A stretch of DNA of 43,942 bases, from positions 86,285-130,226 of the forward strand of contig PAPB01000035.1 of the NCBI GenBank assembly GCA_002708715.1, written 5' to 3'. The number at the start of each line of letters is the position of its first letter. Positions within the stretch are counted from its first letter, which is position 1. A model generated the notes under the pieces. It was not told where the DNA came from. It did not search any database and worked only from the letters and a program-made list of their open reading frames with translations. This DNA is from Fidelibacterota bacterium. Its GTDB lineage: Bacteria > Fidelibacterota > Marinisomatia > Marinisomatales > UBA1611. The position numbers and the translations under genes were made by a program. Positions 1 through 43,942 of this stretch are shown one piece after another.

Positions 1-1740
1 CTTGTTATGCAGAAAAAAGCCTCTCGTGATATTGATTCATACTTTTTGGGTAATCGTAAACTGCCGTGGTGGGTCCTTGGTGCATCGGGAATGGCATCAA
101 ATACTGATATAGCAGGTACTATGATTAACACTGCATTTATCTACGCACTTGGTACAAAAGGATTTTTTATTGAGATAAGAGGTGGCGTGACTCTGATCAT
201 GGCATTTTTGATGGTTTTTATGGGTAAATGGAATAGACGCTCAAAGGTTATGACGCAGGCAGAGTGGATGCATTTCAGATTTGGGACAGGAAAAGAAGGC
301 GATACTGCCAGAGTAATTGCTGCATTTGCATCAATCATTATGACTATTGCCATGGTCACCTATTTTGTAATTGGAGCAGGAAAATTTGTTGGATCATTTT
401 TAGAGGTTGAGCCCATTTATGCATCACTTATTATGGTAATATTAGCAATGATTTATACAGTAGCTAGTGGATTGTATGGGGTTGTTTGGACGGATGTCTT
501 TCAAGGTGTTTTTATTTTTGGTGTTATTATATATATCTCTGGTATGGCGATGAGTATGGTAACTTTGCCAGAAGAATTCATGGTGTCTGTACCAATGTTA
601 GATGGTTCTTTTACTGCAATTAAGACAAGCCTCTCTGAGTGGTCTAGAATTACTCCACCAAATGAAATGAATATGCCAGTCGGCTCTACTTTTGAAATTT
701 ATAATTTATTTGGAATTGCAATCATGTTTTACCTTTTCAAGGTTACACTAGAAGGTTCAAGTGGCGCTGGAGGTTATATGCTGCAACGATATTTTGCTGC
801 ACAAAGTGATAGAGAGGCGGGACTTCTTTCCCTATTTTGGACATCACTACTGGCTTTTCGTTGGCCTCTAATAGCGTCTTTTGCTATGTTGGGAATTCAC
901 CATGGATTAAATCCAGAATTCAATGTGATAGCTGATCCAGAATTAGTTTTACCAACAGTAATTAAGCATTATATCCCCACTGGTGTAAAAGGTTTTCTGA
1001 TGGCTGGATTAATGGCGGCAGCTATGTCTACTTTTGATTCAACGGTTAATGCGGGTGCGGCATATTGGGTGAAAGATTTATATCAGACATATTTACGCCC
1101 AAATGCGACGGAGAAGGATCTGATGTTCCAGAGTCGTATTGCATCTTTAGTGATTGTTGCACTAGCATTAGTATTTAGTCTTACAATAAATAATATTAAT
1201 GAGATTTGGGGTTGGATAACTATGGGAATTGGAGCAGGGATGTTTATACCTCAAGTAATACGATGGTATTGGTGGAGATTTAATGGATATGGTTATGCGG
1301 TTGGAACCGCTTTTGGCATGATTGCAGCTGTTATGACAAAAGCATTTGGAGGACCTCTTCCAGAGTATACTTCATTTTTAATAGCAAGCGGTAGCTCATT
1401 AGCTGGATGTATTATTGGTACATTTTATACGAAGGCAACGGATGATAAAGTATTATTCAATTTTTATAAAATTACCCGTCCCTTTGGTATCTGGGACAGG
1501 GTAAGAAACCAGTTACCTAATGATACACTTTCAAAGATTAATAAGGAGAACAGAAGGGATATTATTGCAACCTTTTTTGCTGTGCCGTGGCAAGTTGTAT
1601 TGTTTTTAACAGGAATGATGATAGTATTAAAGCAATGGTCTAATGTATTTAATCTATTTGTTTTATTGATATTGCTTTCTTTTGGTCTCTATTGGTTCTG
1701 GTTTAGGCATTTATCTAAAGAGGTGAAAATCGAATCTTGA
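1..1740 (+). CDS. Sodium:solute symporter (SSS family), 5'-partial
   Basis: Inner-membrane Na+-coupled transporter of the SSS family, the group that includes SglT-type sugar carriers. The protein is a long series of hydrophobic helices. The family-typical 'SYFLGNRKLPWW' segment lies near the N-terminus and 'MAAAMSTFDSTVNAGAA' near residue 340, which is where SSS proteins carry Na+-binding serine/threonine residues. Family members normally have one more helix before 'YFLGNRKLP', and the frame is open through base 1. The ATG at position 7 is therefore probably internal and the true start lies outside the window. The stop overlaps the start of the following GH13 gene by four bases, which indicates translational coupling. 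Uptake of glucose, maltose or a short glucan is inferred only from the three amylase-family neighbours. Family assignment is firm and substrate is not. Confidence 0.9.
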   Translation, partial: LVMQKKASRDIDSYFLGNRKLPWWVLGASGMASNTDIAGTMINTAFIYALGTKGFFIEIRGGVTLIMAFLMVFMGKWNRRSKVMTQAEWMHFRFGTGKEGDTARVIAAFASIIMTIAMVTYFVIGAGKFVGSFLEVEPIYASLIMVILAMIYTVASGLYGVVWTDVFQGVFIFGVIIYISGMAMSMVTLPEEFMVSVPMLDGSFTAIKTSLSEWSRITPPNEMNMPVGSTFEIYNLFGIAIMFYLFKVTLEGSSGAGGYMLQRYFAAQSDREAGLLSLFWTSLLAFRWPLIASFAMLGIHHGLNPEFNVIADPELVLPTVIKHYIPTGVKGFLMAGLMAAAMSTFDSTVNAGAAYWVKDLYQTYLRPNATEKDLMFQSRIASLVIVALALVFSLTINNINEIWGWITMGIGAGMFIPQVIRWYWWRFNGYGYAVGTAFGMIAAVMTKAFGGPLPEYTSFLIASGSSLAGCIIGTFYTKATDDKVLFNFYKITRPFGIWDRVRNQLPNDTLSKINKENRRDIIATFFAVPWQVVLFLTGMMIVLKQWSNVFNLFVLLILLSFGLYWFWFRHLSKEVKIES

Positions 1741-4457
1741 GAATATTAATTTTATTTTTTATTTCTTTTATTTATGGACAATCAATTGATGTGACTTTTA
1801 GGTATGTTGAGGGGCCTAATGATGATTTTGTTCGAGTATTTGTTCCTGGAACGATGCCCAGTGGAACATCTAATGATTGGGGTCCTAATTCGAATGGCGT
1901 GATTAGTCCAAATGCTCTATCAAAAATGAACTATAATGAATCAACGGATTCTTATGAAAAAACATATACATTGGATGTAGGTGAAGAGCATCTTTATAAA
2001 ATTCATTTTCATCATAATTCATCTGGTTCTGATAATTCATGGATACCAGATCCTTTAAATCCTATGACTACAGATGATAATTGGACTAATTCAATCTTGA
2101 ATGTTGTTGATCCTCTTATTTTTCAAGCTGCTCGTCATATGAATATTGATGGGGAAGTAGATGGCTTTAGTATTGGTATTTTTTCTTCAGAAAATATTGA
2201 TTCTATACGATACTCTGTTGGTGCTGATACGTTAGATGGTTCACAATTTTATCATGGGAATGGAATATTATATATACCTTTTGATTTACCATTATCAGTT
2301 TACGATCCAATATGGGTGCAAGTATCTATTGATGGAACATGGAGTACAATCTATGACTTTGGTGCAATAGAGATTATTGAAGCACCTATGCCAGAAGGAA
2401 TTAACTTAGGTCCCACTTGGTTAAATAATACTATGTATCTAGCCGTCTATGCACCATCACAGCTTGTGATGAGAGTTCTTCTTAGTACACCTGGGAATTC
2501 CACAGAAGATGTAGACGCCTTAACTATGTTTAAAGATCCAAATATAGAGGATACATGGTGGATTGAATTAGATCTACCAAATGGTGATTATGAATATGAA
2601 TATCTTTTAATTAATGGTAACAGAATTGCTGATCCACTTTCAAGAAGATTATCAAATGGTAAGACTAGGATAGAGATTGGTCCTGGCGGTATATCAACGG
2701 CAGATAATTTTGTGTGGCAGTCAATTAATTACAGTCGTCCAATTTTAGACACGCTAATTATTTATGAATTACATGTGGATGATTTTTCTGCTCAGGGGAA
2801 TGGTGAGGGCACCTTTTTAGATGTGATTAATAAATTAGATCATTTGAAAGAAGCGGGTATAAATGCTATTGAATTATTGCCTATTACTGATTTTCCTGGT
2901 ACTCATTCATGGGGATATGATCCTCAACTTATGTCAGCCTTGGAGTCAAACTATGGAACTCCGACAGAATTTAAATTATTAGTTGATGAGGCTCATTCTA
3001 GAGGAATAGCAGTTATAATAGACTTAGTATGGAACCATATAAAATCAACTAGTCCAATTTGGGAAATTCAACCAGATTATAACTTAAATCCATATATCAA
3101 ATTGCATACAGATTTAAACCCGAACGAGGCAGAAGGTTCTTGGGGAATGTTAGACTGGGATCATTTTAATCCAAAAACAATAGAATACATAAATAAAGTA
3201 AACAGAATATGGGTAGACGAATACAAAGTAGATGGATTTAGATTTGATGCTATGTATATGATTGGCTGGGATATGCAACAGCAAGAATTTGGAATACCAG
3301 CATGGTCTACTGCACTATATAACTATGACTCTACAATTTTTCAAATTGCAGAACATTTACCATCAAATCCATGGCTAATAGATAATACGGATTTATCTTC
3401 TGGCTGGCATGATAGTTTTCATGATAGACTTTTAAATGATGTCCATAGTCAAAGTCTTGCTACCATATCTATCATGAGACAGATTGTTGGTTTGCATGAA
3501 TATTCAGATTGGGGAGATCCATATAGTGACCGTACTAAGGCTGTTAAATATATGGTTAGTCATGATGAACAATCCATTTTACAAGAAATGGTTACTTTTA
3601 ATAATTATTCCATTGAGGAGGCTAGGGAAAGAGATAAGTTTTATGCAACAATATTATTCACATCTCTTGGTATCCCAATGCTTTTTCAAGGTCAGGAATT
3701 TGGTCTGCAAACTGGATGGGATGATGATAATAATAATGGTAATTATGATGAGGAAAAATTACAATATCGGCCAGTTGATTGGTCTTTATTAGATACAGAT
3801 ATTGGGCAGTCACATCTAGAGCATTACTCAACATTAGCTAGACTTAGAAAATCAAATCCGGCTTTTTATAATGGTACATTTTATGATTTATATAGATATA
3901 CGAATGAAAAGGTTATAGTGTATGGATATAAGGATGAGACTGAAAATAATAACAATCATCAGATTGTTGTAATTGCTAATTTTTCTTCGATAGAAAGAAC
4001 AGTGGAGGATGTGCCATTTTTGTCTTCTGGAGAATGGTATAATGTACTAGAGTCTGATGATATTCTAATTATAAATGAAGATAATTCGTATGGTGAATAT
4101 TCCATACCTGCTAAATCTGCAATGGTTTACTCCAATAGTGATTTACATTTACAGACAAATAAAGATTCAGTTACTCCAAATGAGTATCAAATTTTAAAAT
4201 GTTATCCAAATCCATTTAATAGAAATCTTAAAATTGAATATAATATTTATGAGGTGTCTAATATAAATATAGATATATATGGTGTCGATGGAAGCCTTGT
4301 TAAAGGTTTTAATATAGGTAAAGTATCTTCGGGGCAACATTCCTTTATTTGGGATGGTACAAATAGTAATGGTAAATCTCTTTCAACTGGGATTTATATT
4401 ATTTCTTTAAATACAAAAAATAGTATTGTAAATAAAAAAGTGTTATATCTAAAGTAA
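1737..4457 (+). CDS. Secreted GH13 alpha-glucan enzyme with T9SS sorting domain
   Basis: Alpha-amylase superfamily enzyme acting on alpha-glucan outside the cell. It has a short signal peptide (residues 1-15), two or three beta-sandwich domains (about 20-325, starch-binding/E-set like), then the GH13 barrel. All four GH13 regions are visible: DLVWNH (D429-H434), GFRFD with nucleophile D504, acid/base E539 in 'IAEH', and H609-D610. The 'IYELHVDDFS' opening resembles branching-enzyme and trehalohydrolase-like GH13 more than classical amylase. Residues about 820-906 form a C-terminal domain beginning YPNPFN (from Y823) and ending in KVLYLK, as in T9SS cargo. The start is TTG, inside the symporter stop (TTGA), with AAAGAGGTG at 1717-1725 as ribosome binding site. 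Hydrolysis versus transglycosylation cannot be decided from sequence. Confidence 0.88.
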   Translation: MRILILFFISFIYGQSIDVTFRYVEGPNDDFVRVFVPGTMPSGTSNDWGPNSNGVISPNALSKMNYNESTDSYEKTYTLDVGEEHLYKIHFHHNSSGSDNSWIPDPLNPMTTDDNWTNSILNVVDPLIFQAARHMNIDGEVDGFSIGIFSSENIDSIRYSVGADTLDGSQFYHGNGILYIPFDLPLSVYDPIWVQVSIDGTWSTIYDFGAIEIIEAPMPEGINLGPTWLNNTMYLAVYAPSQLVMRVLLSTPGNSTEDVDALTMFKDPNIEDTWWIELDLPNGDYEYEYLLINGNRIADPLSRRLSNGKTRIEIGPGGISTADNFVWQSINYSRPILDTLIIYELHVDDFSAQGNGEGTFLDVINKLDHLKEAGINAIELLPITDFPGTHSWGYDPQLMSALESNYGTPTEFKLLVDEAHSRGIAVIIDLVWNHIKSTSPIWEIQPDYNLNPYIKLHTDLNPNEAEGSWGMLDWDHFNPKTIEYINKVNRIWVDEYKVDGFRFDAMYMIGWDMQQQEFGIPAWSTALYNYDSTIFQIAEHLPSNPWLIDNTDLSSGWHDSFHDRLLNDVHSQSLATISIMRQIVGLHEYSDWGDPYSDRTKAVKYMVSHDEQSILQEMVTFNNYSIEEARERDKFYATILFTSLGIPMLFQGQEFGLQTGWDDDNNNGNYDEEKLQYRPVDWSLLDTDIGQSHLEHYSTLARLRKSNPAFYNGTFYDLYRYTNEKVIVYGYKDETENNNNHQIVVIANFSSIERTVEDVPFLSSGEWYNVLESDDILIINEDNSYGEYSIPAKSAMVYSNSDLHLQTNKDSVTPNEYQILKCYPNPFNRNLKIEYNIYEVSNINIDIYGVDGSLVKGFNIGKVSSGQHSFIWDGTNSNGKSLSTGIYIISLNTKNSIVNKKVLYLK

Positions 4458-4501
4458 AATATTGTTCTTTTATTTGATTTAGGTTTCAACAAAGTTTAAT
4501 A

Positions 4502-6490
4502 ATGAAATTATTTTTATCCGTTATATCAACTATCTTAGTCTTATTTACATCATGTAGTAATAATGTGAAGAATAGTGTAGTGAGTTATGGAGCTTTTGTA
4601 AAAAAAAATGGTATTGAATTTAAATTATATGCTCCAAGCTCATCAAAAGTCGAACTAATCATTTTTAAAAATGTTGAGGATACAATTGGCTCTGCATATA
4701 GGATGATTAAGACCAGCCAAGGGGACTGGAAAATTTTTGTAAAGAATTTAGGATTTGGTACAATATATGGATATCGTTTAACTGGCCCTCTTAACGATTA
4801 TAATGTTATTATAGCAGATCCTTATTCAAAAGCAGCTATTACACAAAACTCATGGAGGCACGTTGCTAAAACCTTGGTAATTGATGAATCTTTTGATTGG
4901 GAAGGTGATACTTGGCAAAATGTAAATCCTACGGATCTTATTATATATGAAGCTCATCTTAGAGATATGACAAGGCATCCTTCTTCTGGAGCAAAATTTC
5001 TTGGTACATATAAGGGTTTCATTGAGAAAAATCAAAAAGGTGGACTTTCACATTTAAAAAAACTTGGTGTAAATGCTATCCAATTTTTACCTTTGTGGGA
5101 TTATGCAAATGTGGAAATTCCATATAAAAAACACGTTGATGGCATGTTTAATGATTGGAACCCTTATGAACGCAATCACTGGGGCTATATGCCAACTTTT
5201 TTTATGGCACCAGAAAGTTATTATGCATCTGATGGTAGTAGAATACCAGAAGAATGGAATGGTGTAGACGGGAAGGCTGTTTATGAGTTAAAAAAATTGG
5301 TTAGAGAATTACATAAAAATGATATTGCTGTTATTTTGGATGTAGTCATAAATCATGTATCTAATTATGATTGGCATCCATTAAAATATATTGATAGGGA
5401 GGTATATTTTCGTTTAGATAAAGATGGAAATTATATTAGTCAGTGTTGTGGCAATGTCTTGAACACAGAAAATGAATATGTACGCCAATATATAATAGAA
5501 AGTTTAAAATATTGGATGACAGAATATCATATTGATGGCTTTAGATTTGATCAAGCTCATCTTCTTTCTTTAGAAACTGCAAAAATCATTTCTGAAGAAT
5601 TAAAATCTATAAACCCAGGTGTTATAATCTATGGTGAGGCGTGGGATAATAGGAGTATGGAATTCTCTAATATAGGATGGGGATCATTTAATGGTCACTT
5701 TAGAGATGTTATTAGAGGTGATTTACATGATTATAATAAAAAAGGGTTCCTATTTGGCTCATATAGACCAAATGAGAGTAAGAAAGATTTGAAAATAATA
5801 ATAGGTGGTACTTCTCAAGTAAGTGGAGGTGTATATAAAATGCCTTATCATGCTATTAATTTTTTAGAGGTTCATGATGATTATTGTTTTAGTGATTTTC
5901 TTCGATTATCAAGTGGAGAAAATAATAAAAATGATATTATTTTAAATAAATTAAATCACATTTCCCTCTCTAAAAAATTAACAAAAATGAATAAACTTGG
6001 AGCATTTATATTATTTACAAGTCAGGGTGTTCCGTTTATCCATCAGGGACAAGAATGGGGCCATTCTCAAATAATTCAACAAACTAATATTGCAGATTCA
6101 AATGTTCATAAGATGGATTCTAATCCATACAATAAGGATAATGAAACAAACTGGGTAAATTGGAATGAATTAAAACAAAATGCGGATTTAGTAGATTTTT
6201 ATAAAAGGTTAATAACAATAAGAAAAGAAAATCCACATCTTCGGAGAACTCATTCTGCTGCGATTGATTTTATTGACTTAAATAATAGATTCGGATTGGG
6301 ATATCAAATTAATGATAAAATGGTTGCCTTTATAAATGGAGATAATAAAAATAGCATAGAAGTTTCTTTGCCGAAAGGAACTTGGAATCAGTTGATAAAT
6401 ACGGGAAAACTAATGAATCATAATTTAAATCAGTTAGAAGAAAAGGTCATATTAGAACCTATAAGTGGTATATTGTTATCCCAGGAATGA
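4502..6490 (+). CDS. Lipoprotein GH13, pullulanase/isoamylase-like debranching enzyme
   Basis: Probable envelope-anchored alpha-1,6-glucan debranching enzyme. A hydrophobic leader ends at Cys18 ('LFTSC'), giving a lipoprotein. A CBM48/E-set domain (about 28-120) precedes the GH13 barrel. Catalytic residues are D280/H285 (region I), nucleophile D350 in 'GFRFD', acid/base E379 in 'YGEAW', and H458-D459. The N-terminal beta domain, the 'NHWGYMP' stretch (compare pullulanase YNWGYDP) and the 'CGNVLNTE' motif before region II all resemble pullulanase and isoamylase. A C-terminal beta domain follows. Its stop overlaps the next gene by four bases (ATGA), so the two lipoprotein GH13 genes are translationally coupled. 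No good Shine-Dalgarno precedes the ATG. Debranching specificity is an inference from motifs. Confidence 0.85.
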   Translation: MKLFLSVISTILVLFTSCSNNVKNSVVSYGAFVKKNGIEFKLYAPSSSKVELIIFKNVEDTIGSAYRMIKTSQGDWKIFVKNLGFGTIYGYRLTGPLNDYNVIIADPYSKAAITQNSWRHVAKTLVIDESFDWEGDTWQNVNPTDLIIYEAHLRDMTRHPSSGAKFLGTYKGFIEKNQKGGLSHLKKLGVNAIQFLPLWDYANVEIPYKKHVDGMFNDWNPYERNHWGYMPTFFMAPESYYASDGSRIPEEWNGVDGKAVYELKKLVRELHKNDIAVILDVVINHVSNYDWHPLKYIDREVYFRLDKDGNYISQCCGNVLNTENEYVRQYIIESLKYWMTEYHIDGFRFDQAHLLSLETAKIISEELKSINPGVIIYGEAWDNRSMEFSNIGWGSFNGHFRDVIRGDLHDYNKKGFLFGSYRPNESKKDLKIIIGGTSQVSGGVYKMPYHAINFLEVHDDYCFSDFLRLSSGENNKNDIILNKLNHISLSKKLTKMNKLGAFILFTSQGVPFIHQGQEWGHSQIIQQTNIADSNVHKMDSNPYNKDNETNWVNWNELKQNADLVDFYKRLITIRKENPHLRRTHSAAIDFIDLNNRFGLGYQINDKMVAFINGDNKNSIEVSLPKGTWNQLINTGKLMNHNLNQLEEKVILEPISGILLSQE

Positions 6491-7791
6491 GGCACGTATA
6501 TTTTTTCATCCTTTTTTGTTTACTCTTGAATTGTGGAGGACGTCAAATGAATTTGTCTAATACCGATTGGATTAATGATCAAACAATATATGAAGTTAAT
6601 TTGAGACAGTATACCAATGATGGTACAATATCTGCTTTTCGTAAGCATTTGCCAAGGCTAAAAGATATGGGTATTGGTATTTTATGGTTTATGCCTCTTC
6701 ATCCTATTGGTGAGAAAAATCGAAAAGGTGAATTGGGGAGTTATTATTCTGTAAAAGATTATTTTAGTATTAATTCTGAATTTGGAACAGCGGAAGAATT
6801 TAAAACCTTGGTGGATGATATACACAAATTGGGTATGTATGTTATTATTGATTGGGTTGCTAATCATACCGCATGCGATAATGAAATGGTAGCTTTGAAT
6901 CCTGAATGGTATATAAAAAATGATAATGGAAAGTTTCAACCACCTACTGGGACTGATTGGGATGATGTCTATGATTTAGATTATAGTAGAGCTGATTTAA
7001 GAGATTATATGGCTCGAGCTATGGAATATTGGGTAACACAGTTTGATATTGATGGCTTTCGTTGTGATGTTGCAGGAATGGTCCCTACAGATTTTTGGGA
7101 GGCTACAATTGAAAAATTAAATTTAGTAAAACCAGTCTTTATGCTAGCTGAATGGGAAGACCCAGAATTATGCGAAAAAGCATTTAAATCAGATTATAAT
7201 TGGAGTCTGTATCATATCCTCAAAGATATTGCATCTGAAAAAAGAGAAGTATCAAGCATACGTGAGTATTTTGAAAAATCTAAAAAATCTTATCCTTCCA
7301 GAGCTTTGAAAATGAATTTTTTAGATAATCATGATGAAAATAGTTGGAATAGGGTAATGATAAAACATTTTGGAGATAAAGTATATCCTTTATCAACAAT
7401 GTTATTTACATTGCCAGGGATACCGATGATATATTCAGGCCAAGAAGCTAGATTAGAGTATAAACTTAAATTTTTTGAAAAAGACACTATCCAATGGAAA
7501 AATTTTCCCGATGGTGATTTTTATAAAAAATTGATTAGATTGAGAAAAAACCATTCTGTTTTTTGGAGTAATAATACTACTCTAGAATTTTTAGATGGTT
7601 TACCTAAAGATGTATTAGGTTTTAAGAGATGGGATGATGATAATACTTATACTGTTATTTTAAATCTTTCAAATCAATTACAAGAATTAGATTTTGGATT
7701 ATTATCTGGGAATTATGTACTCAAAGATGAAAATTCATCTAGTGATTTACTTGCAAGTAATGGTTATTTAGTGTTCAAAACACTTAATTAA
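6487..7791 (+). CDS. Lipoprotein GH13 alpha-amylase-like enzyme
   Basis: Compact single-barrel GH13 enzyme, probably an alpha-amylase, neopullulanase or oligo-glucosidase acting on linear dextrins in the envelope. The leader ends in lipobox LLNC (Cys16). The barrel starts with 'IYEVNLRQYT' and has D122/H127, nucleophile D194 in 'GFRCD', acid/base E222 in 'LAEWED', and H282-D283 in 'DNHDE'. 'GIPMIYSGQE' follows, and a short C-terminal beta domain ends the protein. At 434 residues there is no room for extra binding domains, unlike the two enzymes upstream. The ATG overlaps the preceding stop by four bases. It is the third GH13 in a row, which suggests a stepwise pathway of secreted enzyme, debranching lipoprotein and dextrin-cutting lipoprotein. 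Confidence 0.87.
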   Translation: MRHVYFFILFCLLLNCGGRQMNLSNTDWINDQTIYEVNLRQYTNDGTISAFRKHLPRLKDMGIGILWFMPLHPIGEKNRKGELGSYYSVKDYFSINSEFGTAEEFKTLVDDIHKLGMYVIIDWVANHTACDNEMVALNPEWYIKNDNGKFQPPTGTDWDDVYDLDYSRADLRDYMARAMEYWVTQFDIDGFRCDVAGMVPTDFWEATIEKLNLVKPVFMLAEWEDPELCEKAFKSDYNWSLYHILKDIASEKREVSSIREYFEKSKKSYPSRALKMNFLDNHDENSWNRVMIKHFGDKVYPLSTMLFTLPGIPMIYSGQEARLEYKLKFFEKDTIQWKNFPDGDFYKKLIRLRKNHSVFWSNNTTLEFLDGLPKDVLGFKRWDDDNTYTVILNLSNQLQELDFGLLSGNYVLKDENSSSDLLASNGYLVFKTLN

Positions 7792-7815
7792 AAATATATT
7801 CAAAACCTTTATTTT

Positions 7816-10131
7816 ATGATTTTCAAAAAAGTATCGATATTAATCGCTTTCACAAGTTTTATCTTCTCTGATGAATCATGGAAAGTGTATGATGAATCAG
7901 AGTTAGCGATTATTAATATTACTATTGATGCTGAAGATTTAGATTGGATGTATGATTGGGAAAATGTTGAAAGTGATTCAATTCATCCTGCTACTGTTCA
8001 ATTTCAAAATGCATATTTAGATGAAACTATAGACTCAGTAGGATTTCGTTTGCGTGGAAACACTTCACGTAATGCTGCTAAAAAATCATTTAAGATAGAT
8101 TTTAATTATTTTATCTCTGGTCGAGATTTTTATGATGTAGAAAAATTAAACCTTAATGGTGAGCATAATGATCCTTCCATTATTCGCTCAAAATTATGTT
8201 GGGACTTTTATCAAGATATTGGAATGGCAAGTAGTAGAGCTTCCCATGCTTTATTATATATCAACGGAGAATATTTTGGTTTATACATATCTGTAGAGCA
8301 TATTGATGATTCGTTTTTAACAAAAAACTTTGAAAATGACAATGGAAATTTATGGAAATGTATTTGGCCTGCTGATTTAACTTTTCGAGGAAATGATCCT
8401 GAGGATTACCATCCATATTATAATGAGACCAGACCATATCAATTAAAAACAAATGAGAATCAATATGATTATTCAAAGTTAGCTAGGCTTATTCGTATTG
8501 TTCATAACACTCCTGATTCTTTAGAAATGGTTCTAGATATAAAAACAACGTTACAATATTTTGCAATGAATATTCTTACTGGGAGTTGGGACGATTACCG
8601 CTTTCTTCGAAATAATTTTTACTTATACCATAACCCTGATAATGATTTGATACATTGGATTCCATATGATTATGATAATTCCTTTAGTATTGACTGGTTT
8701 AATATTGATTGGTCAAATATTGATCCCTACGAATATGCAGTAATTGATGGTGATGGACGTCCTCTAACAGAATATTTATTTTCCCAGGTAAGGTATCGAA
8801 ATTTATTTTCTCATTTTTTACAATTTTATAACGAGCAGTTATTTGACCTGGATAGTATTTATCAAAAGCTAAACTATTATGTAGATTTTTTGCACAATGC
8901 AGCTCAATATGATACATATCGAACTTTAGACTATGGTTTTAGTTTCAATGATTTTTTAAATAGTTATGGAAGTGATTTTGAAAATGCACATGTAAAACAG
9001 GGAATCCTAGAATTTATTGCAAGTAGAAAAGAATCACTCACTAATCAAATTGTATTCAATGGTAATGATCCCATTATTTATGGAGGAGCAATAGAGGATA
9101 ATATTATTTTTGTTGGTGAAACAGTTAGCATAAATACTGCTATTTTTGGAGATATTGTAAATGCAGAATTTTTTTATAAGCATGAGAATGAAGATGAATG
9201 GAATTCTATAATTTTAACTCATCAGCCCATTTCAACTAGCAAGCATGTGGAAGATCATGATCGGTGGATTGCTGAGCTTCTTTTTCAAGTACCAGGAAAG
9301 TATGATTGGTATGTTTTTGCATCCAATAATTCTACTTATGATAAATTTCCTATTTACGATTACAAATCTTTTGAAGTTTTAGATATAGTTAATACTCAAA
9401 ATGTATTTATTAATGAGCTGCTCGCTAAAAATGAATCCATAAATATGGATGAGGTAGGGGAATATGATGATTGGGTTGAGCTGTGGAATAATGCTGATAC
9501 CGAGGTTGATTTAGCAAACCATTATTTGACTGATAAAATAGATAATTTAACAAAATGGCAATTCCCTGATTCTGCTGCTCAAATTTTGCCTAATGCATAT
9601 ATGTTAGTTTGGTGTGATGAAAATCAAAATGAAGGGAGTCTTCATACAAATTTTAAATTATCAGCAGGGGGTGAATTTTTAGCTTTGGTTCATCCAGATG
9701 GTGAAACAATTCTTGATTCAATAACATTTCCATCACAGGCAGAGGATATTTCATATGGTAGGATATCAACACTTGAAAATAGTGATCAATGGGATTATTT
9801 ATCACCAACTCCTGGCTTTCCAAATATATCTCTGCAAATTTCTAATGCGTCATCGCCAGTAAATTCATTTGAATTGCACAGTGTATATCCTAATCCGTTT
9901 AATTCAAATTTTAAGATTCGTTTAAATATTGAAAAAGAAATAGATCAGATTACCATAGATATAGTATCGCTTACTGGTAAAATAATAGCATCAAAAACTA
10001 TTATACCGTCTTCTTTAGGTATGATAACTATACCAATGCATATTAATAAAATGTATGCATCAGGTTATTATTTTTTAAGAATTAGAAATAATAAAAGTAT
10101 GATCTCAAAGAAAATCCTTTTATTAAAATAA
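7816..10131 (+). CDS. CotH-kinase-like protein with lamin-tail and T9SS sorting domains
   Basis: Large exported protein. It has a signal peptide (about 1-18) and a CotH-like domain at about 25-415. The hallmark 'RLRGNTSR' lies at 78-85 followed by 'KKSFKIDF', and 'PYDYDNS' lies at 283-289, matching the conserved Asp-rich site of CotH proteins. A lamin-tail-type beta-sandwich spans about 528-665 ('INELLAKN', 'DDWVELWNN'). The C-terminal T9SS domain starts at YPNPFN (Y691). CotH proteins are atypical kinases (spore-coat CotH phosphorylates coat protein). Whether this one has kinase activity is unknown. It follows the GH13 trio by 24 bases and precedes a DUF5916 barrel by 5, so it is probably co-transcribed with them. 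A cell-surface role in glucan handling or protein modification is inference. No clear ribosome binding site is visible. Confidence 0.85.
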   Translation: MIFKKVSILIAFTSFIFSDESWKVYDESELAIINITIDAEDLDWMYDWENVESDSIHPATVQFQNAYLDETIDSVGFRLRGNTSRNAAKKSFKIDFNYFISGRDFYDVEKLNLNGEHNDPSIIRSKLCWDFYQDIGMASSRASHALLYINGEYFGLYISVEHIDDSFLTKNFENDNGNLWKCIWPADLTFRGNDPEDYHPYYNETRPYQLKTNENQYDYSKLARLIRIVHNTPDSLEMVLDIKTTLQYFAMNILTGSWDDYRFLRNNFYLYHNPDNDLIHWIPYDYDNSFSIDWFNIDWSNIDPYEYAVIDGDGRPLTEYLFSQVRYRNLFSHFLQFYNEQLFDLDSIYQKLNYYVDFLHNAAQYDTYRTLDYGFSFNDFLNSYGSDFENAHVKQGILEFIASRKESLTNQIVFNGNDPIIYGGAIEDNIIFVGETVSINTAIFGDIVNAEFFYKHENEDEWNSIILTHQPISTSKHVEDHDRWIAELLFQVPGKYDWYVFASNNSTYDKFPIYDYKSFEVLDIVNTQNVFINELLAKNESINMDEVGEYDDWVELWNNADTEVDLANHYLTDKIDNLTKWQFPDSAAQILPNAYMLVWCDENQNEGSLHTNFKLSAGGEFLALVHPDGETILDSITFPSQAEDISYGRISTLENSDQWDYLSPTPGFPNISLQISNASSPVNSFELHSVYPNPFNSNFKIRLNIEKEIDQITIDIVSLTGKIIASKTIIPSSLGMITIPMHINKMYASGYYFLRIRNNKSMISKKILLLK

Positions 10132-10136
10132 GGATC

Positions 10137-12767
10137 ATGTTAAAAATAGTTTTTCTCTCTTTTTTACTATCATTAGGATTTGCATTTGAAAATAATGAAT
10201 ATTTTTATGATATTCTTAAAACAAATAATGAAATAACTATCGATGGTGTTTTAGATGAGGTGATTTGGAAAACTGGGGATCCTATTTCAAATTTTACTCA
10301 AAAAGATCCCAAACCAGGTGAACCTTCTAGGTATAAAACTGAGGTGAGAGTTGCTATTGATGATGAATTTATATATGTTGGTGCTTATCTTTATGATAGT
10401 GCGCCAGATTCAATAGCTCAGCAAATAATTAGGCGTGATGGTTGGGGCTATTCAGATTGGTTTGCAATAGGAATAGATAGTTATTATGATAAAAGAACCT
10501 GTTTTGGATTTCATGTAAGTCCCAGTGGATCTATACGAGATATGTTATATTTTAATGATACAGAGACTGATGATTCTTGGGATGCTGTATGGGAATCTAA
10601 ATCAGTTATTATGAATGATGGGTGGTCCACAGAAATGAAAATACCACTTTCTCAATTACGTTTTACTCCTTCAAAAACAGAGCAGATTTGGGGGTTGAAT
10701 TTTTATAGAAAAACAGCAAGGTATGGAGAAGAAAGTTTTTGGGCTCCCATTTTAATGGAGTCTAAGGGGTTCGTTTCTGAGTTTGGAATCCTTAAAGGGT
10801 TTGTATTGCCAAAACAAAAAAAGAGGATAGAAATTTTACCATATATTGCCTCTTCAGACAAATTAGAATCTGGTAGTAAACAAGATCCATATTGGAGTAA
10901 GCATAACCTTTCAGGTAATCTAGGAGTTGATTTTAAAATAGGTTTAGGCTCTAATTTTACATTGACAGGTACCATTAACCCAGATTTTGGTCAAGTAGAA
11001 GCGGACCCAGCAGATTTAAACCTTTCTGCATTTGAAACATTTTTTGAAGAACGTCGTCCATTTTTTTTAGAAGGAACTGATATTTTTAAATTTGGAAAAA
11101 CTCGAGCATTTAGTGCGAATTCTCCATCTATTTTTTATTCACGAAGGATAGGAAGGAATCCTAGAGGATCTATTTTAGATAATAGTGAGTATGAAAATTA
11201 CCCTTCTCAAACAAATATTATTTCTGCATTAAAATTTAGTGGTAAAACATCTAATGGACTTTCTATTGGAATTTTAGATGCATTAACTGCAGAAGAGGAC
11301 GCTTTATATTTTGATTCAACAGAGACAGAAAATTCTCAACCTATTGAACCATATGCAAATTCATTGGTGCTTAGATTGAAACAGGATTTAAAGGAAGGAA
11401 AAGTAACTTTTGGTGGTTTTTTAACCAATAGAAGGCAAGCATTGGAGACTAATTATCTTAGTTCAACATTTTTATCAAAGTCTGAGGTTGTTGGAGCTGA
11501 TTTTGAATTTGCACTCCCTGATCCTTCTTGGGTGGTAAGTGGCTATACTGCACGTTCTAATATATCAGGTGCAAACGAGGTTATAACAGATATACAAACG
11601 AATTCTACTCATTATTTTCAAAGGCCTGATGATGATATTGAGATTGATAGTACAATGACTAATCTTGAAGGCACTAGTTCTGAAATTAGTTTAACGAAGA
11701 TTTCAGGTAAAAATTTAAAAGGTTCATTAAGCTATAGGCAAATATCGCCAGGATATGATATAAATGAGTTGGGCTATATGCGATCAGCAAATTCAAAACA
11801 ATTAAAAAGTTATATTGAATATCAGGATTTTGTGCCGAAAAAGTATTGGCAGTTATTTTCCTTTAGTTTTGGTACATGGAACGATAGGGATTACAAATGG
11901 GAAAATGGGAATAATGGATTTTGGGCAGATTTTTGGATACGTTTGAATAATTGGTATTCGGTATCGATGGATTTTCAAAAATCGGGAGGAGGGAAAAACA
12001 GGACTTTAACGAGAGGTGGACCTATCGCTGGCCTTCCAACCTCTAATAAATATGGATTAAGAATACGCACTGATAGAAGAAAATCAGTAAATACTTATGT
12101 TAGAATAGGTAATAGGTTTGCGGAAGATGGAGAGTATGACAAATCATTTAGGACAGGTATTAATTATAGGCCGAACTCCCAATGGAAAATTGAGTTAGAT
12201 ATTTTTATGAATAAAGAGTTTGATACAGATCAATTTGTAGAATCCATAAGCGATGAACTAGCGGTTAATACTTATAAAACACGGTATATCTTTTCTGATA
12301 TAAGTAATGATTCAAAAGGGTTTAGCTTTGAAACAAATATGATATCTTCACCTCAATTATCAATTCAGTTTTTTTTGAGGCCAGAAATTTCACATTATAG
12401 ATATGAAGGATTAAAAGAGTTTTTAGAGCCAGGCAAATTTAATTTTTCTTATTATGAAGAAGATCAAATTATAGAAATTGATGATGAGACTATAGAGATT
12501 GATCCAGATCGAATAGGCTTGGCTCCTTCATTTCAATTATCTAGTGATTATACTAAGGGTTTTAACTTCCTTTCTCTTAGATCAAATTTTATTATTAAAT
12601 GGGAATATAATCCTGGGTCAGCTTTATTTCTAGTATGGCAGCAACAAAGAGATCATTATGAGGTAACAGATAGTAGATTAAAATTAGATGAAGGATTTGG
12701 TCAGCTAATGAAATCTGATGCCATTAATACCATTATGTTTAAGATAGCATATTGGATTAGTTCTTAA
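10137..12767 (+). CDS. DUF5916 outer-membrane protein with CBM9-like N-terminal domain
   Basis: Exported protein with a signal peptide (1-16), a CBM9-like beta-sandwich (about 25-225, opening 'ITIDGVLDEVIW') and a long alternating-strand region typical of an outer-membrane barrel. The family signature 'EADPADLNLSAFETFF' followed by 'RRPFFLEG' lies around residues 285-315 and identifies the DUF5916 family. Its function is not established. The domain order suggests a surface barrel that displays or senses carbohydrate. AAGGA lies just upstream of the ATG, with unusually short spacing. It closes the alpha-glucan operon and its last bases overlap the tail of the convergent gene that follows. Confidence 0.85.
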   Translation: MLKIVFLSFLLSLGFAFENNEYFYDILKTNNEITIDGVLDEVIWKTGDPISNFTQKDPKPGEPSRYKTEVRVAIDDEFIYVGAYLYDSAPDSIAQQIIRRDGWGYSDWFAIGIDSYYDKRTCFGFHVSPSGSIRDMLYFNDTETDDSWDAVWESKSVIMNDGWSTEMKIPLSQLRFTPSKTEQIWGLNFYRKTARYGEESFWAPILMESKGFVSEFGILKGFVLPKQKKRIEILPYIASSDKLESGSKQDPYWSKHNLSGNLGVDFKIGLGSNFTLTGTINPDFGQVEADPADLNLSAFETFFEERRPFFLEGTDIFKFGKTRAFSANSPSIFYSRRIGRNPRGSILDNSEYENYPSQTNIISALKFSGKTSNGLSIGILDALTAEEDALYFDSTETENSQPIEPYANSLVLRLKQDLKEGKVTFGGFLTNRRQALETNYLSSTFLSKSEVVGADFEFALPDPSWVVSGYTARSNISGANEVITDIQTNSTHYFQRPDDDIEIDSTMTNLEGTSSEISLTKISGKNLKGSLSYRQISPGYDINELGYMRSANSKQLKSYIEYQDFVPKKYWQLFSFSFGTWNDRDYKWENGNNGFWADFWIRLNNWYSVSMDFQKSGGGKNRTLTRGGPIAGLPTSNKYGLRIRTDRRKSVNTYVRIGNRFAEDGEYDKSFRTGINYRPNSQWKIELDIFMNKEFDTDQFVESISDELAVNTYKTRYIFSDISNDSKGFSFETNMISSPQLSIQFFLRPEISHYRYEGLKEFLEPGKFNFSYYEEDQIIEIDDETIEIDPDRIGLAPSFQLSSDYTKGFNFLSLRSNFIIKWEYNPGSALFLVWQQQRDHYEVTDSRLKLDEGFGQLMKSDAINTIMFKIAYWISS

Positions 12768-13131
12768 TTTGTATAACATGATCTAATTGTAATTCTTCAG
12801 TAATTGGGTTATAATTAACACACCTTCCTTTTATGGTTATTTTTTTGCCTTCATAAGATAAAAAATTTGAGATTTTATCAGGTGTGCATATAATTTTATA
12901 ATGCAGTATAAAATTAGAAGAATCAATTTTTGTTACATTACCATTAACTTGGATCACATTGTATAGAAGTTCTTCACCTTCATTCATTTGAAATCTCCAA
13001 AGTGCATCATGAGCACTTGTTTTTAGAATTGGATCTATTTCTGTATAATCTGTTTTTAGATTTTTTGTGTAATATACAAAGAAGATCATTGCAATGATTG
13101 GTATTACTGATCTTACTATTTTCCAATTCAT
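12757..13131 (-). CDS. Membrane-anchored OB-fold (tRNA_anti-like) protein
   Basis: Small protein with one N-terminal membrane segment ('VIPIIAMIFFVYY') and a C-terminal domain. The pattern 'NVIQVNGNVTKI...IICTP...GKKITIKGRCVNY...LQLDHVIQI' fits the tRNA_anti-like OB-fold family (PF12869), found in envelope proteins of Bacteroidetes-type bacteria. Ligand and function are unknown. I chose the ATG at 13131, which gives a compact anchor; in-frame ATGs at 13146 and 13170 are alternatives. The 3' end overlaps the convergent DUF5916 gene by 11 bases. The GNAT gene starts divergently about 140 bases away. Confidence 0.6.
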   Translation of the reverse strand: MNWKIVRSVIPIIAMIFFVYYTKNLKTDYTEIDPILKTSAHDALWRFQMNEGEELLYNVIQVNGNVTKIDSSNFILHYKIICTPDKISNFLSYEGKKITIKGRCVNYNPITEELQLDHVIQIKN

Positions 13132-13269
13132 TTCAGCGCGTGTCATAGTAAATACTAAATTTGATATCATGCAATAAGCAAACTATTTTATGATTATGAT
13201 CATTTGATTAATTGGACTTAATTTTTAATTATCTATAATAGATCTGTTAATTATTCTATAATATTATCT

Positions 13270-13752
13270 ATGGTTAATAATAAAGTTTTGATTCGAAAAG
13301 CTACTAAAGATGACGCCGAACAAATTGCTGAAGTCCTTTTAGATTTTTATAATATGAATGATCACGAAGAAGCAAAAAAAGTCTTTAACAATGAGCTTAA
13401 TAAAAAAATTCATTATATTGTAGGTATTGAAGATGGCGTAATATTAGGTTTGGTGACTTGGTTAATGCATGGTCTACCTAAGCATGGTTTATTTGAATTA
13501 GATAGGATTTGTATACTAAGTAAATCTCGTGGAAAAGGTATTGGTAGAAAGCTTATTAAAGCATTAATGGACGATGCGAAAGAATGGTATAAGAACAGGA
13601 ATGAAAAAGCAAGAAAACTCTATCTTTTGACTCATGAAGATAACACAAATGCTCATCTATTTTATGAAAAGGTTGGATTTATACATGAGACTACTTTAAA
13701 AGACCATTATTATAAAAATAAAGATGAACGTGTTTATACCATATTTATATAA
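13270..13752 (+). CDS. GNAT-family N-acetyltransferase
   Basis: Single-domain acetyl-CoA-dependent acetyltransferase of usual GNAT length (160 aa). The acetyl-CoA pyrophosphate-binding motif is 'SRGKGIG' (R87-G92), and the C-terminal 'NTNAHLFYEKVGF' is the usual motif B. The acceptor is unknown. glmS follows after 24 bases on the same strand. A role in amino-sugar acetylation is possible from that neighbour alone, but the sequence resembles general amine or protein acetyltransferases and does not support a specific step. No clear ribosome binding site is seen. Confidence 0.85.
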   Translation: MVNNKVLIRKATKDDAEQIAEVLLDFYNMNDHEEAKKVFNNELNKKIHYIVGIEDGVILGLVTWLMHGLPKHGLFELDRICILSKSRGKGIGRKLIKALMDDAKEWYKNRNEKARKLYLLTHEDNTNAHLFYEKVGFIHETTLKDHYYKNKDERVYTIFI

Positions 13753-13776
13753 TAATCTATTTTTAGAGCAAATTTT

Positions 13777-15621
13777 ATGTGTGGTATAGTTAGTTATATT
13801 GGTAAAAAAGATCCTGTCCCAATATTGTTAAAAGGATTAAGAAGGTTAGAATATCGTGGCTACGATTCATCAGGCATTGCATTATTAAATGAAAAAACTC
13901 TTCATTGTATTAAAAGGGCTGGTAAAGTATCCGATCTTGAATCATTAATTGATGACTCTCCAATAAATGGTTATTGTGGAATTGGCCACACTCGTTGGGC
14001 TACACATGGAGAGCCTAATGATATTAATTCTCATCCACATTTAGACCACACTAAAAAGATAGCATTAGTGCATAATGGAATTATTGAAAACTATGATGCC
14101 ATAAAGGAAGTTTTAAAAAGTAGAGGGATACCTTTTACTAGTGATACCGATTCAGAGGTTCTTGTCCAGCTTATTTCTGAATTATATTATAATAGTAATC
14201 AAAAATTGAGTTTTGAAGATGCTGTGAGAGCTGCCTTGCAAGAGGTAGTTGGTGCATATGGGATAGTTGTTCTATGTGAAGATGAGCCAGGTACAATGAT
14301 TGCTGCTCGAATGGGAAGCCCATTAGTTTTAGGAGTAGGTGAAGGGGAATTTTTAATTGGAAGTGATGCTTCTCCTATTGTTCAATATACCAGAAATGTT
14401 ATTTATCTAGATGATAATGAATTAGTTATAATTAATGATGATAATTATTCTATTTCTAAAATTGATTCAAAAAATATTGTTACTAAAACTCTTACCAGGA
14501 TTGATTTAACAATTGAAGAGATTGAAAAAGGTGAGTATCCGCATTTCATGTTAAAAGAGATTCATGACCAACGGCATTCAATTTCAGATACTATGCGTGG
14601 AAGGTTTAACCTGAATGATGGCACGACTCAATTAGGTGGAATCTCTGATTATTTTTCAAATATTTTATTGGCATCAAGAATTTATATAACTGCTTGTGGT
14701 ACTTCTTGGCACGCGGGATTAATAGGTAAACATCTTATTGAAGAATATGCTAGAATACCTGTGCATGTTGAATATGCTTCAGAATTTCGTTATAGAAATG
14801 TGATTATAGATAGCAATACTATATTAATTGCTATCAGCCAATCAGGAGAGACTGCAGATACATTAGCAGCAATAAGAAAAGCAAAAGAACTTGGTGCAAT
14901 TACACTAGGAATTTGCAATGTTGTTGGTAGTACAATCTCTAGAGAAACAGATGCAGGAATTTTTACACATACAGGTCCTGAAATAGGTGTCGCTTCCACA
15001 AAAGCTTTTACTGCTCAATTAACAATTCTCATTATGTTAGCATTAAAACTTGGAAGAAAGAAAAATGTTTCGAAGAAAAGAGGTAAAAACCTTATTAGAG
15101 CGCTAAGGCATATTGACCAAGATGTCGTATCTATTCTTAAAATTTCCCATGAAGTTAAAGAAGTTGCTAAACATACTTACGAAGCTGATAATTTTCTTTA
15201 TTTAGGAAGAGGAATAAATTTCCCTATCGCTCTAGAAGGAGCATTAAAATTAAAAGAGATTTCATATATACATGCTGAAGGTTATCCTGCCGCTGAGATG
15301 AAACATGGGCCAATCGCTTTAATTGATAAAAATATGCCAGTTGTGTGTATTGCTCCACAGGATGAAAGTTTTTCGAAAATTTTAGCTAATATAGAGGAAG
15401 TAAAAGCACGTAAAGGTATCATAATTACCATTACAGATAAAATTAATTACTCGTTAAAACCTTTATCAGATTATATTTTAATAATACCAAATACACATAA
15501 ACATGTTTTTCCAATTACATGTTCTATTATTTTACAAATGTTGGCATATGAATTGGCGGTTTTTAGAGATTGTGAAATAGATCAACCTAGGAACCTAGCA
15601 AAATCAGTTACGGTTGAATAA
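13777..15621 (+). CDS. glmS: Glutamine-fructose-6-phosphate aminotransferase (isomerizing)
   Basis: First enzyme of UDP-GlcNAc synthesis: it makes glucosamine-6-phosphate from fructose-6-phosphate and glutamine in the cytoplasm. The N-terminal glutaminase starts MCGIV, with Cys2 as nucleophile after Met removal, followed by 'GYDSSGIA', 'GHTRWATHG' and 'HNGIIEN'. Two SIS domains follow, with 'CGTSWHAG', 'SQSGETADT' and 'GVASTKAFTAQ'. The C-terminus 'NLAKSVTVE' is the canonical ending. At 614 residues it is full length. Only 24 bases separate it from the GNAT gene, so there is no room for a glmS ribozyme. Two small weak hairpins follow the stop (15630-15646 and 15648-15665), neither with a T-tract. 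Confidence 0.98.
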   Translation: MCGIVSYIGKKDPVPILLKGLRRLEYRGYDSSGIALLNEKTLHCIKRAGKVSDLESLIDDSPINGYCGIGHTRWATHGEPNDINSHPHLDHTKKIALVHNGIIENYDAIKEVLKSRGIPFTSDTDSEVLVQLISELYYNSNQKLSFEDAVRAALQEVVGAYGIVVLCEDEPGTMIAARMGSPLVLGVGEGEFLIGSDASPIVQYTRNVIYLDDNELVIINDDNYSISKIDSKNIVTKTLTRIDLTIEEIEKGEYPHFMLKEIHDQRHSISDTMRGRFNLNDGTTQLGGISDYFSNILLASRIYITACGTSWHAGLIGKHLIEEYARIPVHVEYASEFRYRNVIIDSNTILIAISQSGETADTLAAIRKAKELGAITLGICNVVGSTISRETDAGIFTHTGPEIGVASTKAFTAQLTILIMLALKLGRKKNVSKKRGKNLIRALRHIDQDVVSILKISHEVKEVAKHTYEADNFLYLGRGINFPIALEGALKLKEISYIHAEGYPAAEMKHGPIALIDKNMPVVCIAPQDESFSKILANIEEVKARKGIIITITDKINYSLKPLSDYILIIPNTHKHVFPITCSIILQMLAYELAVFRDCEIDQPRNLAKSVTVE

Positions 15622-15678
15622 ATAACTGAGGGTGAATTGCTCATCCTGATAAAATACTTTTTATCAACTTGATGTGAA

Positions 15679-16479
15679 ATGAAAAAACTCTACCTATTAC
15701 CTATATTATTTTTGATTTATTGGGGTTGTAAATCAAATATTGAAAAGAAATCTTTCCATGAAAATTGGAAAGTTGAATCACAATTGACTAAAAGAATTAA
15801 TAATGTGATTTTTAATTTTCCTGAAAATTTTATTGATTTAGATAGAAGGGAATTTCTAATTAAAGAAACATTTGTTTCTATAAAAGATATTAGTGAAAGT
15901 ATTGGATTAGAATTAAAAGACACAATATATGTAAGGTTTGTTTTAACACGAGAAGATATGAAACCATTAACCAATTCTAAATCTACTGGTATGACCTACC
16001 CACATATTAAAACGTGTTATCTTGTATTAAATGATAAAATTGATACTCCACTAAAACATGAATTAACACATCTTATTGTTATGTTAGGATGGGGATACCC
16101 TCATCAAACATCTATTTTGATGAATGAAGGGTTATCCACTTATCAAGTAAATAATTGTAATGGATATTCTGTATCTGAATTGTATAGGTATTTTTTAGAA
16201 AAAAACAAATTAATAGATACTAATTCCTTAACATCAAATTTTTATGGAAATAGTGAGATGATTTCTTATCATCAATCTGGTCAAATAGTTAGATATTTAT
16301 TAGAAAATTATAGTGTTAAACAATTTGAAGAATTGTGGAAAACAGGATTAAATAATTTTCAAAATATATATGGTGAAAAATTTCTAAGTATCATTGATGA
16401 AATGGAAAATGAACTTAGAAGTAATTATCCCGATGTTATTGAACTTGACTTTGATTTGTTTATGGAAGGTTGTACTTAA
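15679..16479 (+). CDS. Gluzincin-like metallopeptidase lipoprotein
   Basis: Probable zinc peptidase anchored by lipid. The leader ends 'YWGC' (Cys17). The active-site helix 'HELTH' places zinc ligands at H127 and H131 with catalytic E128. 'NEGLS' carries E150 nineteen residues after the second His, which is the HExxH...E arrangement of gluzincins (peptidase MA clan). The rest has no domain I recognise. Substrate is unknown. It follows glmS by 57 bases, so co-transcription is possible but not shown. The tail of an overlooked ORF on the opposite strand overlaps its 3' end by 20 bases. Confidence 0.75.
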   Translation: MKKLYLLPILFLIYWGCKSNIEKKSFHENWKVESQLTKRINNVIFNFPENFIDLDRREFLIKETFVSIKDISESIGLELKDTIYVRFVLTREDMKPLTNSKSTGMTYPHIKTCYLVLNDKIDTPLKHELTHLIVMLGWGYPHQTSILMNEGLSTYQVNNCNGYSVSELYRYFLEKNKLIDTNSLTSNFYGNSEMISYHQSGQIVRYLLENYSVKQFEELWKTGLNNFQNIYGEKFLSIIDEMENELRSNYPDVIELDFDLFMEGCT

Positions 16480-16870
16480 TTTTCATCATCATGATTCTAA
16501 AATTCCCAATCTTATCAATAACAGGATGAGATAAAAATTCTTCCCGTTTCTTTATTTTTTTGATAATTGAATCCACACTTGTTCTACTTTTTCCTATTTT
16601 AAATTCATTCTTTATTAAATGACTATGGATTTTAGTGTATCCCCAACCTTTGTTGTGGAGTCTAACAATTTCTTTATGAAGACGAATTCTATCATTTGAT
16701 AATGGTTTTCTGTAATTTGTAGAATGAAATTGATTAGTGGTAATTGTGTAATTAAAAAAGAGGAAAGGTTTCCATTTGTTACACCCTCCACAAAGTACTC
16801 GGTCACCGTGGAATAGATAATCAGGGGTGAGTAAAATGAAAAAAATTGTAACTAAAAATAGTAATTTTAT
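16460..16870 (-). CDS. Overlooked 136-aa ORF without canonical start; HTH-like C-terminus
   Basis: A frame on the minus strand stays open from an upstream TAA (about 16945) to the stop at 16460-16462 and reads like a real protein. It begins 'KLLFLVTIFFILLTP', a signal-anchor-like segment. 'LCGGCNKW' follows, then a basic region 'LHKEIVRLHNKGWGYTKIHS' and 'SVDSIIKKIKKRE', which resemble helix-turn-helix or recombinase-tail sequences. No ATG, GTG or TTG occurs at a suitable N-terminal position in this frame. The codon where ATG would be expected, before 'KLLFLV', is ATA at 16868-16870. Either this is a gene whose start was lost (a young pseudogene), a non-canonical start, or a base error. It overlaps the metallopeptidase tail by 20 bases. 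Its function is unknown. Confidence 0.45.
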   Translation of the reverse strand: MKLLFLVTIFFILLTPDYLFHGDRVLCGGCNKWKPFLFFNYTITTNQFHSTNYRKPLSNDRIRLHKEIVRLHNKGWGYTKIHSHLIKNEFKIGKSRTSVDSIIKKIKKREEFLSHPVIDKIGNFRIMMMKIKYNLP

Positions 16871-16975
16871 GTTATGGTTAAGTATTGGATTTATGATGTG
16901 TTTGTGGTTCTTTAATTGATAAAAAAATACTTTAATTTTTCTTTATACAATTTTATAAATGAATAATTTAAAAGA

Positions 16976-17725
16976 TCAATGAAGTCTTTTAACTGAAGCT
17001 ATTAGATTTGGCACTTCAGCATGATTTAATTTGTCTTCTGAAAAGTTTTTTAGAAATTGATTATAGAAATAATTATACCCCATTTTTTTTACATATTTAG
17101 TAATCAATTTCATATTATCGTTTATCTCAATTACAATTATGGGATGAGAATTTTCAATAATCTTTGAACATCCTTTTAAACATTCTAAATCAGAACCATC
17201 AGTATCAATTTTTATTAAATCTATATTAAGATTTTCATTATAGATAATACTATCTGCTGTTTTGATATTATCTATATTATTTTCACCTAAATATGTATGA
17301 AAAGCTTTAACATTATTTAAATTATTTTTTTTTATTGAAGCTTGAAGATTTTGAAAAATTTTACTTTCACATTCAAATGAATAAATAAGGCCTCCATTAT
17401 TTTTGACAAAAGTTGCTAAAATAATAGTAATGAATCCAAAATTTGCACCAATATCAATTATATTTGAGTCTTTTTTGATAATGCTAAGTATGGCTTTTGT
17501 CAGAGAACTTTCTATTCCGCGAGTAGATGCTTTTAAAAGTACTTGATGGCTTGCGAAAAAATGAAATTCAAAGTTGTTCCATCGTATTATTTTATCTGTT
17601 TCTAGTATTTTATTTCTATTAAAAAACCAATTTCTAATTGGTTGCAAAGTTTTTGAGGATCCAAGAGTATTAATTAATTTATTTGGAAAAATAAATATAG
17701 CAATTCTATATAATAGGTATCTCAT
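16976..17725 (-). CDS. FkbM-family methyltransferase
   Basis: SAM-dependent methyltransferase of the FkbM type, usually acting on sugars of surface polysaccharides or glycolipids. The SAM-binding loop is 'DIGANFG' (91-97), the acidic residue closing strand 2 is in 'YSFECE' (about 115-120), and the FkbM hallmark 'IKIDTDGSD' followed by 'ECLKG' covers 171-185. Its length of 249 residues is normal for the family. The N-terminal 40 residues are hydrophobic and basic and could bind the membrane. It is the first of several glycan-type genes in this region. The acceptor is unknown. Confidence 0.85.
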   Translation of the reverse strand: MRYLLYRIAIFIFPNKLINTLGSSKTLQPIRNWFFNRNKILETDKIIRWNNFEFHFFASHQVLLKASTRGIESSLTKAILSIIKKDSNIIDIGANFGFITIILATFVKNNGGLIYSFECESKIFQNLQASIKKNNLNNVKAFHTYLGENNIDNIKTADSIIYNENLNIDLIKIDTDGSDLECLKGCSKIIENSHPIIVIEINDNMKLITKYVKKMGYNYFYNQFLKNFSEDKLNHAEVPNLIASVKRLH

Positions 17726-17774
17726 ACTATAGAAAATTAAAAATATTTTTTTGAGATAAGGAAAGAATAAAAAT

Positions 17775-18101
17775 TCAGTTGAATTTTATCGTAACATAAT
17801 ATCTTGGTGCAACAACACCAAAATATTCTTCATCAACTATTTTACTTTCTGTATATCCGTAATATTTTTTTATTAGTTTTATGTAACGTTCTAAAGATTT
17901 TTTTCTATTTATTAAATCATCGCCATATTGCTTTGAATTAAACTTACCTTTAAAGATTAATAAAAATTTATCCTTATCATCATTTCTTAATTCAGTCAGA
18001 TAAATATTCTCTTTATTTAAATTTATAGAATTCCCAAAATAATCTATTGGAGCAGCGCAACTTATGATTAAGATTATAGGAAATAGGTATGATATTGTCA
18101 T
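17775..18101 (-). CDS. Small hypothetical lipoprotein
   Basis: A 108-residue protein with a hydrophobic leader ending 'LIISC' (Cys15), so probably a lipoprotein. The mature part is charged, with no domain I recognise, and ends in a beta-rich segment ('YFGVVAPRYYVTIKF'). It lies between the HAD and FkbM genes on the same strand, with gaps of about 30 and 50 bases, so co-transcription is plausible. No function is proposed. Confidence 0.6.
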   Translation of the reverse strand: MTISYLFPIILIISCAAPIDYFGNSINLNKENIYLTELRNDDKDKFLLIFKGKFNSKQYGDDLINRKKSLERYIKLIKKYYGYTESKIVDEEYFGVVAPRYYVTIKFN

Positions 18102-18133
18102 AAATTTTTTAGATTTAAATCTATAAAATTTCC

Positions 18134-18517
18134 TTAATCATCATTAAATACTGTTATCTTTATATTCTTTTCAACTAAGTCACTCCATACGCCTTCAAAA
18201 CGACTAGATTTTAAAACTGCACAATTATCAATATAATGGTACCCTTTAAACTCAGTATGCCTTAGTCTTGGTTTATTTAACATTAGTTGGTGATAATTCA
18301 ATCCAATACTATTTAATTTATCTTCAGTAATTTTTTTTAAAGCTTCAGTTCTAGCTGTAAAAAGACAAATGTAATTTCCTTCATCGTATTTTTGGTTTAT
18401 CCATTCAATTGCATTATCAAATAATTTAGCCGATTTAGTATGACTATGAGCTATTTCGTTTGGGACATCTTCCCATACCGTACCATCAAGATCTATTATG
18501 TAAACTAATTTTTCCAT
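18134..18517 (-). CDS. HAD-superfamily phosphatase, small
   Basis: Short cytoplasmic HAD-fold hydrolase of 127 residues. Motif I is 'DLDGT' with nucleophile D9 and acid/base D11. Motif II is 'LFTAR' with T54. 'NKPRLRH' (about 81-87) could supply the motif III lysine, and 'YIDN' the motif IV acid. It lacks a large cap domain, like small phosphatases found in surface-polysaccharide clusters. The substrate is unknown; a sugar or heptose phosphate is an inference from the glycan neighbours. Confidence 0.75.
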   Translation of the reverse strand: MEKLVYIIDLDGTVWEDVPNEIAHSHTKSAKLFDNAIEWINQKYDEGNYICLFTARTEALKKITEDKLNSIGLNYHQLMLNKPRLRHTEFKGYHYIDNCAVLKSSRFEGVWSDLVEKNIKITVFNDD

Positions 18518-18618
18518 TTTACACCTAATTTGTTTGCGAAGTTTAAATAACCTTAGTTCAACAAAAAATATACAATTGTTATAAAAATTGGAAGATTTCT
18601 AATAAACAAAAAATCTAA

Positions 18619-19887
18619 ATGGAATATAAAGATAAAAGACAGACTAGTTTGATGCGTTCATCATTAAAAACTTCAACAATTGAAGGATCGTGGTGGGCCG
18701 TTATGTATGGTATGGTTGAGGCATATTTTTCGGCATTTTTTGAAGTATTAAAATATTCGAGTTTTGAAATATCAATCTTGAATACTTTCCCTTTATTTGT
18801 AGGATCTTGTGTGCAAAACCTAGCCTATAAATTTTATCATTTTTTTCAATCACGCAAAATTTTATTAGTAGGTTTAAAACTACTGCAATGTTTTTTAATT
18901 CCTACTATTTATCTAGTAGGTATCAGATTAAATAATTTTTATATATTTTTGATTTTTATTTGTTTCTATTTTGCAATAGCACTATCCCAACAATCTCCTT
19001 GGACCTCGTGGATGGGCTATTTAGTTCCTAGCAGATTAAGAGGAAGATATTTTGGACATCGTTCACAGATAATAAGGATTGCAATGTTAATATCTTCGCT
19101 ATTTGCTGGGGTTATTTTGAATTCTTTTGAACAAATCAATCCTTTATTTGGTTTTGGTGTAATTTTTTTCATCGGAGTAATAGCAAATTTTGGATCTGCA
19201 TATTATTTATATTTTCAATATGAGCCAGATTATCATGTTGTTCAAGAAAAAGATGAAAAAATTAATCTTAGAGACAAAAAATTTCGATTTATTAAAACAT
19301 TTATTTCATATGACGCCTTATCTGAATTCTCTTTCTCAATATCTGGTCCTTTAATGATGATATATTGGATAAGAGAATTAGATTTTAATTATCTTGAGAT
19401 TGCTTTATTACTTAATGTTAGTCAATTGGTAGGATTATTTAGTATGCGTTATTGGGGAAGAAAGATTGATAAAATTGGCACATATCCTGTTATACGCTGG
19501 AATAGTATGTGGATATGTATTTTTCCTTTACTTTGGATAAATATTTATTTTGCACATGATCTAATTAGGCTACTCTTATCGTTAATCTTAGCATCGTTAG
19601 CTTCACTGTTTTTTAGTGGTAGAGCTTTAGCTATGGATAATAGGTTATATGAACATATGGATGGAAAAAGTATGATTAAATTAACTTCTAGAAGGGTATT
19701 CTATAGAGGGGTAGCTATTTTTATTGGAGGTTTAATTGGTGGGATGGTGTCAGAGATAGATTTATCTCAAAATATGATAATTTTTAAGGATGTAAATACA
19801 GGATTTCATATCGTATTATTTTTATCATTTTTAATTAGGTTCTTTATATGGCTCAAATTTCTTAAGTCTTCTAGGGGGACAGTGTAA
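18619..19887 (+). CDS. Major facilitator superfamily transporter
   Basis: Inner-membrane carrier of 422 residues with about twelve hydrophobic segments. The signature between helices 4 and 5 is 'YLVPSRLRGRYFGHRSQI', a variant of the MFS 'P..RGR.FG' loop seen in a large group of uncharacterised bacterial MFS proteins. The transported compound is unknown. It is divergent from the HAD gene, about 100 bases apart, and convergent with the GT2 gene, so it is probably transcribed alone. No Shine-Dalgarno is visible before its ATG. Confidence 0.8.
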   Translation: MEYKDKRQTSLMRSSLKTSTIEGSWWAVMYGMVEAYFSAFFEVLKYSSFEISILNTFPLFVGSCVQNLAYKFYHFFQSRKILLVGLKLLQCFLIPTIYLVGIRLNNFYIFLIFICFYFAIALSQQSPWTSWMGYLVPSRLRGRYFGHRSQIIRIAMLISSLFAGVILNSFEQINPLFGFGVIFFIGVIANFGSAYYLYFQYEPDYHVVQEKDEKINLRDKKFRFIKTFISYDALSEFSFSISGPLMMIYWIRELDFNYLEIALLLNVSQLVGLFSMRYWGRKIDKIGTYPVIRWNSMWICIFPLLWINIYFAHDLIRLLLSLILASLASLFFSGRALAMDNRLYEHMDGKSMIKLTSRRVFYRGVAIFIGGLIGGMVSEIDLSQNMIIFKDVNTGFHIVLFLSFLIRFFIWLKFLKSSRGTV

Positions 19888-19914
19888 TTAGAGTAATGGA
19901 TAGAAAAACTGATT

Positions 19915-21705
19915 TTAAAATTTATTTTTAATTATTTTGATAGACCAATAATACATTCTTAACAATTTATATATTTTTGAAATAGAGAATAATTTTGATA
20001 ATAAAAATGCTGCATTTTCTATATTTAATTTATTTTTGGATAATTTTAGGTACCTCTCAATACAATAACTAGCTTCATTATATCTTCTATGAGTAAGGAA
20101 AAACATTATTTTATCTTTATATAATTTCCCAATAGTTTTTCTTTCAAAAGTAATATTATCATCATCTAATTTATTTAGTATTAAATCATAACATTTTAAA
20201 ATTTCCATTTGATATAAATAATCAGTCGCTATTTGGCTAGAAATATTTTCTGGATGTAGCCATTTTTTCAAAAGAGGCTCTTTTGAAAGTGTATGCATAA
20301 TTGGTAAATCCATTAATCCATTCAAAAATTCAAAAAGTAAATCTTCAGATCCATAAAGTGGATACCATGCGTTTTTTGATATGTATGAAGTTCTCCATAG
20401 AATACTAGATGTCGTCCAATAAACTTTATAGGGAAATAATGGAAAGATTTTTTCCTTATTTTCATTTGTTACTCCAAGAATTGACATCTCATTATTTGTT
20501 TTGCCAATTATAGTTGTAGCATATGTCATAAGAAATTTTTTATTCTGTTCAAGCGTTTTTACTTGTTCAGATATTTTATTTGGCAAAGGTTCATCATCAG
20601 AGTCTAAAAATTGCAGATATTCTCCTGAAGAATTATCCATGCCTATTTTTCTTGCAATCCCTGGTCCCGCATTATGGTTAGTTTTTATTATTTTCCAATT
20701 ACCTGAGAACTTTTCTAATCCTTTTTGAATGGTGTTCTTTAAATTTTTTTCTGAATGATCATCTACAAAAATTAATTCCTGATTTTCATATGTTTGATTT
20801 ACAATAGCATCTATTGTATTAACTAATCTTTTCTTTCGATTAAAACATGGGATAATTGTAGAGACAAGAGGAATACTATGTTCTATAATCGTATTTTTTT
20901 CTGATAATATAGAATATTTAGGTTCTTCAAGATAAACTTTCTTACCCCAATTAATATCTTTCAGATAAGCATTTCCTTTATACCCACGCCATTTTTTTTT
21001 AAAATAATGTTTTTCTTTATTTACTGTTTTTGTTATCCAATTACTATCTAGTTGATCATGGCTAGATGAATATTGATGTCTAACTTCAGCGCCTTTAATT
21101 AATAGAGGCACTTTTCCTGGTGCAGGAAAACGGAAAGGTGGAACTCCTCTAATATGAAATAATTGTTGATTTAAAAAATCATCATCTTGATACCATAAAA
21201 AATATTGAGGGTCAAAATTTTGTTTTAAATCTATTCTTCTAAACATAAAACACCAGCCAGTATATCCTAACCTATTATATTGTTTATAATCATCAAAATT
21301 ATCCTTTTGATAAGGAACTGCAGGGAGTGCAAAAGATGGGACATTTCTGGTTTCGTCTTGTTGGGAATATGGGCTAACTACACCAATCCAATCATGATTT
21401 TTTAAAGCATCAATTAAATTTTCTATACAATTTTTAGAAAAAATTAGATCGTTATTCGCGATACAAATAAATTCACCAGAAGAAGACTGTACCCCCTGAT
21501 TCCATGCAGCAGTAACACCCAGGTTTGTTTTATTATTAATAATTTTAATATCTTTAAAATTATTCTGTATCCATTTAACGCTATCATCAGTGCTTCCATT
21601 ATCTATAATAATAATTTCTGTTGATTGAACATTTGACAACGAATATAAGCATTCTTTGGTCAGTTCTAATCTATTCCATATTGGGATTATAATTGATGTA
21701 AGAAT
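19915..21705 (-). CDS. Tandem two-domain GT2 glycosyltransferase; start codon unclear
   Basis: Protein with two GT-A (GT2) domains. In domain 1, 'EIIIIDNGSTDDS' is followed by 'NNDLIF' as the metal-binding acidic motif. Domain 2 (from about residue 255 of the TTG-started form) opens 'VSTIIPCFNRKKRL' and has 'DDHS' and 'LDSDDEP'. The first canonical start is a TTG at 21639, but it would remove the first beta strand and helix of domain 1. The frame upstream of that TTG encodes 'ILTSIIIPIW' and then 'NRLELTKECLYSL', which is exactly the expected GT2 N-terminus. That extension runs to a TAA at 21727-21729 with no ATG, GTG or TTG; ATT codons at 21703-21705 and 21706-21708 are the only plausible starts. 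I give the longer form. Acceptor and donor sugars are unknown. The C-terminal ~150 residues are helical. Confidence 0.75.
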   Translation of the reverse strand: MLTSIIIPIWNRLELTKECLYSLSNVQSTEIIIIDNGSTDDSVKWIQNNFKDIKIINNKTNLGVTAAWNQGVQSSSGEFICIANNDLIFSKNCIENLIDALKNHDWIGVVSPYSQQDETRNVPSFALPAVPYQKDNFDDYKQYNRLGYTGWCFMFRRIDLKQNFDPQYFLWYQDDDFLNQQLFHIRGVPPFRFPAPGKVPLLIKGAEVRHQYSSSHDQLDSNWITKTVNKEKHYFKKKWRGYKGNAYLKDINWGKKVYLEEPKYSILSEKNTIIEHSIPLVSTIIPCFNRKKRLVNTIDAIVNQTYENQELIFVDDHSEKNLKNTIQKGLEKFSGNWKIIKTNHNAGPGIARKIGMDNSSGEYLQFLDSDDEPLPNKISEQVKTLEQNKKFLMTYATTIIGKTNNEMSILGVTNENKEKIFPLFPYKVYWTTSSILWRTSYISKNAWYPLYGSEDLLFEFLNGLMDLPIMHTLSKEPLLKKWLHPENISSQIATDYLYQMEILKCYDLILNKLDDDNITFERKTIGKLYKDKIMFFLTHRRYNEASYCIERYLKLSKNKLNIENAAFLLSKLFSISKIYKLLRMYYWSIKIIKNKF

Positions 21706-21905
21706 AATATTAGATTTTTTGTTTGTTTAAAAAAGTATAAAAACTTAACAGTATTAAAATAATAATATAAATTATAAAAAGATAAATCAACTTATATGCT
21801 TATATAAAATAAATTAAATGTTTTTGTTGTAATACCAATATTTTTTTATTCTGATATTTGGAATATGTTTATCCATATTTCTGTGTTTAAATATTAACAA
21901 ATCAA

Positions 21906-22193
21906 TTAATAATAATTCTCAATGACGTTTATTAATTGGTTGACTTTATTTTTTAGAGTATCGACCTCCTTATTAATAGTATTATCTGTTTGTTGACATT
22001 GCTTATGGTGTAGCTCTTGTAAATCCATAGTAGTTTCGATTGCTCCCCATATAGTTTCTATTTGTTTTTTGTTTTTTTTTATCATTTCTAAGTTTATATC
22101 ACAAGAGGGTTCTTGCTGAGTTGATGAACTTAGGACTAGAAATGCAAAACAAAATATACCCCCTGTTACGAAACCTTGCATATATGACTGCAT
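21906..22193 (-). CDS. Small membrane-anchored coiled-coil protein, unknown
   Basis: 95 residues: one N-terminal hydrophobic segment ('GGIFCFAFLVLSSS', about 11-24), then a polar helical region with heptad-like spacing in the last 45 residues ('NKEVDTLKNKVNQLINVIENY'), probably a coiled coil. I recognise no family. AGGAGAT lies just upstream of the ATG (minus strand of 22198-22204), a good Shine-Dalgarno and rare in this window, which supports expression. It sits between the GT2 and LysE genes on the same strand. Confidence 0.55.
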   Translation of the reverse strand: MQSYMQGFVTGGIFCFAFLVLSSSTQQEPSCDINLEMIKKNKKQIETIWGAIETTMDLQELHHKQCQQTDNTINKEVDTLKNKVNQLINVIENYY

Positions 22194-22252
22194 AAATATC
22201 TCCTAGAATTATTTAATTTTATAAATCTAATGATAGCACTAGATAAAACATC

Positions 22253-22858
22253 TTACGTATTTATTATTAATAAAATTGCTAAAATAAGAAGGATTATCCC
22301 AATTAAGCGATCAATAATAACTGCTTTTGCTTTCATTTTTTCTAAAATAGTAGTTCCGGCTAAAAGTGTGGCTACAAAAACATACCAAGTAGTATCTATT
22401 ACACCTGCTAAACTTGCGATAATTAAACGTCCAAGATTTGTTATTTCGGGATTTATGAATTGACTAAAAACTGCAGTTAAAAAAACAAGAATCTTAGGAT
22501 TGAGAAAAGCAATAATAAAGCCTTCGAAGAATCCTTTATGGCTACTATTTTCATGTATACTAGGTAAATCTAATTGTTTAGTAAGGATCATATTATAAGC
22601 CAGCCATATTAAAAATAAAATACCAGACCATTGTAATAAATTGAAAATATTTTCATTTGCAATCAGTAATGATGATAAACCCATTACTGCAATAAAAGCA
22701 TATATCCCTAATCCAATGCCATGTCCTAATGCTGTCATTACACCTTGCCTTTTACCCCCAGAAATGGTGTTTCTTAAAACGACTATTAAACTAGGGCCTG
22801 GTGATATAGCTCCCATAGCGCAAACAATTGATATCCCGATGAGTGATTTTAATTCCAA
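22253..22858 (-). CDS. LysE/RhtB-family amino-acid exporter
   Basis: Inner-membrane exporter of 201 residues, the usual LysE/RhtB length, with about six hydrophobic segments. The N-terminal family signature is 'SPGPSLIVVLRNTISGGKRQGV', split around residues 19-40, followed by 'ALGHGIGLGIYAF'. Members export amino acids or related metabolites; the substrate here is unknown. Its start overlaps the end of the radical SAM gene by 10 bases, which suggests they share a transcript although no functional link is obvious. Confidence 0.87.
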   Translation of the reverse strand: MELKSLIGISIVCAMGAISPGPSLIVVLRNTISGGKRQGVMTALGHGIGLGIYAFIAVMGLSSLLIANENIFNLLQWSGILFLIWLAYNMILTKQLDLPSIHENSSHKGFFEGFIIAFLNPKILVFLTAVFSQFINPEITNLGRLIIASLAGVIDTTWYVFVATLLAGTTILEKMKAKAVIIDRLIGIILLILAILLIINT

Positions 22859-24186
22859 ATTGATTTAATTTGGTCAGATAATAAGGCGTATATTTTTTCC
22901 CAGCGTAAGTAATATTTTCTATATGAGTACGATACTAATCCTTCGACATCTTTTTTATTTAAATTTTTATTTTTTATTACATAATTAAATTGATTGTAAT
23001 TATTAAAATCTTTATTCAGTAATGCATTTTCTTTATTTAATTGATCATAAAATTTTGTACCTGGGTATGGTGTTGATACAGAAAATCGTGCAACAAAAAT
23101 ATTTTGATTAATTGCGAATTCTATCATATTCTTTACTGATTGAATTGAATCTCCTTCTAAGCCAATAATAAAAAAGCCAATGACTTTTATTCCCAGTTGA
23201 TTACAATAATTAATTACTTTATTTTGGTGATTTAGCTCAGAAAGCTTCCGTTTATTTTTTTTTGCGATATCAGGGTCGTTTGTTTCTATTCCAATATTGA
23301 TGCTTCGTAAACCTGCTGAATACATTTCTGTTAGATTCTTTTTATTCAATAGATCTGCTCTTGTTTCAATGCCCCAATTAAATGCTATATCTTTTTTCTG
23401 AATTATTTCCGAAAGTAGATATGGAAACTCTTTATTAATACCGAAAATTGGATCTCTAAATAATAATGATTTCATCCCAAAATTATGTTTTAAAAAAATT
23501 ATATCATCAACTAATGCTTCTGGAGACCGAGATCGTACTTGTTTACCTTGACTCGTTGGATATGTACAATAATATCCACAACTATAAGGACATCCTCTGC
23601 TAGCTTGGATTGATAATAAAGGGCTTTGATTTAAAATAGGCTTATATTTAAATGAATTATATGGGAAGGCAGAATAATCAGGAGATGGTAGGTCATCCAT
23701 GTTAATTAAATTTTCAACTTTTATGATACCATCTAATGTATTTATTTTTTCAAATTCATAAAGGAAAAATGCATCAGCTTCACCATCAATGATAAAGTCT
23801 GCATTAGGAAAAAGCGTAGGCATTGTTGAAGGGAATGGTCCAATAAATCCAACTTTTGAATTTTTATAATTTTTCATGAGTTGTCCCGCTAGTAAATTTT
23901 CGTTTTCATAGTCAACAATTGAACCAACTATCAAAAAAATATCATACGAACTTTTTGGTAAATTTTTGTGGTAATAGCTAACCGTAATTCCTTTTTGTTT
24001 TAGTATAGAATAGACATAGACTGAAGTTAAATATGGTAAGTATACTGCACGTGCTCTTAGTCTTTCAAATATTTTTCCACCAATTGAATCGCTAAAACTA
24101 TCACGAGTACCAAAACCACCATTTAGATCTTTATTAATTGATCTAGATCCAAAAAGTTTAGTTGTATCAATAATTGCAATTTTCAT
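22849..24186 (-). CDS. B12-binding-type radical SAM protein with CX3CX3C cluster motif
   Basis: Cytoplasmic enzyme with an N-terminal Rossmann-like region resembling the B12-binding domain (about 1-150, with 'GFIGPFPSTMP' and 'DFIIDGEAD'), then a radical SAM barrel (about 190-400) and a helical tail. The [4Fe-4S] cysteines are C199, C203 and C207 in 'CPYSCGYYC', a CX3CX3C spacing rather than the usual CX3CX2C. I checked the codons at 23566-23592. Later features such as 'GIETNDPDIAKKNKRK' and 'GFFIIGLEGDS' are standard for this clade. No DxHxxG motif is seen, so base-off cobalamin binding of that type is not supported. The group modifies lipids, hopanoids and antibiotics; the substrate here is unknown. 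It lies 15 bases downstream of the SDR gene. Confidence 0.82.
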   Translation of the reverse strand: MKIAIIDTTKLFGSRSINKDLNGGFGTRDSFSDSIGGKIFERLRARAVYLPYLTSVYVYSILKQKGITVSYYHKNLPKSSYDIFLIVGSIVDYENENLLAGQLMKNYKNSKVGFIGPFPSTMPTLFPNADFIIDGEADAFFLYEFEKINTLDGIIKVENLINMDDLPSPDYSAFPYNSFKYKPILNQSPLLSIQASRGCPYSCGYYCTYPTSQGKQVRSRSPEALVDDIIFLKHNFGMKSLLFRDPIFGINKEFPYLLSEIIQKKDIAFNWGIETRADLLNKKNLTEMYSAGLRSINIGIETNDPDIAKKNKRKLSELNHQNKVINYCNQLGIKVIGFFIIGLEGDSIQSVKNMIEFAINQNIFVARFSVSTPYPGTKFYDQLNKENALLNKDFNNYNQFNYVIKNKNLNKKDVEGLVSYSYRKYYLRWEKIYALLSDQIKSIWN

Positions 24187-24201
24187 TATTATAAAAAATT
24201 A

Positions 24202-24993
24202 TTAAATGATTCTGCAGTATAGTTTTTCTGGTAAGTTTTTAAGTATCAACATAACAAATCTCCAATATGATGGTAGATATTTTACACTATATTTAGTTTG
24301 CTGTATTTTATATATTTTTTTTGCAATTTTAGATGGGTGGGAAATCAAAAATTGAGGATATTTAAAATCTTTAATCATTGGAGTATTTACGGGGCCTAGT
24401 TTTATAGTAGAAATCTGAACATTATATGGTAATAAAGCGATTCTTTTTCCTTCCATGAATGTATTTAATGCTGATTTGCTCGCTGCATAAATAAAATTCT
24501 CGTTTCTGGCTCTTTCTGCTGCAATGGAACTTATAGCGGTTATCCATCCACTTTTTCTGTTTTGAAAATCTTCTGAGATTACATCAATTATATTTATTAC
24601 ACCTAAAAAATTAGTATTTAATAACAATTGTTTATTAGAAAAAGTTGAATCATTATCTAATTGAGAAGCTATGAGTCCAATAAAAGATATCACTCCTATA
24701 GGTTTTTGTTTAATTGAATTATAGAATTTTTCATGGGATGAAAAATTTAATATATCTAATTCTTTAACCATTATCTGAATATCATATTTATTTTTAATTT
24801 GTTCTACAAAATCTTTTAGATCATATTCGATATTTCGGCCTGCTAAAATTAAATTGTAGCCATTTTTAGCATATAATGAAGCTAATGCTTTAGCAATTTT
24901 ACTTTTTGCACCTAATATAAGTATTGAATTACCAAAGGATAGATTTGGTTTTATATCCGTATTTTTTTCATTATTTGATTTATGATTAACCAT
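24202..24993 (-). CDS. Short-chain dehydrogenase/reductase (DprE2-like)
   Basis: NAD(P)-dependent reductase of the SDR superfamily, 263 residues. The Rossmann cofactor loop is 'LGAKSKIAKALA' (about 27-38), with catalytic Ser near 155-156 ('AISSIAA') and YxxxK at Y169-K173. 'GPVNTPM' follows. The overall pattern resembles the decaprenylphosphoryl-ribose/arabinose epimerase reductase subunit (DprE2), but no DprE1-like oxidase is in the window, so this is a resemblance rather than an assignment. The N-terminal 18 residues are polar and may be over-annotated. It probably shares a transcript with the radical SAM and LysE genes downstream. Confidence 0.82.
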   Translation of the reverse strand: MVNHKSNNEKNTDIKPNLSFGNSILILGAKSKIAKALASLYAKNGYNLILAGRNIEYDLKDFVEQIKNKYDIQIMVKELDILNFSSHEKFYNSIKQKPIGVISFIGLIASQLDNDSTFSNKQLLLNTNFLGVINIIDVISEDFQNRKSGWITAISSIAAERARNENFIYAASKSALNTFMEGKRIALLPYNVQISTIKLGPVNTPMIKDFKYPQFLISHPSKIAKKIYKIQQTKYSVKYLPSYWRFVMLILKNLPEKLYCRII

Positions 24994-25167
24994 ATTATAA
25001 TCTACCTATCATAGTATAAACAACAAACTCTACTAATTTGAATATTTATATGGACTATAAACTATTTTTATCCTAAGTGTAGTTATCATTTTATATAATT
25101 ATAGAATAATTATTTTTTTAGAATTCAGATCAATTAAATTTAATCAAAGTAAATACTTCTATTAGTC

Positions 25168-27420
25168 ATGCCTAAAATTGTGAGTGTAGATATTTCTATT
25201 AATTTGAAGAAAATAATATATATATATCTTTTTTTATTTTTTAATAACTTAGTTTTTTCTCAAAGCTCTCATAGAATAAGTGGATATGTATTTGATGCTA
25301 TCACAAATGAACCATTGGTTGGCGCAAATATTATGGTAAAAAATGAAATTGTTGGATCTGTTAGTACTAAAAGCGGGTCTTTCACTATTGAATGGGATGG
25401 ATCTTATCCAGTAACTATTATGAGTTCATTTATTGGGTATGCGGAACAAGAAATTGAAATTGGTGATCCAATGGATATAATAGTTTTTCGTCTTGAATCT
25501 ACAGTGATAGATGCTGAGAGCGTTAATATTACAAGAAAGCGTCGAATATTTGATAATCAAATATCAAGTGGTGTTGAGATAATTTCTACTCAGGATAGTG
25601 AAAAACGTGGAATACGTGATGTAAGTGAGATACTTCAGGAAATGAAATCTGTAGCGATAACCTCTACAAATTGGGGTAAACAAAATGTCAATATTCGTGG
25701 TAGTAATGCTAATGAAGTAGCGGTTTATTTAGATGGTGTAAAATTAAATAGTTCACTTGATGGAGTTGCGAATTTAGCATTTATAGATATGACTGCTTTA
25801 GAAGATATCGAAGTAATCAAAGGTGGGAATAGTATCTTATTTGGACCCGGAAATTTCGGTGGTGTTATTTTATTAAATTCAAAAATAACCAAAAAAAATA
25901 GTATAAAAGTTAATCATACATTTGGAATTACAGATGATAGCGATCAAGATTTAGGAGGCATGCTTACTTTAAATATTGGTGTTACAACTTTTGGAGTAAA
26001 TTATTCTGAAAAATCAAGGATGTATGATGGACGCACAATGCATACATCTCAATATAGTAATAATGCTTTAAGTATTGATTTTTCTTCATTTAATGTAATT
26101 GCAAGGAGGCTAAACATAGAAAATAGTATAACCTATCCATCTGGATTTAATTTATCTACAGATAATATGTTAGTTGATCGTTTTGATATAAATATTCGTT
26201 CACCGTTAATTGGGAATTGGTATATCCATGGTGGTAATAAAAATTGGAGATGGAAAGATAATTTTTTTTCTAATATTAAAAGAGATATAAAGGATGCGTC
26301 AACTTCAATAAAAATTGGTAAGGAAATAGTTTTTAATAGACTAAGTGGAAAATTCCATTATGAGGTAGAGTCAGATATTTATCAATTCATACAAAATATT
26401 TCAGATTCATATTCAAAAGAGACTTGGGAGGATAGAGGTGAGCTAGTACGTGATGATTATGGATATGCAGGTGTATTAAAATTTACTGTGAACCCAGAGG
26501 TCGAAGAAATAGATATGATGCGTTTGGAAGCAGGAATACGAAATAGCAAGAGTTACTATAAACATAATCAAGATATAGTATATTATGATAATTCCTTAAT
26601 GATTGAGGATACAAATTATAATCTCAAAAATCAAAAATCTTTATATGCTTTTAAATTAGGATCATTTTTAAAAGGGAAAATGATAGATTCCAATTATGAA
26701 TTGTTCTTTAATCAGGGCTTTAATTATAGACCTCCTACTTTAAATGATCAATTATTATGGAAAACATCGCGTACATTAAATGATCAAATAAATTTTGATA
26801 AAGAGAGTCTTGATCAAGAATATGTAACAACAACAGAGTTGAGTTTGAATATTTTTCGTAAATATAATAATAATTCATTGAATTCATTTGAAATTGGGAC
26901 TGCAGTATTTCGCAACTCTTATCTTGAAAAGATATTTTATGTGCAGCTTGAAGAAAATCTTATTGCACCTTTCAATAGAAGTCAAGCATGGATAAATGGT
27001 GCAGAGGCTAGTTTGAAATGGAGTGCTTTTAATAATTTATTAAAAGGTATTTCTAGTTTTACTTTGCTTTCTTTAAGTGAAGAAAAAATTTTTCCAAATA
27101 AGCCTCGATCTCAGGGAAGTACTAATATTATGATTGATTGGAAATCATTTTTGGTGAGTATCAGTTATTTATATCAAGGAGAACAGAATTATTTAATAAA
27201 TGGAATTAGTCTGAAAAAATATAAAAAAATGACTAATACTAATTTAAGTATATCCTATAAACATACTTTTTGGAAATTAGATGTAACTGCTACTTATATT
27301 ATTAGAAATATATTTTCAGATAAAATAACAATTATAAATAGTCCAGATTTTCAGAATATTGATTTCAATTATTATGATTCTCATCGAAAATTATTTACAA
27401 TAACAATTATGCCTAAATAG
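25168..27420 (+). CDS. TonB-dependent outer-membrane receptor with carboxypeptidase-regulatory-like domain
   Basis: Outer-membrane receptor for energised uptake. A signal peptide ending near 'LVFS' leads into a CarboxypepD_reg-like beta domain (about 33-115, 'ISGYVFDAITNEPLVGANI'). A plug domain follows (about 130-235, with 'VNIRGSNANEVAVYLDGV' and 'DIEVIKGGNSILFGPG'), then a barrel of about 500 residues. At 750 aa it is smaller than SusC proteins. The ATG at 25168 leaves a 12-residue polar stretch before the leader; a TTG at 25204 would give a more typical signal peptide ('KKIIYIYLFLFF'), so the start is uncertain. The substrate is unknown. The beta-helix lipoprotein follows after 8 bases. 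Confidence 0.87.
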   Translation: MPKIVSVDISINLKKIIYIYLFLFFNNLVFSQSSHRISGYVFDAITNEPLVGANIMVKNEIVGSVSTKSGSFTIEWDGSYPVTIMSSFIGYAEQEIEIGDPMDIIVFRLESTVIDAESVNITRKRRIFDNQISSGVEIISTQDSEKRGIRDVSEILQEMKSVAITSTNWGKQNVNIRGSNANEVAVYLDGVKLNSSLDGVANLAFIDMTALEDIEVIKGGNSILFGPGNFGGVILLNSKITKKNSIKVNHTFGITDDSDQDLGGMLTLNIGVTTFGVNYSEKSRMYDGRTMHTSQYSNNALSIDFSSFNVIARRLNIENSITYPSGFNLSTDNMLVDRFDINIRSPLIGNWYIHGGNKNWRWKDNFFSNIKRDIKDASTSIKIGKEIVFNRLSGKFHYEVESDIYQFIQNISDSYSKETWEDRGELVRDDYGYAGVLKFTVNPEVEEIDMMRLEAGIRNSKSYYKHNQDIVYYDNSLMIEDTNYNLKNQKSLYAFKLGSFLKGKMIDSNYELFFNQGFNYRPPTLNDQLLWKTSRTLNDQINFDKESLDQEYVTTTELSLNIFRKYNNNSLNSFEIGTAVFRNSYLEKIFYVQLEENLIAPFNRSQAWINGAEASLKWSAFNNLLKGISSFTLLSLSEEKIFPNKPRSQGSTNIMIDWKSFLVSISYLYQGEQNYLINGISLKKYKKMTNTNLSISYKHTFWKLDVTATYIIRNIFSDKITIINSPDFQNIDFNYYDSHRKLFTITIMPK

Positions 27421-27428
27421 GAGAGATC

Positions 27429-28595
27429 TTGAATCGGTATTTAGCAATGATAATTATGGTAGTATTATTGATTTCATGTGGATCCTTATTCAAGACAGAA
27501 TCGTCTGATAAAGCAAATTTTGAAATTTTTATTGAACACGATATTGTAAGAATTACTGATAGTGCTTTAATTAATATATCTTGGGAATCGATGTCTGTAG
27601 AAAATTTTTCTCATTTTAGAATAGAAAGAAAAGCTACATTGGATAATAATTGGATTTTTGTCAAAGATATTGAAAATCCCATTTCAACAAATTATAGTGA
27701 TTATATATATGATGATGAAGATATAGATTATAGAGTAGGAATAATGGATCTGGATTATAATGTGCTTTGGAGCGAAGGTTCTGTATTAATTCCAAAAACT
27801 ACAACACTTTTTATTCCAGATGAATCAATGAGCCCTCAAGCAGCTTTTGGATCTCCGTTAATAGACGATTATGATACAATTATTGTAGAGTCTGGTTTTT
27901 ATGATGATGGATTATCTATGATCGGCAAAACAGTATATGTTACATCTAGTTTTGATAATGATAGTGTTGGTTTTGCTTCAAGGGTTATTATTAATAGAGG
28001 CATACTTGATGGGTTTATAATTCAGAATCATCAGGCTATTCAAAATGGTGGCGGTCTTTATATTTCTGGAAGTGGTAAAGTCAAGAATTGTTTAATAGTA
28101 AATAATGAATCAGAAAGGAATGGTGGAGGTGTATATTTACGAGAAGGGGGTTCATTATTTAATTGTATACTATTTAATAACCAATCTCAATATGGAAGTG
28201 CAAATCTATATATAGAAAATTCAAATGGAGAAATAATAAATAATACTTTTGTATTATTAGGTGATATTCCTTTTGATGATAATGTAACTGTAATGGAAGT
28301 AGAAGAAGGTTTTTTATTTTTAAATAATATTATTTTTGGAGGACAAAACTTTGTCACTGATTCATCAAGTCTTCAATTCGCTACAATAGATTATTCACGA
28401 TTAGATTATATATCAGCATGCGGGGATAGCACTATTTCAAGTAACCCAAATTTTGTTAATGCAGAGTTTGGTGATTTTGAACTAATGCCTCATTCCCCTT
28501 GTTTGAATTCTGGCCATCCTGATTTTAAATACAATAATCTTGATGGAAGTCGAAATACTATGGGGGCATATGGTGGACCAGGGGCTTTAGAATAG
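27429..28595 (+). CDS. Beta-helix surface lipoprotein, receptor partner
   Basis: Lipoprotein with leader ending 'LISC' (Cys17), a fibronectin-like beta domain (about 35-130), then a right-handed beta-helix region (about 170-340). The helix has repeated 'NGGGLYIS', 'NGGGVYLR' and 'NNTF' rungs, and the protein ends with 'GSRNTMGAYGGPG', typical of choice-of-anchor/beta-helix proteins of FCB bacteria. The start is TTG at 27429 with GGAGAG just upstream. It lies 8 bases after the TonB receptor, so the two are very probably one operon, and it may act as a substrate-capturing surface partner, as SusD does for SusC; it is not SusD-like in sequence. The ligand is unknown. Confidence 0.75.
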   Translation: MNRYLAMIIMVVLLISCGSLFKTESSDKANFEIFIEHDIVRITDSALINISWESMSVENFSHFRIERKATLDNNWIFVKDIENPISTNYSDYIYDDEDIDYRVGIMDLDYNVLWSEGSVLIPKTTTLFIPDESMSPQAAFGSPLIDDYDTIIVESGFYDDGLSMIGKTVYVTSSFDNDSVGFASRVIINRGILDGFIIQNHQAIQNGGGLYISGSGKVKNCLIVNNESERNGGGVYLREGGSLFNCILFNNQSQYGSANLYIENSNGEIINNTFVLLGDIPFDDNVTVMEVEEGFLFLNNIIFGGQNFVTDSSSLQFATIDYSRLDYISACGDSTISSNPNFVNAEFGDFELMPHSPCLNSGHPDFKYNNLDGSRNTMGAYGGPGALE

Positions 28596-28612
28596 TGCTA
28601 AGATAATTATTT

Positions 28613-28780
28613 TTATTTATTACTTTCTTCATTTTCTTGAAAAACTCTAGCTAAGTCAAGTATTGCAATAAAAAATAATATTGTGGCAAGGTCATCATAA
28701 CCAAAATATTGAAAGATAATGTAAATCGCTATAAACCAAAAGAATCTGTACTTGGAGACACTAGATAATAATTGAATCAT
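28613..28780 (-). CDS. Small hydrophobic membrane protein, 55 aa
   Basis: ATG at 28780 to TAA at 28613-28615 encodes 55 residues with two hydrophobic stretches ('FFWFIAIYIIFQYF' and 'ATILFFIAILDL') and a charged tail ('ARVFQENEESNK'). It starts 12 bases after the stop of another tiny membrane ORF on the same strand. The composition, a membrane hairpin with a polar end, looks protein-like rather than random. No family is recognised. Unknown function. Confidence 0.45.
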   Translation of the reverse strand: MIQLLSSVSKYRFFWFIAIYIIFQYFGYDDLATILFFIAILDLARVFQENEESNK

Positions 28781-28792
28781 GTTCAAATATAG

Positions 28793-28954
28793 TTATTTAT
28801 TAGATTGACTTCTTATGCTGAATCCAATCGTGAAAATGAATATTAATAATACTACACTCCAACCATTTGATCCGCTAATCCACCATTTTATAGTGATCCA
28901 ACTGAAACACATAAAAAATATAATATTTGGTAAATGTTTTCTAAACCAAATCAT
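28793..28954 (-). CDS. Small membrane protein, 53 aa
   Basis: Starting at the internal ATG at 28954 gives 53 residues with one or two membrane segments ('NIIFFMCFSWITIKWW' and 'SVVLLIFIFTIGFSI') and a basic N-terminus ('MIWFRKHLP'). A longer form from 29020 would overlap the upstream metallopeptidase gene by 46 bases, so I prefer the shorter start, which avoids any overlap. It lies between that gene and a second small membrane ORF. No family is recognised. Confidence 0.4.
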   Translation of the reverse strand: MIWFRKHLPNIIFFMCFSWITIKWWISGSNGWSVVLLIFIFTIGFSIRSQSNK

Positions 28955-28974
28955 AATAAAATTTGCAAATTTTA

Positions 28975-30027
28975 TTAATTTTCTATAATAATTGAGCCTA
29001 TACCGTTTGTAGCTTCCCAAAAATTATAAAGATTACTACCATCATCCCCTTTATGGGAGAACCATTCAGCTGTAGCATCTGCTTTATTCCATTCATCATC
29101 TGATAATGGTGTATCAGTTATAATAATAACTAATAACTTAAATTCTTTTTGTGAATTATCAATTGAAGGTATTCTGGATCCTAAAGAATCTTCCAGAGAT
29201 GAATGTGTGTAGGTAGTCCTTGCAGCAGTAAAAGTAAGATCATAAGTAGATTCATCAATTGCTAAAGATGTTATGTCTGTAAACATATCAAAGGGTGATA
29301 CTGAAGTAATTGGCAGCATACCCATTAGGTATAATTCTAATTCATTATATGGTACTCCATTACCACCGTTAGCGAATGCTCCAAAATAGTCAACTGTGTA
29401 CGAACTATTACCATTTTCGATTAATGAACTTTGATTAAATCCACCTAACTGACCAGGACTACTTCCACCAGTGAATCCCCAATGACCCCAATATGGATAG
29501 GAAGTTACATTCATCCCAAGTTCATTTACATTGTGAGTAGGGAGAGCATAGTTTGCCCATTGATGAGCTAACTCATGTAGAGCTGGACCAGTTTGTAAAA
29601 ATTCCAATCCAGTCAATTGCATTACTGCTTTTAATTTACCAGAAGAACCATAGTCAGGAGAATAATCATATTCATTCATTCCAATACCTTGAACATTATT
29701 AGAAACTCCAATTAACTTACCATAATAGTATAAATTCTCAGGTATTGATTCTTCGTTAAGTACAAAGAAAATAAAATCATATTTATCTTCAAATCTTTCA
29801 TAAACATCTTGTACAAGTGGCACTCTTATGGAGGGATCAGAAAATCCGTCTTCATTTATCCAAATATCATATTCACTCTCTGTCATAAGTAATGATGAAA
29901 CTCTATTATTAGAATGCAAAACAAACTCATGTAAAGTATTATAATCATTATCAGATACTTTATTATCATCGCAAGCTATCCAGATAAGCAATGGAATAAT
30001 GATTGATAAGTGAAGCAATCCTTTCAT
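28975..30027 (-). CDS. HExxH metallopeptidase-like lipoprotein
   Basis: Lipoprotein (350 residues from the chosen start) with leader ending 'IWIAC', then a domain with 'LHELAHQW'. Numbering from the ATG at 30048, zinc ligands are H158 and H162 with E159. The following 'YWGHWGF', 'GGSSPGQLGGF' and 'LELYLMGML' stretches resemble a group of uncharacterised exported proteins in FCB bacteria. I chose the ATG at 30027, which gives a leader starting 'MKGLLHLS'; the ATG at 30048 adds seven residues. The last zinc ligand is not obvious. Peptidase activity is inferred from the motif alone. Confidence 0.68.
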   Translation of the reverse strand: MKGLLHLSIIIPLLIWIACDDNKVSDNDYNTLHEFVLHSNNRVSSLLMTESEYDIWINEDGFSDPSIRVPLVQDVYERFEDKYDFIFFVLNEESIPENLYYYGKLIGVSNNVQGIGMNEYDYSPDYGSSGKLKAVMQLTGLEFLQTGPALHELAHQWANYALPTHNVNELGMNVTSYPYWGHWGFTGGSSPGQLGGFNQSSLIENGNSSYTVDYFGAFANGGNGVPYNELELYLMGMLPITSVSPFDMFTDITSLAIDESTYDLTFTAARTTYTHSSLEDSLGSRIPSIDNSQKEFKLLVIIITDTPLSDDEWNKADATAEWFSHKGDDGSNLYNFWEATNGIGSIIIEN

Positions 30028-30128
30028 AAAAGAAATATTACACTGCATTAGTCCATAATGACTACAAAAAAAATGATTTTTGCAATTAGCAAAAATTAAT
30101 CATGAATGCATTTTGTAATAGAATATTA

Positions 30129-30623
30129 TTATCCTTTAAGCTTAACAGATTTAAGTGCTTTTTTGTATTTGGGAGATATTAATGCTAAAACATGATTATA
30201 TACAGCGCCGCCAACAGCACCCATAGAAATTATTAATGCAACTGTTGTTGGTGAGCTATCAGAACGACCAAACATAGGACCAAACAAAGGAATTATAGTA
30301 GTTGCACAGCTTGACAATAACATCCCTGTTCTTAGATGACCTTTGTTCTTACTCTCTAGATAATTTGGTATTACAGCACTATTAATAAAACTCGGACCTA
30401 GAAATAATGCAATAGCTTCTAAACCATTTACATCCTGGCCAGCAATTCCTTCGATTAAAAACATAGAGGCACCTGTCGCGAAACCTATACTAGCACCAGC
30501 TAAAGTAATACTGTTACTATTATACTGAGAAGAATCAATTATTGTAGAAGGATTGGTTAGAGTTTGTGTTTGGACAAAAGTAAAAAGAAAAAAAGTTAAA
30601 ACTATGTATTGTATACACCTCAT
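30129..30623 (-). CDS. Exported glycine-rich membrane protein, unknown
   Basis: 164 residues with a signal peptide (about 1-18, ending 'FVQTQ') and three or four hydrophobic, small-residue-rich segments ('ITLAGASIGFATGASMFLIEG', 'AIALFLGPSFINSAVIP', 'VALIISMGAVGGAVYN'). The basic tail is 'KYKKALKSVKLKG'. The Gly/Ala pattern suggests packed membrane helices. No family is recognised. It is on the same strand as the HExxH lipoprotein downstream, about 100 bases away. Function unknown. Confidence 0.55.
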   Translation of the reverse strand: MRCIQYIVLTFFLFTFVQTQTLTNPSTIIDSSQYNSNSITLAGASIGFATGASMFLIEGIAGQDVNGLEAIALFLGPSFINSAVIPNYLESKNKGHLRTGMLLSSCATTIIPLFGPMFGRSDSSPTTVALIISMGAVGGAVYNHVLALISPKYKKALKSVKLKG

Positions 30624-30810
30624 AGATGAACTTACAAATCATTTGATAAAATATCTTGATAAAAATAGAGCTAGTTTTTCTATTTGGAGGTCTTTAAAAA
30701 CAAGCTCTTGATTGGACTTTTTCTTTGACTTAATTTTTCTTGCGCATTGCAGACAATTGCAATCTCAACTAAACAACTTATTTAATCCAAGCAAAAATAG
30801 GAATTTAACT

Positions 30811-31290
30811 ATGGCGACTTTGATTTTGCGTGATACACACCTCGCATTAGAAGAAAAAATGAAATCTCTTGATAAATTAAAAAAAGAGACCGCAATAAAG
30901 ATTAGAGAGGCAGCTAGTCATGGGGATTTAAAGGAAAATGGAGAATACCATGCTGCAAGAGAGGAGCAGAGTTTAATAGTGCGTAAGACACAATTGCTTC
31001 AGACTCATTCACCATTTCAGATTATTGAGATTGGCGAAATTGAAACTGATACGGTAGGTTTTGGTAATAAAGTTACAATTCTTGAAGAAGGTACGGGCCA
31101 GTCGAAAGACTACTATCTTTTAGGTCCGATTGAATTTGAGTTAGATCTTTATCCTTTAGTAGTAACTATACATTCTCCTTTTGGCCAAGCCATAGTTGGA
31201 AAAAAGGTTAATGATGATTTTACACTTGATATTCGAGGCGAAGAGACAAAATTCACAATTACTGCAATTAAAAAGGTTGATGAAAAATAA
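30811..31290 (+). CDS. greA: Transcription elongation factor GreA
   Basis: Cytoplasmic factor that rescues backtracked RNA polymerase by stimulating transcript cleavage. The N-terminal coiled coil carries 'AASHGDLKENGEYHAAREEQ', with the acidic tip (D and E) used for cleavage, and the C-terminal FKBP-like domain ends with 'SPFGQAIVGKKVNDDF'. I start at the ATG at 30811, preceded by AGGA at 30799-30802 with 8-base spacing. This gives 159 residues, the standard GreA length. An ATG 33 codons upstream exists but encodes an unrelated sequence. It stands alone on the plus strand. Confidence 0.95.
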   Translation: MATLILRDTHLALEEKMKSLDKLKKETAIKIREAASHGDLKENGEYHAAREEQSLIVRKTQLLQTHSPFQIIEIGEIETDTVGFGNKVTILEEGTGQSKDYYLLGPIEFELDLYPLVVTIHSPFGQAIVGKKVNDDFTLDIRGEETKFTITAIKKVDEK

Positions 31291-31453
31291 AAGTGCCTTT
31301 GTATTGAATTTATTGAGGCTAGATAATCTTATATAGTTTTATTATAAATCTTTATTAAATGCAGTGTGTAATATCAGAAAATTTTTCTATGAAAATTTAA
31401 CTATTGCTAAAAAAATTATTTTAAGACTTCTTTAATAATGAAAAAACTCATAA

Positions 31454-31621
31454 TTATTTTTTTAATTTAGCAAAATAGTAAATTATAACATTTAAACCAA
31501 AAAAAATAAACAAACCATATGGAGGTAAAAGGCTATCTGATTTATTGATATAATTATCATAGATAACAAATAATATGAATAATATGCCAAATACTATTCT
31601 AAATTTTTCAATATTCTTCAT
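31454..31621 (-). CDS. Small hydrophobic membrane protein, 55 aa
   Basis: ATG at 31621 to TAA at 31454-31456 encodes 55 residues. A basic start ('MKNIEKFRIV') leads into a membrane segment ('FGILFILFVIYDNYI'), a short polar loop with 'LLPPYG', a second segment ('LFIFFGLNVIIYYF') and a lysine-rich tail ('AKLKK'). This positive-inside hairpin looks like a genuine two-helix membrane protein. It lies downstream of the amidase gene on the same strand. No family is recognised. Confidence 0.5.
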   Translation of the reverse strand: MKNIEKFRIVFGILFILFVIYDNYINKSDSLLPPYGLFIFFGLNVIIYYFAKLKK

Positions 31622-31681
31622 ATAATATTAATTATCTTTATATTCTTTAAATATTTCAATTTATTTATGCTCTATAAAGAT

Positions 31682-31702
31682 AAAACTATGAATGTGGGTT
31701 TT
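31682..31702 (-). terminator. Terminator-like palindrome after amidase gene
   Basis: On the minus strand AAAAC and GTTTT can form a 5-bp stem around the loop 'CCACATTCATA', 21 bases beyond the amidase stop. The T-tract is short (four Ts). The central CAC-ATTC part is shared with the other palindromes of the family at 37232-37257 and 43903-43918. Confidence 0.4.
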
Positions 31703-31722
31703 TACAAAAAATCAATGTATAG

Positions 31723-33285
31723 CTAATCATTAATAAGAAACTTAGGTTTTCTTCTATGTTTTGTACCTTGTTCAAATGCATAAGCTAATTCAATTAAAAT
31801 AGGTTCAGTCCATGCTTTTCCAAAAAATGAAAGACCAACAGGCAACTCTCTAACAAATCCCATTGGTACATTAATATTAGGATAGCCAGATAAAGCGGCA
31901 TAAACAGAAGTAGATAAATGATAATTATCACCATTAATTAAATCTGTCTTCCATGCTGGACTTCCAGTTGGTGATATAATCGCATCTAGATTAAACTGAT
32001 CCATAATTAAATCAATACCTTTAATTCGATAAGCTTTGAGCATGTTTGATAGAGCATCTTTATATAGTTTATCTTTTAAATTTCCTTTTGATTGAGCATT
32101 TTCCATAAGTGCAAGATTAAAGTATTCCATCTCAATACTATCATTATAAGTTGCATTAATGATATCTTGTAAATTTGATACAGGTCTTTTTTCACCTAAG
32201 TTATCTAAATATTTCTTTAACCCATCTTTGAATTCATATGCTAAAATTATTTCAGAATTTTCGTAAGGTGTTCCATCAACAATTTTATCTAATTCAATGA
32301 TTTGTGCACCTTGATTTTTCATGAAACGAATCGATCTATGCATTAAGCTGTCAACTTGAAAGTTTTTACCTTCTTCAGATTTTAAATAGCCAAGTCTTTT
32401 GTCTTTTAAACCGTTAGGATTTAAAAATTTAGTGTAATCAGAAAATGATTTACCGCTACTATTTAATGTTTTATTATCACTACTGTCAACACCAGTAATT
32501 GATCCTAAAAGAATAGTAGCATCTTTTACAGTTCTTGCCATAGGCCCAGCTGTATCCTGGGTATAGCTTATTGGAACAATACCAGACCTGCTCCAAAGCC
32601 CTACAGTAGGTTTAATTCCAACAATCCCATTTGCATTTGATGGGCACATGATTGACCCCCATGTTTCTGTACCAATAGAGACAGCACATAGATTAGAAGA
32701 TACTGCAACAGCTGACCCTGAACTTGAGCCACAAGGATTTCTATCAAGAACATAAGGGTTTTTAGTTTGCCCAAGAATACCACTCCAACCACTAGATGAA
32801 AATGAAGCTCTATAGTTTGCCCATTCACTTAAATTAGCTTTACCAAGGATTATTGCTCCTTCTAGTCTTAATTTTTTTGCAATCCAGCTATCTTTGATAG
32901 GGTAAGAATTTTTAAGAACCCTTGATCCAGCTGTTGTTGGCATTTTATCCTTTGTATCAATATTATCTTTTAAAATAATTGGAATACCGTATAAAGGGCT
33001 TATGTTTTTTTTTGATTGGAGTTTTCTATCAAGATATTCAGCGATATTAAGTGCATCTGGATTTACTGTAATGATTGAATTAAGCTTTGGTCCAGATTTA
33101 TCTAGATTATCAATATTGGTTAAATAATGATTAACAACTTCTTTTATTGTAAATGTCCCATCAATATAACCTGACTGTAACATTTCAATTGAATATTCAT
33201 CTAGGTTGAACGATTTAGTTTTAGTTTTATTTAAACAACCTGAAAAAAATAAGACTAAAATTAAAAATGAATTTTTTTTCATCAA
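31723..33285 (-). CDS. Amidase-signature family lipoprotein
   Basis: Hydrolase of the amidase signature (AS) family, anchored by a lipobox (FFSGC, Cys17). The Ser-cisSer-Lys triad is visible: K106 in 'IPIILKDN', cis-Ser S187 in 'NPCGSSSGSA', and nucleophile S211 in 'GTETWGSIMCPS'. The residue before the Gly is Trp (W209), where Asp or Gly is usual. 'GIVGIKPTVGLWSRSGI' and 'TQDTAGPMARTV' follow as expected. The 520-residue length fits the family. Members cleave peptide amides and many small amides, so the substrate cannot be named. A terminator-like palindrome lies shortly after the stop. Confidence 0.88.
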   Translation of the reverse strand: MMKKNSFLILVLFFSGCLNKTKTKSFNLDEYSIEMLQSGYIDGTFTIKEVVNHYLTNIDNLDKSGPKLNSIITVNPDALNIAEYLDRKLQSKKNISPLYGIPIILKDNIDTKDKMPTTAGSRVLKNSYPIKDSWIAKKLRLEGAIILGKANLSEWANYRASFSSSGWSGILGQTKNPYVLDRNPCGSSSGSAVAVSSNLCAVSIGTETWGSIMCPSNANGIVGIKPTVGLWSRSGIVPISYTQDTAGPMARTVKDATILLGSITGVDSSDNKTLNSSGKSFSDYTKFLNPNGLKDKRLGYLKSEEGKNFQVDSLMHRSIRFMKNQGAQIIELDKIVDGTPYENSEIILAYEFKDGLKKYLDNLGEKRPVSNLQDIINATYNDSIEMEYFNLALMENAQSKGNLKDKLYKDALSNMLKAYRIKGIDLIMDQFNLDAIISPTGSPAWKTDLINGDNYHLSTSVYAALSGYPNINVPMGFVRELPVGLSFFGKAWTEPILIELAYAFEQGTKHRRKPKFLIND

Positions 33286-33367
33286 TAAATCTAATCATTA
33301 TACTTGAAACATAAAACTTAACTAAAAAGTGGGGAATTGGTATATTTTTATGTTTTACAAAAAATAA

Positions 33368-34654
33368 TTATATCGAATATACTTTTGTTTTATTATCTCT
33401 GCCTTTAAGATTGATATCACCTTGATATTTTGCCTTATCATATAAAGCTTTAGTAAGTGAAGTATAGATCTCATGTGAAAAAAGTATATTTGTTGAAAAC
33501 TCTTTATTTCTTTGCTCTAATCTGGAAGCTACATTAACAGTGTCACCTATAGTACTATATTGTAACATTCTATCACTGCCTATATTTCCTGCAATTACAC
33601 TACCAGTATGAATACCTGTGCGAGCTGTAATTCCATCAATTCCATGATTTTTCCAATATCTTGAGAATTCATTAGTATTCCATTTTTGGTTTAATTCATT
33701 TAATTTTTTTCTCATACCTATTGCACATTGCACTGATAATATTTCATGATCTTCTAGTTTTTGGGGTGCACCAAATACGACCATAACAGAGTCACCAATA
33801 TAATTAATAATTTGTCCATTGTGCTTTTCTATTACATCATGCATAGCTGAGAAATATTCATTTAAGAATTTGACAGCAGTTTCAGGCGACATATGTTCAA
33901 TAATTGTTGAATATGACGTAATATCAGTAAAAGAGATCGAGACCCAGATATTATCTCCTTTAAGATCTCCTTTATTATCTAGTATTTTTTCTGTGAGGCT
34001 TTCTCCAAAATATCGTTTTAGTGTTTCTTGCATGAGTTTTCTATTTGCTTCAAGAGTTTTAGTTTGATAAAAATCTCTTCTAAAATCAATCTCTCGATTT
34101 CTTTTATTGGCTATTAGAAATATCGATGGTAAGAACAATAAATAAGGTAGTTGATCTAAGGAAATATTACCTTGCGAAAGCAATAAAATTACGAATGGAA
34201 TTGAAGTACCTATAACAGCTATTAATCCATTGATTAAATGAAATGGAAAGACAATAAGATATAACATTATCATGATAGGTAAAACGCCAGCACCAACAGG
34301 GAATTGTCCATTAGAAAAGTAGTAGGTCCATGCTCCACAATTCATGAATCCAATTGCAGTAATTAAAAAATATTCTTGATGATATTTTCTTTTATTTTCA
34401 TTTGATGAAAAAAGGAATACAAGGAGAAGAATGATTGAAAAGAGATGGTAGGATAAGTAATATATATTTTTTCCTACACCTTGAACAAAGATATCATCTA
34501 TCCTAATTATAAAACCTAAAGGCGTATCAACATATAGAAGTATTTTTATATTTTTCCAAATTTTATTCCAACGATATTTTAGATATTCTTTTTCTAAAGA
34601 TTTATCCTCAAATCGACAGGAAAATTTGTTGATTCTTATATTTTCTAGATTCAT
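33368..34654 (-). CDS. Membrane class III nucleotide cyclase
   Basis: N-terminal membrane part (about 45-180, five or six helices) followed by a class III cyclase domain (about 225-428) that makes a cyclic nucleotide. Metal-binding Asp residues are D244 ('SFTDITSYS') and D288 ('YIGDSVMVVFG'), 44 apart as in adenylate cyclases. Transition-state residues N374 and R378 are in 'DTVNVASRLE'. The two purine-selecting positions are unusual: N284 replaces the Lys of adenylate cyclases (Glu in guanylate cyclases) and S367 sits where Thr or Asp is normal. ATP versus GTP preference is therefore open. The upstream region holds a terminator and a structured element. The signal sensed by the membrane part is unknown. 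Confidence 0.85.
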   Translation of the reverse strand: MNLENIRINKFSCRFEDKSLEKEYLKYRWNKIWKNIKILLYVDTPLGFIIRIDDIFVQGVGKNIYYLSYHLFSIILLLVFLFSSNENKRKYHQEYFLITAIGFMNCGAWTYYFSNGQFPVGAGVLPIMIMLYLIVFPFHLINGLIAVIGTSIPFVILLLSQGNISLDQLPYLLFLPSIFLIANKRNREIDFRRDFYQTKTLEANRKLMQETLKRYFGESLTEKILDNKGDLKGDNIWVSISFTDITSYSTIIEHMSPETAVKFLNEYFSAMHDVIEKHNGQIINYIGDSVMVVFGAPQKLEDHEILSVQCAIGMRKKLNELNQKWNTNEFSRYWKNHGIDGITARTGIHTGSVIAGNIGSDRMLQYSTIGDTVNVASRLEQRNKEFSTNILFSHEIYTSLTKALYDKAKYQGDINLKGRDNKTKVYSI

Positions 34655-34703
34655 TTATTAAATATTGGCTTGGTAAAATAGCATTTAACTATCATCCTAC
34701 AAA

Positions 34704-34728
34704 CAAAAAATCCCAGAAATTTAGGATT
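34704..34728 (-). terminator. Intrinsic terminator upstream of cyclase gene
   Basis: Minus strand: AATCC, a loop of about 10 bases, GGATT, then a run of Ts and TTTGTTTG. It lies 50 bases before the cyclase ATG and could end a short transcript that contains the structured element at 34839-34900, or act as an attenuator for the cyclase. Confidence 0.5.
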
Positions 34729-34838
34729 ATAAAAAGAATCTAATTATGTGATGAGTATCAATGCTTTAGTCTTTTATAATGTTTAATCTTGAATGATGCT
34801 TGGTCTTGCAGTATAGAAGACTTGTGATAAGGTAGAGT

Positions 34839-34900
34839 GGGTCAATCCTCACCTCAAACATCCTTTTTTAGACCTCGGTTGTCTACTCTACCTTTAATCA
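34839..34900 (-). ncRNA. Candidate structured RNA of unknown class
   Basis: On the minus strand this 62-nt segment opens with GGTAGAGT and closes with the exact complement ACTCTACC, giving a perfect 8-bp stem. Inside, AGAC/GTCT can form a small hairpin near the 5' side and GGT/ACC one near the 3' side, so a three-way junction is possible. Directly after it, AAGTCTTCTATACTGCAAGAC gives another 5-bp hairpin. The intergenic region 34655-35016 holds no ORF. I do not recognise it as 6S RNA, SRP RNA, tmRNA, RNase P RNA or a known riboswitch. The strand is inferred from the co-oriented genes and downstream terminator. Confidence 0.35.
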
Positions 34901-34983
34901 TATATTTTAAAAATCATATAAAAAAATAAAAATTAATAATTACTAATGTTGAAATCCCGATACATATCAACTAAAACTTTGAA

Positions 34984-35018
34984 AATGTTATGATAAATGT
35001 TGTAGAAAGGATAACATT
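34984..35018 (-). terminator. Possible hairpin terminator after YHYH gene
   Basis: Minus strand AATGTTAT and ATAACATT form an 8-bp stem around a 19-base loop, beginning inside the stop codon of the YHYH gene and followed by TTTTC. The stem is AT-rich and the T-tract short, so this is weak. Confidence 0.3.
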
Positions 35019-36753
35019 ATTTAATGAGAATCATTTTTTTAGTTTTTCTAAACTTTCTAGTATCTATGCTATAGAGGTAAAGACCTGCTGATACTGGTTG
35101 ACCTTGATTATTGGTAGCATTCCATTGTACGGATTTGTAGCCAGTATTTTGGACTTCACTGATAAGATTACTAATCACATTCCCAAGCATATCATATATT
35201 GTAATTTTTACAAAAATATCTTCTGGGAGATTATATTGTAATGTAGTTACAGGATTGAATGGGTTTGGATAATTTTGATGTAAGAAATATTGTATAGGTA
35301 CATTTTCATAATTTGATCCAAGAATAGCATTATTAACATATATATAATTTTGAAAATTTTGATTTTCTAAATCATTTGGGCCAAGATTTGTAATCGTACC
35401 AAAATTATCTTCTAAAATAATTCTAATATTCCAAGTCCCTTCAGTTGACCCCATTGGTATTTCTATTGAACTAGCTATAGTGGAAGACATAACATTTTCC
35501 GCGAATAAACCTGAACTTTCTAGCATCTCACCACCATTTATAGGTCCTCCATTAATTATTAACCTTAATATATAACTGGATAAATAATCATCGCTGTCTT
35601 CGGCATTTAATGTAAAACCAATATTAATTGATTCCTGACTAGTGTTTACAGTATCACCATAAATTGAAAAATTGATGAGCGAAGGACCAGTGTTTCCTGT
35701 AGCACAATCAATAGGGCAATTATCTTCATTTTCAGGACCGCCACAAATACCATCTCCGCAACATGGATTACCTGGTGGGACATCCTCGCAATCAGGTACA
35801 CCTCCTCCTCCATTAGCAATCTCGCCTTTTAGGCACCTGGTAAAATATGGGAATTCATCTGTGACCATATAATAATATATACCATCAGGGAATTCAGGGG
35901 TCACACCTATTCTACCATTACATTCATCTAAATCTCCATAGCCTGCTTCAAATTCAAAATCTTGAGTGAAAGCTCCCATTGGAATAGGAATATTTGGATA
36001 TGTTATTCCTTGACCGCCTCCTAATGCTGTTAAAGTATCAGGGCGTCCTTCATCAGGGGTGTCTTTTAATTTCCAACTAGGCTGTAAGGATATGAGTTCA
36101 CTTGTAGAATCATTTGGATTTGAATAACCATATCTTGCATACACAGGAAATCCATCCGAAGCCCATCCAACAAGAGTCATACCTTGATTGTCTCCTAAAA
36201 AATCTATTAACAACTCTGGCATTCCATGGTAATGATATTCTCCCGAAGGTTGCACATGAGCGTGATTCATATCATCGCCAAAATTAAATGTTTCATGACC
36301 TAGAGCTTCTATATTCCAATTTCCTTGTCCTTGTGCAAGACTACATTCTCCTTCATCGTTACATCTTCCTGCTGTAGCAGGATCAAATTTTACACTATTG
36401 ATTGCGTAAGCGATAGCTCCAGCTGGACCACCTACAGGCTCACCATTTTCTGATACTATTGTTGGGCAAATAGTAAAAACTTCATTCACAGTTTGTTCGC
36501 TTATAGTATTAGGGTTATGTGCATTAGGGAAAGTTCCTACTTCATGGTTTGGAATACCATTTCCAGAAAGTATCCTATTTATATCATCAGATGTCCATGA
36601 GTAGATGCTATATGCATTAACTGATTCATCGTCATTATAGATTTCTTCATTGATATTATCTAAAACACCAATTGTGGAATATTCATTATCTTCACACTGG
36701 CCAAATATTGAATTCAATAATGTTGCAATAAAAAATATAAATATTAATTTCAT
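35017..36753 (-). CDS. YHYH-domain secreted protein with T9SS sorting domain
   Basis: Exported protein with a signal peptide (about 1-18, ending 'SIFGQ') and a YHYH domain named for its motif, here Y173-H176 in 'GEYHYHG'. The domain also has 'HAHVQPSG' and 'GWASDGFPVYARYG' as in other YHYH proteins. A short Cys-rich stretch (about 325-350, 'PCCGDGICGGPENEDNCP') and an immunoglobulin-like beta domain follow. The C-terminal T9SS domain starts at YPNPFNP (Y495) and ends 'KKMILIK'. The function of YHYH proteins is not known; the His-rich motif suggests metal binding. A surface location is inferred from the sorting domain. Confidence 0.87.
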   Translation of the reverse strand: MKLIFIFFIATLLNSIFGQCEDNEYSTIGVLDNINEEIYNDDESVNAYSIYSWTSDDINRILSGNGIPNHEVGTFPNAHNPNTISEQTVNEVFTICPTIVSENGEPVGGPAGAIAYAINSVKFDPATAGRCNDEGECSLAQGQGNWNIEALGHETFNFGDDMNHAHVQPSGEYHYHGMPELLIDFLGDNQGMTLVGWASDGFPVYARYGYSNPNDSTSELISLQPSWKLKDTPDEGRPDTLTALGGGQGITYPNIPIPMGAFTQDFEFEAGYGDLDECNGRIGVTPEFPDGIYYYMVTDEFPYFTRCLKGEIANGGGGVPDCEDVPPGNPCCGDGICGGPENEDNCPIDCATGNTGPSLINFSIYGDTVNTSQESINIGFTLNAEDSDDYLSSYILRLIINGGPINGGEMLESSGLFAENVMSSTIASSIEIPMGSTEGTWNIRIILEDNFGTITNLGPNDLENQNFQNYIYVNNAILGSNYENVPIQYFLHQNYPNPFNPVTTLQYNLPEDIFVKITIYDMLGNVISNLISEVQNTGYKSVQWNATNNQGQPVSAGLYLYSIDTRKFRKTKKMILIK

Positions 36754-36836
36754 TCTATTAACCTTCGTACTGAATATTTAGATGTATCATTACTTTTGGC
36801 TCTTAAATCGAAAATAAGTTAAAAAATAATTATTTT

Positions 36837-37166
36837 TTACAAAATCTCTTGGTTTTTAAATGTATTGACAATAGAAACTCCAGCAGCTATCAGTAAAAGG
36901 CCTACTAGGGATTGCCATTGTAAAGATTGATTATAAAACAAATAACCTAATAATGTAATTAAAAATATACCTACACCTGCCCAAGTTGAATATGCAATAG
37001 CGATTGGAATTTCTTTTAAGGCAAAAGTTAATAAGTAAAATGAAATCATATATGATACAATTAAAATAATACTTATAAGTGGCTTGGTGAAATTTTTTGA
37101 AACTGGTAATAAAATTGTCCCAAAAACTTCAAAAATTATTGCACCAATTAGGTATAAATATGACAT
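36837..37166 (-). CDS. Small multidrug resistance (SMR) family transporter
   Basis: 109-residue, four-helix membrane protein of the EmrE-like SMR family. The essential membrane-embedded acid is E13 in 'IIFEVFGT'. The helix-3 signature 'AIAYSTWAGVGIF' carries the conserved Tyr, Trp and Gly residues. Such proteins export cationic or guanidinium compounds by proton exchange as dimers. The length is typical. The substrate subtype cannot be fixed by eye. It is on the same strand as the YHYH gene downstream and the esterase gene upstream. Confidence 0.9.
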   Translation of the reverse strand: MSYLYLIGAIIFEVFGTILLPVSKNFTKPLISIILIVSYMISFYLLTFALKEIPIAIAYSTWAGVGIFLITLLGYLFYNQSLQWQSLVGLLLIAAGVSIVNTFKNQEIL

Positions 37167-37231
37167 AAGTAATATGATTATTTAGAAATTTATATTAATT
37201 CTTTATGAAATTTACCCATCATCGCCCAAAC

Positions 37232-37257
37232 AAAAAAACCTATGAATGCTGGAGTTT
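37232..37257 (-). terminator. Terminator-like palindrome after esterase gene
   Basis: Minus strand: AACT, a central 'CCAGCATTCAT', AGGTT, then seven Ts and GTTTG, 26 bases past the esterase stop. The arms are degenerate (four pairs), but position, T-tract and the shared ATTC centre fit a terminator of the family also found at 43903-43918. Confidence 0.5.
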
Positions 37258-37282
37258 GATGTTTCGATGGTTTATATAATTG

Positions 37283-38500
37283 TTAGATCTTGATATTATT
37301 TAAAGAAATAGGAATTTCACCAAAATATATACTCTTTGGGTCTCCATATTCTTTTATTGAATTTGAAATAGTCTTTCTATTTCTAAAAACCATACCATTG
37401 AAGATTTCTTTACCTAAATATTTAACGATAACATTTTTATCCATATTAATGAGATTATCATTTAATCTAATCACAATATCAGATAAAGTTGTTTGCTCAA
37501 TAGTGATTGTTTGATTATTGATACTTGCTATTATTAAAGAATTATTTTGAGGCTTATTCACTTTTAGCCAATAAAATCGTTTGTGAGTTACATCATCTTG
37601 TTTCCAAACAACTTTTTTTGGATATGGATTACGGGTAAACTTAGAAATCCATGAAATACCTGAGGAATCTAACCCATCTATATGTGGCCTTGATAGATCT
37701 TTTCTTTTTGCATGTGATATGTGATGCCCCTTTCCTTTATATATCTTCACTTGATGTACATAACCCTCTGGATCATTTTTTCTTAGATTAGTTAACTTTT
37801 TTTCCCATCCTAATGCAACTTTATTACGATTATAGGCTGAATCATTCTCTCCCATATGTATTGTAAATCCTATGTTTCTCAAACCAAGAGGGCTTGCATC
37901 ATTTGGGTGACCTGCCATCATTGCAGCGGCCGCAAATCGATCAGCCATTCTTGGAGCTAATTGATATACTCCATCACCACCCGCTGAGTAACCCATGAGA
38001 TATACTCTATTGGGATTTACATTATAAAAAATGATCATATTTTGAATCATTTTATTAAAAAAAATGTCTATATGTTCTTGATGCCACATGTCCCATGTAT
38101 TTGTTGGTGAGCGAGGTGTTAATAAAATCCCTTCTTCTAGTTTATATAATTCTTTGTGGCGATTCCATTGCTTTTCATTATATGCATTAGGAACGCTTCC
38201 ACCGCCATGCAAAGAAAAATATACGCTCCATCCATCAATAGGTTCTTTACCAAAAATTTTTATATCGTATTTTAGTTCTTTATTATCAATTTTGATTATC
38301 TGATTCTCAATTTCTTGTATTCTATCTAATTTAAGATTTAAACTGTAATTTTTGTAGAGCTCTTCTTTTAGTTTTTCTGCATCAGTTTTATTTAAAGGTG
38401 GGCTAACTTTTATTTGATTTTGATTTTTATTCGTTTTGCTATTATTGCAATAAAAGAAAAATGTTATAATAAGAATTGGTAAAATTTTTTTCATATGCAA
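37283..38500 (-). CDS. Alpha/beta-hydrolase (esterase/depolymerase-like) lipoprotein
   Basis: Secreted or envelope alpha/beta hydrolase. The leader ends at Cys18 ('FFFYC', an unusual lipobox). The oxyanion 'HGGG' is at 98-101 and the nucleophile elbow 'GYSAGG' holds S172. 'MGENDSAY' gives the likely Asp and 'KGKGHHISH' the His. The layout resembles PHB-depolymerase or feruloyl-esterase-like enzymes (residues about 75-275), followed by a beta-rich C-terminal domain (about 300-405). The substrate is unknown. It lies downstream of the GH97 gene on the same strand, so it may remove acyl groups from a glycan, but that is only inferred from proximity. Confidence 0.78.
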   Translation of the reverse strand: MHMKKILPILIITFFFYCNNSKTNKNQNQIKVSPPLNKTDAEKLKEELYKNYSLNLKLDRIQEIENQIIKIDNKELKYDIKIFGKEPIDGWSVYFSLHGGGSVPNAYNEKQWNRHKELYKLEEGILLTPRSPTNTWDMWHQEHIDIFFNKMIQNMIIFYNVNPNRVYLMGYSAGGDGVYQLAPRMADRFAAAAMMAGHPNDASPLGLRNIGFTIHMGENDSAYNRNKVALGWEKKLTNLRKNDPEGYVHQVKIYKGKGHHISHAKRKDLSRPHIDGLDSSGISWISKFTRNPYPKKVVWKQDDVTHKRFYWLKVNKPQNNSLIIASINNQTITIEQTTLSDIVIRLNDNLINMDKNVIVKYLGKEIFNGMVFRNRKTISNSIKEYGDPKSIYFGEIPISLNNIKI

Positions 38501-38559
38501 ATATATCCATAATCACCTATACAAAAAATACCACATGAATTTTGAGTTTGTATAAGTGT

Positions 38560-40929
38560 TTATTGAATATATTTAAAACGAATAGCTTGCCCACCACCTT
38601 CAGCGAGATTCATTTTAAATATATCATTTCTAGAAACTATTTTTTTAGAAATATTAAAATCAGTAGGGTTCAATTTCCAATTAGAATACTTCCCATCAGA
38701 ATAAATTGTAGCTTCGTAAAACCCTTCATCTAAGAAAGATAAATTCAACTCAAATGATCGCTTATTTTCATTAGTAATTCCTCCGATATACCAATCTGGA
38801 GTATCTCTATCTTTCCTTGCTATTGTTACATATTCTTGAATCTTTCCATTTAAAACAATAGTCGTATCCCAATTTACTGGCACGTCTTTAATAAACTGGA
38901 AGGCAGGATGTTTTTCATAATTATCAATAAAATCAGCTGCCATTTGTAAAGGACTGTAAATGACTACATATAGTGCGAGTTGTTTTGCTAATGTTGTTTT
39001 TACGCGTTGAATATCTGTATCCGGGTAACCTTTAATTAGATTTAGATCTAAATTTTGAAAAGGAATTTTTATAGTATCTTGTCCATTTACTTTGCCATTT
39101 TCATCAACCCAGATTTTTCTATTATTTTTATTTTTCAGAGCTTCAGGAATCCATATGTTATACTTTTCTATAGCAGGAAGATCAGCAATAATTCCCCATT
39201 CCCATTCGCCAATTTGAAAATTTTGTTTGATTATCCATGTATTTATTTTTTTACCCTTGTTTAAACTCTCTTTTAAGGTCATGTTTTTCTCTAGCCAGAT
39301 TGATTCACTACTCTTAAACCTAAAATTTTCATAGCCATTGCCACTATCAATTACTGTAATAATTATAGGATACTCCTTAAAATTTTGATTATCAATATCC
39401 TCATACATTAAATCAAATATTCCTGGGGTAAAATCCATTGGTGAATTCAATAATCTCGTAAATGGTAGTATTAAGGTATGATTTGGAGGGTTACCATTTA
39501 ACCATGCATTATATTCCATACCCCTAGCACCTTCTCTTGTTAGCATATTAGGGAATGTCCTTCTTTCACCAGTATCCTTAATTGGTTCATGAAAATTGAC
39601 TCCAATCTTATACTCTAATGCTTTTTGTAAAACTTTTCTATAATAGTTCACACCATATTGACTATAATGAAATTCAGTTTTATCTAGTTTAGATCCAACA
39701 TGTCCAATTTTTACATTTTTTATGCCCAACTCATTTAACAGAGAAAATGCGGAATCAATCTGAGAAAGGTAATTTTTTGTATTTGCCATTGTCTCATGAT
39801 ATGCTTGTATGGATATATTTTTTGAATTAGCATATTTTTGAATTTTTTTTATATCAAAATCGGAAGTTGATTGAGTAAAGCTTATAGTTACAGAATCTTT
39901 TGGAAATAAGCTCTCCCAACCTGATGCCCATCCTTCTATTAAAACTTCATCAAAACCATGTTTAGAAGCAAAATCGATATATTTTTTACTTCTATCAATG
40001 GTAGCACCATGGTTGAAACCTTCTTTCCATGTCCATTTACCTATTATCATACCCCACCAAATACCTATATACTTTGAAGGTTTTATCCAAGAATAATCAT
40101 CTACTTTACATGGTTCATTACAATTTAATATTAAATTCGAGCCAATTAAATCTTTTGCTTCTTCTACTAAGATTAATGTTCTCCAAGGACTTTTAAATGG
40201 TAATTCTGTTCTAACCTTATCCCCATTTTTCCATGGTGCAAGATCACAATTCAAAATATTCCCATCACTAAAAATTTGCATGCTAGAATAATTTACCAAT
40301 GAAGCTTCATGGATACTCATATGTATACCATTTTTATACTTAATTGTAAGCGGCGTATGAGATGTATCCATTTGAGATGCTTTGGAATTATTATATAAAT
40401 GTTCATATCTATTCTTTGTATAGGCAGGAGTCCACCATAAATTAGCATCTTCAATCAAATTAAATTGTGTAAGTTCATCAATCAGAATAACACTATCACC
40501 ATGCACCTCTTCATTATTTAAATGATATCTAAATGCTATCCCATCATTATAAGCTCGGAATATTAAATTTCCAGTTTCAATATTTTCAAGATTTTTAAAG
40601 GAAATTATAGTTTCATTAAACATGTTTTTTACTTTTTTTGTTTCACCCCATGGTAATTGCCAAATATTATTATGAAACCTTGTTTTAATTTGTTTTATTT
40701 TATGTTTTTTGGGGAATTTTTCACCATTTTTAAAAATTAAACCTAACTTTGATTGTGCAATTACCTCCTGATTATTAAGGAAAACTTTGTAGTATATATC
40801 ATTATTATTTTGATCTATGTATACATTAATCTTTCTATTTGGTGATTCAATTAAAATAGAAGGATTTTTATTATCGCATCTCCAAAAAACAAATCCAATA
40901 ATTATTATTAAAAAAAGATATCTACACAT
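38560..40929 (-). CDS. GH97 alpha-glucosidase-like (SusB-type) enzyme
   Basis: Glycoside hydrolase family 97 enzyme of 789 residues with an N-terminal beta-supersandwich (about 20-290), a catalytic barrel (about 290-640) and a C-terminal beta domain. Key glutamates align by spacing with SusB of Bacteroides: E379 ('YHETMANTKNY') with base E439, E448 ('FHEP') with base E508, E466 with E526, and E472 ('ARGMEY') with acid E532; the 69, 18 and 6 residue gaps are identical. 'VKIGHVG' has Gly where retaining GH97 galactosidases have the Asp nucleophile, so an inverting alpha-glucosidase is predicted. The leader ends 'FWRC' (Cys18), so lipoprotein status is likely but not certain. It could finish the starch products of the GH13 locus. 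Confidence 0.9.
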   Translation of the reverse strand: MCRYLFLIIIIGFVFWRCDNKNPSILIESPNRKINVYIDQNNNDIYYKVFLNNQEVIAQSKLGLIFKNGEKFPKKHKIKQIKTRFHNNIWQLPWGETKKVKNMFNETIISFKNLENIETGNLIFRAYNDGIAFRYHLNNEEVHGDSVILIDELTQFNLIEDANLWWTPAYTKNRYEHLYNNSKASQMDTSHTPLTIKYKNGIHMSIHEASLVNYSSMQIFSDGNILNCDLAPWKNGDKVRTELPFKSPWRTLILVEEAKDLIGSNLILNCNEPCKVDDYSWIKPSKYIGIWWGMIIGKWTWKEGFNHGATIDRSKKYIDFASKHGFDEVLIEGWASGWESLFPKDSVTISFTQSTSDFDIKKIQKYANSKNISIQAYHETMANTKNYLSQIDSAFSLLNELGIKNVKIGHVGSKLDKTEFHYSQYGVNYYRKVLQKALEYKIGVNFHEPIKDTGERRTFPNMLTREGARGMEYNAWLNGNPPNHTLILPFTRLLNSPMDFTPGIFDLMYEDIDNQNFKEYPIIITVIDSGNGYENFRFKSSESIWLEKNMTLKESLNKGKKINTWIIKQNFQIGEWEWGIIADLPAIEKYNIWIPEALKNKNNRKIWVDENGKVNGQDTIKIPFQNLDLNLIKGYPDTDIQRVKTTLAKQLALYVVIYSPLQMAADFIDNYEKHPAFQFIKDVPVNWDTTIVLNGKIQEYVTIARKDRDTPDWYIGGITNENKRSFELNLSFLDEGFYEATIYSDGKYSNWKLNPTDFNISKKIVSRNDIFKMNLAEGGGQAIRFKYIQ

Positions 40930-40971
40930 CTAAATCTTTACCCAACTCGGTTTCTTTTTATGAATAAGTAT

Positions 40972-41046
40972 AAATGATTATATACTATGTTTACTGGCAC
41001 TAATATTGAAGTACTTTGAAGTTCCATAAGTATATAATAATCATTT
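40972..41046. repeat. Imperfect inverted repeat in divergent promoter region
   Basis: AAATGATTATATACT at 40972-40986 is mirrored by AGTATATAATAATCATTT at 41029-41046, a 15-base match with a 3-base bulge, separated by 42 bases. It sits between the divergent GH97 gene and the small membrane protein gene, so it could be an operator or a cruciform-prone promoter element. AT-rich sequence makes chance pairing more likely. Confidence 0.35.
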
Positions 41047-41147
41047 AAATTAATAATGAAACTAAGGAATATGATTACTATTTATAGAGAATGTAGGAAT
41101 ACATAAACAGAATTTTATTTGAGTTTAAATTATGCAAGAAGTTTAAA

Positions 41148-41390
41148 ATGGATAGAAGCTATATTAAGTCTGAGGAAAAGGCAAGTGTTCTTGGAGAATG
41201 GATATTGTTTTTTAATATACTTGGGATATTTTTTTGGTTAGTTTATGAGTTGTATAAATCATTCAATAGCGAACCCACTTATAGATGGGAATCATCATTT
41301 AATGTTGTTGGTCTATCTATGGGTTTAATATTTGTTTTTCTTTTTCTGTTTTTTATATCAAAAAGCCTTGTCAAAAAACACCTATCGTGA
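41148..41390 (+). CDS. Small two-helix membrane protein, unknown
   Basis: 80 residues: a charged N-terminus ('MDRSYIKSEEKAS'), a membrane helix ('WILFFNILGIFFWLVY'), a polar loop and a second helix ('VVGLSMGLIFVFLFLFFI') with a basic tail. The stop overlaps the GTG start of the following GT4 gene (GTGA), which suggests translational coupling and a linked role, perhaps as a membrane partner of the transferase. No family is recognised. Confidence 0.6.
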   Translation: MDRSYIKSEEKASVLGEWILFFNILGIFFWLVYELYKSFNSEPTYRWESSFNVVGLSMGLIFVFLFLFFISKSLVKKHLS

Positions 41391-42664
41391 TTAAATATCC
41401 TTCATTCTTATTTATTAGTGCATCTGATATAAATGGTGGTGCTAGTATTGTTGCATATCAATTACATAATGGACTTTTAGCAAGAGGGTATACATCAAAA
41501 ATGGTAGTTTCAAGAAAGTTTTCAAATGATGATAGTGTTATTGAAATTAATTCGTATTCAAAAAAGATTATACATTCTTTGGTTTATGGAGATATAAATT
41601 TTCCTTTTAGTTACCGAATTGGAAAAATGATTGAATTATTAAAAGAAAGTTTTTATAAATATCTGAAAAAAAGTCGTAAAGATGTATTTTTCTATCCAGC
41701 CTCAAGAAGGATACTCAATTTAATTAATTATAAACCAGATATAATTCAATTGCATGATATTCATGATGATTATTTTGATATATCCCTGATTAAGAAATGG
41801 TCAAATCATTCAGCTATATTTTTTAAAAATTGTGACTTGTGGTTATTTGGGGATTGGGATCAAAATAAAAAGGAATGGGTTTTAAATCAAACAATTACAA
41901 AAAGATCAATTACAGAAAATGTAAAAATTAATTACATACATCCATCGGAATGGGTGAAGCATAAACTAACTGGCATTAAACTTCATCCAAAAAGTGTTGA
42001 AAGAGTAATAAAAGATACTGTTGATTTGCAATATTTCTATCCTAGTGATAGAAATATTGCAAGAAAAGCTTTAGGCATAGATGAAGAATGTTTCCTGATT
42101 TTGACAATGGCTTTTGGTTTTAAAGATAATCCTCATAAAGATATTACTACCGTATTAAAGGCTTTTAAAAAAGTAAATCAAATTAAAATCAATACAAAAT
42201 TATTAGTTGTTGGTGATAGTCTACATAAATACAATGAGATTAATACAAAAAACATTATATTCTTTGAACCTTGTTTCGATAAGGAAAAAATTAGAAATAT
42301 TTATAGGTCTGCTAATATTTATGTTCACTCTGCGTTTATAGAAACATGGTGTTTAACAATAACTGAGGCAAGGGCATCAGGATTACCAATTATTGCATCT
42401 AATGTTGGTGCTATTCCAGAACAAATCATTAATTGTAATTACAATAATTTAAAAAATGGTTATGTTAATAATGAAAATGGAATATTGTTTGATCCAGGTT
42501 CTGATAAACAACTAGCTAATTATATAAATATTCTATATGATAATGAATCATTATGCAAAAAATTAGGGGAAAATAGTAGAAAAAACATTGAGGACTTCGG
42601 GATGGAAGAACTTTTAAATTCTAATTTAGAATATTATCATGATGTTCTAAATAGCAGTAATTAA
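41387..42664 (+). CDS. GT4-family glycosyltransferase
   Basis: Cytoplasmic or membrane-associated GT-B glycosyltransferase, 425 residues. The N-terminal Rossmann domain starts 'DINGGASIVAYQLHNGL' (donor/acceptor loop). The C-terminal domain contains the GT4 signature 'FIETWCLTITEARASGLPII' (split around residues 317-336) with the E-x7-E pattern binding the nucleotide sugar, followed by 'GAIPEQI' and 'NGILFDPGS'. The start is GTG within the preceding stop. It probably adds a sugar to a lipid-linked or surface glycan. Donor and acceptor are unknown. Confidence 0.88.
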   Translation: MIKYPSFLFISASDINGGASIVAYQLHNGLLARGYTSKMVVSRKFSNDDSVIEINSYSKKIIHSLVYGDINFPFSYRIGKMIELLKESFYKYLKKSRKDVFFYPASRRILNLINYKPDIIQLHDIHDDYFDISLIKKWSNHSAIFFKNCDLWLFGDWDQNKKEWVLNQTITKRSITENVKINYIHPSEWVKHKLTGIKLHPKSVERVIKDTVDLQYFYPSDRNIARKALGIDEECFLILTMAFGFKDNPHKDITTVLKAFKKVNQIKINTKLLVVGDSLHKYNEINTKNIIFFEPCFDKEKIRNIYRSANIYVHSAFIETWCLTITEARASGLPIIASNVGAIPEQIINCNYNNLKNGYVNNENGILFDPGSDKQLANYINILYDNESLCKKLGENSRKNIEDFGMEELLNSNLEYYHDVLNSSN

Positions 42665-42825
42665 AAATATTTTTATTTTTAATGTTGGAATCATTTTACG
42701 TATATCTTCCAATTCCGACAATAGCTGATTATTTAACGTATTTAATAAAAGACAACTTTTTGACCATTCTGACATCATAAGGTTTTTCACCATAATTACA
42801 TTATAAGGAGAAGAAAAGATAGATA

Positions 42826-42850
42826 CAAAAAACCCCACTAATGGGTGTGG
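42826..42850 (-). terminator. Intrinsic terminator of the 42972-43868 gene
   Basis: Minus strand: CCACAC and GTGGGG pair with one mismatch around a 6-base loop (CCATTA), followed by six Ts. It lies about 120 bases beyond the stop of the glycine-rich membrane protein gene. Confidence 0.6.
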
Positions 42851-42856
42851 AAACTT

Positions 42857-42896
42857 GTCCTTTTGTCCCTTAAATGCTAAAAGGACAGAAGGGCAC
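42857..42896. other. Hairpin with two alternative pairings
   Basis: GTCCTTTT at 42857-42864 pairs exactly with AAAAGGAC at 42879-42886. Alternatively CCCTT (about 42867-42871) can pair with AAGGG (about 42889-42893). The two pairings exclude each other, as in a bistable RNA. No long T-tract follows on either strand. Confidence 0.35.
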
Positions 42897-42971
42897 TAGT
42901 CTGGACGTATCAAGAAATAAACCTTGTTTGGACTTTAAATATTCTACAATAATTATAGTTAAAATAGTCAG

Positions 42972-43868
42972 CTATCCACTAGAGACCGTTCCAGTCATTA
43001 ATAGAAAACTCAAAAGTGCGAAACATCCTAACTGAGTTTTGTAAACAGATTTTCTTCTTAGTTTTTTTTCTTTTTCTTTAAAGGATTTTTTATAAATAGA
43101 TTTCTGTTCAGAATCAAGTTTTATAAAATTAGAATTTTTTGTATCAAAATTTGACTTGATTCCTCCTTCAACAAAAAGAATAGCTGCTGGGACTCCCACC
43201 CATCCTAATAAACATGAGCCAAAACCAAATGTTTGATAATTCATTGTATTAAATGAATTAATGGCATCATTATTTGCTAATGAAACCACCTCATTGTTTT
43301 TAATAGATTGACTCATATTCTCACTTAGTTTTTTTGCTATCTCTTGTGTTCCGTAAAGTAATTGAATAAAAAAATCATATTTTTCCCCTATTGACCAGCT
43401 TCTCATATCAGTATAGTTTTCAGAATTTTTATATAAAAAATCAGAAAACCTTTTATATCCATAAATTGCACCTAGACCCATTCCAATATATAGTGATGGT
43501 AGTTGTTTGTTATCTTTCCAAGTAAATAACGCAGCCCATGGTGCAGCGGTGCTTCCAACTCCTTTCCCCTTCTCAGCAAACCCAAGCCCTAATAAGGTGC
43601 CAGTAAATAGACCGCAAATTCCTCCAGCAAAGCCAGATACTCCTCCAGCAATAGTTGGTAAAAGTAAATTAAAACTTGAATATGAGCTCACGCTGTTTAT
43701 ATCAAATAATGGTATTTCAGTGCTATCTTCCAATTGAATGAAAGTATTTTGAACATTTGTAATTAACACATTTTTTAAAATTGCGGTATTAGTTTCAATT
43801 TTATAGTGACTAATGTCTCTTGCAATCATAACTTGAAAAAATAGGAATAGTAAATAAACAATATACAT
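42972..43868 (-). CDS. Exported glycine-rich membrane protein, unknown
   Basis: 298 residues with a hydrophobic leader ('MYIVYLLFLFFQVMIA'), a short beta-rich region (about 18-60, 'LKNVLITNVQNTFIQLEDSTEIPLFDI' split), and glycine-rich membrane segments ('GGVSGFAGGICGLFTGTLLGLGF' split around 75-97, and 'LYIGMGLGAIYGY'). A polar helical part (about 150-200), another hydrophobic patch, a strongly basic stretch ('KKSFKEKEKKLRRKSVYK') and a final hydrophobic helix follow. No family is recognised. I start at the ATG at 43868; the ATG at 43898 lies inside a terminator-associated repeat and would put polar residues before the leader. Confidence 0.55.
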   Translation of the reverse strand: MYIVYLLFLFFQVMIARDISHYKIETNTAILKNVLITNVQNTFIQLEDSTEIPLFDINSVSSYSSFNLLLPTIAGGVSGFAGGICGLFTGTLLGLGFAEKGKGVGSTAAPWAALFTWKDNKQLPSLYIGMGLGAIYGYKRFSDFLYKNSENYTDMRSWSIGEKYDFFIQLLYGTQEIAKKLSENMSQSIKNNEVVSLANNDAINSFNTMNYQTFGFGSCLLGWVGVPAAILFVEGGIKSNFDTKNSNFIKLDSEQKSIYKKSFKEKEKKLRRKSVYKTQLGCFALLSFLLMTGTVSSG

Positions 43869-43875
43869 ATCTAAA

Positions 43876-43930
43876 TCTACCCATCCTCCCACAAACAAAA
43901 AACTCCACGAATGTGAGGCTTGATGGTTAT
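43876..43930 (-). repeat. Dispersed terminator-palindrome repeat copy
   Basis: Minus-strand palindrome CCTCAC-ATTC-GTGGAG (43903-43918) is followed by TTTTTTGTTTG and then GGGAGGATGGGTAGA. The copy at 37212-37260 shares the ATTC loop, T-tract, GTTTG and a close match of the GATGGGTA flank. The 34685-34728 copy shares the tail more weakly. It presumably terminates a minus-strand gene lying beyond the window edge. Confidence 0.5.
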
Positions 43931-43942
43931 TTAATGAAACCC

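Follow-up and report, generated by a model that had tools for sequence, protein, structure and literature searches.

The region directly upstream of a class III nucleotide cyclase gene (Guanylate_cyc, PF00211; positions 33368..34654, minus strand) in the stretch of DNA analyzed here (43,942 nucleotides, called the window) raises the question of whether it holds a cis-acting element that controls the cyclase or a free-standing RNA. The original prediction had noted a perfect 8-bp stem, a second hairpin and a minus-strand terminator, and proposed either a small RNA of about 200 nt or a riboswitch or attenuator of the cyclase, naming compensatory changes in the stem and conservation in relatives as the points to check. 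The region encodes a small regulatory RNA that had not been described before and that is probably activated by a protein of the cAMP-receptor type. As judged from sequence comparison, the conserved unit (window ~34747-34905, plus strand), which comprises an operator, a promoter, a 5' hairpin and a long stem with a large loop, is a new small RNA family pointing away from the cyclase gene.

Copies of the element in related genomes

Single-sequence folding energy was only mildly unusual (plus strand, z = -1.98, with 7/200 shuffles as good; minus strand, z = -0.86), so the case for a real RNA rests on comparison. When 61 related genomes were searched with the DNA of the region, conserved copies were found within its genus and its family, and the window genome itself contained a second one. 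Identity to the region was 77% over ~160 nt in one relative (G001) and 75% in another (G002), and the BLAST alignments with both started at the operator (34747) and stopped at the stem (34901-34905). Two covariance models were then used, R1 built from seven sequences and R2, a stem-only model, from 14, with promoter sequence in neither. R1 recovered its seven training sequences with E = 1e-26 to 2e-31 and found further copies, independent new matches reaching down to E = 2e-14, and R2 added one more. The conservation to be looked for in relatives was thereby established, with 15 good copies in 9/33 genomes of one family of Ca. Marinimicrobia; the models found no good copies elsewhere among 245 genomes of the phylum. 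Weak model matches (L047, L077 and L078) were set aside because the operator was absent, and L050 looks like a decayed copy.

The window genome carries three copies, the one in the window and those at G000:C39:61471-61589 and C39:60357-60475. The latter two (L055 3358-3476 and 4472-4590) lie ~1 kb apart in the same orientation, and their loops have diverged (CTTCTTACCTC; CTCCTTAGATACCTCCG). Rfam 15 gave no match in the window at gathering score, and a permissive scan yielded a spurious snoRNA as its sole match (E = 0.27, far under its cut-off), in agreement with the original prediction, in which no known RNA class was recognised.

GTDB contigs were also scanned with an exact pattern of 18 fixed bases, for which ~7 chance matches are expected in 257 Gb, both strands. 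Five Marinimicrobia-type contigs matched, together with one of Spirochaetes and one of Lentisphaerae; the exact pattern was not found in viral contigs. The Lentisphaerae match overlaps an ORF. On the Spirochaetes contig (L024 4390-4495, minus strand) the exact hairpin GGTCTTACAGTATAGAAGAC stands between two plausible genes, and after it comes a terminator-like stem whose loop reads TTTCACCTCCTTTT; this match may be due to chance or may be a distant relative.

Structure, strand and neighbouring genes

The main stem pairs 34829-34842 with 34881-34894 on the plus strand and includes the predicted 8-bp stem, GGTAGAGT (34831-34838)/ACTCTACC (34885-34892), which is exact and encloses 46 bases as claimed. 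In the 14-sequence alignment 93.3% of the main-stem cells were paired and both sides had changed in 7/14 pairs, which supplied the compensatory changes; none of 500 shuffles reached as high a covariation, and sliding the stem by 1-3 columns made it collapse. Extra outer pairs, TGAT/ATCA (34825-34828/34897-34900, plus strand), were read by eye from the alignment. The stem is capped by a large apical loop (34843..34880), mostly single-stranded. On its 5' side the alignment of copies showed a near-invariant segment, TGATGCTTGGTCTTGCAGTATAGAAGACT (34794..34822, plus strand), in which GGTCTT (34802-34807) and AAGACT (34817-34822) form a hairpin with loop GCAGTATAG and 100% of cells paired, including one compensatory pair (C-G to A-U in G000c). 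A small ORF over this segment (MLGLAV-stop) was rejected, since it is broken in G000c while the compensatory change keeps the hairpin. The 5' hairpin was present in 10/15 copies; the five without it (G015, G005b, G020b, G011b and G025b) start with another leader.

The alignment of copies contained 21 G-U wobble pairs when read on the plus strand versus 2 on the minus strand (i.e. 2 A-C cells), and R1 scored 101 bits on the plus strand of the window versus 14 bits on the minus strand. Since the wobbles fall almost only on the plus strand, this is the strand of the RNA, and the wobble excess and the R1 score together indicate that the RNA points away from the cyclase. The GTCTT/AAGAC hairpin of the original prediction does exist (34803-34807/34817-34821), but the element order and strand given for it have to be revised: it forms the 5' hairpin of an RNA read from the plus strand, and the terminator placed after it is another element. 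A minus-strand cis-acting riboswitch or attenuator controlling the cyclase would account for an element lying directly upstream of that gene, with a minus-strand hairpin and T run before its ATG. It is nevertheless extremely improbable, given the strand of the wobbles and of the model score, an operator and -10 geometry that read on the plus strand, copies in relatives without an adjoining cyclase, and a terminator that is part of a dispersed repeat. Riboswitches and cis-attenuators lie on the same strand as the regulated gene, upstream of it and conserved with it, and the element departs from this in both strand and synteny.

The copies adjoin unrelated genes, those beside the G001 and G002 copies showing no synteny with the window, and in most cases the next sizeable gene downstream is convergent; in the window it encodes a secreted YHYH-domain protein with a sorting tail (35017..36753, minus strand). 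A fixed cis target is disfavoured because the neighbours vary and are mostly convergent, which is the setting of a free-standing, trans-acting antisense sRNA. A plus-strand cis-leader, that is, a 5' UTR element of the downstream gene, would suit G023 and G005, where a same-strand gene follows at ~240 nt, and G025 and G000b, where short same-strand ORFs lie within ~80-140 nt, but the window copy and most of the others face a convergent gene, and the downstream genes are mutually unrelated; we regard it as highly unlikely. The free-standing RNA of the original prediction, conserved, covarying and set among varying neighbours, was thus retained; its length, as predicted from the extent of the conserved unit, would be ~110-125 nt instead of ~200 nt. 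The 3' end is uncertain, a clean U run being absent after the main stem.

In G023, G005, G011 and G020 a gene for a cNMP-binding-domain protein lies ~1-1.5 kb downstream of the RNA (L058 4838-5320, L059 4809-5291, L065 5352-5837 and L066 3222-3707). The protein is small and without HTH, and its gene adjoins that of an AI-2E-family transporter. The RNA at this locus has the 5' hairpin in some cases and lacks it in others, the two kinds sharing one syntenic place in the four genomes. The cyclase and cNMP-binding neighbours are suggestive of cyclic-nucleotide signalling, neither being general.

CRP-type operator, apical loop and proposed mode of action

A CRP-type operator, TGTGATGAGTATCAAT (TGTGA-N6-TCA; 34747..34762, plus strand), precedes the RNA. 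This pattern, with a background frequency of ~1e-4 per position in these sequences, was present upstream in 15/15 copies, eight of them found by models without promoter sequence; because those models held none, the operator is an independent confirmation of the copies. Where the 5' hairpin is present (ten copies), the operator centre lies 39-40 nt before a conserved TGATG; of the copies without it, four have the operator 62-64 nt before CTTGGG, and in the fifth, G025b, it is farther from the stem. The 39-40-nt spacing would fit a CRP promoter of class II, in which the site is centred at -41.5, with the start one or two bases further in; the predicted transcription start is at ~34794-34797. From the same spacing TAATCT (34784..34789, plus strand; TAATAT, TATTAT or similar in relatives) is the probable -10 element.

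One clear CRP-like protein is encoded in the genome (G000:C28, 227 aa). It is the sole clear HTH_Crp_2 match, aligns with E. coli CAP structures (E about 2e-23) and has the recognition helix SRETVSR. Helices of this type read TGTGA in the CRP family. A promoter-proximal CRP-type operator and a CRP-type regulator encoded in the genome are features of CRP-regulated sRNAs. CRP binding at the operator, the ligand and the sign of the effect are predictions from sequence, and CRP could act as a repressor instead of an activator.

The apical loop holds a Shine-Dalgarno-complementary segment, TCACCTC (34849-34855) in the window, mostly CUUACCUC in relatives and CCUCCUU or CUCCUU in others, and the CUUACCUC motif is retained where the stem around it changes. 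In 14/14 loops there was a pentamer of the anti-Shine-Dalgarno core CACCTCCTTT (mean 5.3 and maximum 12 in 1000 dinucleotide shuffles), a comparison uncorrected for relatedness that overstates significance because the loop sequences are related. The 16S tail GGATCACCTCCTTT was confirmed in a family member (G019) and was not found in the window genome's own assembly, which is incomplete. A search of seven genomes for the loop complement (GAGGTAAG-N0-12-ATG) revealed no excess over a reversed-pattern control and no recurrent target gene; one recurrent GAGGTAAG match was rejected as a target since it looks like conserved sequence other than a ribosome-binding site. Hfq (PF17209) was not detected in the window genome, which is 88.9% complete. 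Since neither a GAGGTAAG excess, a recurrent target nor Hfq was found, we infer the pairing step, and the loop may pair with Shine-Dalgarno sequences of mRNAs, a plausible reading that we hold with some reserve.

Spot 42 is a free-standing sRNA gene under a CRP site and is repressed by CRP. The present RNA resembles it in being a free-standing sRNA gene under a CRP site and differs from it in the class II activating position predicted here and in having no Rfam match to Spot 42. RsaE-type and alphaproteobacterial CCUCCUCCC-type sRNAs have unpaired C-rich anti-Shine-Dalgarno loops and occur in several copies per genome. The new RNA shares with them a C-rich loop, predicted to be unpaired and to match ribosome-binding sites, and the several copies per genome, but it is found in another phylum, has no detected similarity to them and carries an extra invariant 5' hairpin in ten copies. 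CyaR (RyeE), an enterobacterial sRNA, is CRP-dependent and uses a conserved seed to act at Shine-Dalgarno sequences, that of ompX among them (PMC11795201). The likeness lies in an sRNA gene under a CRP site and in the presumed Shine-Dalgarno-directed action; unlike CyaR, which depends on Hfq, the RNA occurs in a genome where that protein was not found, and it has no sequence or Rfam relationship to CyaR and a different architecture, with the Shine-Dalgarno-complementary segment in the loop that caps a long 3' stem.

Computed support covers conservation, covarying structure, strand, the fixed place of the operator and multi-copy free-standing occurrence. We propose that the RNA would be transcribed on the plus strand from ~34795 to ~34905 or slightly beyond, with the CRP-type site centred at ~-41.5. 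It would be switched on by an activator of the CRP family, for which the SRETVSR protein at G000:C28, presumably in its cyclic-nucleotide-bound form, is the most likely candidate. The RNA would fold into a short 5' hairpin, whose loop is invariant, and a long stem displaying the C-rich loop, which would pair with purine-rich ribosome-binding sites of target mRNAs and so lower translation. That the element is a CRP-activated, stand-alone, trans-acting sRNA of ~110-125 nt lowering translation at ribosome-binding sites is the reading we consider likely. Alternatively, a CRP-controlled stand-alone RNA could act as a protein sponge, binding an RNA-binding regulator or RNase through the 5' hairpin loop or the C-rich loop. 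The nearly invariant hairpin loop GCAGTATAGA, the several copies per genome and the finding of neither Hfq nor a recurrent mRNA target would agree with a sponge, but five copies without this hairpin still keep the loop motif CUUACCUC, and we judge it unlikely.

The RNA family is well supported and absent from Rfam, and offers a testable regulator and a testable seed. A literature search found no sRNA work for this marine phylum (Ca. Marinimicrobia), and the family would provide an entry point to cyclic-nucleotide regulation, and possibly to Hfq-independent RNA regulation, in these bacteria. More speculatively, this may be a new multi-copy sRNA family found, in one genus, inside cassette-like gene islands of Ca. 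Marinimicrobia and acting as a cAMP-CRP-induced, Hfq-free mimic of the 16S anti-Shine-Dalgarno tail. If true, such a mimic would couple signalling by cyclic nucleotides to a broad control of translation, in a phylum that is uncultured and whose RNA biology is little covered in the literature searched.

The dispersed repeat upstream of the cyclase gene

The minus-strand terminator of the original prediction was found as an AATCC...GGATT hairpin with a T run (~34702-34730), ahead of the cyclase ATG at 34654, but it belongs to a dispersed repeat separate from the RNA, which explains why a terminator was seen there. The whole element (34683..34730, minus strand) consists of this hairpin with its T run and, after them, the dispersed motif TTTTTGTTTGTAGGATGATAGTTAAAT, that is, a terminator and a promoter-like repeat upstream of the cyclase. 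The repeat TTTTTGTTTGTRGGATGATRGNTARAT, usually placed after a CCCCACATTCGTGGGG-type hairpin, has 16 copies in the window genome and is present in 26/33 family genomes, with up to 31 copies in one relative; a reversed control of the motif gave zero matches. Within the window the repeat (CCCCACATTCGTGGGG hairpin plus TTTTTTGTTTGTGGGATGATGGGTAGATTT) lies at 34683-34709, 37210-37236 and 43875-43901, all on the minus strand, and it occurs also in L158, L159 and L160.

On several contigs the repeat forms same-orientation arrays, with about one copy per one or two small, functionally varied genes, and an ATG stands exactly 6 nt after TAGAT in 29/63 copies. The repeat resembles a terminator joined to a promoter and placed between cassettes, from which leaderless mRNAs may arise, and the arrays are possibly an undescribed integron-like or cassette array. 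Tyrosine recombinase genes (Phage_integrase, Phage_int_SAM_5) were found <1.5 kb from an RNA copy (L056 5206-6318 and L057 5223-6143, both plus strand); their contigs, G001:C106 and G002:C1, also bear cassette-like arrays, and these recombinases are candidates for mobilizing the cassettes or the RNA.
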